From assembly GCF_031191545.1 (NCBI RefSeq), contig NZ_CP133472.1, positions 2,046,001-2,110,000 of the forward strand: DNA of 64,000 nucleotides. Direction: 5' to 3'. This document shows, piece after piece, positions 1-64,000 of this stretch. The position numbers and the translations under genes were made by a program. Origin of the DNA: Schaalia odontolytica. Lineage in GTDB: Bacteria; Actinomycetota; Actinomycetes; Actinomycetales; Actinomycetaceae. Within the stretch, counting starts at the first letter, position 1. Each line of letters starts with the position of its first letter. The notes beneath the pieces were generated by a model that was not told the DNA's origin, made no database searches, and saw only the letters and a program-made list of their open reading frames with translations.

Positions 1-134
1 CGACGAGACGATCGACATGCGGGAGCACTCTCGGTAGTGCGGGTCGATTCGAGCCCCCCTATGCGACCCGTGGCTTGCCCGCGTAAGCGGTACGTGCCGC
101 GCCTTCGCATGCAGTCGGCGCACACTCAACCGAG

Positions 135-170
135 AGTGCCCCGCTCCTCCAGTCGGAGGTGCGGGGCACT
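135..170 (-). terminator. Hairpin terminator of the YbjN gene pair
   Basis: A 16-bp stem (135-150 with 155-170, one mismatch) closes a 4-base loop just past the stop codon of the minus-strand YbjN genes. There is no clear U-tract on either side, so termination is inferred from position and stem strength. Bases 1-134 hold no gene I can support. Confidence 0.55.
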
Positions 171-193
171 ACTCATATGGGTTGAGGCGGTGA

Positions 194-736
194 TTACTCC
201 TCGGCTCCTTCGGCAAAGAGCGTGGGTACTTCCTGAGCGGCGGACAGCCCGATGCTCAGGCCGCGGCGCAGCATCGCATGGATCTGGCGATCCGACAGGC
301 CTTCGCCGACGAAGAAACGCGACGCGGCCATCAGGACCCATCCATCACCGTCTTCGATCGGGAAGATGGTCGGCTGCAGGTGAGTGCGGTTCCATTCGTT
401 GGCCTTTTCCTGCAGCGAGATCTCCGTGTGTCCCTCACCGGGCACCGCGATGCGCGTCTCGATCTGTGCCCAGGGAGCGTCCGCGGGTTCACGATGAATC
501 TGGAAGTGCACGTCCTCCAGCTGGGTGACGGCGATGACCTCGTTTGAACCGTGCGGCAGGCCGTCGCCCTCAAGCACCTTCTCGATGCGCTTGATCGTCA
601 GTGTGGACACTTCGGTCCCCCACTTGGCGGCGTACTCATCGGCTTCCATCGCCGGGGAGACAGCGGCAGGGGCGGGCAGTGGCGAGGCCTTTGCCTCGCC
701 GTCATCGCCGAAGGTGAAGCTCTTCCACTCAGGCAT
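194..736 (-). CDS. YbjN domain-containing protein
   Basis: This 180-residue protein resembles the YbjN family, a fold related to type III secretion chaperones whose role in actinobacteria is unclear. It is predicted to be cytosolic, with no signal peptide or membrane segment. The start at 736 (MPEWKSFTFG) overlaps the end of the upstream YbjN gene by 8 bases, so the two are probably co-translated. Residues 1-35 are low in complexity and rich in Ala and Pro; the conserved part runs from about residue 40 (WGTEVSTLTIKRIEKVLEG) to the end. A hairpin follows the stop. Domain assignment is by overall pattern, and no catalytic residues are expected. Confidence 0.75.
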   Translation of the reverse strand: MPEWKSFTFGDDGEAKASPLPAPAAVSPAMEADEYAAKWGTEVSTLTIKRIEKVLEGDGLPHGSNEVIAVTQLEDVHFQIHREPADAPWAQIETRIAVPGEGHTEISLQEKANEWNRTHLQPTIFPIEDGDGWVLMAASRFFVGEGLSDRQIHAMLRRGLSIGLSAAQEVPTLFAEGAEE

Positions 737-1175
737 CGGAGCCCTCCTTGGTCCACTGGTCGGGGAACATGATGTCAAGCTGGTTCATCATGGCGACGGA
801 CGCCATGATGAACTGGGAAACCTCGGCGTGAACCTGCGCGTCGGTGGCACCCACAACCCAGTTGAAGGTGTGCTGCAGGTGCAGGGCGATCGCGCCGGTC
901 TCCGTCGTGCCGGAGGTGATCTTCGGCAGGTAGGTGGAGGCGTTGAGGCGGCGCACCACGGAGGCGATGGCCTCGGCGTGCGAGGGATCGAAGAAGCGAG
1001 GGTAGTCCGCGACCCCCTGGACCGGGTGCCCCTCGGGCACGGCGATGCGGACAGTGCGGTTGGGCAGGATCGCGGCGACCTGTCCGGTGGAGGAAACGAA
1101 CGGAACAAGTCCGACGGCCTCGACCGCTTGGGTAACCCGGTCAAGGGTGACCGGGGGAGTATCAGTTGTGCTCAT
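729..1175 (-). CDS. YbjN domain-containing protein (upstream partner)
   Basis: A 148-residue second YbjN-type protein, first in a two-gene minus-strand operon with the gene at 194-736. It begins MSTTDTPPVTLDRV and includes a central stretch RTVRIAVPEGHPVQGV like other actinobacterial YbjN proteins, which often occur in such pairs. A longer reading frame extends further upstream, but that part lies over the divergent miaA gene and is not real. The ATG at 1175 is preceded by TAGGCT and 7 bases, which fits a leaderless mRNA. Function is unknown; the pairing suggests a heterodimer, but that is inference. Confidence 0.75.
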   Translation of the reverse strand: MSTTDTPPVTLDRVTQAVEAVGLVPFVSSTGQVAAILPNRTVRIAVPEGHPVQGVADYPRFFDPSHAEAIASVVRRLNASTYLPKITSGTTETGAIALHLQHTFNWVVGATDAQVHAEVSQFIMASVAMMNQLDIMFPDQWTKEGSDA

Positions 1176-1182
1176 GGTAGTA

Positions 1183-1188
1183 AGCCTA
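1183..1188 (-). promoter_or_regulatory. Leaderless -10 of the YbjN operon
   Basis: On the minus strand TAGGCT is followed by 7 bases and then the ATG at 1175, which places transcription start on or next to the start codon. No convincing -35 is seen. Confidence 0.5.
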
Positions 1189-1222
1189 GCCGCTGTTGGG
1201 TGGTATCTGCGGGAGGCACCCG

Positions 1223-1228
1223 TACACT
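1223..1228 (+). promoter_or_regulatory. Leaderless -10 of miaA
   Basis: TACACT is followed by 7 bases and then the miaA ATG at 1236. There is no Shine-Dalgarno sequence. The -10 motif and the spacing to the ATG fit leaderless transcription, divergent from the YbjN promoter 35 bases away. Confidence 0.5.
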
Positions 1229-1235
1229 GGTGGCC

Positions 1236-2225
1236 ATGGAGACATCGGTGAGGCGCGCGTCGGACGTCGTGTGCGCGGTTGTGGGGCCCACGGCCTCGGG
1301 AAAGTCGGACCTTGCCCTGGAGCTGGCCTGCGTGCTCCCCGGCGCGCTCGGAGCCGCGGGCGTGGGCGAGATCGTGTCCGCGGATGCGCTTCAGCTCTAC
1401 CGCGGCATGGACGTGGGTACCGCAAAGACGCCGGTGGAGGAACGCCGTGGGATTGTCCACCATCAGATCGACGTGCTCGAGGTTCGGGATGAGGCCTCGG
1501 TGGCCGCCTATCAGACGCACGCGCGCGCCGACGTGGCTGGTATCCACGAGCGCGGGGGTGTCGCCGTGGTCGCGGGTGGCTCCGGGCTCTATCAGCGCGC
1601 CCTACTGGATGTCATCGAGTTCCCGGGTACGGACCCCGTCGTGCGGGCCCGCCTCGAGGAAGAAGCGCTGGGACCGCTGGGCTCGCGCGGCCTGCATGAT
1701 CGGCTCGGCCAGCTGGACCCGGTCTCGGCGCAGCGCATCGATCCGCATAACGTCCGCCGGATCATTCGCGCCCTTGAGGTCATTGAGCTGACCGGGCACC
1801 CCTATTCGGCTTCTATGCCTCGCCACGAGTTTGTGGCACCAGCGCTCATGGTGGCGCTGCGTCGCCCGATGAGCGAGCTCGACGAGCGTATCGCGGTGCG
1901 TACCCGCACCATGATGGACGCAGGGCTCATCGAGGAGGTGCGCGCGCTCATCGATCGCGGTCTGCGCGAGGCAAAGACTGCCTCCCGCGCGACTGGCTAC
2001 GCGCAGGCGCTCGCAGTCATCGACGGGCAGATGGATGAGGACGAAGCCGTGGAATCCATCGCGCTGGCGACACGTCAGCTGGCACGCCGCCAGGTCAAGT
2101 GGCTGCGCCCAGACCCGCGCGTGCACTGGTTGGACGTGGAGGAATTCGACTCGAACGAGGCCGTCGTGCGTCGCGTCGTCGAGCTAACCGAGCGCGAGGC
2201 GGAAGCGGCCCTGGCACGGTCGTAA
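1236..2225 (+). CDS. miaA: tRNA dimethylallyltransferase
   Basis: MiaA transfers a dimethylallyl group from DMAPP to N6 of A37 in tRNAs that read UNN codons. The 329-residue protein has the P-loop GPTASGKSDLA (residues 17-27), the DALQLYRGMDVGTAK motif and a C-terminal RQLARRQVKWLR segment typical of the family, and it is full length. The start at 1236 (METSVRRASD) is chosen because the -10 TACACT sits 7 bases upstream and the P-loop follows directly; in-frame codons before this are non-coding. It is followed by dapF, the usual actinobacterial order miaB-miaA-dapF-hflX. Expression is probably constitutive from a leaderless mRNA. Confidence 0.96.
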   Translation: METSVRRASDVVCAVVGPTASGKSDLALELACVLPGALGAAGVGEIVSADALQLYRGMDVGTAKTPVEERRGIVHHQIDVLEVRDEASVAAYQTHARADVAGIHERGGVAVVAGGSGLYQRALLDVIEFPGTDPVVRARLEEEALGPLGSRGLHDRLGQLDPVSAQRIDPHNVRRIIRALEVIELTGHPYSASMPRHEFVAPALMVALRRPMSELDERIAVRTRTMMDAGLIEEVRALIDRGLREAKTASRATGYAQALAVIDGQMDEDEAVESIALATRQLARRQVKWLRPDPRVHWLDVEEFDSNEAVVRRVVELTEREAEAALARS

Positions 2226-2260
2226 TACGACCGCGGGCTGCGCGGTCGGGGTGCGACGGC

Positions 2261-2266
2261 TACGGT
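2261..2266 (+). promoter_or_regulatory. Leaderless -10 of dapF
   Basis: TACGGT, 6 bases, then the dapF ATG at 2273. No Shine-Dalgarno sequence is present in the 47-base gap after miaA. Confidence 0.5.
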
Positions 2267-2272
2267 GGATCC

Positions 2273-3196
2273 ATGATGAATACGCAGCTGCCCGCCCACG
2301 CCCGCGTCGTGAAGGCCCACGGAGCCGGTAACTCTTTCGTCGTCGCCACGGACCGCCACGACGATTACGATCCGAGCGTGGACGAGGTCGCGACGCTGTG
2401 TTCCCCGGCCTTCGGGATCGGCGCGGATGGATTCATCCGGGCCGTCGAACGAGACGGTATGTGGTTCATGGACTACCGCAACGCGGACGGTTCGAAGGCA
2501 GAGATGTGTGGTAATGGCGTGCGCGTCTTCGTCGATCACCTGCGCCGTGAGGGCCTCGTGGATCTGCCCGTCGGCCAGACGCTGGATGTGGCCACGCGTG
2601 GCGGCATCAAGCGCGTCACGCCCGAGTCCGAAGACGAGGGGCGGGGTGCGAGCTACCGCGTCGATATGGGAGCTGCCGCCTCGCCCGCTCGTGCGACGAT
2701 CAAGGTGACGGTTCCGGGCATCGAGGGCATTATGGATGGGATGTGGGTGGATATGCCCAACCCGCACACGGTTGTCGAGCTCACCGACGAGGAGAGCCTG
2801 CGCGCAGTGTTCCTGCCGACGGTCGATGTCTCCCAGATCCCGACGGCCCAACGCCCCTCCTACGACCCCGAGCCGCAGGCGGGCACGAACCTTGAATTGG
2901 TCGTCGACCTGACCGAGCCCGGCGACGAACGCGGGCACATCGCGATGCGCGTGCTGGAGCGGGGCGTGGGAGAGACCCAGGCGTGCGGCACCGGATGCTG
3001 CGCGGCGGCTCTCGCCACGGCCCTGCGACGCGGACCAGAGGCACCAACCCAGTGGGTTGTCGACATCCCCGGAGGTAGGGTCGTCGTCGGCCTGGACGGC
3101 GTTATCGACTGGACGGGGGAAGGCCCCCGCATCACGGATGCCTCGGTGTTCCTCACCGGCCCCGCGACCCGGGTCGCGGAGATACGTCTGCCCTGA
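2273..3196 (+). CDS. dapF: Diaminopimelate epimerase
   Basis: DapF interconverts LL- and meso-diaminopimelate in the last step before lysine or DAP-type peptidoglycan. The 307-residue protein has both catalytic cysteines in their signature contexts, Cys79 in AEMCGNGVRVF and Cys238 in ACGTGCCAAA, and the substrate loop GAGNSF near residue 17. Its length is slightly above the usual 275-290. Two adjacent ATG codons (2273, 2276) are possible starts; the first lies 6 bases after TACGGT, which suits a leaderless mRNA. Whether the meso-DAP goes to lysine or directly into the wall cannot be decided here because murE is not in the window. Confidence 0.96.
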   Translation: MMNTQLPAHARVVKAHGAGNSFVVATDRHDDYDPSVDEVATLCSPAFGIGADGFIRAVERDGMWFMDYRNADGSKAEMCGNGVRVFVDHLRREGLVDLPVGQTLDVATRGGIKRVTPESEDEGRGASYRVDMGAAASPARATIKVTVPGIEGIMDGMWVDMPNPHTVVELTDEESLRAVFLPTVDVSQIPTAQRPSYDPEPQAGTNLELVVDLTEPGDERGHIAMRVLERGVGETQACGTGCCAAALATALRRGPEAPTQWVVDIPGGRVVVGLDGVIDWTGEGPRITDASVFLTGPATRVAEIRLP

Positions 3197-3265
3197 AGAC
3201 GGCCACGAGAAGACACCGCCGGAGAGCGCGACGAGGACCCGGCCTCGTCCACGCAGAAGAGCGCG

Positions 3266-3880
3266 TCAGGCGGGCCGAACCTCGATGATGCGGAAGCCCT
3301 TCTTCGACGCGTACTTCGAGGCCTGGAAGCCCTGGCCGTTTAGCCACGTGATGAGGGAGTCGGCACCCAGGTTCTTCTGGACGACCAGGTAGGCGACGCC
3401 GGCGGGGGCGAGGCGACCCAGCCACGCCGCCAGCATCTCGTGCATCGCGTCCTTGCCGATGCGCACGGGCGGGTTCGACCAGATGACGTCGAAGCGAGTA
3501 TTTGACTCCGCCGAGGAGGACAGCGCCTCTTGCGCCTTGAGCGCGCGCACCCCGCTCGCCCCGTTGGACTGCGCGTTGCGCTGCGTCAGATCCACCGCGC
3601 GCGAGTTCACGTCCACCGCCCACACGGCGGCGTTCGGGGACTCCAGCGACATGATTGTGGCAATCGGACCCCACCCGCAGCCCAGGTCAAGGAAGGTCCC
3701 GCCCTCGGGCAGATCCGGGGCGATCTCCAGGAGCTGACGCGTGCCCAGATCCAGCTTGGAACCCGAAAACACCCGCGACGACACGCGCATCGACAGGTCG
3801 AAGCCGCGCGCCGTCACCTCGATCGTACGAGTCTCCTCGGCGCTCGCAGGGGAAGAGTCGGAGAAATACTGTTCGTCCAC
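3266..3880 (-). CDS. Class I SAM-dependent methyltransferase, RsmC/RlmG small-domain type
   Basis: A 204-residue methyltransferase with the SAM-binding motif DLGCGWGPIA and the catalytic WSNPPVRIG motif (N-P-P-[VFY]) typical of enzymes that methylate exocyclic amines of nucleobases. It matches the C-terminal catalytic half of RsmC/RlmG (16S G1207 or 23S G1835 methylation); actinobacteria commonly carry this stand-alone form. The start is a GTG at 3880 (VDEQYFSDSS) with TAGGCT 7 bases upstream; upstream ATG codons would overlap the hflX promoter. It lies on the minus strand between dapF and hflX and converges on dapF. The exact rRNA target is not provable from sequence. Confidence 0.85.
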   Translation of the reverse strand: MDEQYFSDSSPASAEETRTIEVTARGFDLSMRVSSRVFSGSKLDLGTRQLLEIAPDLPEGGTFLDLGCGWGPIATIMSLESPNAAVWAVDVNSRAVDLTQRNAQSNGASGVRALKAQEALSSSAESNTRFDVIWSNPPVRIGKDAMHEMLAAWLGRLAPAGVAYLVVQKNLGADSLITWLNGQGFQASKYASKKGFRIIEVRPA

Positions 3881-3887
3881 GGAAGAA

Positions 3888-3893
3888 AGCCTA
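3888..3893 (-). promoter_or_regulatory. Leaderless -10 of the methyltransferase gene
   Basis: TAGGCT on the minus strand, 7 bases, then GTG at 3880. This is the same hexamer and spacing as at the YbjN operon. Confidence 0.5.
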
Positions 3894-3965
3894 TCGTGCC
3901 CGCGCGCGCAGGCGCAGATGGGGGCTGCGCGTGCGACACTAGAAGTCCCCATGAAAAGGATGGTT

Positions 3966-5498
3966 ATGGACACGACCCACACAGGTGCGGACTCCTCGAC
4001 TGAAGAGCGCGACCAGCGCGTCAACGACGTTGTCGCGCGTATCCTCGCGCGCTCGGGAACGGCGCTCGCATCGACGACGGGTCAGGACACTTCCCAGGAC
4101 GCGGGTGCCCTCGAGCGCGAGGCTCGTGCGGGCACGCGCCGCGTTGATACGGGTGCCTCCGACCGAGAGGACATCTCCGAGGTCGAATACCGCCAGGTGC
4201 GACTCGAAAAGGTCGTGCTCGTTGGCCTGCGCACCACGCAGAGTGAAGAAGAGGCGGAGAACTCGCTGCGCGAGCTCGCTGCGCTCGCGGAGACCGCCGG
4301 TTCGCGCGTGCTCGACGGCATCATCCAGCGTCGCATGAAGCCGGATCCGGCGACCTACCTGGGCTCGGGTAAGGCCCGCGAACTGGCTGAGATCGTGCGT
4401 TCGGTCGAGGCTGACACGGTGATCGTTGACGAGGAACTGGCCCCCTCCCAGCGTCGCGGTCTGGAGGACGTCGTCGATGCCAAGGTCGTCGACCGCACCG
4501 CCCTCATCCTCGATATCTTCGCCCAGCATGCTAAGTCCCGCGAGGGCAAAGCGCAGGTGGAGCTCGCTCAGCTTGAGTATCTGCTGCCGCGTCTGCGCGG
4601 CTGGGGTGAGTCGATGTCCCGTCAGGCCGGTGGGCGCGTCGCGGGCGGCGCGGGTATCGGTTCGAGGGGCCCCGGTGAGACCAAGATCGAGCTGGATCGT
4701 CGTCGCATCCGCACGCGCATGGCGAAGCTGCGCGCGGACATCGCGCGCATGGAACCCGCCCGTCGTACCCAGCGCAACTCCCGTCGTCGCGGGGCAGTGC
4801 CGTCGGTGGTGATTGCGGGATACACGAACGCGGGCAAGTCGACGTTGCTGAACCGTCTGACGGATGCGGGCGTCCTCGTCCAGGACGCGCTGTTCGCGAC
4901 GCTGGATCCGACGGTGCGTCGCGCACGTGCCGCCGACGGACGCGAGTATACGCTCACCGACACGGTTGGCTTCGTGCGCAACCTGCCCACCCAGCTGGTC
5001 GAGGCCTTCCGATCGACACTGGAGGAGGTCGGCCAGGCCGACGTCATCGTGCACGTCGTGGACGCCGCGCACCCTGATCCGGTCTCTCAGGTGCAAGCCG
5101 TTCGATCGGTCATCGACACGATCGATGGTGCCTCGGACATCCCCGAGCTGATCGCCCTGAACAAGGCCGACCTGGCTTCGCCCGAGCAGATCGCGCTGTT
5201 GCGCACTGTCTTCCCGAATGCCGTGCCGCTCAGTGCCCACACGGGCTGGGGCGTGGACGCGCTGCGCGGGGCCCTTGAGGACATGCTGCCCCGGCCTCGC
5301 GTCGCCATCGATGCGGTTCTGCCGTACTCGGCCGGTTCCCTCGTGCATCGAATCCATGAGGAGGGAGACGTTGAGCGCGAGGAGTACGTGGAGGCCGGAA
5401 CGCGTATTGTCGCGCACGTCGACGAAGCCCTGGCCGCCGTCATTGAACGCGAGGCGGTGGGCCCCGCCGTGGGTGAGGCGGCGGTGAACGGAGCGTGA
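3966..5498 (+). CDS. hflX: Ribosome-associated GTPase HflX
   Basis: HflX is a GTPase that splits stalled or hibernating ribosomes; relatives in mycobacteria link it to macrolide tolerance and hypoxia. The 510-residue protein has the N-terminal HflX domain (AETAGSRVLDGIIQRRMKPD, then TYLGSGKARELAEIV), a basic helical linker with the Gly-rich GGRVAGGAGIGSRGPGE, and a G domain with G1 GYTNAGKST, G3 DTVGF and G4 NKAD. ATG codons at 3951, 3960 and 3966 are in frame. 3966 has AAAGGA five bases upstream and is preferred; 3951 has only a weak TAGAAG behind it. The 3' end overlaps the next gene by GTGA. Confidence 0.95.
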   Translation: MDTTHTGADSSTEERDQRVNDVVARILARSGTALASTTGQDTSQDAGALEREARAGTRRVDTGASDREDISEVEYRQVRLEKVVLVGLRTTQSEEEAENSLRELAALAETAGSRVLDGIIQRRMKPDPATYLGSGKARELAEIVRSVEADTVIVDEELAPSQRRGLEDVVDAKVVDRTALILDIFAQHAKSREGKAQVELAQLEYLLPRLRGWGESMSRQAGGRVAGGAGIGSRGPGETKIELDRRRIRTRMAKLRADIARMEPARRTQRNSRRRGAVPSVVIAGYTNAGKSTLLNRLTDAGVLVQDALFATLDPTVRRARAADGREYTLTDTVGFVRNLPTQLVEAFRSTLEEVGQADVIVHVVDAAHPDPVSQVQAVRSVIDTIDGASDIPELIALNKADLASPEQIALLRTVFPNAVPLSAHTGWGVDALRGALEDMLPRPRVAIDAVLPYSAGSLVHRIHEEGDVEREEYVEAGTRIVAHVDEALAAVIEREAVGPAVGEAAVNGA

Positions 5499-7429
5499 GC
5501 GAGGACCTGGTCGAGGCCTCGGGTCGCGTCCTCGACGCGGTCGTCGCCCGGATGGGCGGGTCCGCGCGCGAAGGGCAGGCTTCGATGGTCGCCGAAGGAG
5601 CCGCGGCCCTGGAGGATCGTCATCACCTCCTCGTGCAGGCGGGCACGGGTACCGGGAAGTCGCTCGGCTACCTGGTGCCGCTGCTGACGCACTGCGCGAC
5701 GAATGGAGTGCGCGGGGTCGTGTCTACGGCGACGCTCGCGCTGCAACGCCAGATTCTCGTCAAGGACGCGCCTGTGGCTGTCGATGCGGTGGCCTCGGCG
5801 ACGGGCGTGCGCCTGAAGGTGGCGGTGCTCAAGGGATGGTCGAATTATGCGTGCCTGCACAAGCTAGACGGCGGGTACCCCACCGAAGGCACACTGTTTG
5901 AGGACCGGGATATCAGCGTCGGCCCGACGGGCGAACTCGGCAAGGAGATTGTGCGCATCCGCGAGTGGGTGAGCGAGACCACGACGGGGGACCGCGACGA
6001 CCTGGTGCCCGGCGTGTCGGATCGCGCCTGGTACCACGCATCTGTCGCAAAGCCTGAATGCCTGGGAAAGCACTGCCCGCTCCTCGAGGAGTGCTTCGCG
6101 CACTCCGCTCGCCTGGAAGCCGCAGAAGCGGACGTCGTCGTCACGAACCATTCCCTTTTCGGCATCAACGCCTGCGGTGAGGGTGAACTCTTTGGCGAGT
6201 ACGACGCCGTCGTCATCGACGAGGCCCACGAGCTGGCTGACCGCGTCCGCTCGCAGGCTGCCGCCGACCTGACCGTTGCCCGCGTGAGCCGGGTGGCGCG
6301 CTCCCTGCGCTCACATCTGTCGATTGATTCCACGGACCTGGACGAGGCCGGGGCCGGGCTGGGTGCAGCAATGGCACCCTTGGAAGCGGGACTTCTCGAG
6401 TACCGGCCGAGCGCCCTCGTCGACGCGATGATCGTCCTGGATGGCGCAGCCCGGCGTGCCAGCCACGAGGTGTCCGAGGCGCAGGGAGAACCCGCCGCCA
6501 AGCTCCTGGCCCGCGCTGCCATCGATGAGCTGATCGGTGCGCTCGACGCGTGGGGACGAGACCCCGACCAGTCGATCGCCTACATCACGAAGGACGAATC
6601 GGACAATGCGCGGCTGACGGTGGGGCCCCTCGACGTGTCTGCCGCGATCGGCGGAAGCGGCATTGGCGAACGTCCCGCGATCCTCACGTCGGCGACTCTC
6701 GCGCTCGGGGGAAACTTCGACTTCATGGCCGCCCAGGCCGGCATGGCTGTCTCCGGCGTGCCATGGCACGGCATCGATGTGGGCTCTCCCTTCGACCACG
6801 GTCGACAGGGTATCCGCTACGTCGCGACCCATTTGCCCCTGCCCGGGCGGCACGGCCCCTCCGAAGAGCTCCTGGCTGAGCTTGTGGAACTGGCCGAGGC
6901 CTCCGGAGGTGGGATGCTCGCTCTCTTCGCGTCGCGCCGTGGTGCGATGGCGGGGGCCCAAGCCCTGCGCGAGCGCACGGACCTGACGGTCTATCTGCAG
7001 GGCGAAGAGACGTTGGCGCAGCTGATCCAGCGTTTCCGCGCGGAACGCGATTCGTGCCTCGTGGGCACGATGTCTCTGTGGCAGGGCGTCGACGTCGCCG
7101 GTGATGCGTGTCGTCTCGTCGTCATCGACAAGATCCCGTTCCCACGTCCGGATGATCCGGTTTCGCGCGCCCGCTCGATGGATGTCGAGCGCAGGGGAGG
7201 GAACGGCTTTGTGTCGGTTTCCCTGACGCACGCTGCGCTCATGCTGGCCCAGGGCGTGGGGCGGCTGCTGCGATCGACCGACGATCGGGGCGTTGTGGCA
7301 ATCCTCGATCCGCGGGTCGTGACCAAGCGTTACGGTGGTTTCATCATGCGTTCTTTGCCGCCTATGTGGCCGACGACGGATCCGGAGGTCGTTCGCGGTG
7401 CCCTGCGGCGTCTGTCCGAACCCCGCTGA
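5495..7429 (+). CDS. DinG/XPD-family ATP-dependent DNA helicase
   Basis: A 644-residue superfamily 2 helicase of the DinG/YoaA type, expected to unwind 5'-3' on damaged or R-loop DNA. Visible are Walker A GTGTGKSLGYL (near residue 50), the DEAH box VIDEAHELAD, and four cysteines spread through ACLHKLDGG and ECLGKHCPLLEECF that fit the XPD-like 4Fe-4S cluster. C-terminal motifs include SLWQGVDVAGD and QGVGRLLRS. Start is GTG at 5495 in a 4-base GTGA overlap with hflX, so translation is coupled. No exonuclease domain is present, unlike firmicute DinG. I see no LexA box in front of the operon. Confidence 0.9.
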   Translation: MSEDLVEASGRVLDAVVARMGGSAREGQASMVAEGAAALEDRHHLLVQAGTGTGKSLGYLVPLLTHCATNGVRGVVSTATLALQRQILVKDAPVAVDAVASATGVRLKVAVLKGWSNYACLHKLDGGYPTEGTLFEDRDISVGPTGELGKEIVRIREWVSETTTGDRDDLVPGVSDRAWYHASVAKPECLGKHCPLLEECFAHSARLEAAEADVVVTNHSLFGINACGEGELFGEYDAVVIDEAHELADRVRSQAAADLTVARVSRVARSLRSHLSIDSTDLDEAGAGLGAAMAPLEAGLLEYRPSALVDAMIVLDGAARRASHEVSEAQGEPAAKLLARAAIDELIGALDAWGRDPDQSIAYITKDESDNARLTVGPLDVSAAIGGSGIGERPAILTSATLALGGNFDFMAAQAGMAVSGVPWHGIDVGSPFDHGRQGIRYVATHLPLPGRHGPSEELLAELVELAEASGGGMLALFASRRGAMAGAQALRERTDLTVYLQGEETLAQLIQRFRAERDSCLVGTMSLWQGVDVAGDACRLVVIDKIPFPRPDDPVSRARSMDVERRGGNGFVSVSLTHAALMLAQGVGRLLRSTDDRGVVAILDPRVVTKRYGGFIMRSLPPMWPTTDPEVVRGALRRLSEPR

Positions 7430-7537
7430 GGCGTCCGCTAACCCCGACGAGCGGTCAAAAACGCTGCGTGGACAACTGGCGCGAACGGGGCAACTATCTG
7501 CGACAATAAGGGTGCCCGCAGACTCAAGGAGACACTC

Positions 7538-8527
7538 GTGGAAAACCAAGCCCAGACCCTGTACCCGTCAAAGTCCTCCGGACGTCCCTCCAAGATCGCT
7601 ATCATCGGCGCCGGTGCCGTTGGTACGGCCGTCGCCTACGCGTGCGCGATGCGCGGCGATGCCCGTTCGATCGTTCTTCAGGACATCAACAAGGCCAAGG
7701 TCGAGGCCGAAGCCCTCGACATGGCCCATGGCATCCAGTTCACGCCTGCCGGCTCGATCGAGGGCTCGGACGACGTTGAGATCGTACGCGGTTCCGACCT
7801 GATCATCGTCACGGCTGGCGCGAAGCAGCAGCCCGGACAGTCCCGCCTGGAGCTGGCTGGCTCGACCGTCAACCTGATGAAGAAGATCGTGCCGAACCTG
7901 CAGAACGTCGCTCCCGACGCTCACCTTATGTTCATCACGAACCCGGTCGACGTTGTCACATACGCTGCGCTGAAGATCACGGGCCTGCCCCGTAATCAGG
8001 TCTTCGGATCCGGAACGGTGCTCGACACCTCCCGTCTTCGCTACCTGGTCTCGCGTGAGACCGGCGTGGCTACCCAGAACATCCACGCCTACGTGGCCGG
8101 CGAGCACGGTGACTCTGAGGTCGCCCTGTGGTCTAGCGCGGAGATCGGTAACGTCCCGCTGTCTCAGTGGGGCCCGACGCTCAATGGCGGCATCTTTGAC
8201 TCCGCTCTGCGTAACTCCATCGCGCAGGAGGTCGTTCAGTCCGCCTACAAGATCATCGAGGGTAAGGGCGCGACGAACTACGCGATCGGCCTGGCTGCCT
8301 CGAAGATTGCGGGTGCGGTGCTGCGAGATGAGCAGCGCGTCCTGACCATCTCGACCCTGCTCGAGGACTGGGAAGGCATTTCCGACGTCGTCATGGCTGC
8401 CCCGACCATCGTCGGCCGCGACGGTGCCGGACGTGTCCTGCACCCGCCGCTCACGCTCAACGAGCGCGATGGCCTGACCGCCTCGGCTCAGCGCCTGCGC
8501 CAGGTCGCCCGCGACCTGGGCTTCTGA
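7538..8527 (+). CDS. ldh: L-lactate dehydrogenase
   Basis: NAD-dependent reduction of pyruvate to L-lactate, the fermentative end step expected in these facultative anaerobes. The 329-residue protein has the Rossmann motif KIAIIGAGAVGTAVAY (residues about 22-37), the NPVDVVTY segment and the catalytic histidine in AGEHGDSEVALWS; the Arg in LDTSRLRYLVS also fits the family. The GTG start at 7538 has AAGGAG 8 bases upstream. It is monocistronic: about 108 bases separate it from dinG, and a 23-bp perfect stem terminator follows. The LDH/MDH family can be misnamed, but the EHGDSE context and length favour LDH. Confidence 0.94.
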   Translation: MENQAQTLYPSKSSGRPSKIAIIGAGAVGTAVAYACAMRGDARSIVLQDINKAKVEAEALDMAHGIQFTPAGSIEGSDDVEIVRGSDLIIVTAGAKQQPGQSRLELAGSTVNLMKKIVPNLQNVAPDAHLMFITNPVDVVTYAALKITGLPRNQVFGSGTVLDTSRLRYLVSRETGVATQNIHAYVAGEHGDSEVALWSSAEIGNVPLSQWGPTLNGGIFDSALRNSIAQEVVQSAYKIIEGKGATNYAIGLAASKIAGAVLRDEQRVLTISTLLEDWEGISDVVMAAPTIVGRDGAGRVLHPPLTLNERDGLTASAQRLRQVARDLGF

Positions 8528-8539
8528 GGCTCCTTCCTC

Positions 8540-8590
8540 CGCATAAGACAGTGGCACCACCCGTCAGGGGTGGTGCCACTGTCTTATGCG
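8540..8590. terminator. Bidirectional terminator between ldh and lexA
   Basis: A perfect 23-bp inverted repeat (8540-8562 with 8568-8590) with a 5-base loop fills the space between the convergent ldh and lexA genes. The symmetric stem can serve both strands. Confidence 0.85.
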
Positions 8591-8595
8591 GTGCG

Positions 8596-9276
8596 TCAGA
8601 GTGAGCGGATGACGGTGACGACCTTGCCGAGGATGGTAGCCTCGTCGCCCGGGATCGGTGAGTAGTCCGGGTTGTGCGGAAGAAGCCAGACGTGTCCACC
8701 CGTCACCGATAGCTCCTTGACCGTGGCTTCTCCGTCGATCATGGCGGCCACGAACTCGCCGTTGCGGGCCTCATTCTGCGAGCGGATCACGACGTAGTCT
8801 CCGTCAAAGATTCCGGCGTCGATCATAGACTCGCCGCTGACCTCGAGCATGAAGAGATCACCGTGGCCGGTCATGGAGGTCGGCAGTCGGAAAACGTCCT
8901 CCACATGCTGCTCGGCGGTGATGGGGGTGCCGGCAGCGATGCGGCCGACGAGCGGAATTGCCGTGCCGTCTTCCTCCACGTGTGAGATGGGGACCTCGAT
9001 GCGGACGACCTTTTCCGAGGCCTGCGCGAAGGAGGGGAGATGAAGCTCCGTGCGCGCACGATCGGTCAAGTCCAGGGCGCGAGGCAATCCGGGCTCGCGC
9101 ACCAGATACCCGTGCGCCTCAAGCGCGTCGAGATGGTGCTTGACCGTCGATGGTGATGCCAATCCGACCGCGGATGCGATCTCGCGCACAGAGGGTGGAA
9201 AGCCGCTGGAGGCCAGTTTTTCGTTGATGACTCGCAAGATCGCACGGTGTCGATCACTCAGCGAACGCTCGGTCAT
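8596..9276 (-). CDS. lexA: SOS repressor LexA
   Basis: LexA represses DNA-damage genes and cleaves itself when RecA is activated. The 226-residue protein has an N-terminal winged helix (residues about 5-70, with PPSVREIASAVGLASPSTVKHHL as recognition region), the scissile Ala115-Gly116 bond in GRIAAGTPI, nucleophile Ser150 in GESMIDAGIF and Lys187 in EATVKEL. The start at 9276 has GAAGGAG about 7 bases upstream. A LexA box lies at 9364-9379, so autorepression is likely. A 13-codon upstream ORF overlaps its start codon. The divergent LysM gene and nrdR give the same neighbourhood as lexA in mycobacteria. Confidence 0.97.
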   Translation of the reverse strand: MTERSLSDRHRAILRVINEKLASSGFPPSVREIASAVGLASPSTVKHHLDALEAHGYLVREPGLPRALDLTDRARTELHLPSFAQASEKVVRIEVPISHVEEDGTAIPLVGRIAAGTPITAEQHVEDVFRLPTSMTGHGDLFMLEVSGESMIDAGIFDGDYVVIRSQNEARNGEFVAAMIDGEATVKELSVTGGHVWLLPHNPDYSPIPGDEATILGKVVTVIRSL

Positions 9277-9314
9277 GGCTTCTCCTTCGCATCGGGGTGG
9301 ACGCAGATGTGCAT
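9273..9314 (-). other. Short upstream ORF overlapping the lexA start
   Basis: An ATG at 9314 opens a 13-codon frame (MHICVHPDAKEKP) whose TGA overlaps the lexA ATG as ATGA. The lexA Shine-Dalgarno sequence lies inside it. It could couple lexA to upstream initiation, or be chance; it lacks a well-placed Shine-Dalgarno sequence or -10 of its own. Confidence 0.3.
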
Positions 9315-9363
9315 GGGTCGGTGTCCACTGGATACGTCAAGGATAAGCCGATTTCACGCAGAA

Positions 9364-9379
9364 TGAAACATATGTTCGA
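9364..9379. promoter_or_regulatory. LexA box 1 (lexA side)
   Basis: TGAAACATATGTTCGA differs by one half-site base from the actinobacterial SOS palindrome CGAAC-N4-GTTCG. It overlaps a possible lexA -35 region, so it probably mediates autorepression. Confidence 0.7.
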
Positions 9380-9386
9380 GTGTGCC

Positions 9387-9415
9387 TCGACATTGCTTGG
9401 TGAGCGTGCTATCGT
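9387..9415 (+). promoter_or_regulatory. Promoter of the LysM SOS gene
   Basis: TCGACA (9387-9392), a 17-base spacer and TATCGT (9410-9415) make a plausible sigma-70-type promoter. LexA box 2 covers the -10 element and box 3 the start region. Confidence 0.55.
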
Positions 9416-9427
9416 ACAAGTGTTCGA
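9412..9427. promoter_or_regulatory. LexA box 2
   Basis: TCGTACAAGTGTTCGA keeps one perfect half-site (GTTCGA) and one imperfect one. It overlaps the -10 of the LysM gene and shares base 9427 with box 3. Confidence 0.65.
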
Positions 9428-9442
9428 CGAACAGATGTTCGA
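9427..9442. promoter_or_regulatory. LexA box 3 (perfect palindrome)
   Basis: ACGAACAGATGTTCGA contains CGAAC-N4-GTTCG exactly. It lies 22 bases before the LysM gene ATG and directly abuts box 2, which suggests cooperative binding. Confidence 0.8.
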
Positions 9443-9463
9443 TTGAGTTTTCTGGAGGTTCTC

Positions 9464-9928
9464 ATGAGTGTTCCCGTTGCAACGAAGACCGCGGTCTCGT
9501 TCTCTGCGCGTCGCTCTCCGCTTCGCGTCGTCGAGGGTGCGCCGCTTGCGACCGTTCGTGATATCTCAACGGCACCGTCGGCGCGCCGTCGACTTGATGC
9601 GCAGCGCGGAGATGACCCATCGTTCCTTCGCGCGCCCGCTGCTCCGCGTCGCCGCGCTCGCTCCTCAGGCCGTGGCCTTGTTGCCGGCGCGCTTGCGACG
9701 CTCGTGCTGTCCGTGGGTGCCGGTGCTCTCGGCCTAGCGATCCAGCCTGCCGCATACGATGGCCCGACGGTCACGAAGTCTGTCGTGAGCGGCGACTCCG
9801 TGTGGTCGCTCGCGCAGAACGTGAAGACGGATCGTCCTGTGGAACAGGTGGTGGCCGATATTGAGCGTCTCAATGATGTTGAGGGTGCTCTCCAGCCGGG
9901 GCAGCGCGTCGTCGTGCCGGTCCGCTGA
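9464..9928 (+). CDS. SOS-controlled LysM membrane protein, probable division inhibitor
   Basis: A 154-residue protein with a basic cytoplasmic N-terminus (about 70 residues), one membrane segment (GLVAGALATLVLSVGAGALG, residues about 69-88) and an extracytoplasmic LysM domain (VVSGDSVWSLAQ to GQRVVVPV) that should bind peptidoglycan. Its place between lexA and nrdR and the two LexA boxes on its promoter match Rv2719c/ChiZ of M. tuberculosis and, functionally, YneA of Bacillus and DivS of Corynebacterium, which delay division after DNA damage. The ATG at 9464 has TGGAGG 7 bases upstream. No hydrolase domain is visible. The division-inhibitor role is inferred from synteny and regulation. Confidence 0.88.
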   Translation: MSVPVATKTAVSFSARRSPLRVVEGAPLATVRDISTAPSARRRLDAQRGDDPSFLRAPAAPRRRARSSGRGLVAGALATLVLSVGAGALGLAIQPAAYDGPTVTKSVVSGDSVWSLAQNVKTDRPVEQVVADIERLNDVEGALQPGQRVVVPVR

Positions 9929-9971
9929 TGGTGGCGCGTGGGACTCCTGTGACAGACGGGGCATGACCGTG

Positions 9972-9977
9972 TACCGT
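9972..9977 (+). promoter_or_regulatory. Leaderless -10 of nrdR
   Basis: TACCGT, 6 bases, then the nrdR GTG at 9984. There is no Shine-Dalgarno sequence before the GTG. Confidence 0.5.
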
Positions 9978-9983
9978 TGAAGG

Positions 9984-10574
9984 GTGCACTGCCCTTTCTG
10001 TCATAACCCGGATTCGCGCGTCGTCGATACGCGCATTGCGGACGACGGCGCCTCGATTCGGCGTCGTCGCGAGTGCACGAACTGTAAGAAGCGTTTTACA
10101 ACCCTGGAAACGTCCTCCTTCCAGGTCGTCAAGCGATCTGGTGTCGTTGAATCTTTCTCCCGTAACAAGGTTGTCTCGGGTGTGAAGAAGGCGTGCCAGG
10201 GGCGTCCCGTTTCAGATGACCAGCTTGCGATTCTTGCCCAGCAGGTAGAGGAGCAGCTGCGTTCGACCGGTGTGTCCAACGTGTCGACGAACGAGGTCGG
10301 CAAAGCGATCCTGCCCTTCCTGCGCGACCTAGACGTCATCGCCTACCTGCGATTTGCCTCCGTCTATCGTCAGTTCGACACCCTCGAAGATTTCGAACAG
10401 GCTATCCACGCGCTGCGCGAGCGCTACCACGGCAGCGCTAGCGGTGCCGATATACCCGTGACGCGCGACGATGCCGCGCCGCTTGCCCCCACGCCTGCGA
10501 AGAAACCTCGTAAGGCTCGCGCATCTCGCAAGCGCGTTGCCTCTACCGCTCCCACGCTGCTTGGAGACAACTGA
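9984..10574 (+). CDS. nrdR: Transcriptional repressor NrdR
   Basis: NrdR senses ATP/dATP and represses ribonucleotide reductase genes. The 196-residue protein has the zinc ribbon Cys3-Cys6 (CPFC) and Cys31-Cys34 (CTNC), then an ATP-cone ([20 protein letters not shown] onward, residues about 46-140). It starts with GTG at 9984, 6 bases after TACCGT, giving the invariant MHCPFC N-terminus. The family is usually about 150-160 residues. Here residues about 150-196 form an extra Ala/Pro/Lys/Arg-rich tail ([12 protein letters not shown]) that may add nonspecific DNA contact. A convergent terminator follows. The identity is firm; the role of the tail is unknown. Confidence 0.96.
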
Positions 10575-10589
10575 TCGCGTGACATGAGC

Positions 10590-10622
10590 AGTGCCCGGTT
10601 CTCGAAGGGGGAACCGGGCACT
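10590..10622. terminator. Terminator between nrdR and the acyl-CoA ligase gene
   Basis: A perfect 12-bp stem (10590-10601 with 10611-10622) and 9-base loop lie between the convergent genes. Confidence 0.75.
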
Positions 10623-10646
10623 CCTCTTCGGTGCTGTAGTCAGCGT

Positions 10647-12656
10647 CTAGCGCTTGTTGGACTTCGCATCCGTGGCCGGGTTGTCCACCTGTTCGTCAGC
10701 CGTTGAACGCAGCTGATCATCGTTCGTGGCCCCGCGAACTGCCTCGACAGTATGGGACTTGGAATCGCGGGCTCCGGCGACGGCAACGGAGACGATGCCG
10801 CGCGCACCCGCCACCGCCTCGGACGCGGCCTCGCGCGCCTCGGCGACCTTTTCTGACACGGCCTCGCGCGCACCTGCCATTGCCTCGGATGCGGCTCCGC
10901 GTGCTTCGGCGACCTTCTCGGAGACGGTTTCGCGGGCCCCGGCCATGGCCTCGCGCGCCCCGACTACGGCGTCCGTCGCGGCTGCCTGCGCACCCATGAT
11001 CTGTTCACGCACCTTCTTGCGCATGACCTTGCCGAGCTGCGAGCGCGGCAGCTCGGTCATGACGACGATCTGGCGGGGGAGAGCGTAGTGAGCGAGAGAC
11101 CTTTCCGCCCAGGTGCGCAGGTCAGTGAGTGTCACTGAAGCGCCGGCCTCGAGCACGACGGCTGCAACGACGTCCTCGCCGGACTCACCCGCGGGCACGC
11201 CGACGGCTGCGACGTCAACGATGCCCGGCATTGAACGCACCGCCTCTTCGACCTGTGAGGGGTAGACGTTGAATCCCGAGGAGTTGATCATCTCCTTGCG
11301 CCGGTCGGCCATGTAGATGAAGCCGTCGCGTACCTGGACCAGATCGCCTGTACGCAGCCACCCGCCCTGTGTGAACACCTCGGCGGTCTCATCGTCCTGG
11401 TTCCAGTAGCCGGAAAACACCTGAGGTCCGCGGGCGATGAGCTCTCCGACCTCGCCCGGAGCAACCTCGCGGCTCGGATTCTCGGGATCCACGATACGCA
11501 CCTGCGTGGAGGGAAACGGAATGCCGAGAGCCCCGCGTGCGCGCGACGATGCCAGGGGGGATCCGAGAATGATGGGGGACGCCTCGGTCATACCGTAGCC
11601 CTCGATCATGAGGCCACCGGTCGCGTGCTCCCACGCGTCGGCTAGGGATGCTGACAGGGGCATCGCGCCCGACAGGGAGAAATGGATGGAGGACAGGTCC
11701 ACGTTCGTCCCCTCGGCCGCTGCGAGAAGGCGTTCATACATGGGCGGAACGCCCAGGAAGAAGGTGCACGGCAGGCGGCGCTGCGCCGCCAGGACCAGGG
11801 CGGTGTCGAACTTGGGGAACATAGCGATCGTCGCGCCCAGGCGCAGGCCCGCCAGGAATCCGATCGTGAAACCGAAGGCGTGGAAGAGCGGTAGGATGCA
11901 GTAAAAGACCTCGGCTCCCTCGTGCAGGACGGGAACCCAGGCAATCGACTGCTCGACGTTCGCTGACAGGTTCGCATGCGTGAGTGCGGCGGCCTTCGGG
12001 ACTCCCGTCGTGCCACCCGTGTGGATGAGGAGGGTGACGTCCTCCATGGCGGCCGGGCAGCTACCCTGCCAGGGGGTGGCCAAGCGCATCGCTCGCGCCC
12101 AGGAACGTGCCCAACCGGGGCGTGGGCTGGAGAGCTGATCGCGCTTCTCGCGCGCGGCCTTCACCGGCAGCTTCAGAGCCAGGCGCGAGGCCGTGGGCAG
12201 AGCCGTCGTCAGGTCCATGCAGAAGGTGGTGTGGCCTCGCCCGAGGAAGGTGAGCTTCTCCAGCGTCTTCGACCATGCGATCGTGACGCGAGCGCCGTGA
12301 CGCTCGTACTCGCCCTCCAGCTCGCCCGCGGGTGCCAGGGGGTTATGTTCGACGACGATTGCGCCGAGCAGCATCGTGCCGAGGACGGCGACGGCGTGCT
12401 GCGGGCAATTCGGCATGATGAGGGCAACCCGGTCTCCGGGGCGCACGCCCGCCTCGTGGAGCGCACCCGCACAACGGCGCATCTCCTCGGCGAGTTCCGC
12501 GTACGTGAGCTGGCGTGCGAAAAAGTCGATGGCGGCACGTTTGGGGTAGCGTGACGCGACCTCCAGGACCATCTCAGGGATGGGACGCTCGGGCGTTGCA
12601 ATTTCGTAGGCAACACCGGGTGCGTACAGGGCGCGCATCGACGTCGTGAGCTCCAT
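10647..12656 (-). CDS. Long-chain acyl-CoA ligase with a C-terminal amphipathic repeat tail
   Basis: An ANL-superfamily enzyme (FadD type) that adenylates a fatty acid and forms its CoA thioester. In the 669-residue protein the AMP-binding P-loop LLIHTGGTTGVPKAAALTH, EGYGMTEASP, LRTGDLVQ and the catalytic Lys region RSQLGKVMRKK are all present. The conserved fold ends near residue 550. The last 120 residues are extra: two tandem 22-residue units (residues 570-613, AMAGARExVSEKVAEARxAASE) plus a decayed third, then a polar tail. The repeats should form an 11-residue-periodic amphipathic helix like LEA or apolipoprotein repeats. The ATG at 12656 has GAAGGAGG upstream. Substrate is unknown. Confidence 0.92.
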   Translation of the reverse strand: MELTTSMRALYAPGVAYEIATPERPIPEMVLEVASRYPKRAAIDFFARQLTYAELAEEMRRCAGALHEAGVRPGDRVALIMPNCPQHAVAVLGTMLLGAIVVEHNPLAPAGELEGEYERHGARVTIAWSKTLEKLTFLGRGHTTFCMDLTTALPTASRLALKLPVKAAREKRDQLSSPRPGWARSWARAMRLATPWQGSCPAAMEDVTLLIHTGGTTGVPKAAALTHANLSANVEQSIAWVPVLHEGAEVFYCILPLFHAFGFTIGFLAGLRLGATIAMFPKFDTALVLAAQRRLPCTFFLGVPPMYERLLAAAEGTNVDLSSIHFSLSGAMPLSASLADAWEHATGGLMIEGYGMTEASPIILGSPLASSRARGALGIPFPSTQVRIVDPENPSREVAPGEVGELIARGPQVFSGYWNQDDETAEVFTQGGWLRTGDLVQVRDGFIYMADRRKEMINSSGFNVYPSQVEEAVRSMPGIVDVAAVGVPAGESGEDVVAAVVLEAGASVTLTDLRTWAERSLAHYALPRQIVVMTELPRSQLGKVMRKKVREQIMGAQAAATDAVVGAREAMAGARETVSEKVAEARGAASEAMAGAREAVSEKVAEAREAASEAVAGARGIVSVAVAGARDSKSHTVEAVRGATNDDQLRSTADEQVDNPATDAKSNKR
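10752..10949 (-). repeat. 66-bp tandem repeat in the acyl-CoA ligase tail
   Basis: Two full 66-bp copies (10884-10949 and 10818-10883) and a degenerate third (10752-10817) encode 22-residue units. The nucleotide copies are diverged but clearly related, pointing to an old in-frame duplication. Confidence 0.8.
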
Positions 12657-12741
12657 CTATCCTCCTTCGGGAACGATGCTACCCACGATACCGTAAGGTG
12701 AGCCTTGTTTGACCAGCTGGGACGCGATGACTATGACTGTT

Positions 12742-13947
12742 TTACAGAGGCGTCGCGATCAGGCGGATGGTCTCGGGCAGGTGGCTCAGCTCCTCGAGCG
12801 CCTCACGGCCCAGGCCTGCCGAAATGTCGGTGAGCACGTAGCCAACTTCGTCGAGGGTCGCCAGGATCTGCGCGTCGACGTTCGCCTCGGAGGAAGCGAA
12901 TATCTGGTTGACGCGTGCCATGACGCCGGGAACGTTGCGGTGGATGAGGCGCACACGGTAGCGCGAGCGCTTGCCAATGTTCATCGTCAGGTTCGGCAGG
13001 TTCACGCTCATGTCGGTCGACCCGCTGGCCTGGTATTCGCCGATCTTGGCAGCCACGAAACGGCCGATATCGTATTGAGCTTCCTCCGTGGAGCCACCGA
13101 TGTGGGGAGTGAGGATGACGTTGTCGAGGGTCGCCAGCGGCGAGGTGAAGGGGTCGCCGTTGGCGCGCGGTTCCTCGGGGAACACGTCGATTGCCGCGCC
13201 GCCCAGGTGACCAGACACCAGGGCCGCGTGCAGAGCATCAACGTCGACGATGTGCCCGCGCGACAGGTTGATGAACAGCGCACCGGGCTTCATCAGCTCG
13301 AACTCGACGCGCCCGATGAGGTTCGTATTGGACTCCTGGCCGTCCACGTGAACGGAAATGATGTCAGCCTCGCGCAGAACCGCCTCCATCGTCGCCATCT
13401 GCGTGGCATTGCCCAGCGCGAGGCGCTCGGCCGCGTCGTAGAAGATGACGTTAAGACCCATGGCCTCGGCGAGGACGGAGAGCTGGGTGCCGATGTTGCC
13501 GTAACCGATGATGCCGAGCGTGTGACCACGCACCTCGTGGGCACCGTCGGCGCTCTTATCCCACACGCCGCGATGCAGACGCGAGTTCTTCACAGTCACG
13601 CGGCGCGACAGGTCGATGATCTCGCCGATAGCGAGTTCGACGACGGAGCGCGTGTTGGAGTAGGGGGCATTAAACACCGCGACGCCCATCTCGGTGGCCG
13701 TGGCCAGGTCGATCTGGTTCGTGCCGATGCAGAAGGCACCAATGGCCTTCAAGCCCGGACGTGCGCGCAGCACTCGCTCGGTGACTTCTGTCTTTGACCG
13801 CAGGCCCAGGTAGTCCACGCCTTCGAGTGCGTCGATCAGATCATCCTCGGACAGGGCACCGGTCACGCGAGTGACCTCGATACCGAACTTGGCGAAGATA
13901 TCATCGGCGATGTCGTGCGGGTTCTCCAGGAGCAGTGCGCGTGTCAT
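12742..13947 (-). CDS. serA: D-3-phosphoglycerate dehydrogenase
   Basis: SerA oxidises 3-phosphoglycerate to 3-phosphohydroxypyruvate, the first step of serine synthesis. The 401-residue protein has the NAD-binding motif LGIIGYGNIGTQLSVLAE, the catalytic HIGGSTEEAQ (His) and a C-terminal ACT domain (YRVRLIHRNVPGVMARVNQIF, residues about 330-401) for serine feedback. It is the shorter, E. coli-like form, not the 530-residue mycobacterial type with an extra ASB domain. The start at 13947 (MTRALLLENP) is preferred over an ATG 12 codons upstream; CATGAT stands 6 bases before it. It follows helD by 59 bases on the same strand. Confidence 0.95.
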   Translation of the reverse strand: MTRALLLENPHDIADDIFAKFGIEVTRVTGALSEDDLIDALEGVDYLGLRSKTEVTERVLRARPGLKAIGAFCIGTNQIDLATATEMGVAVFNAPYSNTRSVVELAIGEIIDLSRRVTVKNSRLHRGVWDKSADGAHEVRGHTLGIIGYGNIGTQLSVLAEAMGLNVIFYDAAERLALGNATQMATMEAVLREADIISVHVDGQESNTNLIGRVEFELMKPGALFINLSRGHIVDVDALHAALVSGHLGGAAIDVFPEEPRANGDPFTSPLATLDNVILTPHIGGSTEEAQYDIGRFVAAKIGEYQASGSTDMSVNLPNLTMNIGKRSRYRVRLIHRNVPGVMARVNQIFASSEANVDAQILATLDEVGYVLTDISAGLGREALEELSHLPETIRLIATPL

Positions 13948-13953
13948 GCCCCC

Positions 13954-13959
13954 ATCATG
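13954..13959 (-). promoter_or_regulatory. Possible leaderless -10 of serA
   Basis: CATGAT on the minus strand, 6 bases, then the ATG at 13947. The first base deviates from TAnnnT, so this is weaker than the other cases. Confidence 0.35.
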
Positions 13960-14006
13960 GCAGACGCGGGCGCACAGTGACACGCGGTGTCAGGGAGTGG
14001 GCGCTC

Positions 14007-16280
14007 CTACCACTCCTCCATTCCGGCGGGAAGCGGGGCGCTGTGGACGACGTGGACATCGTGGGTCGCGCGGGTCAAAGCGACAAAAAGGTCGCCGACG
14101 CCGTCGTTCATGATCTCCGCGGGCTCGACGAGGACGACGGAGTCGAACTCGAGGCCCTTGGAGGCGACGGCGGATAGGAGGGAGACACGCTCGGATAGAG
14201 CACTCTCTCCGTCGACGTCGGCACCCCACGCCCGGGCGCGTTCCTGCCCGACGATCAAGGCGATGCGGCCCCGGGATGCGCCCGCCTCGCGGTCGAGGCG
14301 TTCTTCGGCCATACGCTGGGCATCGACGACGGCACGCCACAGCGGGCTGTTCTCCCGCGACGAGGTCGGGCGTTCCTCGGGCGCATCCAGGTGAGTGACG
14401 CGGTAGCAGCCCTCGACATCGCGCACGGCGGTCATCGGGTACAGCACGGGGACGCCCGCACGGGCGACCACGCCCTCGGCGAGTGTTGTGAGGGTAGCGG
14501 GCGTGCGGTAGGAGACCGTCAGCGCGTATTCGGCGGCCAAGGCGCGCGCCGCCGGGCCGAGAGCCTTTTCCCACGTCGGCGGTCGCTTGCTCCCACGCCG
14601 CTGATCGAGGTCCCCGACGACCGTGAAGGAGCGCGAGGGGCAGCGGCGCAGCAGGGCGCGCCAGGCCATGGGGGAGAGCTCCTGGGCCTCGTCGACCACG
14701 ATGTGGCCGAACGCCCACGTGCGGTCCTTGGCGGCGCGCTCGGACAGGGGCATCCACGACTCCTGCCCCGCGACCTGGCGCGCGAGCATCTGGGCGGTGA
14801 CGATGCCGCCGCCCAGGTTCTGAGCTTCGATCGCCTCGCGGGCGTGCTCGATTGCGCCCTCGTCGGACTCCCGAGAAGATGCGGAGGTCGTGGGCATGGG
14901 ACCCAAGAGCTCCTCGCACTCGTCCAGGATCGGTACGTCCGAGACCGTCCACGGTGAAGAGCGTGGGCGCATGAGAGCCGCCAGCTCGTTTGGACGCAGG
15001 GGAGAGCCAGCCTTGCGATTTGCCGCCGCTAGCACCTCGGGGCGAGCGTAAAGGCGGCGCAGCAGTGTCTGGGCACTCGTCGGCATCCACGCCGTGTTGA
15101 TCGCACGCCTACAATCCACCGAATCGCGGATCTCAACGAGCCACGAGCGCTTGACCTCCGGATCGACGCCGCCCTCTGAGTCCGCGTCCCCGGCCTCGCG
15201 CGCCAGGCGCAGTGCGAGCACATCCATGAGGTCGCGCGCGAAGGACTCACGCGCCACGTTATGGGGACGCCCCGAGCGCTTGGCACGGCGGCGCGCAGTT
15301 TCCACGTCGGTGCGCGTGAGCGTCACCTCGCGGTTCCACACGCGCAAGACCTGGTCGTCCTGAGGCAGCTTCGCGAGTGCGCGCACCGCCTCCTTGACGA
15401 TCTTCGCCCACTCGGGCAATCCCTTGATCCGAGCCACGGCCTCGTCGTCCTCGGTTCGAGCGTGCACGCCAGGCACCAGATCGCCCAAGGTCACGGACAC
15501 GACACCCGTCTCGCCCAGAGAGGGAAGCACCTGCTCGATATAGCGCAGGAACAGGCGCGACGGACCCACGAGGAGGACCCCCGAGCGCTCGAGGCGCTCG
15601 CGGTGGGCGTACAAGAGGTAGGCGATGCGGTGCAGCGCAACCGCGGTCTTGCCGGTGCCCGGTCCGCCCTGGACCACCATGAGGCCTTTGTCGGAGGCGC
15701 GAATGATCCGGTCCTGCTCGGACTGGATGGTGGCGACGATGTCGCCCATGCGACCGTCGCGCGCCTCGCTCAGCACACGCATGAGAGCGCCCTCGCCCTG
15801 AAGCTCCAGACCCGAAGCGTTCGCCGCGTCCAGGAGCTCGTCCTCCAGAGCGGTCACTCGACGGTCACGCGTCGAAATATGGCGGCGGCGAACGACGCCG
15901 TCCGGCTCGGCCGATGTTGCCTGGTAGAAGGGGCGTGCGGCGGGCGCGCGCCAGTCAACGAGTAGGGGGGTGCCGTCCTCGTGAGACAGCGACAGGCGAC
16001 CCACGTGACGCACCGACTGATCCACCATGTCGAGGCGACCGAAGACGAGGCGTTCCTCCACGCCCTCGAGGCGAGCCGCCATCTCTCCCAGGTGAGCAGA
16101 TAGCGCTTCGCGTTCGGTCCAACCCTGCGCATTACCGACGCCGTGGGTGGAATGCACGCGCCCCTGACGCTCGCGGTAGGAGGCCCGCAGCGCGTCCAGA
16201 CGCTCGTAGGCGCTGTCAACGAAATCCTGTTCGGGCAACGGAAGGTCGGTCGACGGCTCGTCATGAGTGCTCGTGGCCAT
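14007..16280 (-). CDS. HelD-like superfamily 1 helicase (RNA polymerase-recycling type)
   Basis: A 757-residue UvrD-like ATPase with the architecture of HelD, which removes stalled RNA polymerase from DNA; some actinobacterial relatives (HelR) give rifamycin tolerance. It begins with a charged coiled-coil region (residues about 15-70) expected to enter the polymerase secondary channel. Walker A is GGPGTGKTAVALHRIAYLLY near residue 185. Motif II is VVDEAQELSPMAW, with VVGDLDQRRG, SYRTPATLTTLAEG and a C-terminal VALTRATHDVHVVHS following. The ATG at 16280 has GAGGAGGAG 3-4 bases away. Normal UvrD repair roles are less likely given the N-terminus. HelD versus HelR needs a tree. Confidence 0.88.
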   Translation of the reverse strand: MATSTHDEPSTDLPLPEQDFVDSAYERLDALRASYRERQGRVHSTHGVGNAQGWTEREALSAHLGEMAARLEGVEERLVFGRLDMVDQSVRHVGRLSLSHEDGTPLLVDWRAPAARPFYQATSAEPDGVVRRRHISTRDRRVTALEDELLDAANASGLELQGEGALMRVLSEARDGRMGDIVATIQSEQDRIIRASDKGLMVVQGGPGTGKTAVALHRIAYLLYAHRERLERSGVLLVGPSRLFLRYIEQVLPSLGETGVVSVTLGDLVPGVHARTEDDEAVARIKGLPEWAKIVKEAVRALAKLPQDDQVLRVWNREVTLTRTDVETARRRAKRSGRPHNVARESFARDLMDVLALRLAREAGDADSEGGVDPEVKRSWLVEIRDSVDCRRAINTAWMPTSAQTLLRRLYARPEVLAAANRKAGSPLRPNELAALMRPRSSPWTVSDVPILDECEELLGPMPTTSASSRESDEGAIEHAREAIEAQNLGGGIVTAQMLARQVAGQESWMPLSERAAKDRTWAFGHIVVDEAQELSPMAWRALLRRCPSRSFTVVGDLDQRRGSKRPPTWEKALGPAARALAAEYALTVSYRTPATLTTLAEGVVARAGVPVLYPMTAVRDVEGCYRVTHLDAPEERPTSSRENSPLWRAVVDAQRMAEERLDREAGASRGRIALIVGQERARAWGADVDGESALSERVSLLSAVASKGLEFDSVVLVEPAEIMNDGVGDLFVALTRATHDVHVVHSAPLPAGMEEW

Positions 16281-16456
16281 GGCTCCTCCTCGTTTCTTTG
16301 GCCCTCTATTGTCCCCTACTTTTGCCGCCTGCGCTTCCACAGTCCGGGGTGTGTATGCGACTTCGCCCCAAGCTCAATAACGCTTCCCGCGTGACGCGGC
16401 GGGGGAGGCGCGGGTACGTTAGACATGAGGTAGACGAATGAGAATGAGGAGGAGAC

Positions 16457-17530
16457 GTGAGTATCAACGCGACTGATCTGTATGCCGACGGCCCCGCCGC
16501 CGGCGCGAAGGCGAAGATTCTCCTCATCCATTTCGATGGGGCGATTGACGCCGGGGCGGCGGGGCGAATGGCCATCCGCCAGCTCCTTCGCTCCTTGCAC
16601 AATGAGCGCGTCGCTACGTTCGACGCCGACGCCCTCATGGACTACCGCTCCCATCGGCCCATCGTGACCGTGGACAACTGGGTGTCTTCCCCGGACATGG
16701 TGATGCCCGAAACCGTCCTCGACCTCGTCGAAGACGACATGGGGAACCCGATCCTGGTCCTGCACGGTGCCGAGCCCGATGCCCACTGGGAGTCCTTTAC
16801 CGCCGCCATCCGGGACATCTGCGAACGCGCGGGCGTGGAGATCACTTTCTCGCTGCACGGAGTCCCCTCGGGCGTGCCGCACACGCGCCCCACGCCCGTC
16901 CACGTCCAGGCGACTGACGAGTCGCTCCTGCCCTCTGGTGGCCAGATCGCGAACCACATGCAATTCCCCTCGCCGCTGTCCACCTTCATGCAGATCCGCA
17001 TGGGGCAGCAGGGGATCGGTGGGCTCGCGCTACTTGGAGCAGTTCCGTATTACATGGCGGACACCGGCTACCCCGCAGCATCCTCGGCCCTGTTGACCTC
17101 GTTTGCCAAGTTCGCGGACCTCTCGCTGCCAGTCGGTGACCTCGAACAGGGTGCCGCCCAGGATCAGGAGAGCATCGAGAAGCTCGTCGAGGGCAACCCG
17201 GAGATCTCGCACACGGTCTCCGCCCTCGAGGAGCACTTCGATGCGTGGACCGGTGGCACGGGTGCGATCCCGCTGCCCGGCATGGGACATCCTCCTGCGA
17301 CCAGCAACGAGGAGATGATCCCGAAGGACATCGGCGATGTCATCGAGGCATACCTCGCGCAGGTCTCTCGTGCCCAGGACGCGGAAATCGAGTCCGTCCA
17401 GCGTGCGCCGCGCAACGAAGACGCGGAGGAACCGGCCAAGCCCGACACCATCGAGGACGTTCTCGCTCGTGTTGAAGCGCGACGCAGGGGAGAAGGCCCC
17501 GGACCTTCCTCGCCGCGCCACCGCGCCTGA
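16457..17530 (+). CDS. PAC2 family protein
   Basis: A 357-residue protein of the PAC2 (proteasome assembly chaperone 2) family, common in actinobacteria and of unclear biochemical role. The conserved fold covers residues about 15-290, with LLIHFDGAIDAGAAG near the N-terminus, a FSLHGVPSGVPHTRP segment and GIGGLALLGAVPYYMADTGYP. The last 60 residues are charged and probably disordered. The start is GTG at 16457 with AGGAGGAG about 4 bases upstream. It is divergent from helD and convergent with the next gene. No membrane segment is seen. Confidence 0.85.
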   Translation: MSINATDLYADGPAAGAKAKILLIHFDGAIDAGAAGRMAIRQLLRSLHNERVATFDADALMDYRSHRPIVTVDNWVSSPDMVMPETVLDLVEDDMGNPILVLHGAEPDAHWESFTAAIRDICERAGVEITFSLHGVPSGVPHTRPTPVHVQATDESLLPSGGQIANHMQFPSPLSTFMQIRMGQQGIGGLALLGAVPYYMADTGYPAASSALLTSFAKFADLSLPVGDLEQGAAQDQESIEKLVEGNPEISHTVSALEEHFDAWTGGTGAIPLPGMGHPPATSNEEMIPKDIGDVIEAYLAQVSRAQDAEIESVQRAPRNEDAEEPAKPDTIEDVLARVEARRRGEGPGPSSPRHRA

Positions 17531-17573
17531 GGCAGCTGCGCGTCAGGAAGCACTGAGCCCGCGTTCTGCCGCG

Positions 17574-17594
17574 GTGGCGCTACCCGCGCGCCAC
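17574..17594. terminator. Weak hairpin between convergent genes
   Basis: A 7-bp stem (17574-17580 with 17588-17594) with a 7-base loop lies between the PAC2 gene and the spermidine-synthase-like gene. It has no U-tract. Confidence 0.3.
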
Positions 17595-17601
17595 GGCCTC
17601 G

Positions 17602-18423
17602 TTAGTCGGCCTGCTGATACCCCACCTGGACGTCCGTGAGCGCGGCAGTTCCAGCCACCCACCGCTCCAGGTCGCGCGGGCGAGTGATCCGAGCGGGAAG
17701 CGCCAACATGCGCAGCGCGCGATCGATCTGATCGACATCGACGACGCCCTCCGAGCAGGCCACGGCAACGACGTTGCCGCGGCGCCCGCTCCGTCCGACC
17801 TTCGGATCCTGAATGGACGCTACGAAGGGGAAAACCTCACGCAGGGCAGCGATGTCCTGGCGTGCGTTAGCCGGTCCACCGTGCGCGCAGTTCACCAGGT
17901 AGACGCCGCCGGAGCCAAGTGCTGCGCGTGCCCGCTGTGCGCACTCAACGGTGCGCAGTGAATCCGGGGTCACCCCCGATGCGAATGCGTCGCGTACCAC
18001 CACATCGAAGGACCCCTCGCGTGTCTGATCCAGGACTGCACGTCCATCGCCGACGCGAATCCTGACCTTCGGGGCCTTCGGGATGGGAAAGTGCTCGCGC
18101 ACCCGTTCGGCCAGCAAGCGATCGACCTCGACGGCGACGTGACGAGACTGCGCGTGTGACGCCGACCATGCGCACGCGAGCGCGCAGGCGGCGCCACCCA
18201 CGTGAAGCGCACGGAAACGCTCCTGTGATCCCCACAGGGAGGACACGACCGCGTCCATGTGCTGCATGTACTCGAACTCCAGGAAGGTCGGATCGGACGT
18301 GTCGACCGCCGACGATTCAACGTCCCCCAGGAAGAGCGTCGCGCGCGGACCATCCCACCGGATACGCGCTGAGCCGAAATCCGTGTCGAATGAGATGTCG
18401 CGTGACGAAGATGAGCGTGCCAT
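17602..18423 (-). CDS. Spermidine synthase-like (spermine/spermidine synthase fold) protein
   Basis: A 273-residue Rossmann-fold protein related to polyamine aminopropyltransferases. Visible features are a glycine-rich AdoMet-type loop (FRALHVGGAACALA), an acidic strand end (VAVEVDRLLAERVREHF) and DGRAVL followed by FDVVVRDAF where the family has its D-A-x-D-P motif. The match is partial: the catalytic Asp pair is not clearly retained, so it may not make spermidine. Many actinobacteria carry such orphan SpeE-like proteins. The ATG at 18423 follows TACAGT by 7 bases, hence probably leaderless. It is divergent from dinB with 47 bases between them. Confidence 0.7.
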   Translation of the reverse strand: MARSSSSRDISFDTDFGSARIRWDGPRATLFLGDVESSAVDTSDPTFLEFEYMQHMDAVVSSLWGSQERFRALHVGGAACALACAWSASHAQSRHVAVEVDRLLAERVREHFPIPKAPKVRIRVGDGRAVLDQTREGSFDVVVRDAFASGVTPDSLRTVECAQRARAALGSGGVYLVNCAHGGPANARQDIAALREVFPFVASIQDPKVGRSGRRGNVVAVACSEGVVDVDQIDRALRMLALPARITRPRDLERWVAGTAALTDVQVGYQQAD

Positions 18424-18430
18424 GGTGGAC

Positions 18431-18436
18431 ACTGTA
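18431..18436 (-). promoter_or_regulatory. Leaderless -10 of the SpeE-like gene
   Basis: TACAGT on the minus strand, 7 bases, then ATG at 18423. Confidence 0.5.
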
Positions 18437-18470
18437 ATCACGTGGGACACCGACAGGCAGAGGAGGTGAC

Positions 18471-19814
18471 ATGTCAAACGCTCCCAGGGACGCGCGCGCG
18501 AAGCGCGACTGGGGATCGGACGACTCTGCCACCCCGATCCTCCACGTCGACATGGACTCCTTCTACGCCCAGGTCGAGATGCGCGAGGACCCGAGCCTCG
18601 TTGGGCGCCCCATCATCGTCGGCGGCACTTCGGGGCGCGGCGTCGTCACCTCCGCCACCTACGAGGCTCGTGCCCTGGGCGTGCGCGCCGGCATGCCGAC
18701 CTCTCGCGCTCGTGCACTGTGCCCGAGTGCCGCCTTGATTCCGGGCAACTTCGCTGCCTATCAGCGATATTCCCGCGAGGTCATGAGGATTCTGGGTACC
18801 GTTACTCCCGACCTGGAGCAGGTTTCGATTGACGAGGCTTTTCTGGATGTGTCTGGGGCGAGGCGGCGCCTCGGATCGCCTCTTGAGATCGCGACCCTGA
18901 TCCGCTCTCGCATCCGCGAGAGCGTCGGTTTGCCCGCCTCCGTGGGCATCGCCTCGACCAAGTCGGTGGCGAAGATCGCCTCCTCGCACGCAAAACCCGA
19001 TGGCCTGCTGCTCATTCCTCATGAGGCCACGGTTGAGTTTTTGCACGGCCTGCCCGTGGGCGCCCTCTGGGGTGTAGGTGGCCGTACCGGCGCGGTTCTC
19101 GAGCGCGAGGGGATCGATACGATCGGCGACCTGGCTCACGCGCCCCTTGCCCGTTTGACGAAACTCCTCGGCCTCGCCTCGGCTCACCACCTGCACGACC
19201 TCGCCTGGGGTATCGACCCGAGGACTGTCAGCCCTGTGCGCGCCGAAAAGTCAGTCGGCATGGAGCGCACCTTCGAGGACGACGTGTGCTCGCGGGCGCA
19301 GATCGAGGAGTTCATCTTGGCGGCCTCCCACGATTGCGCTCGCCGACTACGTGCGGGCGGCGTCGTCGGGTGGACCGTCGCTATCAAGATGCGCGGCGCG
19401 GACTTTCATACGATCACGCGTAGCGTGAGCCTCGTGGCCCCCACGGACACCGGGAGAGATATCGCGAGAGCCGCGCGCGAGCTCTTTTCGCGCGAGAACA
19501 TGCCGATTGGCGGGGTCCGCCTCTTTGGCGTGCGCGTCGAAGGCCTGCAGTCGCGTTCTGGGGGAGTGGCCGTGACTCTGGACCGGGATGAGCGACCGGC
19601 TGCTTCGGAACGGGCGATGGATCAGATTCGCACAAGGTTTGGCGCGGGTGCGCTGGCTCCCGCCACGCTGCTCGGTAAGAAGACGCCCGATAGACGCTCC
19701 TTCGGTGCGGAGGATCCGGACGCATCCTCTGTTGAGGCTCCCTCGAATCAACGAGGCTCTGCGCGGATAGCTCGGTTGGGTGGCGGTGAGCCACACCAGG
19801 GGACCCTCCTGTAG
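18471..19814 (+). CDS. dinB: DNA polymerase IV (Y-family)
   Basis: A translesion polymerase. The 447-residue protein has the catalytic acidic motifs HVDMDSFYAQVE (residues about 25-36) and SIDEAFLDVSG, the helix-hairpin-helix thumb region LWGVGGRTGAVLEREGI and a little-finger domain ending near residue 390. The final 60 residues are unconserved and carry no clear beta-clamp box of the QLSLF type. The ATG at 18471 has GAGGAGGTGAC directly upstream. No LexA box is visible in the 47-base divergent gap, so it may not be SOS-controlled, as in mycobacteria. It stands alone. Confidence 0.95.
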   Translation: MSNAPRDARAKRDWGSDDSATPILHVDMDSFYAQVEMREDPSLVGRPIIVGGTSGRGVVTSATYEARALGVRAGMPTSRARALCPSAALIPGNFAAYQRYSREVMRILGTVTPDLEQVSIDEAFLDVSGARRRLGSPLEIATLIRSRIRESVGLPASVGIASTKSVAKIASSHAKPDGLLLIPHEATVEFLHGLPVGALWGVGGRTGAVLEREGIDTIGDLAHAPLARLTKLLGLASAHHLHDLAWGIDPRTVSPVRAEKSVGMERTFEDDVCSRAQIEEFILAASHDCARRLRAGGVVGWTVAIKMRGADFHTITRSVSLVAPTDTGRDIARAARELFSRENMPIGGVRLFGVRVEGLQSRSGGVAVTLDRDERPAASERAMDQIRTRFGAGALAPATLLGKKTPDRRSFGAEDPDASSVEAPSNQRGSARIARLGGGEPHQGTLL

Positions 19815-19882
19815 TGCCAGTTCGTCTCCGACATAGTGGACGCGCTAAGCTGTCGGTAACACGCGTGTGAAAGGGGCAGCCA

Positions 19883-20299
19883 ATGGCTCTCACTGAGTAT
19901 GAGAAGAAGGTTCTCGAGCAGATGGAAGAATCTCTGCGCGAGGAAGATCCGGCGTTGGCCTCGCAGATGTCTGCCCCCGTCTCCGAAGAATCTGACGCCG
20001 AGGTGCCCGCGGGACCTCGCGGTCCTCGCCGCATTGCGCTCGGCCTGACCGGGGCCGTCCTCGGAATGGTTGTCCTGGTTGTCGCTGTCTCCCTGGGCTA
20101 CTCCGCTGTGTCTATCCTCCTGGGGATCGCCGGTTTCTCCCTGACTGTTGCCGGTGTGCTCTATGCGCTCTCTCGACCAGGTGGTAAAGGGAATGCGGCT
20201 GAACGCTCCGCTTCCGGCAAGAAGAACAAGGGCGGCGGATGGGATTCCTTCATTCAGGATCAGGAACGCCGCTGGGATAATCGCAAGGATAACGACTGA
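19883..20299 (+). CDS. DUF3040 small membrane protein
   Basis: A 138-residue protein with the DUF3040 start MALTEYEKKVLEQMEESLREEDP, two adjacent membrane helices (ALGLTGAVLGMVVLVVAVSL and YSAVSILLGIAGFSLTVAG, residues about 53-95) and a basic, Gly/Lys-rich cytoplasmic C-terminus (about 40 residues). The family is confined to actinobacteria and is often next to dinB, as here; function is unknown. AAAGGGG lies 5-6 bases before the ATG at 19883, after a 68-base gap that could hold its promoter. Confidence 0.85.
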   Translation: MALTEYEKKVLEQMEESLREEDPALASQMSAPVSEESDAEVPAGPRGPRRIALGLTGAVLGMVVLVVAVSLGYSAVSILLGIAGFSLTVAGVLYALSRPGGKGNAAERSASGKKNKGGGWDSFIQDQERRWDNRKDND

Positions 20300-20320
20300 C
20301 GAAGCACACATATTGCTGCC

Positions 20321-20360
20321 GAAAGCGGGGCGCGCTGGGAGACCGGGGCACCCCGCTTCG
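20321..20360 (+). terminator. Terminator after the DUF3040 gene
   Basis: An 8-bp GC-rich stem (20323-20330 with 20351-20358), extended by 2 bp across a bulged A, follows the stop codon. The loop is long (20 bases). There is no run of T. Confidence 0.4.
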
Positions 20361-20458
20361 TCGTACATCGACTGTGAGTGCGGGCTGAGAGGTTGCGTCG
20401 CATCCACCCGCCCGTGGTCCTTACCCGCATGAGTCTGGGATTGGTGGCATCGGAGGTG

Positions 20459-20478
20459 GCGCACGAGGAGGTGTGCGC
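20459..20478 (-). terminator. Possible hairpin after the PKD-like gene
   Basis: GCGCAC (20459-20464) pairs with GTGCGC (20473-20478) just beyond the stop codon of the minus-strand gene. It is short and lacks a U-tract. Confidence 0.3.
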
Positions 20479-20482
20479 TGTT

Positions 20483-21433
20483 TTAGTGTCCTTGGCTTTC
20501 TTCCCAGGTGTCGGTGTTACTGATGAGGAGGTGGGAGAGGGGGAATGGGCCTGTTGTTTCGGTGGTGGTGACCAGGCCGTTGATGGTTTGGGTGTCTCCT
20601 GTGAAGGGGTTGGTGGCCGTGCCTGCCCAGGTGGTGGTCAGTGTGATGGTGCGCGTGGCGTTGGGGTAGGGGCCGTCGAATCGGGAGCGCCAGCCGCCCG
20701 GTGGGGTGTAGTAGTGGCGGATGAGGGCGGGGTCGGTGTTGGGGTCCATGCCCTTGTGCCAGGGGGTGCCCGGTGAGGTGCTGATGAGGTCTGGGGTGTC
20801 GTCTCCCCAGCTCCACTGGTAGTTCGTGGCTGTCAGGGTGATGGTGATGTCGTGGCCCAGCAGGTTGATGGTGTGGGTTTGTGTGGGGTGGGTTGCTGCC
20901 ACGAGCGTGGGCACGTACTTGTTGGTGTAGGACACGTCGGTGGGGCGCTTGTGCAGGCCCGCGCCATCGGCGTGGATGGTCGTGGCGGCGTAGTACAAGA
21001 TCTCGCGCGTGGTGGGCACGTACCCGGCGGGGGCATTGGTGTCTGCGCGGGAGAAGTGTGCGCACACAAATGGCTCAGACTCGGTGCCGTCAGGCAGCGT
21101 CTCGGTGTGCGACGTTGTGCCGTCACACAGATCATCATTGGCGTAAGCCAGCGCCGCAGGACCCGCGTCAGTCTCGTTTGAAAGACGAACCGCATCATCC
21201 ATTGCGTTTGTTTGGGATGACGCTGGAGATTGTGCAGCCGCAGAGTTCTGTCCCCATTTGGCGTCAGCGCTTACTTTGATACCACTTCCTCCGTCAGATT
21301 CAACGATCTGATCCCAATCATGGGGCGTATCATCCCAGCCATGCGCATACGCTGTTGACAATGGAATGAATAGGACACAAATAGCGGCTAATGCCACACC
21401 AGCAGGCCGATAATCGGTGAACTTAGTGCTCAT
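20483..21433 (-). CDS. Secreted PKD-like protein
   Basis: A 316-residue exported protein with a Sec signal peptide (MSTKFTDYRPAGVALAAICVLF, cleavage likely after STAYA near residue 30). The C-terminal half contains a PKD-like element, TATNYQWSWGDDTPDL, followed by a Tyr-rich Thr/Pro region. Similar secreted proteins are frequent in Actinomyces genomes and have no known role; there is no LPXTG anchor or lipobox. The start at 21433 overlaps the stop of the DUF6318 gene by 11 bases, so both should be one operon. The start region is less GC-rich than the neighbouring genes. Function cannot be stated. Confidence 0.75.
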   Translation of the reverse strand: MSTKFTDYRPAGVALAAICVLFIPLSTAYAHGWDDTPHDWDQIVESDGGSGIKVSADAKWGQNSAAAQSPASSQTNAMDDAVRLSNETDAGPAALAYANDDLCDGTTSHTETLPDGTESEPFVCAHFSRADTNAPAGYVPTTREILYYAATTIHADGAGLHKRPTDVSYTNKYVPTLVAATHPTQTHTINLLGHDITITLTATNYQWSWGDDTPDLISTSPGTPWHKGMDPNTDPALIRHYYTPPGGWRSRFDGPYPNATRTITLTTTWAGTATNPFTGDTQTINGLVTTTETTGPFPLSHLLISNTDTWEESQGH

Positions 21434-22292
21434 TGGCTTCTGCCCTTCCCTGCGTTTCAATCCACCGATCGCCCTGCCAGGTCATAAACAAAGAGATTGT
21501 CGCCTGATACTCCTCATTCTTGATAGTGACGCGTTGACCCGAGCATCTCGTACCATCAACTGCCGTCACACCGAATTTCACCCCGATTGTGTTAGGGGGC
21601 ACATCCGCGCCATTCGCAGGAACAGGCTCAAGGAGGAGAACATGGTTAACAGTCAGCGTGTCTCCGTACGCCCAACCATTAGAGTAGACAGCGTCGATCT
21701 TGTTGATCAATGACTGAGCAAAGCCACTCGAATCGTCAGAAAGAGCTGCGATAGCAGAAGTGTCTCCGGTGTTCCACGCATACGTTGCAACTGCCAGGTA
21801 GTGCTCCGCCGCGGCCTCTGCTCCGCGTTCTGTGTTTTCTTTGGCGGCTTCGGGTAGTTCGGGTTTGGGGTAGGTCTCTGCCGCATACTCGGCCGGTCTC
21901 ACGAGCACGCCGTCGGGGCCGATCTGGTAACCGCCCGACATGGCGGGCTCACTCGACGCTGTGGGCGCGGGTGTGGGCACTGCTGTGGGGCCTGTGGTTG
22001 TGACGGTGGGTGTGTGACCCCAGGGGTGCCACCAGCCCTCATTGACGCCGTTGAGGTAGATGGCCAAGAATCCGCCAATCACCAGGCCCACAACTGCGAT
22101 GCGGATACCCCAATCAAGCGCGCCTGCACGCATCCAGGAACGAACCCGGGGGCGCGCTCCCCGCGTGTGGGTGGCAGCCCGAGCGGGCAGCTCACGGTCG
22201 TGCGAGCGCTGCTCGCGGCGCGAGCCCGAGCCAGGGAAGACTGCAGCGTCGTCCTCGCTGGTGGGTTGATCGGATAGGGGTGAGTTCTCCAT
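21423..22292 (-). CDS. DUF6318 family membrane-anchored protein
   Basis: A 289-residue protein with a charged cytoplasmic N-terminus (about 55 residues), one membrane segment (GIRIAVVGLVIGGFLAIYL, residues about 62-80), a Thr/Pro linker and a DUF6318-type extracellular domain (LPEAAKENTERGAEAAAEHY, then YAWNTGDTSAIAALSD). DUF6318 proteins are small surface proteins of Actinomycetales, often lipoproteins; here a transmembrane anchor replaces the lipobox. The ATG at 22292 follows GGAGGG by 6 bases. An in-frame extension upstream runs into repeat-bearing DNA and is not supported. It overlaps the PKD-like gene by 11 bases, so the two products probably work together at the surface. Confidence 0.75.
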   Translation of the reverse strand: MENSPLSDQPTSEDDAAVFPGSGSRREQRSHDRELPARAATHTRGARPRVRSWMRAGALDWGIRIAVVGLVIGGFLAIYLNGVNEGWWHPWGHTPTVTTTGPTAVPTPAPTASSEPAMSGGYQIGPDGVLVRPAEYAAETYPKPELPEAAKENTERGAEAAAEHYLAVATYAWNTGDTSAIAALSDDSSGFAQSLINKIDAVYSNGWAYGDTLTVNHVLLLEPVPANGADVPPNTIGVKFGVTAVDGTRCSGQRVTIKNEEYQATISLFMTWQGDRWIETQGRAEANEH

Positions 22293-22546
22293 GGTGCGCC
22301 CTCCATGATGAGATGCGTGGTGGTCCACCCCCGCCGTTGGGGGCGGACCCTTACCTGTCAGGATACGCGCAGAACCGACACGAAACACCAAGAATGCTGC
22401 GCAACCATCACGCACATCCTCCCACCCAAAAGCCAAGAAACGCACAAACGTGCATGAGGTATTGGGGCTGAGTGTGGTCTTACGTGGATCGTGTGTTGTG
22501 AGTTGACGGTGTGGGGTCTTCCTGGTGGGGCGCGGCGGGCAGTGTG

Positions 22547-22630
22547 TGCATGAGAGGCTGGACTTTGAAACCGACAGCACCACTGTCGGAGGGCAATGCT
22601 GGTCGAGTGAAACCGTCGGCACCTCCGTCG
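22547..22630 (-). repeat. Two degenerate inverted copies of the 42-bp repeat
   Basis: Read on the minus strand, 22589-22630 and 22547-22588 resemble the plus-strand unit (CGAC-G-GGTG then GGTTTCA) and are spaced exactly 42 bases. The array therefore appears to switch orientation around 22631-22658. Confidence 0.45.
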
Positions 22631-22658
22631 CGCAAAAAACGCCCTAAATACTCCGGTT

Positions 22659-23078
22659 GTGGCTATCGGTGGTGCCAGGGGTTTCATGCTGGCCTGAGAT
22701 CGTGTCGACGGTGGTGTCGTTGGTTTCAGTGCTGCCAGTGCGCGTGTCGACGGTGGTGCCAGGGGTTTCGTACTGGCTTGAGGTCGTGTTGATAGTGGTG
22801 TAGTTGGTTTCAGTGTTGTCAGTACGCGCGCCGACGGTGGTGTCGTTGGTGTCGGTGTGGGTTGCACGCGCGTCGACGGTGGTGTCGTTGGTTTCAGTGT
22901 TGTCAGTGCGCGTGTCGACGGTGGTGTCGTTGGTGTCGGTGTGGGTTGTGCGCGCGTTAACGGTGGTGTCGTTGGTTTCAGTGTTGTCAGTGCGCGTGTC
23001 GACGGTGGTGTCGTTGGTTTCGGTGTGGGTTGTGCGCGCCTTGACACTGGTGTCATGGGTATCAGTGTGGGTTGTGTT
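22659..23078 (+). repeat. 42-bp tandem repeat (minisatellite), ten units
   Basis: Ten consecutive 42-bp units begin at 22659, 22701, 22743 and so on to 23037. The core CGACGGTGGTGTCGTTGG is well kept. Two unit types, ending in TTTCAGTGTTGTCAGTGCG or GTCGGTGTGGGTTGTGCG, largely alternate from 22785 to 23036, giving an 84-bp higher-order period. Edge units are more diverged than central ones, as in an array growing in the middle. Confidence 0.9.
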
Positions 23079-23235
23079 CGCGTCGATAGCGGGGCTGATG
23101 GCCTCGTGTAATCGTGCAAGAGGAGTGGGATGCGGGAGGAGGCGAAGGACCGTCGCCTGTGGTGCTCAGGGGCCTCGCCGGTGCGTGTTCTATGAGGCCT
23201 CCGTCGTCCCCCCATGGCCTTTCCTGGGATGCTCA

Positions 23236-23277
23236 GGGGTCCCCACCGCCCTCCCCGGGGTCCCCACCGCCCTCCCC
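23236..23277 (+). repeat. 21-bp GC-rich direct repeat (two copies)
   Basis: Two identical 21-base units (23236-23256 and 23257-23277) are followed by a decayed C-rich stretch to about 23316. Each unit contains CACCGCCCTCCCC, the exact reverse complement of the mraZ ribosome-binding region at 23586-23598. Confidence 0.85.
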
Positions 23278-23484
23278 GAGGTTCCCCACCCTGCTCCCCA
23301 CCTTCCTCCCCGAGAGTGGGGGCACAGTTCGGTGATCGAGTCTAAGACTCGTGAAAACGCTGCAATGTCAAAGAAAACGGCGTTCTTTGTCCGATGTTGT
23401 GGTCGGTGGGGGAGGTGTCGTCGCCGGTGTGACACTCCGAGTGTGTGCAAGATTTCCCCCACTTTTCTCCACCTAAATTTTTCA

Positions 23485-23513
23485 TTGAAATAACGCCGTT
23501 TCTGCTTTCTATT
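23485..23513 (+). promoter_or_regulatory. Candidate mraZ promoter
   Basis: TTGAAA (23485-23490), 17 bases and TCTATT (23508-23513) lie in an AT-rich patch upstream of mraZ. A second possible -10, TATAAG, is at 23539-23544. Which is used is not decided. Confidence 0.35.
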
Positions 23514-23546
23514 TTTCGCGCCACGCCGTAAGTTTCTCTATAAGTA

Positions 23547-23571
23547 TGGGGTCTAGTGGGGTAAAGTGGGG
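23547..23571 (+). promoter_or_regulatory. MraZ box: three TGGGG direct repeats
   Basis: TGGGG occurs at 23547, 23557 and 23567, each separated by exactly 5 bases. This is the arrangement bound by MraZ in E. coli (TGGGN repeats with 5-base spacers), so autoregulation of the dcw operon is likely. Confidence 0.75.
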
Positions 23572-23600
23572 AAAAGTTCCGAACAGGGGAGGGCGGTGAC

Positions 23601-24032
23601 ATGTTCCTCGGTACGTACGAGCCCAAGCTCGACGACAAGGGTCGCATGTTCCTGCCCGCGCGCTTTCGTGAGGATATGGAGGGCGGAATCGTCCTCACTC
23701 GCGGCCAAGAGCACTGTATCTACGCATTCCCTGCAGCGGAATTCGAGAACATGACCGCGGAACTGCGCCGCGCGCCCCTGTCGTCAAAGCAGGCGCGTGA
23801 CTGGATCCGCGTGATGCTCTCGGGTGCCTATAAGGAGATCCCGGACAAGCAGGGGCGGATCAGCGTCCCCGCGGACCTGCGTGCCTACGCCGGTCTGGAT
23901 CGCGAACTCGCCGTCATTGGTGCGGGCTCGCGAGCCGAAATCTGGAACGCCTCGGCCTGGCGCGACTACCTCGCGGTCCAGGAGGAGGTCTTCTCCAACA
24001 CAGCAGAAGAGATCATTCCGGGGATGTTCTGA
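23601..24032 (+). CDS. mraZ: Transcriptional regulator MraZ
   Basis: MraZ is a ring-forming DNA-binding protein with two AbrB-like (SpoVT/AbrB) domains that controls its own dcw operon. The 143-residue protein starts [23 protein letters not shown] and repeats the motif in the second half as [18 protein letters not shown], the expected tandem. Length is normal. The ATG at 23601 has a strong GGGGAGGGCGG site. Three TGGGG repeats lie 30-54 bases upstream. It heads the cluster and is separated from rsmH by 113 bases. Confidence 0.97.
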
Positions 24033-24145
24033 CCCGTACTCCCAGGTCTCCGCCCGCTGTTCCGACATCACTTCCCCGATGGCGGAGCACGGTGGGGGAC
24101 CTGGGGGGACGGATCTAATGACGAGAGACGTGAAGGAGGCGCGGC

Positions 24146-25153
24146 ATGCGCGATGCATCGGAGTCGGTGCGCGATTCGTCGCGCCCCGCAAGTGAGCGAC
24201 ATGTGCCCGTGCTCCTCGCGGAGTGTCTCGACATGTTGGCCCCCGCGATCGATCGCCCCGGCGCTGTCCTCGTGGACGGCACCCTGGGAATGGGTGGACA
24301 TACCGAGGGTGCACTCGAGCGCTTCGAGAAACTGACGGTCATCGGCATCGACCGTGATCCGCAGGCGATCGCCCTCGCTTCCGAGCGCCTCGAGCGCTTT
24401 GGTGAGCGCTTCCGCGCGGTCCACACCACCTACGACAACATCGATGAGGCGGTCACAGACCAGCTCGGTCAGGGTGCGCGTGTGGACGGCATCCTCATGG
24501 ACCTGGGGGTTTCCTCCCTGCAGCTCGACGAGGCCGAGCGTGGCTTCGCGTACTCCAAGGATGCGCCCCTCGACATGCGGATGGATTCGACCACCGGCCC
24601 CAGCGCCGCCGACCTGCTGGCCACGGCCTCGGAAGGCGAACTGATCCGGATCTTGCGCACCTACGGCGAAGAGAAGTTTGCGCCGCGCATCGCCCGGCTC
24701 ATCATTCGGCGTCGAGATGTCGCGCCGATCAAGCGCACCGGTGAGCTCGTGGACATCATCCGCGAAGCCATCCCCGCGCCCGCGCGACGAACCGGCGGCA
24801 ACCCCGCCAAGCGCACGTTCCAGGCGCTGCGCGTAGCCGTCAACGACGAGCTGACGATCTTGGAACGGGCACTGCCCAGAGCCCTCGCCAGCCTGCGAGT
24901 GGGTGGGCGCCTGGTCGTCGAGTCGTACCAGAGTCTTGAGGATCGGATAGTCAAGGACGTGCTGCGTTGCGGATCAACCAGTAGCGCTCCTCCCGGACTG
25001 CCGATCATCCCAGAGGAGATGGCTCCCAGCTTGCGCCTGCTGACGAAGGGTGCCAACAGGGCCGATCAGGCCGAACAAGACCATAACCCCCGATCTGCAT
25101 CCGTGCGACTGCGCGGTGCGGAACTCATCCGCGAATGGAAGGACCTCACATGA
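24146..25153 (+). CDS. rsmH: 16S rRNA (cytosine-1402-N4)-methyltransferase
   Basis: RsmH (MraW) N4-methylates C1402 in the ribosomal P site. The 335-residue enzyme has VDGTLGMGGHTEGAL (SAM loop), DGILMDLGVSSLQLDEAERGF, the NPAKRTFQALRVAVNDE segment and the C-terminal VESYQSLEDRIVK where most relatives have SFHSLEDR. The ATG at 24146 has GAAGGAGG about 4 bases upstream. The stop overlaps the ftsL-like start by ATGA. Length and order are typical of dcw clusters. Confidence 0.97.
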   Translation: MRDASESVRDSSRPASERHVPVLLAECLDMLAPAIDRPGAVLVDGTLGMGGHTEGALERFEKLTVIGIDRDPQAIALASERLERFGERFRAVHTTYDNIDEAVTDQLGQGARVDGILMDLGVSSLQLDEAERGFAYSKDAPLDMRMDSTTGPSAADLLATASEGELIRILRTYGEEKFAPRIARLIIRRRDVAPIKRTGELVDIIREAIPAPARRTGGNPAKRTFQALRVAVNDELTILERALPRALASLRVGGRLVVESYQSLEDRIVKDVLRCGSTSSAPPGLPIIPEEMAPSLRLLTKGANRADQAEQDHNPRSASVRLRGAELIREWKDLT

Positions 25154-25542
25154 GTGCAGCAACTGCGAAGGCACGTCCCGCAGCACGTCCCGAGCTGCGC
25201 CGCGAAGAGGCCCGCGAGCTGCGCATCGTCGAGGGCACCCGTCCTCGCCGTTCGATTGCGGCAATCCTCATGCTCTTCGTCACCGTCGCCCTGGCCTCCG
25301 TCGTCGCGTCGATGGTCCTGAACACCCGCATGGCTCAAACCTCCTTTGAGATTCGTGAGCAGCAGCTCGTCCTCAACGAGCTGGAGGCCGAGTCGTGGAC
25401 GATGCGCGCGGAGCTGGATCGCAAGGCCTCGCCGACCGAGCTCGAGAAAGCAGCGCAGGCGAACGGCATGGTGCCCGCGGGCAAATCGGGCTTCATCACC
25501 CTCGAAACTGGTACTGTCGAGGCCGGGACCCCCGCGAAGTAA
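25150..25542 (+). CDS. ftsL: FtsL-like septum protein
   Basis: A 130-residue bitopic protein between rsmH and ftsI, the position of ftsL. It has a basic cytoplasmic N-terminus of about 38 residues, one membrane helix (SIAAILMLFVTVALASVVASMVL), a short extracytoplasmic coiled coil (TSFEIREQQLVLNELEAE) and a C-terminal GMVPAGKSGFITLETG typical of actinobacterial FtsL. FtsL bridges FtsQ/FtsB to the FtsWI synthase. Sequence conservation is low in this family, so the name rests largely on topology and position. Start ATG 25150 overlaps the rsmH stop. Confidence 0.85.
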   Translation: MSAATAKARPAARPELRREEARELRIVEGTRPRRSIAAILMLFVTVALASVVASMVLNTRMAQTSFEIREQQLVLNELEAESWTMRAELDRKASPTELEKAAQANGMVPAGKSGFITLETGTVEAGTPAK

Positions 25543-25560
25543 CCCGGAAGGCGAGGACCC

Positions 25561-27294
25561 ATGGATACCGTCGTCACGCGTTCGCGATGGATCGTAGGCA
25601 TCCTTGTCGGTGCCCTATGTATCTGCGGTGTGCGCTTGGTCCAGCTCCAGATCATCGAGGGGCCGTCGCTGGCCGCCCAAGGGCAGCGTGTTCGTACCTC
25701 CTCAACGGAGGTCGCCGCTGCGCGCGGCACAATCACCGATGCCACGGGCGTCGTCCTGGCGAACTCGATCCAGACCTACGACATCGCGGTTAACCAGGTG
25801 AACATTCGCGCCTTCGTCAACCGCGACGATGACGGCAACGAGGTCGGCCGCGGTCCCGCGGAAGCGGCCCGCCTCCTGGCCCCCATTCTTGGTATCAACG
25901 AGGCGGAGCTTGGCGGCATGATGCTGGGTGACTCTACCTATGAGTACATCAAGCGCAACGTGGACGCGGTGTCCTACCGTGAGATCCGAAAGCTCGACAT
26001 CTACGGCATCGAATGGGAGTCCGTTTTCGAGCGCGAATACCCCAACGGCAACGTCGCAGCCCCCGTTATCGGGACAGTCAACGCGGAGGGGCAGGGATCC
26101 TCCGGCATGGAGGCCCAGTTCGACGCGCTCCTGACGGGTACGCCCGGCGCGCAGGCCTTTGAGATTGCGCCCAACGGCGCGGTCATGCCCGGCGGAAAAA
26201 GGACGACCGTCGAGCCGAAGGACGGCGGAAACGTGGAGCTGACGCTGCACGCCGACCTGCAGCATCAGGTCCAAGACCTGCTGGACGCTCGCGTTGCGAA
26301 GCATCAGGCTGACTGGGGTGCAGTCGTCATTGAGGATGTCGCAACGGGTCACGTGCTCGTGATGGCGGATTCGAACTCCAAGGAGCCGGACAACGCTAAG
26401 CCCCAGAAAGTGCACGCCGTCCAGGACGCGTTCGAGCCCGGCTCTGTGGGCAAGCTCGTCACCGTGGGGGCCGCCCTTAACCAAGGGACGATCACACCCA
26501 CGAGCGTTTTCCAGGTGCCGTACGCGCTGAACCTGTCCGATGCGGGTGGTCCCATCACCGATTTCCACGAGCATGACGGCGAGACACTGACGGCCACGGG
26601 CGTTCTCGCGGAGTCGTCGAACACCGGTACCGTCTTGATCGGTCAGACGATCGGCGACGACCAGCGCTACGCCATGATGCGTGCGTTTGGTTTCGGCGAG
26701 GAGACGGGCATTGAGTTGCCCGGCGAGTCCGCGGGCCTTATTCGCGGCGCAGACGAGTGGCAGGGGCGTGACCGCTACGTCACGATGTTCGGCCAGGCCT
26801 ATGCGATTACCGCGATGCAGGAGGCATCCGCATTGGCGACGATCGCGAACGGGGGAGTGCGTATTACCCCCCACATCGTGAAGTCGTGGACGAACGCGGA
26901 TGGGACGGTCGAGGTGCCGCAGGGAAGCCAGCCGGTGCAGGCCATGGACGCGACGGCGGCATCGCAGTTGCTGACCATGATGGAATCCGTCGTCGAAGAC
27001 GATCGGGGCACCGCCGGTGCGGCCAAGGTCCCGGGCTACCGAGTGGGTGTCAAGACCGGTACCGCTGAGACGATCATCGACGGCGCGTCGGGCCTCGTCT
27101 CTACGACGGCAGGCATCATTCCCGCGGACGCGCCGCGCCTGGCAATCGCCGTCGTCCTGTACAACCCGAGGGTGGCGTCGGTCTCATCTGATTCGTCGGC
27201 GCCGCTGTTTGGCGACATTGCTCGCACTGCCGTCGGCAACCTGGGTATCCCCGCTTCCACCTCGTCCGCTAACCTGTATCCGACGACGCCGTGA
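25561..27294 (+). CDS. ftsI: Septal transpeptidase FtsI (class B PBP)
   Basis: FtsI cross-links septal peptidoglycan and is a beta-lactam target. The 577-residue protein has an N-terminal membrane anchor (WIVGILVGALCICGVRLVQL), a pedestal domain and a transpeptidase domain with the active-site tetrad S295-V-G-K298 (EPGSVGKLVT), S352-S-N354 and K498-T-G. Length is typical. The start ATG at 25561 follows GGAAGGCGAGG. No PASTA domains are present. Only 17 bases separate it from murF; murE, usual at this point, is missing. Confidence 0.96.
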   Translation: MDTVVTRSRWIVGILVGALCICGVRLVQLQIIEGPSLAAQGQRVRTSSTEVAAARGTITDATGVVLANSIQTYDIAVNQVNIRAFVNRDDDGNEVGRGPAEAARLLAPILGINEAELGGMMLGDSTYEYIKRNVDAVSYREIRKLDIYGIEWESVFEREYPNGNVAAPVIGTVNAEGQGSSGMEAQFDALLTGTPGAQAFEIAPNGAVMPGGKRTTVEPKDGGNVELTLHADLQHQVQDLLDARVAKHQADWGAVVIEDVATGHVLVMADSNSKEPDNAKPQKVHAVQDAFEPGSVGKLVTVGAALNQGTITPTSVFQVPYALNLSDAGGPITDFHEHDGETLTATGVLAESSNTGTVLIGQTIGDDQRYAMMRAFGFGEETGIELPGESAGLIRGADEWQGRDRYVTMFGQAYAITAMQEASALATIANGGVRITPHIVKSWTNADGTVEVPQGSQPVQAMDATAASQLLTMMESVVEDDRGTAGAAKVPGYRVGVKTGTAETIIDGASGLVSTTAGIIPADAPRLAIAVVLYNPRVASVSSDSSAPLFGDIARTAVGNLGIPASTSSANLYPTTP

Positions 27295-27311
27295 GTCTGA
27301 AGGAGTAGAAC

Positions 27312-28709
27312 ATGCAGGCAGCAGCACAGTGGATTGCTGAGGCAGTGTCGGGGCACCTGGTCGGTCCCGATGTACTCGTGACAGGCCCGGTGGTCACTGA
27401 CTCGCGTGAGGCAGCCGAGGGTTCGCTCTACGTGGCTCGCCGCGGCGAGGCCGCCGACGGACACTCCTTTGTGGCAGGGGCCGTCGAGCGCGGTGCCGTC
27501 GCCGTCATCGTTGAGCATGAAGTCGACGAGGCCGTGGCTCAGATCGTCGTCCATGATTCCACCGAGGCGCTGGGAGCCCTGGCGCGGGCACACGTGGACA
27601 ACCTGCGCAGAGGGGGTGTCCTTGACGTCATCGCGATGACGGGTTCGGTGGGCAAGACCACGACGAAGGACTTGCTGGCGCAGATCATGAGCGAGGACGG
27701 GCCGACGGTGGCTCCCAAGCTTTCCTTCAACAACGAGGTCGGCCTGCCGCTGACCGTTCTGATGGCGGATGAAACGACGCGTCATCTCGTCCTCGAGATG
27801 GGTGCCTCGGGCCCCGGACATATCACCTACCTGACGGACATTGTGTCTCCGGATGTCGCGATCGAGCTGTGCGTGGGGCATGCCCACGTGGGCGGCTTTG
27901 GTGGTTTCGAAGGCGTCGCGGCCGCGAAGGCTGAGCTCATTCGGGGAACGCGCCCGGGCGGTCCCGTCATTCTCAACACAGACGACCCGAATGTCGAGGC
28001 AATGGCACCTCTGGCAACCGGCGACGTGATTCGTTTTTCTGCCTCGGGTGACCCCCGCGCGCACGTGCGCGCAATCGACGTGCATCTTGATCGCGCGGAC
28101 CGTGCTTCCTTCACTCTCGTGGCCCCCCAGGGCGAGGCCCACATCGACCTGAAAATCGTCGGACGACACCACGTGGCGAATGCGCTGGCTGCTGCTGCGG
28201 GTGCTCTGACCCTCGGCGTTGACCTTCAGACCGTGGCCACCGTCCTGTCGAGTGCCCGTGCCCTGAGCCCCCACCGCATGGACGTTCACCAGCTCACCGT
28301 GGAGGGCACAGCGATCACCCTGATCGACGACTCCTACAACGCGAACCTGGACTCGATGCGTGCGGGTATCGCGGCGCTGGCCTCGATCGGCTCGGACGCC
28401 CGAAAGATCGCGGTCCTTGGCGAGATGCTGGAGCTGGGCGATGACTCCCAGCCGCTGCACGAGCAGGTCGGAGCGATGGCTGCCGATGCGGGTATCGACA
28501 CACTCATTGGCCTGGGGACGGATGCCCACTACTATCTAGAGGGAGCACCGCACGTGCCCCATCGCGAGGTCGCCTCGGATCCCGAGCAGGCCGCACGCCT
28601 GGTGATTGAACACGCCGCGGATGGTTCCGTCATCCTCGTCAAAGGCTCCTACGGATCACATTCGTGGCAGGTCGCAGACATCCTGCGAGAGAAGGGAACG
28701 AACCGGTGA
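27312..28709 (+). CDS. murF: UDP-MurNAc-tripeptide--D-Ala-D-Ala ligase
   Basis: MurF adds D-Ala-D-Ala to the UDP-MurNAc tripeptide in the cytoplasm. The 465-residue protein has the N-terminal domain with VVTDSREAAEGSLYVARRGE, the ATP loop TGSVGKTTTKDLL, the LSFNNEVGLPLTVL segment and LIDDSYNANLDSMRAG of the C-terminal domain. The ATG at 27312 has GAAGGAG 6 bases upstream. Its 3' end overlaps mraY by GTGA. The third-position amino acid of its substrate depends on MurE, encoded elsewhere. Confidence 0.97.
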   Translation: MQAAAQWIAEAVSGHLVGPDVLVTGPVVTDSREAAEGSLYVARRGEAADGHSFVAGAVERGAVAVIVEHEVDEAVAQIVVHDSTEALGALARAHVDNLRRGGVLDVIAMTGSVGKTTTKDLLAQIMSEDGPTVAPKLSFNNEVGLPLTVLMADETTRHLVLEMGASGPGHITYLTDIVSPDVAIELCVGHAHVGGFGGFEGVAAAKAELIRGTRPGGPVILNTDDPNVEAMAPLATGDVIRFSASGDPRAHVRAIDVHLDRADRASFTLVAPQGEAHIDLKIVGRHHVANALAAAAGALTLGVDLQTVATVLSSARALSPHRMDVHQLTVEGTAITLIDDSYNANLDSMRAGIAALASIGSDARKIAVLGEMLELGDDSQPLHEQVGAMAADAGIDTLIGLGTDAHYYLEGAPHVPHREVASDPEQAARLVIEHAADGSVILVKGSYGSHSWQVADILREKGTNR

Positions 28710-29791
28710 TTGGACTTATCTCGGCCTTCATTATCGCCATGGCGCTGTCCGTGACAGGCACGCCGCTGCTCATTCGCTTCCTGGTGCTGCACCAATACGG
28801 TCAGTTCATTCGCCAGGACGGTCCGACCCAGCACCTCACCAAGCGCGGGACGCCCACGATGGGCGGCGTTGTCATTATCCTGGCGACCGTCGTCGCGTGG
28901 TTGATCGGCTCGATGGTCGCCGGCGCAGGACCGTCGTGGTCCGGCCTGCTGTTGGTCCTCCTGTTCGTTGGCTTGGGCGTTATCGGCCTGCTCGATGACG
29001 GTATCAAGATCATGCGTCAGCGTTCCCTCGGCCTGCACCCGTCGGGAAAGATCATCGGACAGGTTGCCGTGGCCTCGCTGTTTGCGTTGGGCACCTTGAT
29101 CATGCCGAACGAATTCGGTGAATACGCGGGTACCTTGGAGATCTCCGTCGCTCGTCCCACGGCCTTGACGCTGGGATTCGCCGGACTTGGCGTGGGCATC
29201 GCCCTGTATCTGGTCTGGACGAACCTGATCGTGACGGCGTGGTCGAATGCGACGAACCTGACCGACGGCCTGGATGGTCTGGCTGCGGGTGTGTCTATTT
29301 TCGTGTTCGGTGCCTACACCTTCATCACCTACTTCCAGCGCATCCAGTCCTGCACGCAGCTGGGAGCCAACCAGGCGAATTGCTACTCGACGCGAGACCC
29401 ACTTGACCTGGCGATTTTCTGCGCCGCGCTGATCGGCGCGCTGGCGGGTTTCCTGTGGTGGAATGCGTCGCCGGCTCAGATCTTCATGGGTGATACGGGA
29501 GCTCTTGCCCTCGGCGGCGCGGTCGCCGGCCTGTCGATCCTCACGCAGACACAGCTGCTTGCCATTGTCGTCGGCGGTCTCTTCGTTGCCGTTGTTCTCT
29601 CGGACGTCATCCAGATCGGCGTATTTAAGGCGACGGGTAAGCGGGTGTTCCGCATGGCCCCTCTGCACCACCACTTCGAGCTTCTCGAGTGGAAGGAGGT
29701 CACGATCGTGATCCGTTTCTGGCTGATTGCCGCGATCGCGGCAGTGGCAGGTGCGGGTCTGTTCTATGCGGAGTGGGTGTCGCGTCGATGA
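28706..29791 (+). CDS. mraY: Phospho-N-acetylmuramoyl-pentapeptide transferase
   Basis: MraY forms lipid I from UDP-MurNAc-pentapeptide and undecaprenyl phosphate. The 361-residue polytopic protein (about ten helices) has the cytoplasmic signatures LLDDGIKIM, NATNLTDGLDGLAAG and MAPLHHHFELLEW. The GTG at 28706 overlaps the murF stop (GTGA) and gives the expected N-terminus VIGLISAFI, so longer in-frame extensions are rejected. It overlaps murD by ATGA, keeping stoichiometry through translational coupling. Confidence 0.97.
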   Translation: MIGLISAFIIAMALSVTGTPLLIRFLVLHQYGQFIRQDGPTQHLTKRGTPTMGGVVIILATVVAWLIGSMVAGAGPSWSGLLLVLLFVGLGVIGLLDDGIKIMRQRSLGLHPSGKIIGQVAVASLFALGTLIMPNEFGEYAGTLEISVARPTALTLGFAGLGVGIALYLVWTNLIVTAWSNATNLTDGLDGLAAGVSIFVFGAYTFITYFQRIQSCTQLGANQANCYSTRDPLDLAIFCAALIGALAGFLWWNASPAQIFMGDTGALALGGAVAGLSILTQTQLLAIVVGGLFVAVVLSDVIQIGVFKATGKRVFRMAPLHHHFELLEWKEVTIVIRFWLIAAIAAVAGAGLFYAEWVSRR

Positions 29792-31233
29792 GTCGTCTCG
29801 CTGCTGTCGTCGGCTGGGGCAAGTCCGGACAGGGAGCGGCGGGAGCGCTGCTCGCCCGCGACTGGAAGGTGCGTGCGTTCGACGCGCGCGGAGGGCAGCC
29901 CTCCTTCTTCGATGATGTCCGTGCAGTTGCAGTCCACGTCGAGGAGGACCCGGCTGCCCTCGCCAGCGCGATCGTTGCGGCCGGCCCCGACCTCGTCGTC
30001 GTGTCCCCGGGCGTGCCTGCGCACCACCCGGTGTTTAGTGCCTGCGAGCAGGCTGACATTGACCTGTGGGGGGAAGTGGAGCTCGCCTGGCGTCTGCAGG
30101 AGGAAGGCCCTCACGCGGGACGTCCCTGGCTGACGGTGACCGGGACGAACGGTAAGACCACTACTGTGGGAATGCTTGGCCAGATCCTGCGCTGCGCGGG
30201 TGCCAACGTCGAAGAGGTTGGCAACATTGGAACACCGATTACACGCGCGATTGACTCCGAGGCGGAGGTCTTTGCGGTTGAGCTCTCGAGCTTCCAGCTG
30301 CACACGGCGCATACGGTGTCGCCCCTGGCGTCGATTTGTCTGAATGTGGACGCGGATCACCTGGACTGGCACGGCAGCGTTGAGGCCTATGTGGCCGACA
30401 AGGCCCGCGTCTACGAAAACACGATCAAGGCGTGTATCTATCCGGCATCCGATCGTCGCGTCGAGGCCATGGTGGAGAACGCAGAGGTCGTCGAAGGTGC
30501 ACGCGCCATCGGCCTAACGCTTGGTGCGCCGTCGGTGTCGCAGTTCGGTATCGTCGAGGGCCTCCTCGTTGACCGTGCGTTCGTGAAGGACCGCGCGCGA
30601 CAGGCAGCGGCCCTCGCGCACGTCTCCGATCTGTCGGGTGCGTACGGGCCTCACCCGTCGGCCGCCATTTTGTGCGATGCGCTGGCGGCTGCCGCGCTCG
30701 CCCGCGCGTATGGCGTTGAGCCCGAGGCCGTGGAGGAGGGACTGCGGTCCTTCCGTCCGGCAGGTCACCGTCGCGCGATCATTGCCGAGGCGGCGGATCT
30801 GACGTGGGTGGACGACTCGAAGGCGACGAATGCTCACGCGGCGCGCGCCTCACTGGCGGGTTTGCCTCCGCGTAGCGCTATCTGGATCGTTGGTGGCGAC
30901 GCGAAGGGCCAGAATTTCACGGAGCTCATCAAGCAAGTCGAGCCGATCCTACGCGGCGTCGTCGTTATCGGCGAGGACCGCTCGGCTCTCGTTTCCGCGC
31001 TGTCCGACGGTGCGCCTCAGGTGCCCTTCGTCGAGGTTGACGGCCACGAGGACTGGATGTTCTCCGTCGTCAACGAGGCTGTGGCCCTGTCCATGCCAGG
31101 TGATACCGTCGTGCTTGCGCCGGCGTGTGCATCCTGGGATCAGTTCGATAACTACGGTCAGCGTGGCGATGCCTTCGCCGACGCGGTGTCGCGCCTGGCC
31201 GCCCAGTGGGGGAGCGCCGGTGGTGACGAATAA
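29788..31233 (+). CDS. murD: UDP-MurNAc-L-alanine--D-glutamate ligase
   Basis: MurD adds D-Glu to UDP-MurNAc-L-Ala. The 481-residue protein has the N-terminal UDP-binding Rossmann region (VVGWGKSGQGAAGALLAR), the ATP loop TGTNGKTTTVGML, VELSSFQL, NVDADHLDWHG and the late DDSKATNAHAA. It starts at 29788 in an ATGA overlap with mraY and overlaps ftsW by 11 bases. All domains are complete. Confidence 0.97.
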   Translation: MSRLAAVVGWGKSGQGAAGALLARDWKVRAFDARGGQPSFFDDVRAVAVHVEEDPAALASAIVAAGPDLVVVSPGVPAHHPVFSACEQADIDLWGEVELAWRLQEEGPHAGRPWLTVTGTNGKTTTVGMLGQILRCAGANVEEVGNIGTPITRAIDSEAEVFAVELSSFQLHTAHTVSPLASICLNVDADHLDWHGSVEAYVADKARVYENTIKACIYPASDRRVEAMVENAEVVEGARAIGLTLGAPSVSQFGIVEGLLVDRAFVKDRARQAAALAHVSDLSGAYGPHPSAAILCDALAAAALARAYGVEPEAVEEGLRSFRPAGHRRAIIAEAADLTWVDDSKATNAHAARASLAGLPPRSAIWIVGGDAKGQNFTELIKQVEPILRGVVVIGEDRSALVSALSDGAPQVPFVEVDGHEDWMFSVVNEAVALSMPGDTVVLAPACASWDQFDNYGQRGDAFADAVSRLAAQWGSAGGDE

Positions 31234-32476
31234 GCGCGGGTGGCACATCCCGACGGTCACGCTGCCTCGGATCCGCTTCGGGTCCGGAAAGGAGCGTCAG
31301 CATGATCCGGTGATGACGTACTATCTCGTCGTCCTGCCGGCCGTTGTGCTCTCGGTTTTCGGCCTCGTGATGGGCTTTTCGGCGCAAACTGTCACGTCGA
31401 TCGCGCAGGGAGAGAATCCCTATTCTGCGTACGCTCGCCCCCTGGCTATCATCGTGGTTTCCCTGCTGATTGCTACGGTCGTTCAGCTGGTTCCCCAACG
31501 ATGGTTCGTCTATCTGTCGCCGATAATGTTCGTGGGCGCTCTTGTCTTCCAGTCGCTGGTTCTGAGCCCCCTCGGACGCTCTGAGGGTGGCAACGCAAAC
31601 TGGGTCAAGATCGGCCCGATCATGGCCCAGCCCTCGGAGTTCCTCAAGCTCGCCCTTATCGTGTTCCTGGCACTGATGGTCTCAAAGTCGGCCTCGAAGC
31701 GCTCGGATCTGCGCGCGATGGCTGTGGCCGTGGGAATGCCTATCCTCGTCGCTCTGGGAGCAGTCATGCTCGGACGTGACATGGGCACTGCGATGGTGGT
31801 CGCGGTGGGTGCTCTGGGTGCCGTGTGGGTGGCCGGCCTGCCCAAGCGCTGGTTTGGTGGCCTCCTCATGATCGCCGTGCCCACGATGGTGCTGCTCGTG
31901 CTGTCCAACCCCACTCGTATTCGCCGTATCCTCGCTATCTTGCCGGGTACGTCGAAGGGATCGGACGAGTCCGCTCCCGAGCAGATCGACCACTCGCTGT
32001 GGGCGCTGGGCTCGGGCGGCCTGACCGGCCTCGGCCCGGGCGCGTCGCGTGAGAAGTGGAATTATCTGCAGGCGGCCCACACGGACTTCATTTTCGCTAT
32101 CGTGGGCGAGGAATTCGGGCTGTTCGGTACCCTCGCTGTCCTGGTCTGCCTGGGGCTGCTGGTGTGGGGCATGATACGCGTGGCGCGCGAGTCTTCGGAC
32201 CTGTTTGTCGTCGTCGTTGCGTCGGGCGTTGCGTCGTGGATCGGCATCCAGACGATCATCAACGTGCTGTCGGTGACGGGGCTGGGTCCGGTCATCGGTG
32301 TTCCTCTGCCGCTCGTGTCCTACGGTGGCTCGTCCTTCCTCTTTACGATCACCGCGATCGCGGTCGTGGCGTCCTTTGCGCGCGCCCGAGCCGGGATGCG
32401 GATGATTGGTCGGCCCGACGAGGCATCGGCGGGGCGTGACCCCCGCGTGGCACCCCGCAGGCGCGCGGCTCGCTAA
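31223..32476 (+). CDS. ftsW: Septal peptidoglycan polymerase FtsW
   Basis: FtsW is the SEDS-family glycosyltransferase that works with FtsI. The 417-residue protein has about ten membrane helices, with GNANWVKIGPIMAQPSEFLK, the catalytic-type loop around KWNYLQAAHTDFIFAIVGEEFG and GVPLPLVSYGGSSF. Tandem GTG codons at 31220 and 31223 are possible starts; GGGGGAG is spaced 8 bases from the second. Either way it overlaps murD. The C-terminal 40 residues are basic and extended. In some actinobacteria such tails bind FtsZ; here that is only a possibility. Confidence 0.96.
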   Translation: MTNKRGWHIPTVTLPRIRFGSGKERQHDPVMTYYLVVLPAVVLSVFGLVMGFSAQTVTSIAQGENPYSAYARPLAIIVVSLLIATVVQLVPQRWFVYLSPIMFVGALVFQSLVLSPLGRSEGGNANWVKIGPIMAQPSEFLKLALIVFLALMVSKSASKRSDLRAMAVAVGMPILVALGAVMLGRDMGTAMVVAVGALGAVWVAGLPKRWFGGLLMIAVPTMVLLVLSNPTRIRRILAILPGTSKGSDESAPEQIDHSLWALGSGGLTGLGPGASREKWNYLQAAHTDFIFAIVGEEFGLFGTLAVLVCLGLLVWGMIRVARESSDLFVVVVASGVASWIGIQTIINVLSVTGLGPVIGVPLPLVSYGGSSFLFTITAIAVVASFARARAGMRMIGRPDEASAGRDPRVAPRRRAAR

Positions 32477-32479
32477 ACT
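32474..32479 (+). promoter_or_regulatory. Internal -10 before murG
   Basis: TAAACT overlaps the ftsW stop codon and is followed by 6 bases and then an ATG (32486) that opens a three-codon ORF. The spacing equals that of the leaderless genes in this window. Confidence 0.45.
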
Positions 32480-32485
32480 GGGGTT

Positions 32486-32497
32486 ATGCACGCGTAA
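32486..32497 (+). other. Minimal ORF (M-H-A-stop) ahead of murG
   Basis: ATG CAC GCG TAA sits 6 bases after TAAACT, and the murG Shine-Dalgarno AAAGGAG begins within its stop codon. A ribosome starting here would terminate on the murG ribosome-binding site. Confidence 0.35.
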
Positions 32498-32508
32498 AGG
32501 AGACGCAT

Positions 32509-33633
32509 ATGGTCAAGGTAGTGATGGCTGGCGGCGGGACCGCCGGCCACGTGAATCCTCTGCTGGCGACGGCCGCACAGCTGCGTGAGAGCGGTGCGGA
32601 GGTTGTGGTCCTGGGGACAGCGGCCGGATTGGAATCGGATCTGGTTCCCGCTGCAGGTTTCCCACTCGTGGAGATTCCCCGCGTGCCGTTGCCGCGCCGC
32701 CCTTCGCTCGCCTTCTTCACGCTGCCGTCACGTTTCTTGGACGCCGTGAAGCGCTGTGCCCAGGCACTGGAGGGGGCCGACGTCCTCGTTGGTTTCGGCG
32801 GCTACGTGTCGACACCCGCGTACATAGCGGCGAAGCGCGCGGGTGTCCCGATCGTCATTCACGAGCAGAATGCTCGCCCGGGCCTCGCTAACAAGGTGGG
32901 TGCGCGCAATGCTGCGGTCGTCGCACTGACCTTCCCGGCTACGCCCCTGAGCGCGCGTTTGGGGAATACGGTCGTGACGGGTCTTCCTCTGCGTGCGGCT
33001 ATCGCGGATCTGGCAAGCCGCCGCGAGGACGCGCAGGGCGCGGCGCAGGCACGCCGCGAGGCCGCTGAGCGTCTGGGCGTGAACCCTGATGCTCCGACGC
33101 TGCTCGTCACGGGTGGATCCCTGGGAGCGCTGCACGTGAACGAGTCGATGACTGGGGCCGTCGATGCGCTGCCGGAGGGGGTGCAAGTCGTGCACCTGAC
33201 GGGTCGGGGCAAGGACGAGTCCGTGCGCGCCTCCGTCGAAGCGGCGGGGCTGTCGGATCGCTGGCACGTCATTGATTACCTGACGACGATGGAGGATGCG
33301 CTGGCTGTCGCAGACCTCGTCGTGTGCCGGTCGGGTGCGGGCACCGTGGCTGAGATGGAGGCCCTGGGCTTGCCCTGCATCTATGTGCCACTGCCGATCG
33401 GTAACGGTGAGCAGCGCTTGAACGCCGCGGACCACGTGGCCGCTGGTGGAGCACAGCTCATCGATGATGAGGAATTCACGGCGGACTTCGTTCGCCGTAA
33501 CGTCTTTCCGCTGCTGGGCTCGACGCGCCTGGCGGATATGGCCGCCGCCTCGCAGTCGCTGGGGCGTGCGGGTGCGGCCCGCGCTTTGGCGGATTTGGCG
33601 CTGGACCAGGTGAAGGAGAACAGCAATGAGTGA
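32509..33633 (+). CDS. murG: UDP-GlcNAc:lipid I GlcNAc transferase
   Basis: MurG makes lipid II on the inner face of the membrane. The 374-residue GT-B protein has the lipid-binding loop GGGTAGHVNPLLATAAQLR, a second loop GFGGYVSTP, HEQNARPGLANK, TGGSLGALHVN and the UDP-GlcNAc site CRSGAGTVAEMEALGLPCIYVPLPIGNGEQRLNA-type segment, here split around residues 265-300. The ATG at 32509 has AAAGGAG 6 bases upstream. It is one of the few dcw genes not overlapping its predecessor, and an internal promoter appears in the gap. Its end overlaps murC by 8 bases. Confidence 0.97.
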   Translation: MVKVVMAGGGTAGHVNPLLATAAQLRESGAEVVVLGTAAGLESDLVPAAGFPLVEIPRVPLPRRPSLAFFTLPSRFLDAVKRCAQALEGADVLVGFGGYVSTPAYIAAKRAGVPIVIHEQNARPGLANKVGARNAAVVALTFPATPLSARLGNTVVTGLPLRAAIADLASRREDAQGAAQARREAAERLGVNPDAPTLLVTGGSLGALHVNESMTGAVDALPEGVQVVHLTGRGKDESVRASVEAAGLSDRWHVIDYLTTMEDALAVADLVVCRSGAGTVAEMEALGLPCIYVPLPIGNGEQRLNAADHVAAGGAQLIDDEEFTADFVRRNVFPLLGSTRLADMAAASQSLGRAGAARALADLALDQVKENSNE

Positions 33634-35017
33634 GCCGACGTTGCACGATCGTTATCATCTGATCGGTATCGGCGGTGCCGGCATGAGCGTCGTCGCCGAG
33701 CTGCTGGCCTCGCGAGGCGCAATCGTGGAAGGGTCGGACCGTGAGGAATCCGCGGTCCTTGAGCACCTGCGCTCCGTTGGCGTGCGCACGTTTGTCGGGC
33801 ACGACGCTTCGCACCTGGATGCGACCTCGGTGGTCGTGGTGTCGACCGCGATTCGCGATGATAATCCTGAGTTGGCGGTCGCGCGCGAGCGCGGCCAGGC
33901 GGTGATCCACCGCTCGCAGGCCCTCGCACTGGCGGCCTCGGGTATGCGTTTTGTGGGTGTGGCCGGCGCGCATGGGAAGACGACGACCTCCGGCATGCTG
34001 GCCATCGCTTTGTCGGCGTGCGGCCTAGATCCGTCCGTGGCCGTGGGTGGCGTTCTACCCCAGTTGGGTACCGGCGCGCATCTGGGGGGCGGCGACGTCT
34101 TTGTTGCTGAGGCTGATGAATCGGACGGATCGTTCCTGAACTACTCTCCGGTCATTGAGATCGTGACGAACGTGGAGCCCGATCACCTGGATCGTTACCA
34201 TTCGCGCGAGGAATTCGAGGAGATCTTCGTCGAGTTTGCTCGCCGTCTGGTTCCCGGTGGCCTGCTGGTGACGTGCGCGGAGGACGAGGGCGCTGTGCGT
34301 TTGGCGCAGTCCGCGCGCGGCGAAGGTCTGCGTGTCGTCACCTACGGGCGTGTGGACCGCTCGCCCCATACGCCCGATGTCGTGATCTCCGACGTGCGTG
34401 ACGAGGCCCATGGTGCCGGCGCGTCGCTGACGTGGGGGGAGCACGCCGCGTCGCTTACGCTGCGTGTTCCCGGCGAACACAACGTCCTTAACGCAACGGC
34501 CGCGTGGGTGGCCGGCATCGAGTGCGGACTTGAGCCCCAGGTGATTGCTGACGGTCTGGGTGAGTTCACGGGTGCGGCCCGTCGCTTCGAGGCACGCGGC
34601 CATGTTGGGACCCGCCGTCTGTTTGATGACTACGCCCACCATCCGACCGAGGTTGAAGCGGCGATTCGCGAGGCCCAGGTTGTCTCGGGCGAAGGTGAGG
34701 TAACCGTCGTGTTTCAGCCGCACCTCTACTCGCGCACGCGCATCTTCGCCGAGCGCTTCGCTCAGGCACTGTCGGGCGCGAACCACGTCGTCCTGACGGG
34801 CATCTACGGTGCCCGCGAGGATCCGGAACCCGGCGTGGACTCCACGCTTATTTCCTCCCGTGTCGAGGGAGCATCCTACGTCGAGGACATGCACGAGGCC
34901 GCCCGCCTGGCTGCGACGCTGACACCCGAAGGAGGCGTCTGCCTGACGATGGGAGCAGGCTCGATCACTCACTGCGCGTCCGACGTGCTGGAGGAGTGGA
35001 AGCGGATGGAGGCATGA
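33626..35017 (+). CDS. murC: UDP-N-acetylmuramate--L-alanine ligase
   Basis: MurC adds the first L-Ala to UDP-MurNAc. The 463-residue protein has the Rossmann motif LIGIGGAGMSVVAELL, the ATP loop GAHGKTTTSGML, EADESDGSFL, NVEPDHLDRY and the C-terminal DDYAHHPTEVEAAI. The ATG at 33626 lies inside the end of murG. It overlaps ftsQ by ATGA. Note that murB and ddl, often nearby in other phyla, are not in this cluster. Confidence 0.97.
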   Translation: MSEPTLHDRYHLIGIGGAGMSVVAELLASRGAIVEGSDREESAVLEHLRSVGVRTFVGHDASHLDATSVVVVSTAIRDDNPELAVARERGQAVIHRSQALALAASGMRFVGVAGAHGKTTTSGMLAIALSACGLDPSVAVGGVLPQLGTGAHLGGGDVFVAEADESDGSFLNYSPVIEIVTNVEPDHLDRYHSREEFEEIFVEFARRLVPGGLLVTCAEDEGAVRLAQSARGEGLRVVTYGRVDRSPHTPDVVISDVRDEAHGAGASLTWGEHAASLTLRVPGEHNVLNATAAWVAGIECGLEPQVIADGLGEFTGAARRFEARGHVGTRRLFDDYAHHPTEVEAAIREAQVVSGEGEVTVVFQPHLYSRTRIFAERFAQALSGANHVVLTGIYGAREDPEPGVDSTLISSRVEGASYVEDMHEAARLAATLTPEGGVCLTMGAGSITHCASDVLEEWKRMEA

Positions 35018-35976
35018 GGCCGCCTTCTCCGAGGCGTCCGGGAGGTTCTCGCCCTCACGAGGAACGTCCGTCGCGCACAGACGGTGCCGGTCCCTCTTTC
35101 GACGAGATCATCACTGCGGTGCCCGAGGGAGAAGAAGTCCAGGACGGGCAGGAGCCGAGGCCTCGATCCGTCTCGGCGGTGGAGCGTCGCCTCGGTGGCT
35201 CGGCGGTCGAACGGCCGACGCCGGTCGCCGACGCCGCGTCCGTGCTGGGAGGCGAGGAGATGGCGGACCTGGGCGATCGCCTGCGCGAACGCCACCGTGC
35301 GCGTCGCATGCTTCTCCTACGTCGTATCGCGCTTACGGTCGTGACGCTCAGCCTGGCAAGCGGCGCAGCGTGGGTTGCGTTCTTTTCGCCGGTATTTGCC
35401 TTCTCTTCGTCGGCTGTCATCGTCTCGGGTGAGGATGGGACGCTGGTGACGGCCGATTCTGTGCGCTCATCGGTTTCATCCTTCGAAGGCGTGCCGCTGA
35501 CGCGACTGAGCACGTCTGCGGTCGCACGCGCCGTCGAATCGAATGTGGCGGTGCGTTCGGCCACCGTCACGCGCCACTGGCCGACGAGTCTGCGCATCTC
35601 GGTGACGATGCGAACCCCGATGGCTGCGGAGGTAGCGGTCGGCGGCTATCAGCTGGTGGACGACCAGGGTGTGGCGTTCCAGCAGGTTGCCAGCGCGGGG
35701 GACTACCCGGTGGTGACGCTGCCGGAGGATCGTCGTGTCGGCGCAGCCGATATCGCCTCGGCGCTTGGTGCGCTCGATGGACAGACACGCTCGCAGGTGA
35801 CCGCTGTGACGTCCACGGGCACACAGGTGAGTTTCACGCTGCGTGGCGGCCAGACTGTCAAGTGGGGAACGAATGAGGACGCTCCGCAGAAGGCTCGAGT
35901 GCTCGCCACGTTGCTCGCGAATGTGACGGCTACGACCTACGACGTGTCGTCGCCGAATCACCCTGTGACCAGTTAA
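35014..35976 (+). CDS. ftsQ: Cell division protein FtsQ
   Basis: A 320-residue bitopic division protein that links FtsL/FtsB to the septal synthase. It has a long cytoplasmic, Pro/Arg-rich N-terminus (about 105 residues), one membrane helix (IALTVVTLSLASGAAWVAFF), a POTRA domain (FSSSAVIVSGEDGTLVTADS) and the FtsQ domain with VRSATVTRHWPTSLRISVTMRTP split over residues about 184-206. The ATG at 35014 overlaps the murC stop and has GGAGG upstream. A separate ftsZ promoter follows. Confidence 0.93.
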   Translation: MRPPSPRRPGGSRPHEERPSRTDGAGPSFDEIITAVPEGEEVQDGQEPRPRSVSAVERRLGGSAVERPTPVADAASVLGGEEMADLGDRLRERHRARRMLLLRRIALTVVTLSLASGAAWVAFFSPVFAFSSSAVIVSGEDGTLVTADSVRSSVSSFEGVPLTRLSTSAVARAVESNVAVRSATVTRHWPTSLRISVTMRTPMAAEVAVGGYQLVDDQGVAFQQVASAGDYPVVTLPEDRRVGAADIASALGALDGQTRSQVTAVTSTGTQVSFTLRGGQTVKWGTNEDAPQKARVLATLLANVTATTYDVSSPNHPVTS

Positions 35977-36002
35977 GCCTTCGGCGTTGTCCGCGTGTTG
36001 GC

Positions 36003-36031
36003 TTGAAGGATCGCGCGCGGACCCCTAGTTT
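36003..36031 (+). promoter_or_regulatory. ftsZ promoter
   Basis: TTGAAG (36003-36008), a 17-base spacer and TAGTTT (36026-36031) lie in the ftsQ-ftsZ gap. Transcription would start near 36038, leaving a leader of about 66 bases. Confidence 0.55.
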
Positions 36032-36057
36032 CTTTCCGACACGAAGCACGTTAAACA

Positions 36058-36079
36058 TCAACCTTCAACTAAAGGTTGA
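36058..36079 (+). promoter_or_regulatory. 8-bp inverted repeat in the ftsZ leader
   Basis: TCAACCTT (36058-36065) and AAGGTTGA (36072-36079) are perfect inverted copies around CAACTA. They could form a small leader hairpin or an operator just downstream of the ftsZ promoter. Confidence 0.45.
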
Positions 36080-36086
36080 GGGTCTG

Positions 36087-36107
36087 ATGCAAGGGAGACA
36101 TCCATGA
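36087..36107 (+). other. Short upstream ORF overlapping the ftsZ start
   Basis: An ATG at 36087 opens a six-codon frame (MQGRHP) whose TGA overlaps the ftsZ ATG as ATGA. The ftsZ ribosome-binding site AAGGGAG is inside it. Confidence 0.35.
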
Positions 36108-37351
36108 CGACACCGCAAAACCACCTGGCAGTGATCAAGGTCGTCGGCGTCGGCGGCGGCGGAGTTAATGCCGTGAACCGAATGATCGAGGTCGGCCTCA
36201 AGGGCGTTGAGTTCATTGCCGTCAACACTGACGCGCAGGCTCTGCTCATGTCTGATGCCGAGACGAAGCTCGACATCGGCCGTGAACTGACGCACGGCCT
36301 CGGCGCGGGTGCGGATCCCGCGGTCGGTCGCAAGGCTGCCGAGGACCATATCGACGAGATTACCGCCGCACTCGAGGGCGCGGACATGGTCTTCGTGACC
36401 GCCGGTGAAGGCGGTGGCACCGGTACCGGTGCGGCCCCCGTTGTCGCCAAGATCGCCCGCGATGCTGGCGCGTTGACAGTCGGTGTCGTCACCCGACCCT
36501 TCTCCTTCGAGGGGAACCGTCGTGCGGCCCAGGCCGAGGGGGGCGTGACCACGCTGCGCGAAGAGGTCGATACCCTCATCGTGATCCCGAATGATCGTCT
36601 CCTGGAGATCTCTGACGCGAACATCTCCGTGCTCGATGCATTCCGTGCAGCCGACCAGGTCCTGCTGTCGGGCGTTCAGGGCATCACCGAGCTGATCACG
36701 ACCCCGGGTCTGATTAACGTGGACTTCAACGACGTCAAGTCGGTCATGAAGGACGCCGGTTCGGCTCTCATGGGTATCGGTGCTGCGACCGGCGAGGATC
36801 GCGCCCTGCGCGCTGTCGAAAGCGCGATTTCGTCCCCGCTGCTCGAGGCTTCGATCGACGGTGCCCATGGCGTGCTTATGTTCTTCCAGGGTGGCTCCGA
36901 CCTCAGCCTGCAGGAAGTCTTTGCTTCGTCGCAGCTTGTGCGTGAGGCCGCACACCCCGAGGCCAACATCATCTTCGGTAACGTCATCGACGATGCCCTC
37001 GGTGATGAGATTCGTGTCACGGTCATTGCTGCCGGATTCGACGATGCGACCGACGCTCAGCTGTCGCGTCCCGCCGCCGCTCGTGTTGCGCCGCCCGTTG
37101 CCCAGCAGCGTCCCGCCGCCCCGGAAGCGAAGGCCCCCGCCGCCGAGACCACTCGGATCAGCCAGGTGTCGACGCGTCGCCCCCAGCATCGTGCCGACGT
37201 TGCCGCTCCGGTTCGTGAGGCCGCTGCGGCCCCCGTCGATGCACCCGAGGCTACGGAGTATGAAGAGTCCGAGCATTCCTTCGAGGTTCCTCGCGTCTAC
37301 CCCGAGGCTCCCGTGAAGGAAGAGCTGGATATCCCTCCCTTCCTGCGTTGA
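36104..37351 (+). CDS. ftsZ: Cell division GTPase FtsZ
   Basis: FtsZ polymerises into the Z-ring. The 415-residue protein has the tubulin signature GGGTGTG (residues 103-109), the T7 loop region [13 protein letters not shown], a variable Ala/Pro-rich linker (about residues 315-400) and the conserved C-terminal peptide DIPPFLR that binds SepF and FtsW. The ATG at 36104 has AAGGGAG 6 bases upstream. It has its own promoter 66-100 bases upstream, a leader hairpin and a small overlapping upstream ORF. Its TGA overlaps the next ATG by one base. Confidence 0.98.
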
Positions 37352-38109
37352 TGAGTGACTTGCTCTGGGCCGGTGCCCGGGTCCACCTGACCGAGGTGGA
37401 CCCGGGCACCGGCGCACTATGCGGCAATGTTGGCCTGCATGTGGGCGACGATCCCTCTCTTGTGCGCGAGCGGCGACGCTCGCTCGCGCGGCGATTGGGA
37501 CGTGACGTGGTCTGGATGGATCAGACCCATTCGATCCGGGTTGATCTTCTTCGGATGCGCGGTGGCGAGCTTGTCAATGCGGACACCGACGCGTTGCTTG
37601 GACGGCCGGCGCGGGGGGAGTGGGGGCCCGTCGACGCCGACGGTGTTGTCATTGATGCCCGCGGCTGCCAGGGCGCTCCGGCCCTCGCCGTACAGACCGC
37701 CGACTGTTTGCCCGTCGTCCTATCCGCGTCGTCGGGACAGGTTGTCGCTGCCGTGCATGCGGGTAGGCGTGGTCTTCTCGGAGGGATACTCGCCCGGGCG
37801 GTCGAGCGCATGCACTCCCTTGTCGATGGTCCCGTTGACGCACTTATCGGTCCGGCGATCTGTGGGCGCTGCTACGAGGTTCCTGCAGACATGGCGGACG
37901 AGAGTGAGGATCTCATGCCTGGGATTCGTGCTCTGACGTCCTGGGGAACGCCCGCGCTCGACCTGCCCCACGCGGCCGCTTCATCTCTGCGTGCCGTGGG
38001 GGTGCGCGTTGAGATCGATGAGCGATGCACCCTTGAAGAACCGTCTCTTTTCTCCTACCGCCGCGACTCCTCGTGTGGTCGGCAGGCGCTGATCATCGTT
38101 CCGGCCTGA
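37351..38109 (+). CDS. pgeF: Peptidoglycan editing factor PgeF (YfiH/multicopper-like laccase fold)
   Basis: A 252-residue DUF152/YfiH protein. In E. coli PgeF hydrolyses wrongly made UDP-MurNAc-L-Ser, keeping L-Ala at position one. Metal/active-site motifs are QTADCLPVVLS, AAVHAGRRGLLGGIL and GPAICGRCYEVP, giving the conserved Cys and two His. The ATG at 37351 shares its A with the ftsZ stop, so it is translationally coupled. This is the usual place in actinobacterial clusters. Older names (polyphenol oxidase, laccase) are probably misleading. Confidence 0.9.
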   Translation: MSDLLWAGARVHLTEVDPGTGALCGNVGLHVGDDPSLVRERRRSLARRLGRDVVWMDQTHSIRVDLLRMRGGELVNADTDALLGRPARGEWGPVDADGVVIDARGCQGAPALAVQTADCLPVVLSASSGQVVAAVHAGRRGLLGGILARAVERMHSLVDGPVDALIGPAICGRCYEVPADMADESEDLMPGIRALTSWGTPALDLPHAAASSLRAVGVRVEIDERCTLEEPSLFSYRRDSSCGRQALIIVPA

Positions 38110-38251
38110 CTTCTTCTCGCGTGCGCGTTTGTCCGGTGCGCGTTCTTCACCGTGCCCCGACCTCGGCGATGGACGGGCGCGTGATAAGGGTCGCCGGTGC
38201 CCTCCTCGCGACGCGCCGAGCGCCCTGCGGTGCGATTCCGCCGGGTAACTG

Positions 38252-38257
38252 TAGCTT
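38252..38257 (+). promoter_or_regulatory. Leaderless-type -10 before sepF
   Basis: TAGCTT, 6 bases, then an ATG at 38264 that starts a short ORF rather than sepF itself. No good -35 is seen at 16-18 bases. Confidence 0.5.
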
Positions 38258-38263
38258 GTGGCT

Positions 38264-38290
38264 ATGCATCGGCTGAAGGAGGAACAATGA
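38264..38290 (+). other. Leader ORF coupled to sepF
   Basis: ATG at 38264 opens an eight-codon frame (MHRLKEEQ) whose TGA overlaps the sepF ATG as ATGA. Codons AAG GAG GAA also form the sepF Shine-Dalgarno sequence GAAGGAGG. The -10 TAGCTT is placed so that the mRNA would begin at this ATG. Confidence 0.5.
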
Positions 38291-38739
38291 GCGAGTCGTT
38301 CGGTGCACGCGCACGTAAGTTCATGGGCTGGTACTCACCGGAGGAGCCCATCGATGAATTCGATGAATTCGACGAGGTGGAAGAGGTAGCACCCGTGGCC
38401 GACATTACTCCCGTGTCCCGTCCGACCCTGACGAGCATCCGCCGCGAAGAGCCGGTCGAGGATCTCACGCGCATCGTGACGATCCACCCCACCGCATACT
38501 CCGACGCGGTGACAATCGGCGAGGCGTTCCGCGATGGTACGCCCGTCATCATCAACCTCACGGACATGGGCGAGGAAGAGGCTCGTCGTCTCGTGGACTT
38601 CGCCGCCGGCCTGACCTTCGGCCTCCACGGCGTGATCGAGCGCGTGACCAGCCGCGTGTTCCTCCTGTCTCCGGCTTCGGTTGAGGTCCAGGGGGACAAC
38701 ATGTCGGGCCGTCGCGGCTCCTTGTACAACCAGGGTTGA
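38287..38739 (+). CDS. sepF: Cell division protein SepF
   Basis: SepF anchors FtsZ to the membrane in bacteria without FtsA. The 150-residue protein has an N-terminal amphipathic helix ([13 protein letters not shown]), an acidic linker ([12 protein letters not shown]) and the SepF core from [19 protein letters not shown] to [11 protein letters not shown]. Length is typical. The ATG at 38287 has GAAGGAGG 4-5 bases away and overlaps a leader ORF. YggS, normally between pgeF and sepF, is absent; the 177-base gap carries a promoter instead. Confidence 0.96.
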
Positions 38740-39059
38740 GAATCTCCGTGATCATCCTCGGCTGGGTCGGGTGGGCGCTGAGTGTCGTTATCAACCTGTA
38801 CATGATGGTGCTGTTCGCGCGCGTCATTCTGGACTGGATCCAGTTTTTCGCGCGCGGATGGCGTCCCTCGGGAATCCTGCTCGTCGTCGCGAATGTTCTC
38901 TACGCGCTGACCGATCCTCCGATTCGTTGGATCGGGCGCTTTATTCCTCCGCTGCGTGTCGGCGGCGGCATGGCAATTGATGTCGGTTTTATGGTGTTGT
39001 TCCTGGTCCTCATCATCGGGCAGCGTTTGGCTAATGTTCTCTACTTTATGAGCGTGTAG
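38736..39059 (+). CDS. YggT family membrane protein
   Basis: A 107-residue protein with two YggT-type membrane hairpins ([20 protein letters not shown] and [20 protein letters not shown]) and the conserved [14 protein letters not shown] and [13 protein letters not shown] loops. YggT proteins accompany sepF in actinobacteria and cyanobacteria and are implicated in division or osmotic tolerance. Start is a TTG at 38736 overlapping the sepF stop (TTGA); a GTG at 38748 is an alternative. It is followed by a terminator-like hairpin. Confidence 0.9.
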
Positions 39060-39070
39060 TGATCAGATTC

Positions 39071-39107
39071 CGAGATGAGAGGCCCCACAAAATCGTCTCT
39101 CTTCTCG
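39071..39107 (+). terminator. Hairpin ending the sepF-yggT transcript
   Basis: An 11-bp stem with one mismatch (39071-39081 with 39097-39107) and a 15-base loop follows yggT. There is no T-run. Confidence 0.45.
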
Positions 39108-39116
39108 TGATGGATG

Positions 39117-39144
39117 TTGCTAGTGTGACAATTTCAGTTATTAT
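39117..39144 (+). promoter_or_regulatory. divIVA promoter
   Basis: TTGCTA (39117-39122), 16 bases and TATTAT (39139-39144) occupy an AT-rich patch about 90 bases before divIVA, consistent with a strong separate promoter. Confidence 0.5.
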
Positions 39145-39231
39145 TTTCGTGACGTGATCGCGGGCGGCCTTGCCCGTCGTCTAGGCGTGCGGCTCCCGCG
39201 CGTCCAATCGAAACGACCGAGAGGTGAAGAA

Positions 39232-39816
39232 ATGGCCCTGCTCACCACCGAGGATGTCCTCAACAAGAAGTTCCAGTACGTCAAGTTCCGCGAGGGATAC
39301 GACCAGGACGAGGTTGATGAGTTCCTCGACGAGGTTGTCTCCACCATCTACTCCCTGCAGATGGAGAACCAGGATCTGAAGGAGAAGCTCGAGGCGGCTG
39401 AGCGCCGCATTGCCGAGCTGTCCAACTCCGACTACACCCCGGCCGAGACCCCCGCCCCCGCGGCTGCCCCGGTCGTCGAGACCCCGGCTCCCGCGGCTGC
39501 CCCGGCCTTCACCGGCCCGCAGGACGCCGAGTCTGCTACCTCGATGCTTGCCCTCGCTCAGCGCGTCCACGACGAGTACGTGCGCGATGGCGAAGAGCAG
39601 AGCGCGAAGATCATCGCTGAGGCCAACGCCGAGCGCGAGTCGATCATCGCCGACGCTCAGAAGCAGAAGGACTCGTTGCTCTCCCAGCTCGACCAGGAGC
39701 GCGAGCTGCTCGAGAACAAGATCAACGGCCTGCGTACCTTCGAAGCAGAGTACCGCACGAACCTGCGCAGCCACCTCGAGAGCCTCCTCAACGAGGTCGA
39801 CAACGGCGAGAACTGA
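39232..39816 (+). CDS. divIVA: Polar growth/division scaffold DivIVA (Wag31)
   Basis: DivIVA/Wag31 marks curved membranes and directs polar wall synthesis in actinobacteria. The 194-residue protein has the membrane-targeting N-domain (LTTEDVLNKKFQYVKFREGY, then DQDEVDEFLDEV), a first coiled coil to residue about 65, an Ala/Pro/Glu-rich linker with APAAAP repeats and a second coiled coil (residues about 100-190). The ATG at 39232 has GAGAGGTGAAG upstream. It has its own promoter and a strong terminator behind it. It is shorter than the mycobacterial 260-residue form. Confidence 0.96.
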   Translation: MALLTTEDVLNKKFQYVKFREGYDQDEVDEFLDEVVSTIYSLQMENQDLKEKLEAAERRIAELSNSDYTPAETPAPAAAPVVETPAPAAAPAFTGPQDAESATSMLALAQRVHDEYVRDGEEQSAKIIAEANAERESIIADAQKQKDSLLSQLDQERELLENKINGLRTFEAEYRTNLRSHLESLLNEVDNGEN

Positions 39817-39832
39817 TCGCAATCGCTTTGGT

Positions 39833-39866
39833 CGGCGGCGGCGCACTTCGTGGTGCGCCGCCGCCG
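39833..39866 (+). terminator. Terminator after divIVA
   Basis: A perfect 14-bp GC-rich stem (39833-39846 with 39853-39866) with a 6-base loop lies 17 bases after the stop codon, followed by CTCGTTT. Confidence 0.75.
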
Positions 39867-39886
39867 CTCGTTTAAGATAGGGAACC

Positions 39887-40387
39887 ATGGCTGACTCCTC
39901 CCACCCGATCCGTACCCATTCGACGTGGTTCTATGCGGGCCTCGTGTTCGCTGCCGCTGTTATCACCGACCAGGCGTCGAAGATATGGGCGCGCGGTGCC
40001 CTCGATAGCCAGGAGCCCCGTCCCCTCATTGGCGAGTGGCTGTCTTTGCGCCTCGTTCACAACTCGGGAGCCGCCTTTTCTTTCGCGGCCGGGAAGACCT
40101 GGGTTCTCACGATCTTCACCGTCATCATTATCGGGGTGCTCGCCGTGCTCGCTCGACGTGTTCATCGCGCGTCGACGCTGCTGGCGATCGCGCTGCTGAC
40201 GGGTGGTGCCGTCGGCAACCTCATTGATCGCCTGATCGCCGAACCCGGCTTTGGCGTTGGCCACGTCACCGATTTCATCGCTTACGGCACCTGGTTCGTC
40301 GGCAATGTCGCCGATATCTGGATCGTTCTCGGAGCACCGCTTCTTGCCCTCGCGCTCTCCCGTGAGCCCTCGAAGGAGGACGCATAG
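39887..40387 (+). CDS. lspA: Lipoprotein signal peptidase
   Basis: LspA cleaves signal peptides of diacylglyceryl-modified prolipoproteins. The 166-residue protein has four membrane helices, with the two catalytic Asp regions [11 protein letters not shown] and [14 protein letters not shown], and [15 protein letters not shown] stands 8 bases before the ATG at 39887 without a Shine-Dalgarno sequence, close to the leaderless spacing of other genes here. Its stop overlaps the GTG of the pseudouridine synthase gene by one base. Confidence 0.95.
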
Positions 40388-41304
40388 TGAGCTCGCGTAT
40401 GCTTCCCGTTCCCGACGCCCTCGTGGGCGAACGGGTCGATGCCGCTCTGGCACGTATGCTCGGCCTATCGCGCTCGCGCTGCGCGGAGCTGGCGGGGGAG
40501 GGGCACGTTCTCATCAATGGCGCTGCTGCTGGGAAGTCGGATCGTCTGGGTGCTGTCGACATCATCGAGGTGACGATCCCGGAACCCGAGAGTAAGCCGA
40601 CCCCGGTCACGGACATGGCGATCCTGTATGACGACGAGGATATCGTGGTCGTCGACAAGCCGGTGGGCGTCGCGGCTCATACCGGCCCCGGATGGGAAGG
40701 GCCGACGGTTCTGGGCAACCTGGAGGCCGCTGGCTATCGCATCACCAGCTACGGTCCCCCCGAGCGCCAGGGCATCGTCCACCGTCTCGACGTCGGCACG
40801 TCGGGCGCGATGATGGTTGCCAAGTCCGAGCTTGCCTACACGGTCATGAAGCGCGCGTTCAAAGAGCGCACGATCGAGAAGGTGTACCACGCTGTCGTGG
40901 CCGGTCACCTCGACCCCGCGTCGGGCACGATCGACGCGCCCATCGGCCGTCACCCTTCGCGTGAATGGCGGATGGCCGTCATTGACGGAGGTAAGCGAGC
41001 CGTCACCCACTACGACACCCTCGAGCTCATGGCCCGCGCCCAACTGACCGAGGTACACCTGGAGACGGGGCGCACCCACCAGATTCGCGTGCATATGGCA
41101 GCCGTGGGACATCCGTGCGTGGGAGACACCTTCTACGGTGCCGACCCCACGCAGGCGCAACGACTCGGACTGACTCGCCAATGGTTGCATGCCGTTCGCC
41201 TCGGCTTCGCGCATCCGCGTACGGGCATGCCGATGAGCGTGTCCAGCCCGTACCCGACCGATCTCGCGGATGCCCTCGAGGAGCTACGCCACCCGCGCAA
41301 TTGA
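40387..41304 (+). CDS. RluD-type 23S rRNA pseudouridine synthase
   Basis: A 305-residue pseudouridine synthase with an N-terminal S4 domain ([20 protein letters not shown] to [10 protein letters not shown]) and a catalytic domain with [17 protein letters not shown] (Asp nucleophile in HRLD) and [14 protein letters not shown]. The lspA-rluD-like pair is conserved in many bacteria. RluD modifies 23S positions 1911, 1915 and 1917 in E. coli; whether this one matches RluD or RluA/C needs phylogeny. GTG start at 40387 overlaps the lspA stop. Confidence 0.92.
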
Positions 41305-41417
41305 GCCGCGCTGGCGATGCGCCGACGTTGCCAGGCCCCGTCTCGTGAGCGTCACGCCGTGACATGAACGACCGCCCCGGCCGGTGCGTTCGGCGTGGTG
41401 GCTCGCTCCCAGGACAG

Positions 41418-41423
41418 TAGAAT
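41418..41423 (+). promoter_or_regulatory. Leaderless -10 of dnaE
   Basis: TAGAAT, 6 bases, then the dnaE ATG at 41430. This is the best -10 match among the leaderless genes in the window. Confidence 0.6.
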
Positions 41424-41429
41424 CGATGC

Positions 41430-44400
41430 ATGGCTGATTCCTTCGTGCACCTTCACAACCACTCCGAGTATTCGATGCTCGATGGAGCAGCGAAGACGAA
41501 AGCGATGGCGGAGGAGGCCGCCCGTCTGGGGCAGCCCGCGATCGGCCTGACGGATCACGGCTATCTCTTCGGAGCCTTCGACTTCTACACGAACTGCAAG
41601 AACGCGGGCGTCAAGCCCATCATCGGCCTCGAGGCCTACGTGACGCCGGGGACCTCGCGCTTTGATCGTCAGAAGGTCCTGTGGGGCGAGCCGTGGCAAC
41701 GCGCCGACGACGTGAGTGCAGGCGGCTCCTACAATCACCTGACCCTCGTTGCCTACAACACAACGGGCATGCACAACCTCTTCCGCCTGGGTTCCTACGC
41801 CTCGACGGATGGCCAGTTCGGCAAGTGGCCGCGTGCCGACAAGGAGCTGCTGAGCCAGTTCCACGAGGGCCTCATCGTGTTCACGGGCTGTCCTTCGGGT
41901 GCCGTGCAGACGCGCCTGCGCTTGGGGCAGTGGGACGAGGCCGTGGCCGAGGCCGCAGAACTTCGCGACATTTTCGGCTCGGAGAACTTCTACGTCGAGG
42001 TCATGGATCACGGCATCGACATTGAGCGACGCACCCACCAGCAGGTTCTTGAGATCGCGAAGCTCATGAACGCGCCACTCGTGGCCACCAACGACGCGCA
42101 CTACGTGAAGCGCGATGATCGCAAGATCCAGGACGCGCTCTTGTGCATCAACTCCGGTTCGCGCATCAACGACCCCGATCGCTTCAAGTTCGACGGCGAC
42201 GGCTACTACATCCGTTCCTCGGACGAGATGCGCTCGCTGTGGAGCGAGCTGCCCAGCGCCTGCGACTCGACCCTCGAGATTGCCGAGCGCTGCGACGTGC
42301 ACTTCACGACCACGAAGGAGGGTGCCAACTACATGCCCGACTTCCCGGTGCCCGAAGGCGAAGACAAGACCTCGTGGTTCATCAAGGAGGTTGAACGAGG
42401 CCTGCGCGACCGCTTCCCGAACGGCATCCCCGACGACGTGCGCAAGCAGGCGCAATACGAGGAAGACGTCATCATCAACATGGGCTTCCCCGGATACTTC
42501 CTCACCGTCGCTGACTACATCAACTGGGCGAAGTCCCAGGGTATCCGCGTGGGACCCGGGCGCGGCTCGGGTGCGGGCTCGATGGTCGCCTACGCCCTGA
42601 AGATCACCGAGCTCAATCCCCTTGAGCACGGTCTGATTTTTGAGCGATTCCTCAATCCTGAACGAATCTCGATGCCTGACTTCGACGTCGACTTCGACGA
42701 ACGCAGGCGCGACGAGGTCATCAGCTACGTTAAGCGCAAGTACGGCGAGGACCGCATCAGCCAGGTCGTCACCTACGGCACGATTAAGACCAAGCAGGCC
42801 CTGAAGGACTCCGCGCGCATCCTTGGAAAGGACTTCAAGGTTGGCGAGCAGCTCACCAAGGCGCTGCCTCCGGCCATCATGGGCAAGGACATCACGGTCC
42901 ACGGCATCTTTGACGAGAAGGACAAGCGTTACGCCGAGGCCTCGGAGTTCCGTAAGTTCTATGAGGAGAACCCTGACACGCATGAGGTCGTCCAGTACGC
43001 GCTTGGCCTGGAGGGCCTGACACGCCAGTGGGGTGTGCACGCCTGCGCGGTCATCATGAGCTCTCACACGCTCACCGACATCATCCCGGTCATGAAGCGT
43101 CCGCAGGACGGCGCGATCATCACCCAGTTCGACTACCCGACGTGTGAGACGCTGGGCCTGCTCAAGATGGACTTCCTGGGCTTGCGTAACCTCACGGTCG
43201 TGTCCGACGCACTCGAGAATATCGCGCTCAACGGCAAGCAGGACCCGGACCTCGATCACCTGACCTTTGACGACAAGAAGACGTATGAGCTGCTGGGACG
43301 AGGCGAAACTCTCGGAGTGTTCCAGCTCGATGGTGGCGGCATGCGCGACCTCCTCAAGCTCATGAAGCCTGACAACTTCGAAGATATCTCGGCCGTCGGT
43401 GCCCTGTACCGCCCCGGCCCGATGGGCGCGAACTCGCACACGAACTACGCGCTGCGTAAGAACGGTCGCCAGGAGATCACGCCCATTCACCCGGAGCTGG
43501 CGGAGCCGCTCGAGGACATTCTGGGAACGACCTTCGGTCTGATCGTGTACCAGGAGCAGGTCATGCAGATCGCGCAGAAGCTGGCGGGCTACTCGCTGGG
43601 TCAGGCGGACATTCTGCGTAAGGCCATGGGTAAGAAGAAGAAGGAGGTCCTGGACCAGCAGTTCAAGGGCTTCCGCCAGGGCATGGTTGATAACGGCTAT
43701 TCGGAGGAGTCGATCAAGGCCCTGTGGGACGTCGTCGTCCCCTTCTCCGCCTACGCCTTCAATAAGGCCCACTCTGCCGCGTATGGCCTCGTCTCCTACT
43801 GGACGGCCTTCCTCAAGGCGAACTTCCCGACGGAGTACATGGCGGCCCTGCTCACCTCGACAAAGGACAACAAGGATCGCCGAGCCCTGTATCTGGCGGA
43901 GTGTCGCCACATGGACATCACGGTCCTGCCCCCGGACGTGAACGCGTCGATGGGTAACTTCGCGCCTGACGGTGAGGCGATCCGTTTCGGCCTGAATGCG
44001 ATCCAGAACGTGGGCGGCCCGGTCGTCGATGCGATCGTGGAGACTCGCGCGCAGAAGGGGCGTTTCTCCTCGTTCCAGGATTTCCTGGACAAGGTACCCC
44101 AGGTGGTGTGCAACAAGCGCACGATCCAGTCGCTCATCCGCGCCGGCGCTTTCGACTCGATGGGGCACACGCGTCGCGCACTCCTCGCGCGCTGCGACGA
44201 GGCCGTGGATGCAATCATCGACGTCAAGCGCAACGAGGCGATCGGACAGTTTGACCTGTTCGGTGCGCTGGGGGAGGACGAGGACACGGGCTCTGGCCTG
44301 ACGATCGACATCCCGGATCTGCCTGAGTTCGACCGCAAAACGAAGCTCGCGGCCGAGCGCGAGATGCTGGGACTGTACGTCTCCGACCACCCGCTGCGAG

Positions 44401-44972
44401 GCGTGGAGGCCTCCTTGGCACGCCACCAGGACTACGAGATTGCCCAGGTAGTGGGCTCGGACGGCGCCATGGCGGACCGCATTGTCAAGATCGCGGGCCT
44501 CGTCTCCGGCGTCACGACGAAGGTAACGAAGCAGGGCAACGCCTGGGCGATCGCGACGATTGAGGACCTGTCGGGCTCCGTGGATGTGCTCTTCTTCCCG
44601 CGCTCCTACGAGTCGATTCAAACCTACCTCGCCCAGGACATCATCGTTCAGATCGAAGGAAAGGTGAACGTGCGCGAGGAGGGCATGACGATCTACGGCC
44701 AGTCGATGACCCTCCTGGACCTGTCGGGCGGGGCAGACCTACCCCTCGACCTGCGCCTGCCTGCGGCGCGCTGTACCCCGGAGCTCCTCACCGACCTGCG
44801 CGCTGTCCTCGAGTCTTATCCCGGCGGTTCCCCGGTGCGTCTGCATCTGACGGAGCCGGGGCGCACGACGGTTGTTGAGCTTGACCCGAGGCTGCGTGTT
44901 GAACAGACGAGCGCTTTCTTCAGTCACATCAAGGCCGTGGTCGGTGCTGGTGGCGTCGTGACCTCGCCCTGA
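41430..44972 (+). CDS. dnaE: DNA polymerase III alpha subunit
   Basis: The replicative polymerase. The 1180-residue protein has the PHP domain (FVHLHNHSEYSMLDG), GPGRGSGAGSMVAYAL, the catalytic Asp motif MPDFDVDFDERRRDEVI (near residue 420), the tandem helix-hairpin-helix region and an OB-fold (VTKQGNAWAIATIEDLSGSV) near residue 1030. Length and domain order match actinobacterial DnaE1 and not the mutagenic DnaE2, which lacks a full PHP site context and is usually with imuAB. The ATG at 41430 directly follows TAGAAT-N6. A hairpin follows the gene. Confidence 0.97.
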   Translation: MADSFVHLHNHSEYSMLDGAAKTKAMAEEAARLGQPAIGLTDHGYLFGAFDFYTNCKNAGVKPIIGLEAYVTPGTSRFDRQKVLWGEPWQRADDVSAGGSYNHLTLVAYNTTGMHNLFRLGSYASTDGQFGKWPRADKELLSQFHEGLIVFTGCPSGAVQTRLRLGQWDEAVAEAAELRDIFGSENFYVEVMDHGIDIERRTHQQVLEIAKLMNAPLVATNDAHYVKRDDRKIQDALLCINSGSRINDPDRFKFDGDGYYIRSSDEMRSLWSELPSACDSTLEIAERCDVHFTTTKEGANYMPDFPVPEGEDKTSWFIKEVERGLRDRFPNGIPDDVRKQAQYEEDVIINMGFPGYFLTVADYINWAKSQGIRVGPGRGSGAGSMVAYALKITELNPLEHGLIFERFLNPERISMPDFDVDFDERRRDEVISYVKRKYGEDRISQVVTYGTIKTKQALKDSARILGKDFKVGEQLTKALPPAIMGKDITVHGIFDEKDKRYAEASEFRKFYEENPDTHEVVQYALGLEGLTRQWGVHACAVIMSSHTLTDIIPVMKRPQDGAIITQFDYPTCETLGLLKMDFLGLRNLTVVSDALENIALNGKQDPDLDHLTFDDKKTYELLGRGETLGVFQLDGGGMRDLLKLMKPDNFEDISAVGALYRPGPMGANSHTNYALRKNGRQEITPIHPELAEPLEDILGTTFGLIVYQEQVMQIAQKLAGYSLGQADILRKAMGKKKKEVLDQQFKGFRQGMVDNGYSEESIKALWDVVVPFSAYAFNKAHSAAYGLVSYWTAFLKANFPTEYMAALLTSTKDNKDRRALYLAECRHMDITVLPPDVNASMGNFAPDGEAIRFGLNAIQNVGGPVVDAIVETRAQKGRFSSFQDFLDKVPQVVCNKRTIQSLIRAGAFDSMGHTRRALLARCDEAVDAIIDVKRNEAIGQFDLFGALGEDEDTGSGLTIDIPDLPEFDRKTKLAAEREMLGLYVSDHPLRGVEASLARHQDYEIAQVVGSDGAMADRIVKIAGLVSGVTTKVTKQGNAWAIATIEDLSGSVDVLFFPRSYESIQTYLAQDIIVQIEGKVNVREEGMTIYGQSMTLLDLSGGADLPLDLRLPAARCTPELLTDLRAVLESYPGGSPVRLHLTEPGRTTVVELDPRLRVEQTSAFFSHIKAVVGAGGVVTSP

Positions 44973-44979
44973 GATGATG

Positions 44980-45007
44980 CGAGCCGGGCCCGTATGGACC
45001 CGGCTCG
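44980..45007. terminator. Terminator between dnaE and the S4 gene
   Basis: A perfect 9-bp stem (44980-44988 with 44999-45007) and 10-base loop lie between the convergent genes. Confidence 0.6.
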
Positions 45008-45026
45008 TGTCGTTGGAGGAAGTCGC

Positions 45027-45257
45027 TCAGGAAGGAGAGCCAACGATCGCGGCGGCCTTGCCCCAGGGGGCATCGACCTCCACGAGGTCGCCGGCGCTCA
45101 GGTGGTGGCCACGGCGCGTCTCCACCTCACCGTTGACGGTTACGTCGCCGGCCTGGATCAGTTCGCGGGCCTGTGCGCCGTCTTCCGCGAGGGAGGAGAG
45201 CTTCACGAATTGTCCGAGCTTGATCTCCCCGCGCACGGGGATCGTCGGGGTGCTCAT
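45027..45257 (-). CDS. Small S4-domain RNA-binding protein (YbcJ-like)
   Basis: A 76-residue protein that consists essentially of one S4 RNA-binding domain (IKLGQFVKLSSLAEDGAQAREL and VTVNGEVETRRGHHLSAGDLVEV). Stand-alone S4 proteins such as YbcJ or YaaA are thought to bind ribosomal RNA; no enzyme domain is attached. The ATG at 45257 follows AAAGGACC by 6 bases. An upstream 10-codon ORF overlaps its start. It is divergent from the 45349 gene. Confidence 0.85.
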   Translation of the reverse strand: MSTPTIPVRGEIKLGQFVKLSSLAEDGAQARELIQAGDVTVNGEVETRRGHHLSAGDLVEVDAPWGKAAAIVGSPS

Positions 45258-45286
45258 GGTGGGGTCCTTTCGCTGTCAGAGCGCAT
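45254..45286 (-). other. Short upstream ORF overlapping the S4 gene start
   Basis: An ATG at 45286 opens a ten-codon frame (MRSDSERTPP) whose TGA overlaps the S4 gene ATG as ATGA. No promoter element is correctly placed for it. Confidence 0.25.
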
Positions 45287-45348
45287 GACGCGCGCGGTCG
45301 TCGATGAACAGTATCCTTGGATAGAGACACACAGTATAAGGAGGAGCG

Positions 45349-45996
45349 GTGAGCGCTCACAACGACGATATCGATGCGGAGTTCCAGTCGCTGGTTGCAT
45401 CGCTGGGATCGACGCCCACAGCGGGCGATTCCCTGCCGCCCCTTGACCCGGACGATACGCCTGTCGACGACTCCCTGCATCTGGACGGTGGCCGCCTGTC
45501 GGTCGCTCTTGTGCTCGCACCGATTTCCTACCCGGAGGCGCTGCACTCGCTGCTCGCGCTGACGGGCGTGCGCGAGTCGATCGTGCGTCTCAAGCCGTGG
45601 ACTGCCGTGTGGCTGCGTGTCGAGACGACACCGACCGATGAAGAAGAACTCGATGCTCTGTTGACCGGTCAGCGTCCGATGCCTGACGCGGTGGATCGTG
45701 TCGCCCGGGCCGTATCGAACCTGTCGAAGTACGGGGCCGTTGCGCTCATGAGCTGGCTCGTGGAGGGCGACGGCGTGGAGCCGGGCGTCTCGGGTCGTAT
45801 TTCTGCTCAGCGTTACGTCAGCGGTGAACCGGAGGAGACGATTCCCGCCGGCCTGCTGCTGGGTGCCATGCCCGCCGCGACGGAGGACCTCCTGCTGGGG
45901 CGCACGACGCCCGCCGACTACAAGGATTCCGTGGCTGCTGATGGAAGCTCCCAGGGTGGTGGGCCCTTCGGCTGGCTGCGACGCAAGCAATCATGA
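45349..45996 (+). CDS. Conserved actinomycete protein of unknown function
   Basis: A 215-residue protein I do not recognise. It has no signal peptide or membrane segment. An acidic N-terminus (about 45 residues) precedes a compact region (GRLSVALVLAPISYPEALHSLLALTGVRE to WLVEGDGVEP) and a Gly-rich tail ending FGWLRRKQS. The GTG at 45349 has AGGAGGAG 3 bases upstream, and TATAAG occurs just before that. It overlaps priA/hisA by ATGA and so is co-translated with it, but nothing in the sequence links it to histidine or tryptophan synthesis. Confidence 0.7.
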   Translation: MSAHNDDIDAEFQSLVASLGSTPTAGDSLPPLDPDDTPVDDSLHLDGGRLSVALVLAPISYPEALHSLLALTGVRESIVRLKPWTAVWLRVETTPTDEEELDALLTGQRPMPDAVDRVARAVSNLSKYGAVALMSWLVEGDGVEPGVSGRISAQRYVSGEPEETIPAGLLLGAMPAATEDLLLGRTTPADYKDSVAADGSSQGGGPFGWLRRKQS

Positions 45997-46718
45997 CGAT
46001 CCTCGAACTACTGCCCGCGATTGACGTGACGGGCGGGCTGGCCGTGCGCCTGTCCTCGGGATCGATCGACGAGGGTTCCTGGGGCAGTCCCCTCGACGTC
46101 GCTCGCTCCTTCGTCGAGGCCGGGGCGCGGTGGGTGCACCTCGTGGACCTGGACCTGGCGTTTGGTCGCGGTGATAACTCCGAGCTGCTTGCCCGGGTGA
46201 TCCGTGAGGTTCCCGTGCGCGTCGAGCTGTCGGGAGGCATCGCGAGCCGATCGGCCATCGAGGCCGGGCTGGATATGGGTCCCGAACGCGTCAATATCGC
46301 CACTCAGGCCCTCAACGACATTGATGGCGTGTGCGAGGCCGTCGGCGCTTTCGGTGAACGCGTTGCCGTGTGCCTGGACGTGCGCGGCGATCGTCTGTTC
46401 GCGCGCGGCGGCAGCGGCGAGGGCGGTAACGTCTGGGATGCTCTGCGTATCCTGAACGAGGCGGGGGTGGTCCGGCTGGTTGTCACCGACGTGACCCGCG
46501 ACGGCCAGATGAACGGCTCGAACCGCGACCTGTTGGCTCGCGTCGCGCAGGAAACTCCCGCCCGCGTCATCGCCTCGGGCGGGGTCAACTCCCTGGCTGA
46601 CATCGAGGCGCTACGCGCCCTGGGTATCGAAGGGGCGATCGTCGGGAAAGCACTGTACCAGGGTGCTTTCACCATGGCTGACGCATTGGCCGTTGCAGGA
46701 ATTGAGGAGAGTGCATGA
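45993..46718 (+). CDS. priA: PriA/HisA-type phosphoribosyl isomerase, loop-5 Trp replaced
   Basis: A 241-residue (beta-alpha)8 isomerase. Actinobacterial PriA acts both in histidine (HisA, ProFAR isomerase) and tryptophan (TrpF) synthesis. Catalytic Asp11 (LLPAIDV) and the second acid region TDVTRDG (Thr165, Asp170) are present, plus Asp129. Loop 5 reads RLFARGGSGEGGNVW; mycobacterial PriA has RGRGWETDGGDLW there, so the Arg (138) is kept but the stacking Trp is Gly140. The gene stands outside any his or trp operon. In this family of organisms PriA is known to have specialised after loss of his or trp genes, so activity may be narrowed. Confidence 0.88.
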   Translation: MTILELLPAIDVTGGLAVRLSSGSIDEGSWGSPLDVARSFVEAGARWVHLVDLDLAFGRGDNSELLARVIREVPVRVELSGGIASRSAIEAGLDMGPERVNIATQALNDIDGVCEAVGAFGERVAVCLDVRGDRLFARGGSGEGGNVWDALRILNEAGVVRLVVTDVTRDGQMNGSNRDLLARVAQETPARVIASGGVNSLADIEALRALGIEGAIVGKALYQGAFTMADALAVAGIEESA

Positions 46719-47482
46719 CGTCTACGCCTCCTAACCTCACCGAGGAACAGAGGAATCGACTGGCGCAGCGCCTGTCGATGATGAGTCACGACCGCGCGGA
46801 CGTCGGTCAGGGGCTACCTCGTACCGCGCGTGCGCTGGCGCTGGGGCGAGGGAGTGACGCGGGGGCTGCCAGGCTGGAGGCCCTCGTTGATGCGCTCGTC
46901 TTCGAGCGCGTCATCGTCCCCATTGACGTCGAGCCCGACCCGCGCGTGACGGGCGTGCATGCCGGGGAGAACGGACACAACCCGATCGACTTCGTGCGGG
47001 CTCAGACTCCCGCGGGGGAGGCGCTCGCCATCTACTCGTCGGCGCAGGCGCTGTCCGCTCACCGCCCCGGCGACCGTCCGATGGCCCTGGACTTTCGTAC
47101 GATTGGGCTGACCGCCCTCGTCGAGACCGGCGGGCGCATCGTCGTCAACCCGGGCACCGACGCGGTGCTCTTGCCGCGTCCGGCCGTCGCGGCTCTCGCC
47201 CAGGGGGACGAATGGCTACCGGCTTGGCGAGATGAGGAGCTGCGCGAGCTTCTCCTTGTCGAGGCCGCCACGGTATGCCCGGCGATCAGTGATCTTGAGA
47301 TTACCTACGCGGGCGACGGCCTGACCCGCGTCCTCGTCTCGGTGGACCGAGCCTCCTTCGCCCAGGCGGATGATGCCTCGGCCATGAAAGAGACGCTGTC
47401 CCAGGCTTTGTCCCGCATGGGCTCGAGCCCCCGTCTCGTAGCCGGTGCCGACCGGGTCGAAATCGCTCCCGTTTTGCGCTGA
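46715..47482 (+). CDS. SseB-family protein
   Basis: A 255-residue protein with an N-terminal tail and an SseB-type domain (LEALVDALVFERVIVPIDVE, then ALAIYSSAQALSAHRPGDRP). The SseB N-terminal domain is common in actinobacteria without a known function; the name derives from an E. coli serine-sensitivity gene. It overlaps priA by ATGA, making a three-gene unit (45349-47482). The second half (VCPAISDLEITYAGDGLTRVLVSV) resembles the SseB C-terminal domain. No membrane segment. Confidence 0.75.
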   Translation: MTSTPPNLTEEQRNRLAQRLSMMSHDRADVGQGLPRTARALALGRGSDAGAARLEALVDALVFERVIVPIDVEPDPRVTGVHAGENGHNPIDFVRAQTPAGEALAIYSSAQALSAHRPGDRPMALDFRTIGLTALVETGGRIVVNPGTDAVLLPRPAVAALAQGDEWLPAWRDEELRELLLVEAATVCPAISDLEITYAGDGLTRVLVSVDRASFAQADDASAMKETLSQALSRMGSSPRLVAGADRVEIAPVLR

Positions 47483-47557
47483 GTCTGAGTCGGGTTCGCT
47501 CGGCAAAGCGTGAGGCGCGCAATGATTACTGATCTGGCGGTCTTGCGCCGTTTCTGC

Positions 47558-47563
47558 TACAGT
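47558..47563 (+). promoter_or_regulatory. -10 of the infC leader
   Basis: TACAGT, with TGGCGG 17 bases upstream as a poor -35. Transcription would start near 47570, giving a leader of about 210 bases. Confidence 0.4.
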
Positions 47564-47564
47564 A

Positions 47565-47782
47565 GAGGCGACCGTCTGGGCGAAAGCCCGGAACGCAAGC
47601 GGAGAAATCCCACCTGGATACCCGCCTCTCACTCGAGAGGATGCCGCCCGCAGGGGCGTTGCGCAGGGGATCGGGTTCGGCAGTCAACACCCGCGTGTGT
47701 TGGCCCTATGGAAGCCTCCGTGCGCGTCGCGTAACGGAGGCTTTTTGTTACGCGCATAAGGATTCTGTGGAAGGAGCCGCTC
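47565..47782 (+). promoter_or_regulatory. Structured infC-rpmI-rplT leader (candidate attenuator)
   Basis: The 300-base gap before infC has no gene. Bases 47576-47593 can form a 7-bp stem closed by a GAAA tetraloop, GAGGCG near 47565 can pair with CGCCTC near 47622, and CCTCTC-ACTC-GAGAGG forms another hairpin. An intrinsic terminator follows at 47712-47746. CGGAG at 47600-47604 is complementary to the terminator's 5' arm, offering an antiterminator. Firmicutes regulate this operon by L20 or IF3-linked leaders; equivalence here is inference. Confidence 0.55.
47712..47746 (+). terminator. Intrinsic terminator in the infC leader
   Basis: A 10-bp stem (47712-47721 with 47734-47743) with a 12-base loop runs directly into five T residues (47742-47746), 37 bases before the infC start. 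It is the only U-tract terminator in the window. Confidence 0.8.
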
Positions 47783-48421
47783 ATCAGCGAGACTCGCATC
47801 AATGAGCGTATTCGAGTCCCCGAGGTTCGCCTCGTGGGACCCGGAGGTGAACAGGTCGGCGTCGTCCGAGTTGAGGACGCGCTGCGTCTGGCCGAAGAGG
47901 CCGGGCTTGACCTGGTTGAGGTTGCGCCGAACGCTAAGCCGCCCGTCGCAAAGCTCATGGATTACGGCAAGTACAAGTACGAAGCCGCCCAGAAGGCACG
48001 CGACGCTCGCCGCAACCAGGCGAACACGCAGCTGAAGGAAATCCGCTTCCGACTGAAGATCGACGATCATGACTTCGGCGTTAAGAAGGGCCACGTGGAG
48101 CGCTTCCTGTCCGCCGGCGACAAGGTCAAGGTCATGATCATGTTCCGCGGTCGAGAGCAGTCTCGCCCCGAGGCCGGCGTTCGCCTCCTGCAGCGCCTCG
48201 CCGAGGAGATCGGTGAGCTTGCAACCGTCGAATCGATGCCCCGTCAGGACGGACGCAACATGACGATGGTGCTGGCCCCCACCAAGCGAAAGGCTGATGC
48301 CCTGACTGAGCAGCGTAAGCGCCGCGAGGCCGAGCGCGCCGAGCGCCGGGGCAAGCGCGCGGAGCGCGCCAGCAAGGACCAGGCCCGAGTGGCAGCCGAC
48401 AAGGCTGACGAACAGGACTGA
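47783..48421 (+). CDS. infC: Translation initiation factor IF-3, AUC start
   Basis: IF3 binds the 30S subunit and proofreads the start codon. The 212-residue product has the N-domain [20 protein letters not shown], the basic linker [17 protein letters not shown], the C-domain [18 protein letters not shown] and an added Lys/Arg/Glu tail. Homology begins upstream of any ATG or GTG: an ATC at 47783 sits 6 bases after GAAGGAG and gives the expected N-terminus. A start at GTG 47834 would remove conserved residues. Rare AUU/AUC starts are how IF3 represses its own translation in other bacteria. Confidence 0.92.
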
Positions 48422-48458
48422 CGGCGATACCAATTCGCCTCACAACGAAGGAATAGAA

Positions 48459-48653
48459 ATGCCGAAGAACAAGACTCATTCCGGTGCTAAGAAGCGCTTC
48501 CGTACGACCGGCTCGGGCAAGATCATGCGCGAGCAGGCCGGCGCCCGCCACCTGCTGGAGCACAAGTCCAGCCGTAAGACCCGCCGTCTGGCGACCGACC
48601 AGGTCCTGGAGACCGCTGACGTCAAGCGCGTCAAGCGCATGCTGGGCATCTGA
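48459..48653 (+). CDS. rpmI: 50S ribosomal protein L35
   Basis: A 64-residue basic protein ([20 protein letters not shown], then [14 protein letters not shown]) of normal L35 length. It lies 37 bases after infC in the universal infC-rpmI-rplT order, with GAAGGAA upstream of the ATG. Confidence 0.98.
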
Positions 48654-48680
48654 GCTCGAGTAAGAGGAGAACAGTAGAAA

Positions 48681-49061
48681 ATGGCACGTGTCAAGCGTTC
48701 TGTCAACGCCAAGAAGAAGCGTCGTACCGTACTCGAGCAGGCCTCCGGCTACCGTGGCCAGCGCTCGCGCATGTACCGCAAGGCCAAGGAGCAGGTCACT
48801 CACTCCTTCGTCTACTCCTACCGCGATCGCAAGGCCAAGAAGGGCGACTTCCGTCGCCTGTGGATCCAGCGCATCAACGCTGCGTCCCGCGCCCAGGGCC
48901 TGACCTACAACCGCCTCATCCAGGGCCTGAACCTGGCCGGCGTTGAGGTCGACCGTCGCATGCTGGCCGAGCTGGCCGTGAACGACATCAACGCGTTCAA
49001 CGCCCTGGTGAAGGTCGCCAAGGACGCCCTGCCCGCCGACATCAACGCCCCCAAGGCCTGA
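48681..49061 (+). CDS. rplT: 50S ribosomal protein L20
   Basis: A 126-residue L20 ([50 protein letters not shown]). L20 is an early assembly protein and in several bacteria represses this operon through the leader. AAGAGGAG precedes the ATG. The next gene begins almost at once after the stop. Confidence 0.98.
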
Positions 49062-49064
49062 TTG

Positions 49065-49913
49065 GTGAGCTCTTTCGCCGAGCGCCTGACCGTTCTCGAT
49101 AATCCCCGCGCCGATCGCGTGCGCAGGGTGTCGGGTCTGGTTGGGCGCTCGGCGCGTTCACGCTCGGGCCTGATGCTGGTCGAGGGTCCGCAGGCCGTGC
49201 GCGAACTTGCTGCGCACCGACCGGATGCGGTGCGCGACGTGTACGTGCGCGAGGACGCGTGGCAAACGCACGCGGACGTCGTGGACGCTGCCCGGCGCGC
49301 GACGCGCTGGGTGCATCCCGTGACCGCTGAGGTCTCGACGGCCATGTCCGGCGACTCCCAGGGTATCTGCGCGGTGGCTTCGGTGGACGCGATCTCCCGT
49401 GAACTGCCCGAGCCGAGCGTCGGCGAGACGATCGTCGTCATCGCACAGGGGCGCGACCCCGGCAACGTCGGGACCATCATCCGCACGGCCGACGCGTTCG
49501 GAGCGGTCGGCGTCGTGGTCGTCGCGGGCACCGTGGACGCGTCGAGCCCGAAGGTCGTGCGGTCAAGTGCGGGTTCCGTATTCCATATTCCTGTGTGCGT
49601 GGTCGCCTCTTTCACTGACGCGCGCACGCTCGTTCACGTCCGCAGTGCGGCCCTGCTGGGGACGAGCGGCGGTGCCGGCTCGCTCAGCTTGTCCGACCTC
49701 CTCGTGCAGGGTCTATCGGCTCGTTCGCGCCTGTCCCAGTCCCACGCGTGGGTGTTCGGCAACGAGGCGCGAGGTCTGTCGGGCGAGGAGATGCGCCTGT
49801 GTGACGCCCTCGTGTCGATCCCGATGGCGGGGGAGGCTGAGTCCTTGAACGTGGCCAGCGCCGCCGCGACCTGCCTGTTTGCCTCTCAGACCGTGCGGGG
49901 TGTCGGGAACTGA
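49065..49913 (+). CDS. SpoU/TrmH-family RNA 2'-O-methyltransferase
   Basis: A 282-residue SPOUT enzyme with an N-terminal substrate-binding domain (FAERLTVLDNPRADRVRRVSGL, LMLVEGPQAVREL) and a knotted catalytic domain carrying QGRDPGNVGTIIRTADAFG, VFGNEARGLS and IPMAGEAESLNVASAAA, the three SpoU motifs. It is rRNA- or tRNA-directed; rplT-spoU-pheS is a common actinobacterial order. GTG at 49065 is preferred to TTG at 49062 as it has AAGG at suitable distance. pheST does not follow here; thiL does. Confidence 0.92.
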   Translation: MSSFAERLTVLDNPRADRVRRVSGLVGRSARSRSGLMLVEGPQAVRELAAHRPDAVRDVYVREDAWQTHADVVDAARRATRWVHPVTAEVSTAMSGDSQGICAVASVDAISRELPEPSVGETIVVIAQGRDPGNVGTIIRTADAFGAVGVVVVAGTVDASSPKVVRSSAGSVFHIPVCVVASFTDARTLVHVRSAALLGTSGGAGSLSLSDLLVQGLSARSRLSQSHAWVFGNEARGLSGEEMRLCDALVSIPMAGEAESLNVASAAATCLFASQTVRGVGN

Positions 49914-49946
49914 CGTGGCCTCGCGGCGCATCGGCGCGTACGCGAC

Positions 49947-49952
49947 TAGTCT
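49947..49952 (+). promoter_or_regulatory. Leaderless -10 of thiL
   Basis: TAGTCT, 7 bases, then the thiL ATG at 49960, with no Shine-Dalgarno sequence. Confidence 0.5.
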
Positions 49953-49959
49953 GGTTCTC

Positions 49960-50955
49960 ATGAAGCTATCTGACCTGTCCGAGGCACAGCTGGTGTCTCA
50001 TTTTCGCAAGTCTTTTCCGCGTGGCGAGCGCACGATGATTGGTATCGGCGACGACTGTGCGCAGGTCGCCACACCCGAGGGATCGTTTATCGTGACGACG
50101 GACGTCATGGTGGAGGACCAGCACTTCCATATGTCGTGGTCGAGCGGTTACGAGGTTGGCGCGCGCGTCGCCGCTCAGAACCTTGCCGACATTGACGCGA
50201 TGGGCGGGCACCCCTCGGCTCTGGTCGCCTCGGTCGTGGCGCCGCGCGACATGGACGCCGACGTTTTTCTCGACGTTGTTCGAGGCTTGGGCGATCGTGC
50301 CCGCGAGGCCGGCGCTGGCGTCGTCGGGGGAGACCTGAGCGCGGGGGAGAAGCTCGTCATCTCGGTGACGGCCTTCGGCTATTGCCCGGGCCCGGTGGTG
50401 CGCCGTGACGGCGCGCGTCCCGGTGACGTGGTCGCGGTCAGCGGCACGCTTGGCTACTCCTACGCGGGTCTCGAGCTCCTGGAGGGCGGGCACATCGACC
50501 CGTCGGCGCGAGGCGTCGAACAGCTGGGAGACCTGGCTCCCTTTGTCGAGACCTACCGCGCGCCGAGGCCTCCGCTGGGCTCCGGCGTGGCGGCTGCGGC
50601 TGCGGGCGCTCGCGCCATGATGGACCTGTCGGATGGGCCCGCGACCGATGCTGCACGCATCGCCAAGGCATCGGGTGTCGTCATTGAGTTCAATCGAGAT
50701 GCCATCGAGGCGGAGGCGAGCCAGCTCGCTCCCGCCGCCCGCGTCTGCGCGGTCGATCCCGTGCGGTGGGTCCTGCAAGGGGGAGAGGAACACGGCATGA
50801 TCGCCGTTTTTCCGCCGGATGTGCAGCTGCCCGACGGCTTCCGCGTTGTCGGCGTGGTGCGAGCATGCCGGGCCGAGGAAGAACCGCAGGCGATGATGGA
50901 TGGGGCGGTCCTGCGCGGTGCGTGGGATCATTTTTCCCCCGATTCCGTAGACTAG
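49960..50955 (+). CDS. thiL: Thiamine-monophosphate kinase
   Basis: ThiL phosphorylates thiamine phosphate to thiamine diphosphate. The 331-residue protein belongs to the PurM/ThiL fold, with IGDDCAQVATPEGSFIVTTDVMVEDQHF (split: acidic metal site), AAQNLADIDAMGGHPSALV, GGDLSAGEKLVISVTAFG and MDLSDGPATDAARIAKASG. The start ATG at 49960 gives MKLSDLSEAQLVSHF, the normal N-terminus; the in-frame extension upstream overlaps the methyltransferase gene and is not used. Probably transcribed as a leaderless mRNA. Confidence 0.95.
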   Translation: MKLSDLSEAQLVSHFRKSFPRGERTMIGIGDDCAQVATPEGSFIVTTDVMVEDQHFHMSWSSGYEVGARVAAQNLADIDAMGGHPSALVASVVAPRDMDADVFLDVVRGLGDRAREAGAGVVGGDLSAGEKLVISVTAFGYCPGPVVRRDGARPGDVVAVSGTLGYSYAGLELLEGGHIDPSARGVEQLGDLAPFVETYRAPRPPLGSGVAAAAAGARAMMDLSDGPATDAARIAKASGVVIEFNRDAIEAEASQLAPAARVCAVDPVRWVLQGGEEHGMIAVFPPDVQLPDGFRVVGVVRACRAEEEPQAMMDGAVLRGAWDHFSPDSVD

Positions 50956-51262
50956 TGTGATGTGGGCCGTGGCGGCTGTCTCGTCGCTGTCGAATGACGT
51001 CAATGGCATGGGTGCCAGAGAGGAATAGTGTGAGGATGAATCGATCGACCGAAGGTCTTCAGGCCTCGACCCGACCGATGTCGCGCGTGGCACGTAAGCT
51101 CGCGGAGTCATCGGAGGAGATCCCCGCGACCGCTGGCCTGTCCCTGCCCGCGCTGCAGGGTGACGCCTGCGTGCCGCCGACGAAGGCTTTGCCCGTCGTC
51201 GATACGAAGGACGCCGCAGTCGACTGAGGGCGTCGTAGCGGAGTCCACTCCTAGAGGCAGCG
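50956..51262 (+). other. Gap after thiL with only a weak small ORF
   Basis: About 300 bases without a convincing gene. Apart from the possible 63-codon frame at 51036 nothing else, such as a hairpin or repeat, stands out. Confidence 0.4.
51036..51227 (+). CDS. Possible small protein of unknown function
   Basis: A 63-codon frame (MNRSTEGLQASTRPMSRVAR, then LPALQGDACVPPTKALPVVD) with mostly G or C at third codon positions, like real genes here. A weak GAGG precedes the ATG. No family is recognised and no membrane segment is seen. It may instead be debris linked to the broken gene that follows. Confidence 0.3.
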   Translation: MNRSTEGLQASTRPMSRVARKLAESSEEIPATAGLSLPALQGDACVPPTKALPVVDTKDAAVD

Positions 51263-51787
51263 ATGAGCGCGATGCATCTGGGTGGACCTGGGCAGCCCGT
51301 CGGCGGATGGTCTTCGCCGCCGCCTCCTGTCGTGTCCGAGAAGTAACGAAGGGCTGATAAGAAGGCGTGGGTCGTTGCCATGGTCGCTGTCGCTCTGCTT
51401 GCGCTCGGAGCGGTTTAGCTGGCGGTTATACCGCGCGCGAATCCTGAAGACACCGTTCGCCGGTACCTGACCTACCTCGCCGACGGCGACGCCGAATCGG
51501 CGCGTGCCATGCTGACGCGTCCGATGACGGACGAGGAAAGCACACTCGTGACGAACGAGGTGCTGACGGCCGCCTCATCTAGAATCGTCATTGAATCGGT
51601 CAGTAAGCCGACCTATGGCGGTGGATATATTGACACGAAGCAAGTGACGGCAACGCTTCGCCTCAACGGTGACCGTTTTACTCATACCTTCTCACTGGAG
51701 CGAAGACGCAAGGATAACGAAGCAGTGAAGCCTCATCGCCCCCGGCGGCAAGGGAGCTTCGTCAGTGTCGTCTCAGCTCATGAATGA
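51263..51787 (+). pseudogene. Broken paralogue of the 52009 membrane protein
   Basis: Reading one frame from an ATG at 51263 gives a Gly/Pro-rich cytoplasmic start (MSAMHLGGPGQPVGGWSSPP), a TAA at 51344, a membrane helix (AWVVAMVAVALLALGAV) cut by a TAG at 51416, then VRRYLTYLADGDAESARAML and RLNGDRFTHTFSLERRR. This follows the same layout as the intact neighbour (VREYLELLAAGKASAATAM, MRLNGERFTHLFQV). The frame ends at 51787, well before the C-terminal domain of the neighbour. Two in-frame stops and the truncation mark a decaying tandem duplicate. Confidence 0.75.
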
Positions 51788-52008
51788 TACGGAAACAGTG
51801 CCTCGGTGTGGCCTGTCATGGTCTCGTGCCAGAGACCGTCGCTGCCAAGGTTGCAGGGATCCGTGCAACTCTCATCCACTATTGGGATCTCCTTGAAGAC
51901 GCGCATGCAGATGTGAGAAGCTTGGCCAGCTGTCAAGAATCGAAAGCCGGAGAGCGAGCGCGTCGTGCGTTCCTGACCTGGAACCATCAACACGTGAGGA
52001 ATCAGCAC

Positions 52009-53184
52009 ATGGAAGCCTATCCAAATGGCACGAACCAAGGAAATATCCCTCCGATCCCCCCTCCCTCTGGGGTTGCCTCTGCACCATCGGGCGAGGCTTC
52101 TTGGCGGGCGTTCGATCAGGGGGCAGGTGCGCCTGTCGCACAGTCCGCAGCACCTGTCGCGCCGATGTCGGATAAGCCCCGCCATAACTCCAAGCGCATC
52201 GCGCTCGTGATCGTTGCCTGTGTGATTCTGGCGGTCGTCGGAGTCCTCGGAGTCACCATCGCCAACTGGACGCGCACGCCCGAGGCCAAGGTGCGCGAGT
52301 ATCTGGAGCTCCTGGCGGCAGGCAAAGCAAGCGCTGCCACCGCGATGGTCGATCCCGACCTGGCCAACGAGGAGCGCGAGTTCCTCACCGACGAGGTTAT
52401 GGCCGCGGCGAGCTCCCGGTTGGAGATCGAGGAGATCGAAGCTGTGGATTCGGGCAGGTCCAAAGACTATGCCGTTGTTGCGACCATGAGGCTCAATGGT
52501 GAGCGATTTACGCACCTTTTCCAGGTGAGCCAGGGCAGCTCGACGCTGGGAGTGTTGAAAAACTGGAAGATTCAGAACTCGTTGGTCTCAGGCGTGAATG
52601 TGTCCGGACGCCATGTTCCAGGTTTCTCCATCGGGGGAGTGAAGTCCAACAAGACGTGGACGGAAACCGGAGGGACAACGGTCATGCTCTACCCCGGCGT
52701 GTATACCTTCACCGCTGAGGACCTGGGTGAGTACGTGCAAGCCGATGCGAACACAGTTGCCGTCACAGCCAGCGAGGATGGCTCTGAGGGTGGCTCGGTG
52801 GCAACCGTGTACTTCAAAGCCACGTTCACCGAGAAGATGGAACAGGCTGCGCTTGATGCGGCCGTCGCTGCGACCAACTCCTGCGGTAGCGTGCCGGGCA
52901 ACATTGACAAGATCTGCCCCCCTTCGGTCCAGTCCAAGACGCTTACTCTCCTGGAGGTCAAGAAGCTGCCGACCTCGATGAAGCCCGCCCCCCGCGGTGC
53001 TGACGGATACTATGCCGAGGTCGTGTTTAGGCTCCAGGAAACGCCGGGCTGGTTGGACACCAAGCCCTACGATCTGGAGACCGATGTGTCGGTGAACGCT
53101 TCCTTCGACGACAAAGGAAAGCTCAAGCTCGATGCGTCAGGTAAGCCGGAGTTCGACATAGAGTTCGGCACGGTCGCTCCGTAG
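52009..53184 (+). CDS. Membrane-anchored extracellular protein of unknown function
   Basis: A 391-residue bitopic protein. The cytoplasmic N-terminus is Pro/Ala-rich (about 65 residues), followed by one membrane helix (IALVIVACVILAVVGVLGVTI) and an extracellular part with a repeat-like first domain (EAKVREYLELLAAGKASAAT, RLNGERFTHLFQV) and a second region containing a Cys pair (NSCGSVPGNIDKICPPS). The layout resembles DUF4878/lumazine-binding-like actinobacterial surface proteins, but I do not assign a function. The ATG at 52009 has GTGAGGA 8 bases upstream; the in-frame DNA before it (from 51784) lacks coding features. A degenerate copy lies directly upstream. Confidence 0.75.
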   Translation: MEAYPNGTNQGNIPPIPPPSGVASAPSGEASWRAFDQGAGAPVAQSAAPVAPMSDKPRHNSKRIALVIVACVILAVVGVLGVTIANWTRTPEAKVREYLELLAAGKASAATAMVDPDLANEEREFLTDEVMAAASSRLEIEEIEAVDSGRSKDYAVVATMRLNGERFTHLFQVSQGSSTLGVLKNWKIQNSLVSGVNVSGRHVPGFSIGGVKSNKTWTETGGTTVMLYPGVYTFTAEDLGEYVQADANTVAVTASEDGSEGGSVATVYFKATFTEKMEQAALDAAVAATNSCGSVPGNIDKICPPSVQSKTLTLLEVKKLPTSMKPAPRGADGYYAEVVFRLQETPGWLDTKPYDLETDVSVNASFDDKGKLKLDASGKPEFDIEFGTVAP

Positions 53185-53190
53185 TACACG

Positions 53191-53253
53191 CCGCGCCCGG
53201 CTCCAACACCCCCACCGTGCAGGCTCACGCAACGGGTGTCGAGTCGGGCGCGG
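53191..53253 (+). terminator. Long-stem terminator after the membrane protein gene
   Basis: 53191-53203 pairs with 53241-53253 (13 bp with one G-U), and ACACCC at 53206 pairs with GGGTGT at 53234, making a long two-part stem right after the stop and before the tetR promoter. It lacks a U-tract. Confidence 0.5.
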
Positions 53254-53258
53254 ACCGC

Positions 53259-53264
53259 TATGAT
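53259..53264 (+). promoter_or_regulatory. -10 of the TetR-family gene
   Basis: TATGAT lies 42 bases before the ATG at 53307. A candidate operator starts at the next base. Confidence 0.45.
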
Positions 53265-53280
53265 GAGTTGTTGGTAACTC
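53265..53280. promoter_or_regulatory. Candidate TetR operator
   Basis: GAGTT-GTTGGT-AACTC is an inverted repeat directly downstream of the -10, where a bound repressor would block the gene's own transcription. TetR operators are typically 15-20 bp palindromes. Confidence 0.4.
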
Positions 53281-53306
53281 TGTCGCAGTGGAAGTGGAGC
53301 AGCCGC

Positions 53307-53951
53307 ATGAGCAATGAGGCCAAGGCAACAAACACCCGCAAGCCCGGTCGTCCGAAGGCTGGCAGTGAGGATAAGAAGGCGCGTATCCTATCGGAGGCGT
53401 TGACTTTGTTTTCAACCCGGGGCTACGTCGCGACCTCACTGGCGGATATTGCGCGCGCTGCCGATATCTCCAAGGCGGGCCTCCTACACCATTACGTATC
53501 GAAGGATCAGCTGCTTGCGGCTGTCCTTGATGAGCGTGATCGGCGTACTGTGAGCCGTCTGCCGCGTGCCGAGGAGGGGGCTGAGGCTGCCCTCGACGCA
53601 TGGGTGGACATGGTCGCCAACAACCAGCGCCATCCTGATGGCGTTGCCCTCTACACGGCGATGTCTGCCGCGGTTATCGATGCGCAGCATCAGGCCCACC
53701 CGTGGTTCCGCCAGCACCTTCTCGGTGCGATTCAGTATCTGGTGGATGCGATTGAGGCTGGCAAGGCGCAAGGCGCGGTTCATCCAGATGCGCCGAGTGA
53801 ACAGATCGCCCGTAAGCTCGTGGCGCTTTCCGATGGCCTGCAGGTTCAGTGGCTATGTTTGCGCGCTAATGGGGACCGTGACTTCAATATGCATGAGGTG
53901 ACGGCCGGAGTCGTCGAAGACGTGAAAGCTCGCTGGCTTATTCGTCCCTGA
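53307..53951 (+). CDS. TetR/AcrR-family transcriptional regulator
   Basis: A 214-residue regulator with an N-terminal HTH (KARILSEALTLFSTRGYVAT, then LADIARAADISKAGLLHHY) and a ligand-binding domain whose C-terminal part (GLQVQWLCLRANGDRDFN) resembles TetR_C_6 types. The start at 53307 (MSNEAKATNTRKPGRPK) has only a weak GTGGAG upstream. It carries the typical basic N-tail. Autoregulation is suggested by the palindrome at its promoter. putA lies 272 bases downstream on the same strand, but a direct link is not shown. Confidence 0.9.
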   Translation: MSNEAKATNTRKPGRPKAGSEDKKARILSEALTLFSTRGYVATSLADIARAADISKAGLLHHYVSKDQLLAAVLDERDRRTVSRLPRAEEGAEAALDAWVDMVANNQRHPDGVALYTAMSAAVIDAQHQAHPWFRQHLLGAIQYLVDAIEAGKAQGAVHPDAPSEQIARKLVALSDGLQVQWLCLRANGDRDFNMHEVTAGVVEDVKARWLIRP

Positions 53952-53991
53952 ACGTGGCGCTGATTGCCTCCGCATGAGACGACCTCAGTGT

Positions 53992-54029
53992 GAAACGCGG
54001 CACAGGGAATTCTTGTTTGCCGCTGTTTC
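53992..54029 (+). terminator. Hairpin after the tetR gene
   Basis: GAAAC-GCGGCA (53992-54002) pairs with 54018-54029 apart from one bulged base. It lies 40 bases after the stop and has no U-tract. Confidence 0.35.
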
Positions 54030-54223
54030 GCAACATTAGGGGCTTAGGTCCCTTGTTGGCTTCGCGTGGGGTTTCGCGCCAGGACCATAGACGAGTGCAA
54101 CAAGCGTTAGCATAGACAAACCAGCATACTTCGCGACGACGGGAGTTGTGCCGAGCGTGCCTAGCGATGCCGCTGCACGCGACGCGGAGAGTCCGTCGCT
54201 CTTTCACGCCTGGAGGTCTACGC

Positions 54224-57200
54224 ATGACGAACGCCGCCGTTCCCACCTCGCCCAGCCGCAATCCCGGTACTAGGCGCTGTCCCGATGACCTGTGGGCGCT
54301 GGGGCACAGAGCAATTGCTCGGGCCCGCCGGTGGGCCGACGAATCGGCTCATGAACCCACGCCGCAATCAGCCAAACTTCTCTCTCGTATCCTCTCCGAT
54401 CCGGACGGACTGACCTTCACCACCCGCTTCGTTGATGACGTTGTGCGGCCCTCGGATCTGGATGTGGCCAGCGCAGCCATGAAACGTCTGTCGGCAGGCC
54501 GCAAGGACTTTCTACCCCCGGCTCTCGCGGTGGCGATGGGGCTAGGGGCGACGGCCTCGCGCCTCGCTCCTCATGCGGTGACGGCCACGGCGCGCCGCGT
54601 GTTCCGTGAGATCGTCGGAGACCTCGTCGTCGACGCGACGGACAAGGGGCTGGGCCCGGCGCTGGGTCGTCTGCGCAAGGGCGGTCACCGCCTGAACGTG
54701 AACCTCCTCGGCGAGGCGGTTCTTGGCGAGAAGGAAGCGTCCCATCGCCTGGGCGAGGTCTCCCGGCTCGTGATGCGCGAGGACGTCGATTACGTGTCCA
54801 TTAAGGTCTCTGCGGTGACCGGCCCGCATAATCCCTGGGGTTTCGAGGAGGTCGTCGACCACGGCGTGCGCGCGCTCCTGCCGCTCTATCGCCTCGCCCG
54901 CGATAATGGGACATTCCTGAACCTCGACATGGAGGACTACAAGGATCTCGATCTGACGATCGCGGTGTTCACTGCTATCCTCGACCAGCCGGATATGGGC
55001 GGATACGAGGCCGGCATTGTCCTCCAGGCATACCTGCCGGATTCCCTCGGTGCTCTCGAGCGCCTCCAGGAATGGGCGCGTGCGCGCGTCGATGCGGGAG
55101 GCGCGCGCATCAAAGTCCGCATCGTCAAGGGCGCAAACCTCTCCATGGAGAAGGTAGATGCACAGATCCACGGCTGGGAGCTGACGACCTGGCCCTCCAA
55201 ACAGGCTACCGATACCAACTACAAGCGGATGCTCAGCTGGGCTATGACACCCGAGCACACCCGCGCGATCCGACTCGGCGTGGCGGGACAGAACATTTTC
55301 GACATCGCGTTCGCCTACGAGCTGCGCGCCGCGCGCGGCGTCGAAAACAGCGTCGAATTTGAGATGCTCTCCGGCATGGCCACAGGTATTCAGGAGGTTG
55401 TACGCCGCGACGTAGGCTCCCTCCTCCTGTACGTTCCGGTCGTCAATCCTCGCGAGTTTGACGTCGCTATCTCGTATCTGGTGCGTCGCCTCGAGGAAAA
55501 CGCAGCGCCCGAAAACTTCATGTCCGGCGTTTTCGACATCGCCCAGAACGAGGATGTGTTCGCCCGTGAACGCGATCGCTTCCTCGCCGCACTGTCCGAC
55601 GTCGATCCGGATGCTCCCGTGCCGACGCCCAACCGCGCTCAGAACCGTCTGGCCGAGCGGGGCAGCGTCGCCGAGCGTGCGCGTCGTCCCTTCGAATCCG
55701 AAGCAGATTCCGATCCCGCCCTGGCAGCCAATCGACAGTGGGCACGCGACATCGCTGCGGCGATCCCGGCCTCGACCAGGGGCAGTGAGGCAGTGCGCGC
55801 CGGTGCGAAGGCCCTAGCCACCAACGAGGCGGTTGATGCTCTCGTCGAAGCCGCCGCTGGAGCTGCACGCTCCTGGCAGGCTCTTTCTGTCGAAGAGAGA
55901 GCCGCTACGCTGCATCGCGTCGGAGACGTCCTCGCTGCGCGCCGAGGTGAGCTCATCGAGGTCGCCGGATCCGAGGCCGGAAAGACGATTGATCAGGCCG
56001 ACCCGGAGGTCAGCGAGGCAGTCGACTTCTGTCACCATTACGCGGGTGCCTCTCTGCAGCTTGCCGACGAGATGTACGTGGCGGGAACGCGATTCGTGCC
56101 CGTTGACGTCACGGTCGTGGCTTCGCCGTGGAACTTCCCCGTGGCTATTCCCGTGGGCGGTGTCGCAGCGGCTCTCGCAGCCGGAAGCGCGGTCATCCTC
56201 AAGCCTGCACCGCCTGCCAAGCGCTGCGCGGCGGAGCTCGTCGCGGCCTTTCACGAAGCGGGGGTGCCACCGGAGCTCGTGTCCCTCGCCCCGCTCGAGG
56301 ATGGGGACGTCTCGCGTTACCTGGTGACCCATAGGGGAGTTGACCGTGTCATCCTGACGGGTTCCTATGATACGGCTCGTCTCTTCCGTTCCTGGAAGCA
56401 CGACATGCATCTGCTGGGTGAGACGAGCGGCAAGAACGCGATCATCGTCACCCCCTCGGCCGACCCCGATCTGGCGGTGCGCGACATCGTCCACTCGGCA
56501 TTCGCTCACGCGGGACAGAAGTGCTCGGCGTCCTCCCTGTTGATCCTGGTCGGATCGGCGGGACGCTCCTCCCGTATTGCGCGCCAGCTCGTGGACGCGG
56601 CCGCTTCGCTGCGAGTGGGTCTGCCGGCATCGCTGGACTCCCAGGTCGGCCCCGTCGTCGTGCCCGACGATGAGAAGGCTGTTCGTGGCCTGACCACCCT
56701 GGGGGAGGGCGAGCACTGGGTGCTCACGCCTCGTTATCTGGGGGAGGGGCTGTGGACCCCGGGTATCCGTGCGGGCGTTAGGCCTGGAAGCGAATTCCAT
56801 CTGACCGAATACTTCGCGCCGGTTCTCGGCGTCATGCGCGTCGACACCCTCGAGGAAGCTATAGATGCCGTCAACGAGGTCGATTACGGATTGACATCCG
56901 GCCTCCACACCCTTGATCGCTCTGAGCTTGCCACGTGGCTGGACGGTATCGAGGCGGGCAATCTCTACGTCAACCGAGGCATCACCGGCGCCATTGTGCG
57001 CCGTCAGCCCTTCGGCGGGTGGAAGCGATCGGCTATCGGATCGACCACGAAGGCCGGCGGCCCCTCCTACCTGTTGGGTCTGGGTGAGGTCGAGCCCGTC
57101 CGCGGCACTGCGGCGGGGGAGGGAGCCTCGAACGCCGTGGCGCTTGCTCCGAGCGTGCTTGCCTTGAGCCGGGCGGCTGCCTCTGACCTGAGCGCGGATG

Positions 57201-57763
57201 AGGCGGCCGAGCTGACCCGTGCCCTTCGCGCTGATGCGCTAGCCTGGGCCTCCGATTACGGTGCCAATCGCGATGTGACCGGCCTGGCGTGCGAGCGAAA
57301 CGTCCTGCGTTACCGTGCCACTCCTGTTCTGGTGCGCGCTGGAAGCGGAACCTCCCTGGTGGATCTTCTCCGCGTCCTGGCGGCTGGTCTCCTGGCGGGT
57401 GGCCCTATCGGACTGTCGGTCGCCGACCGGCTTCCCGAGTCCGTGCGAGAGCTGTTGGAGGCATCAGACATCGAGGTGACGTGCGAAGACGCGGACTCAT
57501 GGGATTATCGCCTGGCACTGGTGGCACAATCCGGTGGTCTGGGGATTCGCGTGCGCGTCCTTGGCCCGCGCGACGAAGCTTCGGAGCAACGCTGGGCGCG
57601 CGCGAGCCGAGCGAGCTCGGGAAGCCCCGATGTCGCGCTGTACACGGGTGACGTGACCCCGTGCCCGCATTCGGAACTGCTGCCCTTCCTACGCGAGCAG
57701 GCGGTCTCGATCACGAACCACCGTTTCGGAACTCCGCTCGATTTGGCGGCAGAGCTTCTGTAA
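54224..57763 (+). CDS. putA: Bifunctional proline dehydrogenase / P5C dehydrogenase
   Basis: PutA oxidises proline to glutamate in two steps, feeding electrons to quinones and NAD. The 1179-residue protein has an FAD proline-dehydrogenase domain (residues about 90-430, with VDYVSIKVSAVTG, LDMEDYKDLDLT, RIVKGAN and ELRAARG) and an aldehyde dehydrogenase domain (about 510-980, VASPWNFPVAIPVGG, LLGETSGKNA, catalytic Cys in HAGQKCSASS). About 200 C-terminal residues form an extra ALDH-like domain. The E. coli DNA-binding N-domain is absent, so it does not repress itself. The ATG at 54224 follows TGGAGG by 7 bases. Confidence 0.95.
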   Translation: MTNAAVPTSPSRNPGTRRCPDDLWALGHRAIARARRWADESAHEPTPQSAKLLSRILSDPDGLTFTTRFVDDVVRPSDLDVASAAMKRLSAGRKDFLPPALAVAMGLGATASRLAPHAVTATARRVFREIVGDLVVDATDKGLGPALGRLRKGGHRLNVNLLGEAVLGEKEASHRLGEVSRLVMREDVDYVSIKVSAVTGPHNPWGFEEVVDHGVRALLPLYRLARDNGTFLNLDMEDYKDLDLTIAVFTAILDQPDMGGYEAGIVLQAYLPDSLGALERLQEWARARVDAGGARIKVRIVKGANLSMEKVDAQIHGWELTTWPSKQATDTNYKRMLSWAMTPEHTRAIRLGVAGQNIFDIAFAYELRAARGVENSVEFEMLSGMATGIQEVVRRDVGSLLLYVPVVNPREFDVAISYLVRRLEENAAPENFMSGVFDIAQNEDVFARERDRFLAALSDVDPDAPVPTPNRAQNRLAERGSVAERARRPFESEADSDPALAANRQWARDIAAAIPASTRGSEAVRAGAKALATNEAVDALVEAAAGAARSWQALSVEERAATLHRVGDVLAARRGELIEVAGSEAGKTIDQADPEVSEAVDFCHHYAGASLQLADEMYVAGTRFVPVDVTVVASPWNFPVAIPVGGVAAALAAGSAVILKPAPPAKRCAAELVAAFHEAGVPPELVSLAPLEDGDVSRYLVTHRGVDRVILTGSYDTARLFRSWKHDMHLLGETSGKNAIIVTPSADPDLAVRDIVHSAFAHAGQKCSASSLLILVGSAGRSSRIARQLVDAAASLRVGLPASLDSQVGPVVVPDDEKAVRGLTTLGEGEHWVLTPRYLGEGLWTPGIRAGVRPGSEFHLTEYFAPVLGVMRVDTLEEAIDAVNEVDYGLTSGLHTLDRSELATWLDGIEAGNLYVNRGITGAIVRRQPFGGWKRSAIGSTTKAGGPSYLLGLGEVEPVRGTAAGEGASNAVALAPSVLALSRAAASDLSADEAAELTRALRADALAWASDYGANRDVTGLACERNVLRYRATPVLVRAGSGTSLVDLLRVLAAGLLAGGPIGLSVADRLPESVRELLEASDIEVTCEDADSWDYRLALVAQSGGLGIRVRVLGPRDEASEQRWARASRASSGSPDVALYTGDVTPCPHSELLPFLREQAVSITNHRFGTPLDLAAELL

Positions 57764-57808
57764 CTCTCACGCGCCCCGACGGCAAGAGGACTGCGAGTTG
57801 AGGGCGCA

Positions 57809-57847
57809 GGGTGAACGCCCGCGACCAATCGTCGCGGGCGTTCACCC
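57809..57847 (+). terminator. putA terminator
   Basis: A perfect 17-bp stem (57809-57825 with 57831-57847) with a 5-base loop lies 45 bases after the putA stop. Confidence 0.8.
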
Positions 57848-57889
57848 GTGCCTGCCTAGATAGCGTCGGCTAGCGCACAGATAGGGGTA

Positions 57890-57930
57890 AACGCTGGAGG
57901 GACGAGCCATCGGCTCGCCCCTCCAGCGTT
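57890..57930 (-). terminator. rpmB terminator
   Basis: A 12-bp stem (57890-57901 with 57919-57930), one mismatch, then 6 more bp around a 3-base loop. It lies 17 bases past the rpmB stop on the minus strand, giving each convergent gene its own hairpin. Confidence 0.8.
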
Positions 57931-57947
57931 GCGTCAGTGTCGTCGAA

Positions 57948-58139
57948 TCAGATCGCGCGGGCGACCTTGTCGGACTTCAGGCACTTGGTGCAGACGTTCA
58001 GGCGCTTGGGCGTCCCATTGACCAGGGCGCGAACGCGCTGGATGTTCGGATTCCACCGGCGGTTGGTGCGAACGTGCGAGTGCGACACGCTCTTGCCGAA
58101 GCCGGGTCCCTTACCGCACACGTCACAAACGGCAGCCAC
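57948..58139 (-). CDS. rpmB: 50S ribosomal protein L28 (zinc-binding form)
   Basis: A 63-residue L28 with paired cysteines CDVC (residues 5-8) and CTKC (51-54), the C+ form that binds zinc; many bacteria also carry a Zur-controlled C- copy. [22 protein letters not shown] and [16 protein letters not shown] are typical. The GTG at 58139 has GAGGAGA upstream. It is divergent from the DAK2 gene, a standard actinobacterial arrangement. Confidence 0.97.
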
Positions 58140-58344
58140 GATGTTCTCCTCGGTATGTCTTCCAGTTCAGTCATTGGCTCCCCACGGTCGCGGGGAACGC
58201 ATCCTCCGGTGCTTGAACCGAAGGCAACCATGACAGAATAGCGGATGATGCGCGCTTTCAACAAGTCGCACGCGTGATTGGTCGTGTCAGGTCGCACACA
58301 GCAACCGTCGCGTGGACAATGGGACGAGGCAGGAAAGGGGAGTC

Positions 58345-59958
58345 ATGGAGCTCAATGCTGCGGTCATTATCGAGGCGTGCCGTGCCGGTGCTGAGGAGGC
58401 TGCGCGGCTCGCACCCTTCCTCGACGACCTGGATGGATGGGACGGCGCCGACTGTGACACGGGGGCGAACGCTGCCGCCACGATGGCTGCCCTCGCCGCC
58501 GCGATGGACTCCCTCGAGCCTCGCGCCCACCTGCGTTTGGCCCTCGAGGCCGGCGTCGAGACGATCATCCGCCGAGGCCTGGGGCACAGCGGTCTCGCGC
58601 TCGGCGCCTTGTTTGAAGCGTGGGCCGGTGCCCTCGGCGATGAACACAGGGTGACGCCTCTCGTGGCGCGCCGCATGCTCGCGGCATCGCTGACACCCGT
58701 AGCCTCCGCCATCGAATGGTCGGACGCCCTCGTCGAAATGCTTGGAGGAGCCGTCCGAGAGCTCACGGAGATAGGGGATACCCTTCCCGAGGTCGAGGAC
58801 GTGTTCTCCCGTTTTTCGACCCAGGCGCAGATCGGCCTCGTGGAGGCGACGAACGAGGCGACGGGACGCATCGACCCGGGTGGTGCATTCATCGCCCTGG
58901 TGCTCGCGTGCATTGACGCATCAATGCGTAACGACGTCGGAATCCTGCAGTCGTTCACCGCGATGCTCGCGGATCTCGCGCAGCGTCACTCGCGTGCCCC
59001 GGAAGCAGCCACGCCTCCGCCCGGCCGGGACTTCACGGTCGATATCATCCTGGAAGGAACCGAGGAAGACCTGCGCGCACTCCTCGTGCGCCTGGGTGGT
59101 CTGGGGGCGCGCCTGTCCTACGTGGGCCGTGTGGATCTTTTCGGCATGGGGGAGTGGCGCCTGCACGTGGACACCTCCGCACTGCTCGCGGCGCACCCCA
59201 CGTCCGGGCAGGTCGTACGCTTCCAGGTGTGCGACGCGCGCCCCGACGCGCAGATCGGCATTGACGAGCTGGCCGATGAAGGCCTGAGCCACCGCGGCGT
59301 GCGTCTCCTGCAGCGTCGCCCGATGCGGCGCGTCGAGCGTGCTCGCGTGGTCGCATGCACGCGTGCCCCCGGGCTCGTGGAGGATCTTGCTCGTGCCGGA
59401 GCCGTCGTCTTTTTGGACCTGAACTCCAGCGACGCCGCCGGCATCGTGTCCGCGGCCAGCTCGCGGACAGGGGTGACGCTCGTCGCCCCCTGCGACGAGG
59501 CCAGCGCGGCCCTGGTTAGTACCGTCGCCTCTGTTCTTCCCTCTCCGGCTCCCGGCGTGCCCGCGATACTTCGGGCAGCCAGCAGGGACGATCTCGGTGT
59601 TCTTGCCGTCGCTCGCGCGTGCGCCCCGCTTTTCGTCCCCCAACCCGGCGGCCTCGGCGCCGCCCCGACGCTCGCGCGGATGTTGCGCGACGGTGCCCAC
59701 GATGCGCTCTTAGCGTGGACGAGCGCCCAGCTGCCACTGGATGGTGACCCCGAAGGTATCGCCGAGGCCCTGGCTGAGGCCGCACGCGGGGGAGGACAGT
59801 CCTGGCGGCTGCTGGTCGCGCGCGAGGACGACGGTCCCTACACGGTGGCGACGGTGCGCCAGCTGCTGTCCACGCGTGACGCGTCGTCCTCGATCGACCT
59901 GGAGACATGGGACGGCGGACAGAGCGGGCCGAGCCTTGTGGCAGGGTGCTCATTGTGA
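58345..59958 (+). CDS. DAK2-domain protein (YloV/FakA-like)
   Basis: A 537-residue protein with an N-terminal DAK2 (dihydroxyacetone-kinase phosphatase-like) domain and a C-terminal DegV-like half, the layout of the fatty acid kinase FakA. The metal-binding motif reads D36-C-D-T-G-A-N42, where the family has DGDTGxN, and the later GNSG signature is GHSG, so it is diverged though the acids remain. rpmB-dak2-recG-rsmD-coaD is a conserved actinobacterial order. The ATG at 58345 has GAAAGGGGAG upstream. It overlaps recG by GTGA. Fatty acid kinase activity would need a FakB partner, not seen here. Confidence 0.85.
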   Translation: MELNAAVIIEACRAGAEEAARLAPFLDDLDGWDGADCDTGANAAATMAALAAAMDSLEPRAHLRLALEAGVETIIRRGLGHSGLALGALFEAWAGALGDEHRVTPLVARRMLAASLTPVASAIEWSDALVEMLGGAVRELTEIGDTLPEVEDVFSRFSTQAQIGLVEATNEATGRIDPGGAFIALVLACIDASMRNDVGILQSFTAMLADLAQRHSRAPEAATPPPGRDFTVDIILEGTEEDLRALLVRLGGLGARLSYVGRVDLFGMGEWRLHVDTSALLAAHPTSGQVVRFQVCDARPDAQIGIDELADEGLSHRGVRLLQRRPMRRVERARVVACTRAPGLVEDLARAGAVVFLDLNSSDAAGIVSAASSRTGVTLVAPCDEASAALVSTVASVLPSPAPGVPAILRAASRDDLGVLAVARACAPLFVPQPGGLGAAPTLARMLRDGAHDALLAWTSAQLPLDGDPEGIAEALAEAARGGGQSWRLLVAREDDGPYTVATVRQLLSTRDASSSIDLETWDGGQSGPSLVAGCSL

Positions 59959-62093
59959 GCGCGCTTGATGTTCCCCTGTCCCTGCGCCTACCTAAGAAGA
60001 CCGTGAAGGCACTCGAGGGTGCGGGAGTTGCGACGGTCGGCGACCTGCTCATGGTGGCCCCTCGCAGGTACTACCACTGGGGGCGGCTCACTCCTCTGTC
60101 CTCCCTGCGTGAGGGTGAGGACGTCACGATCCTCGCCGAGGTTGCCTCCGCTCACCTGATCGCTAACCGTTCCGGCTCGGGCGTGCGCCTGGAGGTTACC
60201 CTCACCGACGGCATTCAGTTCCTGTCCGCGACTTTCTTCGCGAAAAACCAGTACAAGCTCGCGCCGATCGAGAGGATACTCACCCCGGGCCAGTCCTTCC
60301 TCTTCGCCGGCAAGGTGGGTGCCTACCGCGGCAAGCTGCAACTCGCTCACCCGTCCTTTGAGGGTGTCGACGGGGAAGACATTGAGCGAATCGCGTCTCG
60401 TCCCATCCCGATCTACCCTGCGACCGGTTCCCTGGCATCGTGGGCGATCGCGCGCGCCGTCGGCATGGTCCTGGACCACCTCAACGACGCGGACGTTCCC
60501 GACGCGGTCCCGGCGCGTGTGCGCGAACTTGTTCGCATTGCTGACCACGCTCAGAGCCTGCGTCGCCTGCACCAACCAGAGACTGACGAGGACTACCGGC
60601 AGGCCCGCCGCGCCCTGGCCTTTACGGAAGCATTCGTGCTCCAGGTGGGACTGGCGATGCGCCGACGCGGCGCGCGCGCCACCCCGGCGCTCGCTTCCCC
60701 CCACAGTTCCCCCCTCCTGGAGCGATTCCGCGAATCTCTGCCCTTCGAGCTCACCGACTCCCAGAAGGAGGCCGTCGCGCAGATCGGTGCCGACCTCGAT
60801 CGCGACATTCCGATGCAGCGCCTCCTCCAAGGGGATGTCGGCTCGGGTAAGACGGTTGTCGCGCTCATGTCCTTCCTGCAGGTCGTCGCGGCCGGCCATC
60901 AGGGCGCACTCGTCGCCCCGACCGAAGTCCTCGCCGAACAGCACGCGTCATCCCTGCGCTCCCTCCTCGCCCCCCTGGGGGAGGGAGCTCCCGACGTGCG
61001 TCTCCTGACGGGTTCAACCACCCCGGCGGCTCGTCGCGAGATTCTGGCCGCCATGAACTCCGCCGTCCCTCTCATCGTCGTTGGCACGCACGCCCTGTTC
61101 CAGGAATCCGTGCGTTTCGCTGATCTCGCGCTCGTTGTCGTCGACGAACAGCATCGCTTCGGCGTTGAGCAGCGCGCCGCCCTGAGGCGGGCTCGTGAGG
61201 ACGGGCGCGGCGTCCACGAGCTGGTCATGACGGCGACGCCGATACCTCGCACGATCGCGATGACAGTGTTCGGCGACTTGGACGAAACCCGCATGAGCGG
61301 CATGCCCTGCGGGCGTACGCCCGTCGCCACCTACCTCGCGGATTCCGCAAACGCCGCGTGGGTGGAGCGCACGTGGGGGCGAGCCGCCGAGGAGATCTCG
61401 CAGGGGCGGCGCGTCTACGTCGTCTGCCCGCGCATCGACGCGAGCGACGAGGTGCGCGACGCCGATGAAGAACACGCGCGCCCCTTGGCCTCCGTCGAAG
61501 AAGTTGCCGCCTACCTGCGAGGGCACCGCGCGCTCGCGGGCGTGGCGATCCACGAGCTGACGGGGCGCACGCCCGCGCCCGTGAAAGCGCAGATCATGGA
61601 GGACTTTTCCGCCGGGCGTGCCCCGCTCCTTGTTGCCACCACCGTCATCGAGGTCGGCGTCGATGTGTCCGAGGCGACCCTCATGGTGATCCTTGACGCC
61701 CAGCAGTTCGGGCTTGCTCAGCTCCATCAGCTGCGCGGTCGGGTCGGTCGATCCTCTCTGCCCTCCCTGTGCATTGCGATGCATCGACATGACCTCACCG
61801 ATTCGGGGCTCGCGCGGCTGCAGGCGTTTGCGGAGACGATAGATGGTTTCGAGCTGGCAGAGGCGGATCTGCGCCTGCGTAAGGAAGGCGATGTGCTCGG
61901 CGCTGGCCAGTCCGGCAAAGCCACGCACCTGCGCTTCCTCTCCGTTCGCCGCGACGAGTCCCTCATCCGTTCCGCCAAGGACGCTGCCGATGCTCTCCTG
62001 GAAGCCGATCCGACGCTGGAGAGACACCCGGACCTGGCGCGTGCCCTGCGCGGCGCATCCGAGGGCCAGGTCGAGTGGATGCAACGCTCCTAA
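59955..62093 (+). CDS. recG: ATP-dependent DNA helicase RecG
   Basis: RecG reverses stalled forks and remodels D- and R-loops. The 712-residue protein has the N-terminal wedge OB-fold (EGEDVTILAEVASAH), SLPFELTDSQKEAV, Walker A QGDVGSGKTVVALM, DEQHRFGVEQRAAL (DEQH box), MTATPIPRTIAMTVFGDLD and QLRGRVGRS, with the C-terminal TRG region. The GTG at 59955 overlaps the DAK2 stop. Length is typical. Confidence 0.96.
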   Translation: MSALDVPLSLRLPKKTVKALEGAGVATVGDLLMVAPRRYYHWGRLTPLSSLREGEDVTILAEVASAHLIANRSGSGVRLEVTLTDGIQFLSATFFAKNQYKLAPIERILTPGQSFLFAGKVGAYRGKLQLAHPSFEGVDGEDIERIASRPIPIYPATGSLASWAIARAVGMVLDHLNDADVPDAVPARVRELVRIADHAQSLRRLHQPETDEDYRQARRALAFTEAFVLQVGLAMRRRGARATPALASPHSSPLLERFRESLPFELTDSQKEAVAQIGADLDRDIPMQRLLQGDVGSGKTVVALMSFLQVVAAGHQGALVAPTEVLAEQHASSLRSLLAPLGEGAPDVRLLTGSTTPAARREILAAMNSAVPLIVVGTHALFQESVRFADLALVVVDEQHRFGVEQRAALRRAREDGRGVHELVMTATPIPRTIAMTVFGDLDETRMSGMPCGRTPVATYLADSANAAWVERTWGRAAEEISQGRRVYVVCPRIDASDEVRDADEEHARPLASVEEVAAYLRGHRALAGVAIHELTGRTPAPVKAQIMEDFSAGRAPLLVATTVIEVGVDVSEATLMVILDAQQFGLAQLHQLRGRVGRSSLPSLCIAMHRHDLTDSGLARLQAFAETIDGFELAEADLRLRKEGDVLGAGQSGKATHLRFLSVRRDESLIRSAKDAADALLEADPTLERHPDLARALRGASEGQVEWMQRS

Positions 62094-62104
62094 GGCCCGC
62101 CCGG

Positions 62105-62110
62105 TAGGGT
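62105..62110 (+). promoter_or_regulatory. Leaderless -10 of rsmD
   Basis: TAGGGT, 6 bases, then the rsmD ATG at 62117, in a 23-base gap after recG. Confidence 0.45.
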
Positions 62111-62116
62111 AGAGCC

Positions 62117-62755
62117 ATGACCAGGATCGTCGCAGGTAGTGCCAAGGGCCGCAGCCTCGCCGTGCCCAAGTCCGGCACACGTCCCACGTCCGAGCGCGTG
62201 CGCGAGGCCCTCTTTTCGCGCCTCGACCACATGAACGTCCTCGCTGGGACCACCGTCTTGGACCTGTACGCCGGGACGGGCGCACTCGGCCTGGAAGCCC
62301 TGTCGCGCGGTAGCGCTCACGCAACCCTCGTCGAAAAAGCGTCGTCGGCGGCGCGCGTCGCATCCGCCAACGTCCGCTCGACGGGCCTACCCGCCCGCGT
62401 CATCACGGCAGACGCACGCTCCTTTCTCGCCGCACGCACCGGGGAGGAACTACGCGGAGACATCGACCTGGTCTTCATCGATCCGCCCTACGACATCGCC
62501 GAGGCCGACATGACCTCCGTGCTGTCCTCGCTCGGCCCGTGGATCGGCCCCGACGCACTGGTCGTCGTGGAGCGATCGACCCGAGCTCCCGCTCCGACGT
62601 GGCCCCCGTTCCTCGTCCTCGAGGATCAGCGAACATGGGGTGAAACCGTCGCCTACTTTGCCGGTCCGCCGCTGCCCAAGAACGAACCCGAGGACGGTGC
62701 CGATGCGGTCGCGGACGCCCCGACCTCGTCGGCCAACGTGGAGGAAACTCGATGA
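62117..62755 (+). CDS. rsmD: 16S rRNA (guanine-966-N2)-methyltransferase
   Basis: RsmD methylates G966 of 16S rRNA. The 212-residue protein has RIVAGSAKGRSLAVP, RPTSERVREALFSRL, the SAM loop VLDLYAGTGALGLEALSRG and the catalytic FIDPPYDI. The C-terminal 25 residues are acidic and unconserved. ATG at 62117, with a -10 six bases upstream and no Shine-Dalgarno sequence. It overlaps coaD by ATGA; the rsmD-coaD pair is widespread. Confidence 0.95.
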   Translation: MTRIVAGSAKGRSLAVPKSGTRPTSERVREALFSRLDHMNVLAGTTVLDLYAGTGALGLEALSRGSAHATLVEKASSAARVASANVRSTGLPARVITADARSFLAARTGEELRGDIDLVFIDPPYDIAEADMTSVLSSLGPWIGPDALVVVERSTRAPAPTWPPFLVLEDQRTWGETVAYFAGPPLPKNEPEDGADAVADAPTSSANVEETR

Positions 62756-63222
62756 TCGCACTGTTCCCCGGCTCTTTCGACCCCTTCACGAACGGTCATC
62801 TCGATGTCGCCGAGCGCGTCTGCGCCATCGCCGAGCGTCTCATCATCGGCGTCGGCACCAACCCCGCTAAGCGCGGCCTCATTGATCCTGACCGGCGGGT
62901 CGCGCTCATTGAAGAAGCCACCGCTCACCTGACGGGCGTTGAGGTGGTCCTCCTGCAGGGGGCAACGATGGACGAGGCCGCCCGGCTCGGTGCAACCCTC
63001 ATCGTCAAGGGGGTACGCTCATCCATCGACCTCGACTACGAGGCACCGCAGGCCGTCTTTAACGATGAGGTCGGCGGCATCGACACCTGGTGGATCCCGA
63101 CCCGTCCCGCCCTTGCGCACGTCTCATCGAGCGCCATCCGGGAGTTATTGGGTCTCAAAAAGGATATTTCTCGGTATGTCCCGCCAGCGGTTGAGCGATA
63201 TCTGACCGACAATAGAAGCTGA
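62752..63222 (+). CDS. coaD: Phosphopantetheine adenylyltransferase
   Basis: CoaD makes dephospho-CoA from phosphopantetheine and ATP. The 156-residue nucleotidyltransferase has FPGSFDPFTNGHLDVAER (T/HxGH motif), VKGVRSSIDLDYE and HVSSSAIREL (ISSS/R motif). Length is normal. The ATG at 62752 overlaps the rsmD stop. Confidence 0.97.
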   Translation: MIALFPGSFDPFTNGHLDVAERVCAIAERLIIGVGTNPAKRGLIDPDRRVALIEEATAHLTGVEVVLLQGATMDEAARLGATLIVKGVRSSIDLDYEAPQAVFNDEVGGIDTWWIPTRPALAHVSSSAIRELLGLKKDISRYVPPAVERYLTDNRS

Positions 63223-63252
63223 ATCATGCCCGGTGGAACGCAGGAGGGAACC

Positions 63253-63963
63253 ATGGCTGACACGACCGACAACCAGACTCAGGATGAGTGGAACGAGGAA
63301 ACCGTCTACGGTCCGTCCACGGTGATTGCCGCCCTCGATCAGATCGAGGACCTCGTCGAGTCTTCGCGCACCGTTCCCCTCTCCGCTTCGATCGTGATCA
63401 ACAAGGCCGAGCTGCTCGACCTGCTGGATCAGGCGCGCGAGGCCCTGCCGGAAGACCTCGTCGCCGCCGACGCTGTCGTTGCGGATGCGGACGCGGTCCT
63501 GGGACGGGCGGACTCGGCTGCGGAAACCCGCATTGCCGAGGCGAACTCGCGTGCGTCTTCGACCCTCGATCAGGCCAACGAGCGTGCCGCGCAGATTCTC
63601 TCTGACGCGGAGGAAGAGGCTGAGCGCACGCGCTCTCGCGCAGACGATGAAGCGACCGCTGTTGTTTCTCAGGCGCGTTCGGACGCCGAGGCTGCGATCG
63701 CCGATGCAAACGCGCAGGCAGCTCGCATCGTCTCCACCGAAAACATCGTGCGCATGGCTGAGGATCGCGCGCGTGAGATCGTCTCCGATGCGAAGCGATC
63801 GGCAGCCGCGCTGCGCGAGGGTGCCGACGACTACGTCGCGAGTTCCCTCGACGAGCTCTCCCACCTCATCTCCGATCTGGCACGCCGCACGGATGCCGGC
63901 CGCCGCGCGATCGCCGAGCGTCGTGGCGTCGACGTCACCGATGTGGACCTGACCAATGAGTGA
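63253..63963 (+). CDS. DivIVA-like coiled-coil protein (SepIVA candidate)
   Basis: A 236-residue soluble protein. An acidic N-terminus with YGPSTVIAALDQIEDLVESS leads into a long Ala/Glu/Arg coiled coil (residues about 70-215, e.g. DEEEAERTRSRADDEATAVV-like spacing) and a C-terminal helix (LSHLISDLARRTDAGRRAIAERRGV). It resembles mycobacterial SepIVA, a septum-associated DivIVA relative, which also lies just upstream of a DUF177 gene. The ATG at 63253 has AGGAGGG 5-6 bases upstream. The name is inferred from pattern and place. Confidence 0.65.
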   Translation: MADTTDNQTQDEWNEETVYGPSTVIAALDQIEDLVESSRTVPLSASIVINKAELLDLLDQAREALPEDLVAADAVVADADAVLGRADSAAETRIAEANSRASSTLDQANERAAQILSDAEEEAERTRSRADDEATAVVSQARSDAEAAIADANAQAARIVSTENIVRMAEDRAREIVSDAKRSAAALREGADDYVASSLDELSHLISDLARRTDAGRRAIAERRGVDVTDVDLTNE

Positions 63964-64000
63964 CCAGACGCTGGTTCTGCCCCTGGCGCGCCTGCCTCGC
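63956..64000 (+). CDS. Start of a probable DUF177 (YceD) gene, cut by the window end
   Basis: An ATG at 63956 overlaps the end of the coiled-coil gene and reads MSDQTLVLPLARLPR to the window edge. In actinobacteria this spot holds a DUF177/YceD gene followed by rpmF and rnc, and the short N-terminus is compatible. Only 15 codons are visible. Confidence 0.5.
   Translation, partial: MSDQTLVLPLARLPR

Follow-up and report, generated by a model that had tools for sequence, protein, structure and literature searches.

Promoter and short leader of sepF in Schaalia odontolytica: an eight-codon leaderless frame that is probably incidental

In Schaalia odontolytica, the mRNA of the division gene sepF likely arises from a conserved promoter that provides it with a short leader, in which the ATG found as first codon would be incidental and the frame that it opens dispensable for sepF. 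According to this interpretation, drawn from the upstream sequence and its relatives, a −10 element of the TANNNT type would start the sepF mRNA at about position 38264 of the window (the whole stretch of 64,000 nucleotides analysed here, from a source genome of 2.46 Mb in one contig), and sepF would be translated canonically from a 23-nt leader with a strong Shine-Dalgarno (SD) sequence. Within the S. odontolytica/georgiae clade, this mRNA would happen to begin with ATG, and the leader would thereby double as a leaderless frame of eight codons ending at the sepF start codon. Translation of this frame may occur at some level, presumably as an incidental and functionless event, and sepF probably has no need of it.

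Leaderless small ORFs whose stop overlaps the start of the following gene in an RTGA have already been described in mycobacteria, where a role in ribosome delivery was suggested, and an RTG at the +1 position was found to be necessary and sufficient for leaderless initiation in M. smegmatis (Shell et al. 2015, PMC4633059). A review from 2025 takes up the same idea of ribosome delivery by coupled leaders (PMC12548453). If functional, the sepF leader could be regarded as one more case from another actinobacterial family, bringing an oral actinobacterium and a division gene into a group known from mycobacteria.

The sepF upstream region

The sequence-only reading, which described a TAGCTT-N6-ATG arrangement, the peptide MHRLKEEQ, an in-frame SD and a TGA overlapping the sepF start, proved exact to the base (whole junction, TAGCTT-gtggct-ATGCATCGGCTGAAGGAGGAACAATGA; Table 1). 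The leader ATG lies 23 nt from the sepF ATG, so the leader frame ends on the TGA of the shared ATGA. The identity of the downstream gene was given by its Pfam match (E 9.6e-25), and the eight codons of the leader fall within the 5-50 codon size of the small ORFs of Shell et al. (2015). An Rfam search of the window gave no match. Moreover, the leader RNA folded no better than shuffled versions (z +1.25 and +0.16), with the SD in the loop of a 47-nt fold, which argues that no ribosome would be required to open it; a structured leader of this kind was rejected on these folding values. Farther upstream there is a box with variants at a comparable site (GCGACATGCCG in many genus members, CGACACGCCG in some family members), which had 11 matches in the genome versus 5 with the reversed control.

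Table 1. Positions, in the window, of features upstream of sepF, murG, ftsZ and lexA
Feature	Position	Strand	Remarks
Box GCGACGCGCCGAG	38208-38220	+	about 80 nt 5' of sepF; the preferred explanation works without it
sepF −10 element TAGCTT (TANNNT type)	38252-38257	+	from sequence; same place in 34/34 genus members
Spacer gtggct	38258-38263	+	separates TAGCTT from leader ATG
Leader ATG	38264-38266	+
Inferred +1	38264	+	6 nt past −10, the spacing at which leaderless genes of the source genome start; A in 30/34 genus members
Leader frame ATG CAT CGG CTG AAG GAG GAA CAA TGA (MHRLKEEQ)	38264-38290	+	8 codons; NTGA overlap with sepF
sepF SD AAGGAGGA	38276-38283	+	inside leader frame; SD-like purine run also in relatives
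ATGA overlap	38287-38290	+	TGA 38288-38290 shares bases with sepF ATG 38287-38289
sepF	38287-38739	+	150 aa; PF04472
murG TAAACT	32474-32479		followed by ggggtt
murG leader ATG	32486		opens 3-codon frame MHA
AACCTTCAACTAAAGGTTGAGGGTC	36060-36084		5' of ftsZ
ftsZ leader MQGRHP	from 36087		TGA overlaps ftsZ ATG at 36104
lexA leader MHICVHPDAKEKP	from 9314	−	13-codon frame; TGA overlaps lexA ATG at 9276
CGAACATATGTTTC	9365-9380	−	palindromic; 5' of lexA

Conservation in the genus and family

A sepF match was obtained in 34 of the 35 genomes of the genus set (Schaalia/Pauljensenia, Actinomycetaceae), and their upstream regions were oriented and tabulated. Every one of the 34 keeps the TANNNT element before sepF and an SD-like run, with leaders of 23-31 nt from an inferred +1 that is mostly A, and all three frames are represented among them. 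An ATG at this +1 occurs in only 10 of the 34, the triplets elsewhere being AGC, AGG, ATC, ACC, TGC and more. These ten genomes hold four distinct leaders, one common to seven of them plus those of G196, G042 and G198, and they are restricted to a single clade of 12 genomes in a tree of MurG and FtsZ (support 99/94), on which the +1 ATG needs two changes. Two clade members read AAG (G150) and ATA (G114) at +1, both with promoter and SD intact, and a stop overlapping the sepF start is kept in all 12. Outside this pattern, the leader frame of most relatives overruns the sepF start or ends early. In 16 regions taken 5' of sepF in further genera of the family, no ATG leader of this type was seen; a TAGCGT-like element is frequent 5' of sepF in these regions, farther off and with variable spacing, and comparable −10-like elements exist in much of the family set. 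Two records titled Xylanimonas cellulosilytica 352_XCEL (L034) and Sanguibacter keddieii 250_SKED (L036) encode a sepF 96% identical to the present one, which suggests that they are Schaalia sequences under wrong names.

The −10 element, the leader and the SD are thus kept while the +1 ATG varies, so what precedes sepF resembles the usual short leader of an mRNA, one that happens to begin with ATG. The features of an ordinary promoter with a short SD leader, that is, a −10 element, a purine at +1, an SD and a short spacing conserved in orthologues, were all found, and the sepF region shares with such actinobacterial promoters the TANNNT element, the A at +1, the 23-nt leader, AAGGAGGA and genus-wide conservation, differing from them in the ATG that forms the +1 triplet in the clade. 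On the other hand, the architecture is neither kept across species nor over-represented in the 864-kb genome sample, as would have supported, without strictly defining, membership in the class of Shell et al. (2015). A conserved leader design does not agree with an ATG in 10 of 34 genomes, with AAG and ATA in two close relatives and with leaders in all frames; a leader frame lacking conservation is what the sequence-only reading itself had named as grounds for its rejection. Two points weigh against the incidental reading: the overlapping stop is retained by all 12 clade members, and 7 of them, with near-identical genomes, share one leader, which leaves no way to show that selection is lacking among those seven.

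Leaderless starts, chance rates and the claimed parallels

Genome statistics were obtained from 864 kb (forty stretches of 20 kb, L073-L112, plus the window), approximately one third of the genome, with a simple gene caller. This caller slightly favours leaderless starts, and the leaderless signal was consequently recounted on the 182 genes for which only one RTG start is possible; TANNNT lies exactly six bases upstream of it in 18 of them, versus about 1 at other offsets. Leaderless genes appear to be common in the source genome. Together with a promoter that would set +1 at the leader ATG, this makes leaderless translation of the leader possible; provided that this start is correct, the sufficiency of RTG at +1 in M. 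smegmatis suggests that the leader is probably translated, perhaps with some effect. To this extent the sequence-only reading is partly supported.

Among the 294 leadered genes of the sample, an ATG follows TANNNT in 4 and 3 cases at offsets 6 and 7, versus 0-6 elsewhere, which is no enrichment, and an A follows it in 64 and 76 cases at the same offsets versus about 50, a start-point-like signal. The 124 promoters scored with a matrix gave a similar picture for ATG at the inferred +1 (3 and 2 versus 1.8). The only one of the 294 that is both leaderless by spacing and NTGA-coupled is sepF itself, in a count from which murG was left out because its intergenic gap is short. Moreover, an ATG-started upstream frame with NTGA coupling within 75 nt was observed in 27 of the 120 leadered genes of NTGA type, versus 21.1 (sd 3.6) after shuffling, so junctions such as those of ftsZ and lexA are close to the chance rate. 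The case serves as a caution: with a fixed spacing between −10 and +1 some leadered mRNAs will start with ATG by chance, and a short SD leader before an ATGA then mimics a designed coupled ORF.

Repeats were also observed in the genome. One of them, with GCGACACGCCG units, occupies the middle of three loci (L175, L179 and L181), and in the first two it reads CATTAGA..CC-GCGACACGCCGACGACACGCCG-...-TTCTAATG, with inverted ends. A second family, GGGCTTCGAGGCGACGCGCCGAGC...GCGCGGACGG...GCGGGCGGGC, occurs at four places of the genome, also mid-locus (L177, L178, L180 and L184).

A shared set of leaderless-coupled division and SOS genes, for which murG, ftsZ and lexA had been put forward as sepF-like, was rejected because the murG and ftsZ junctions are not conserved in relatives and a −10 element is missing at the lexA leader ATG in the source genome. 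In the case of murG, the MHA frame ends 11 nt short of the gene, which precludes start coupling, and the leader ATG was present in 1 of 30 loci, that of the source genome, the locus of G085 reading TAAACT-ggggct-ACG. For ftsZ, no TANNNT was found 6-7 nt upstream of the leader ATG; this ATG also occurs in close relatives, and its combination with NTGA coupling was seen only in the source genome. The coupling is missing in the nearest relatives because their codon 2 is GCG (ATGGCG) and coupling requires the A of ATGACG. As for lexA, the leader ATG of the source genome has no −10 element at the expected spacing, and a −10-like TATCCT would set +1 well upstream of it.

The AACCTTCAACTAAAGGTTGAGGGTC sequence upstream of ftsZ, with comparable sequence throughout the genus, closely resembles the C. 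glutamicum ftsZ site of FtsR, a MerR-type activator, which is AACCCTAAAGTAAAGGTTGAGGGTA (PMC6683498). The palindrome upstream of lexA resembles the actinobacterial SOS/LexA box and would fit autoregulation, as expected.

Alternative readings of the leader

The best placed of the alternatives, which we nevertheless consider unlikely, is a functional coupled ORF: a ribosome would load at the 5' ATG, translate the eight codons and re-initiate through the ATGA, raising the output of sepF. The exact geometry at 38252-38290 speaks for it, as does an architecture of the same class as the RTGA-coupled small ORFs of mycobacteria (PMC4633059), with which the sepF leader shares an RTG at the inferred +1, a short frame, a TGA/start overlap and a peptide sequence that is apparently irrelevant. 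Leaderless initiation is common in the genome, and the leader is retained in 10 of the 12 clade members with an overlap that varies among ATGA, TGATG and TAATG. However, the sepF leader differs from those ORFs in having only eight codons, with the downstream SD inside the frame, and in being limited to one clade. The ATGA overlap is also like that of NTGA (−4) translational coupling (PMC12548453), although the upstream frame is here a tiny leader instead of a gene, and the coupling is putative. Against such a function we find that G150 and G114 lack the ATG yet keep promoter and SD, that neither the remaining 22 genus members nor the family set has it, that a strong SD already precedes sepF, and that leaders of this type are not enriched in the 864-kb sample. 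That the clade leader delivers ribosomes through the stop-start overlap in order for SepF synthesis to continue while 30S-dependent initiation is restricted, we regard as very improbable.

Quite improbable too would be an opposite effect, in which a 70S ribosome bound to the 5' ATG masks the SD, competes with canonical initiation and mildly lowers sepF expression. The SD starts 12 nt from the leader ATG, a distance at which, from the size of the ribosome footprint, both initiations could hardly take place together; but the +1 ATG lacks conservation, and ribosomes arriving through the coupled frame could offset the loss.

Finally, it is highly improbable that the true 5' end lies elsewhere, by read-through from the upstream gene or from another start, leaving the leader ATG as merely an out-of-frame one: the sepF promoter comes only 152nd of 173 when scored with a matrix built from leaderless genes, and it is absent from a generic sigma-70 scan list, and the literature search gave no start-site map for the Schaalia/Actinomyces group, nor one for sepF among the titles and abstracts on leaderless initiation and sepF, but the TANNNT element at the sepF position in every genus member, mostly with A at +1, argues for the conserved promoter.
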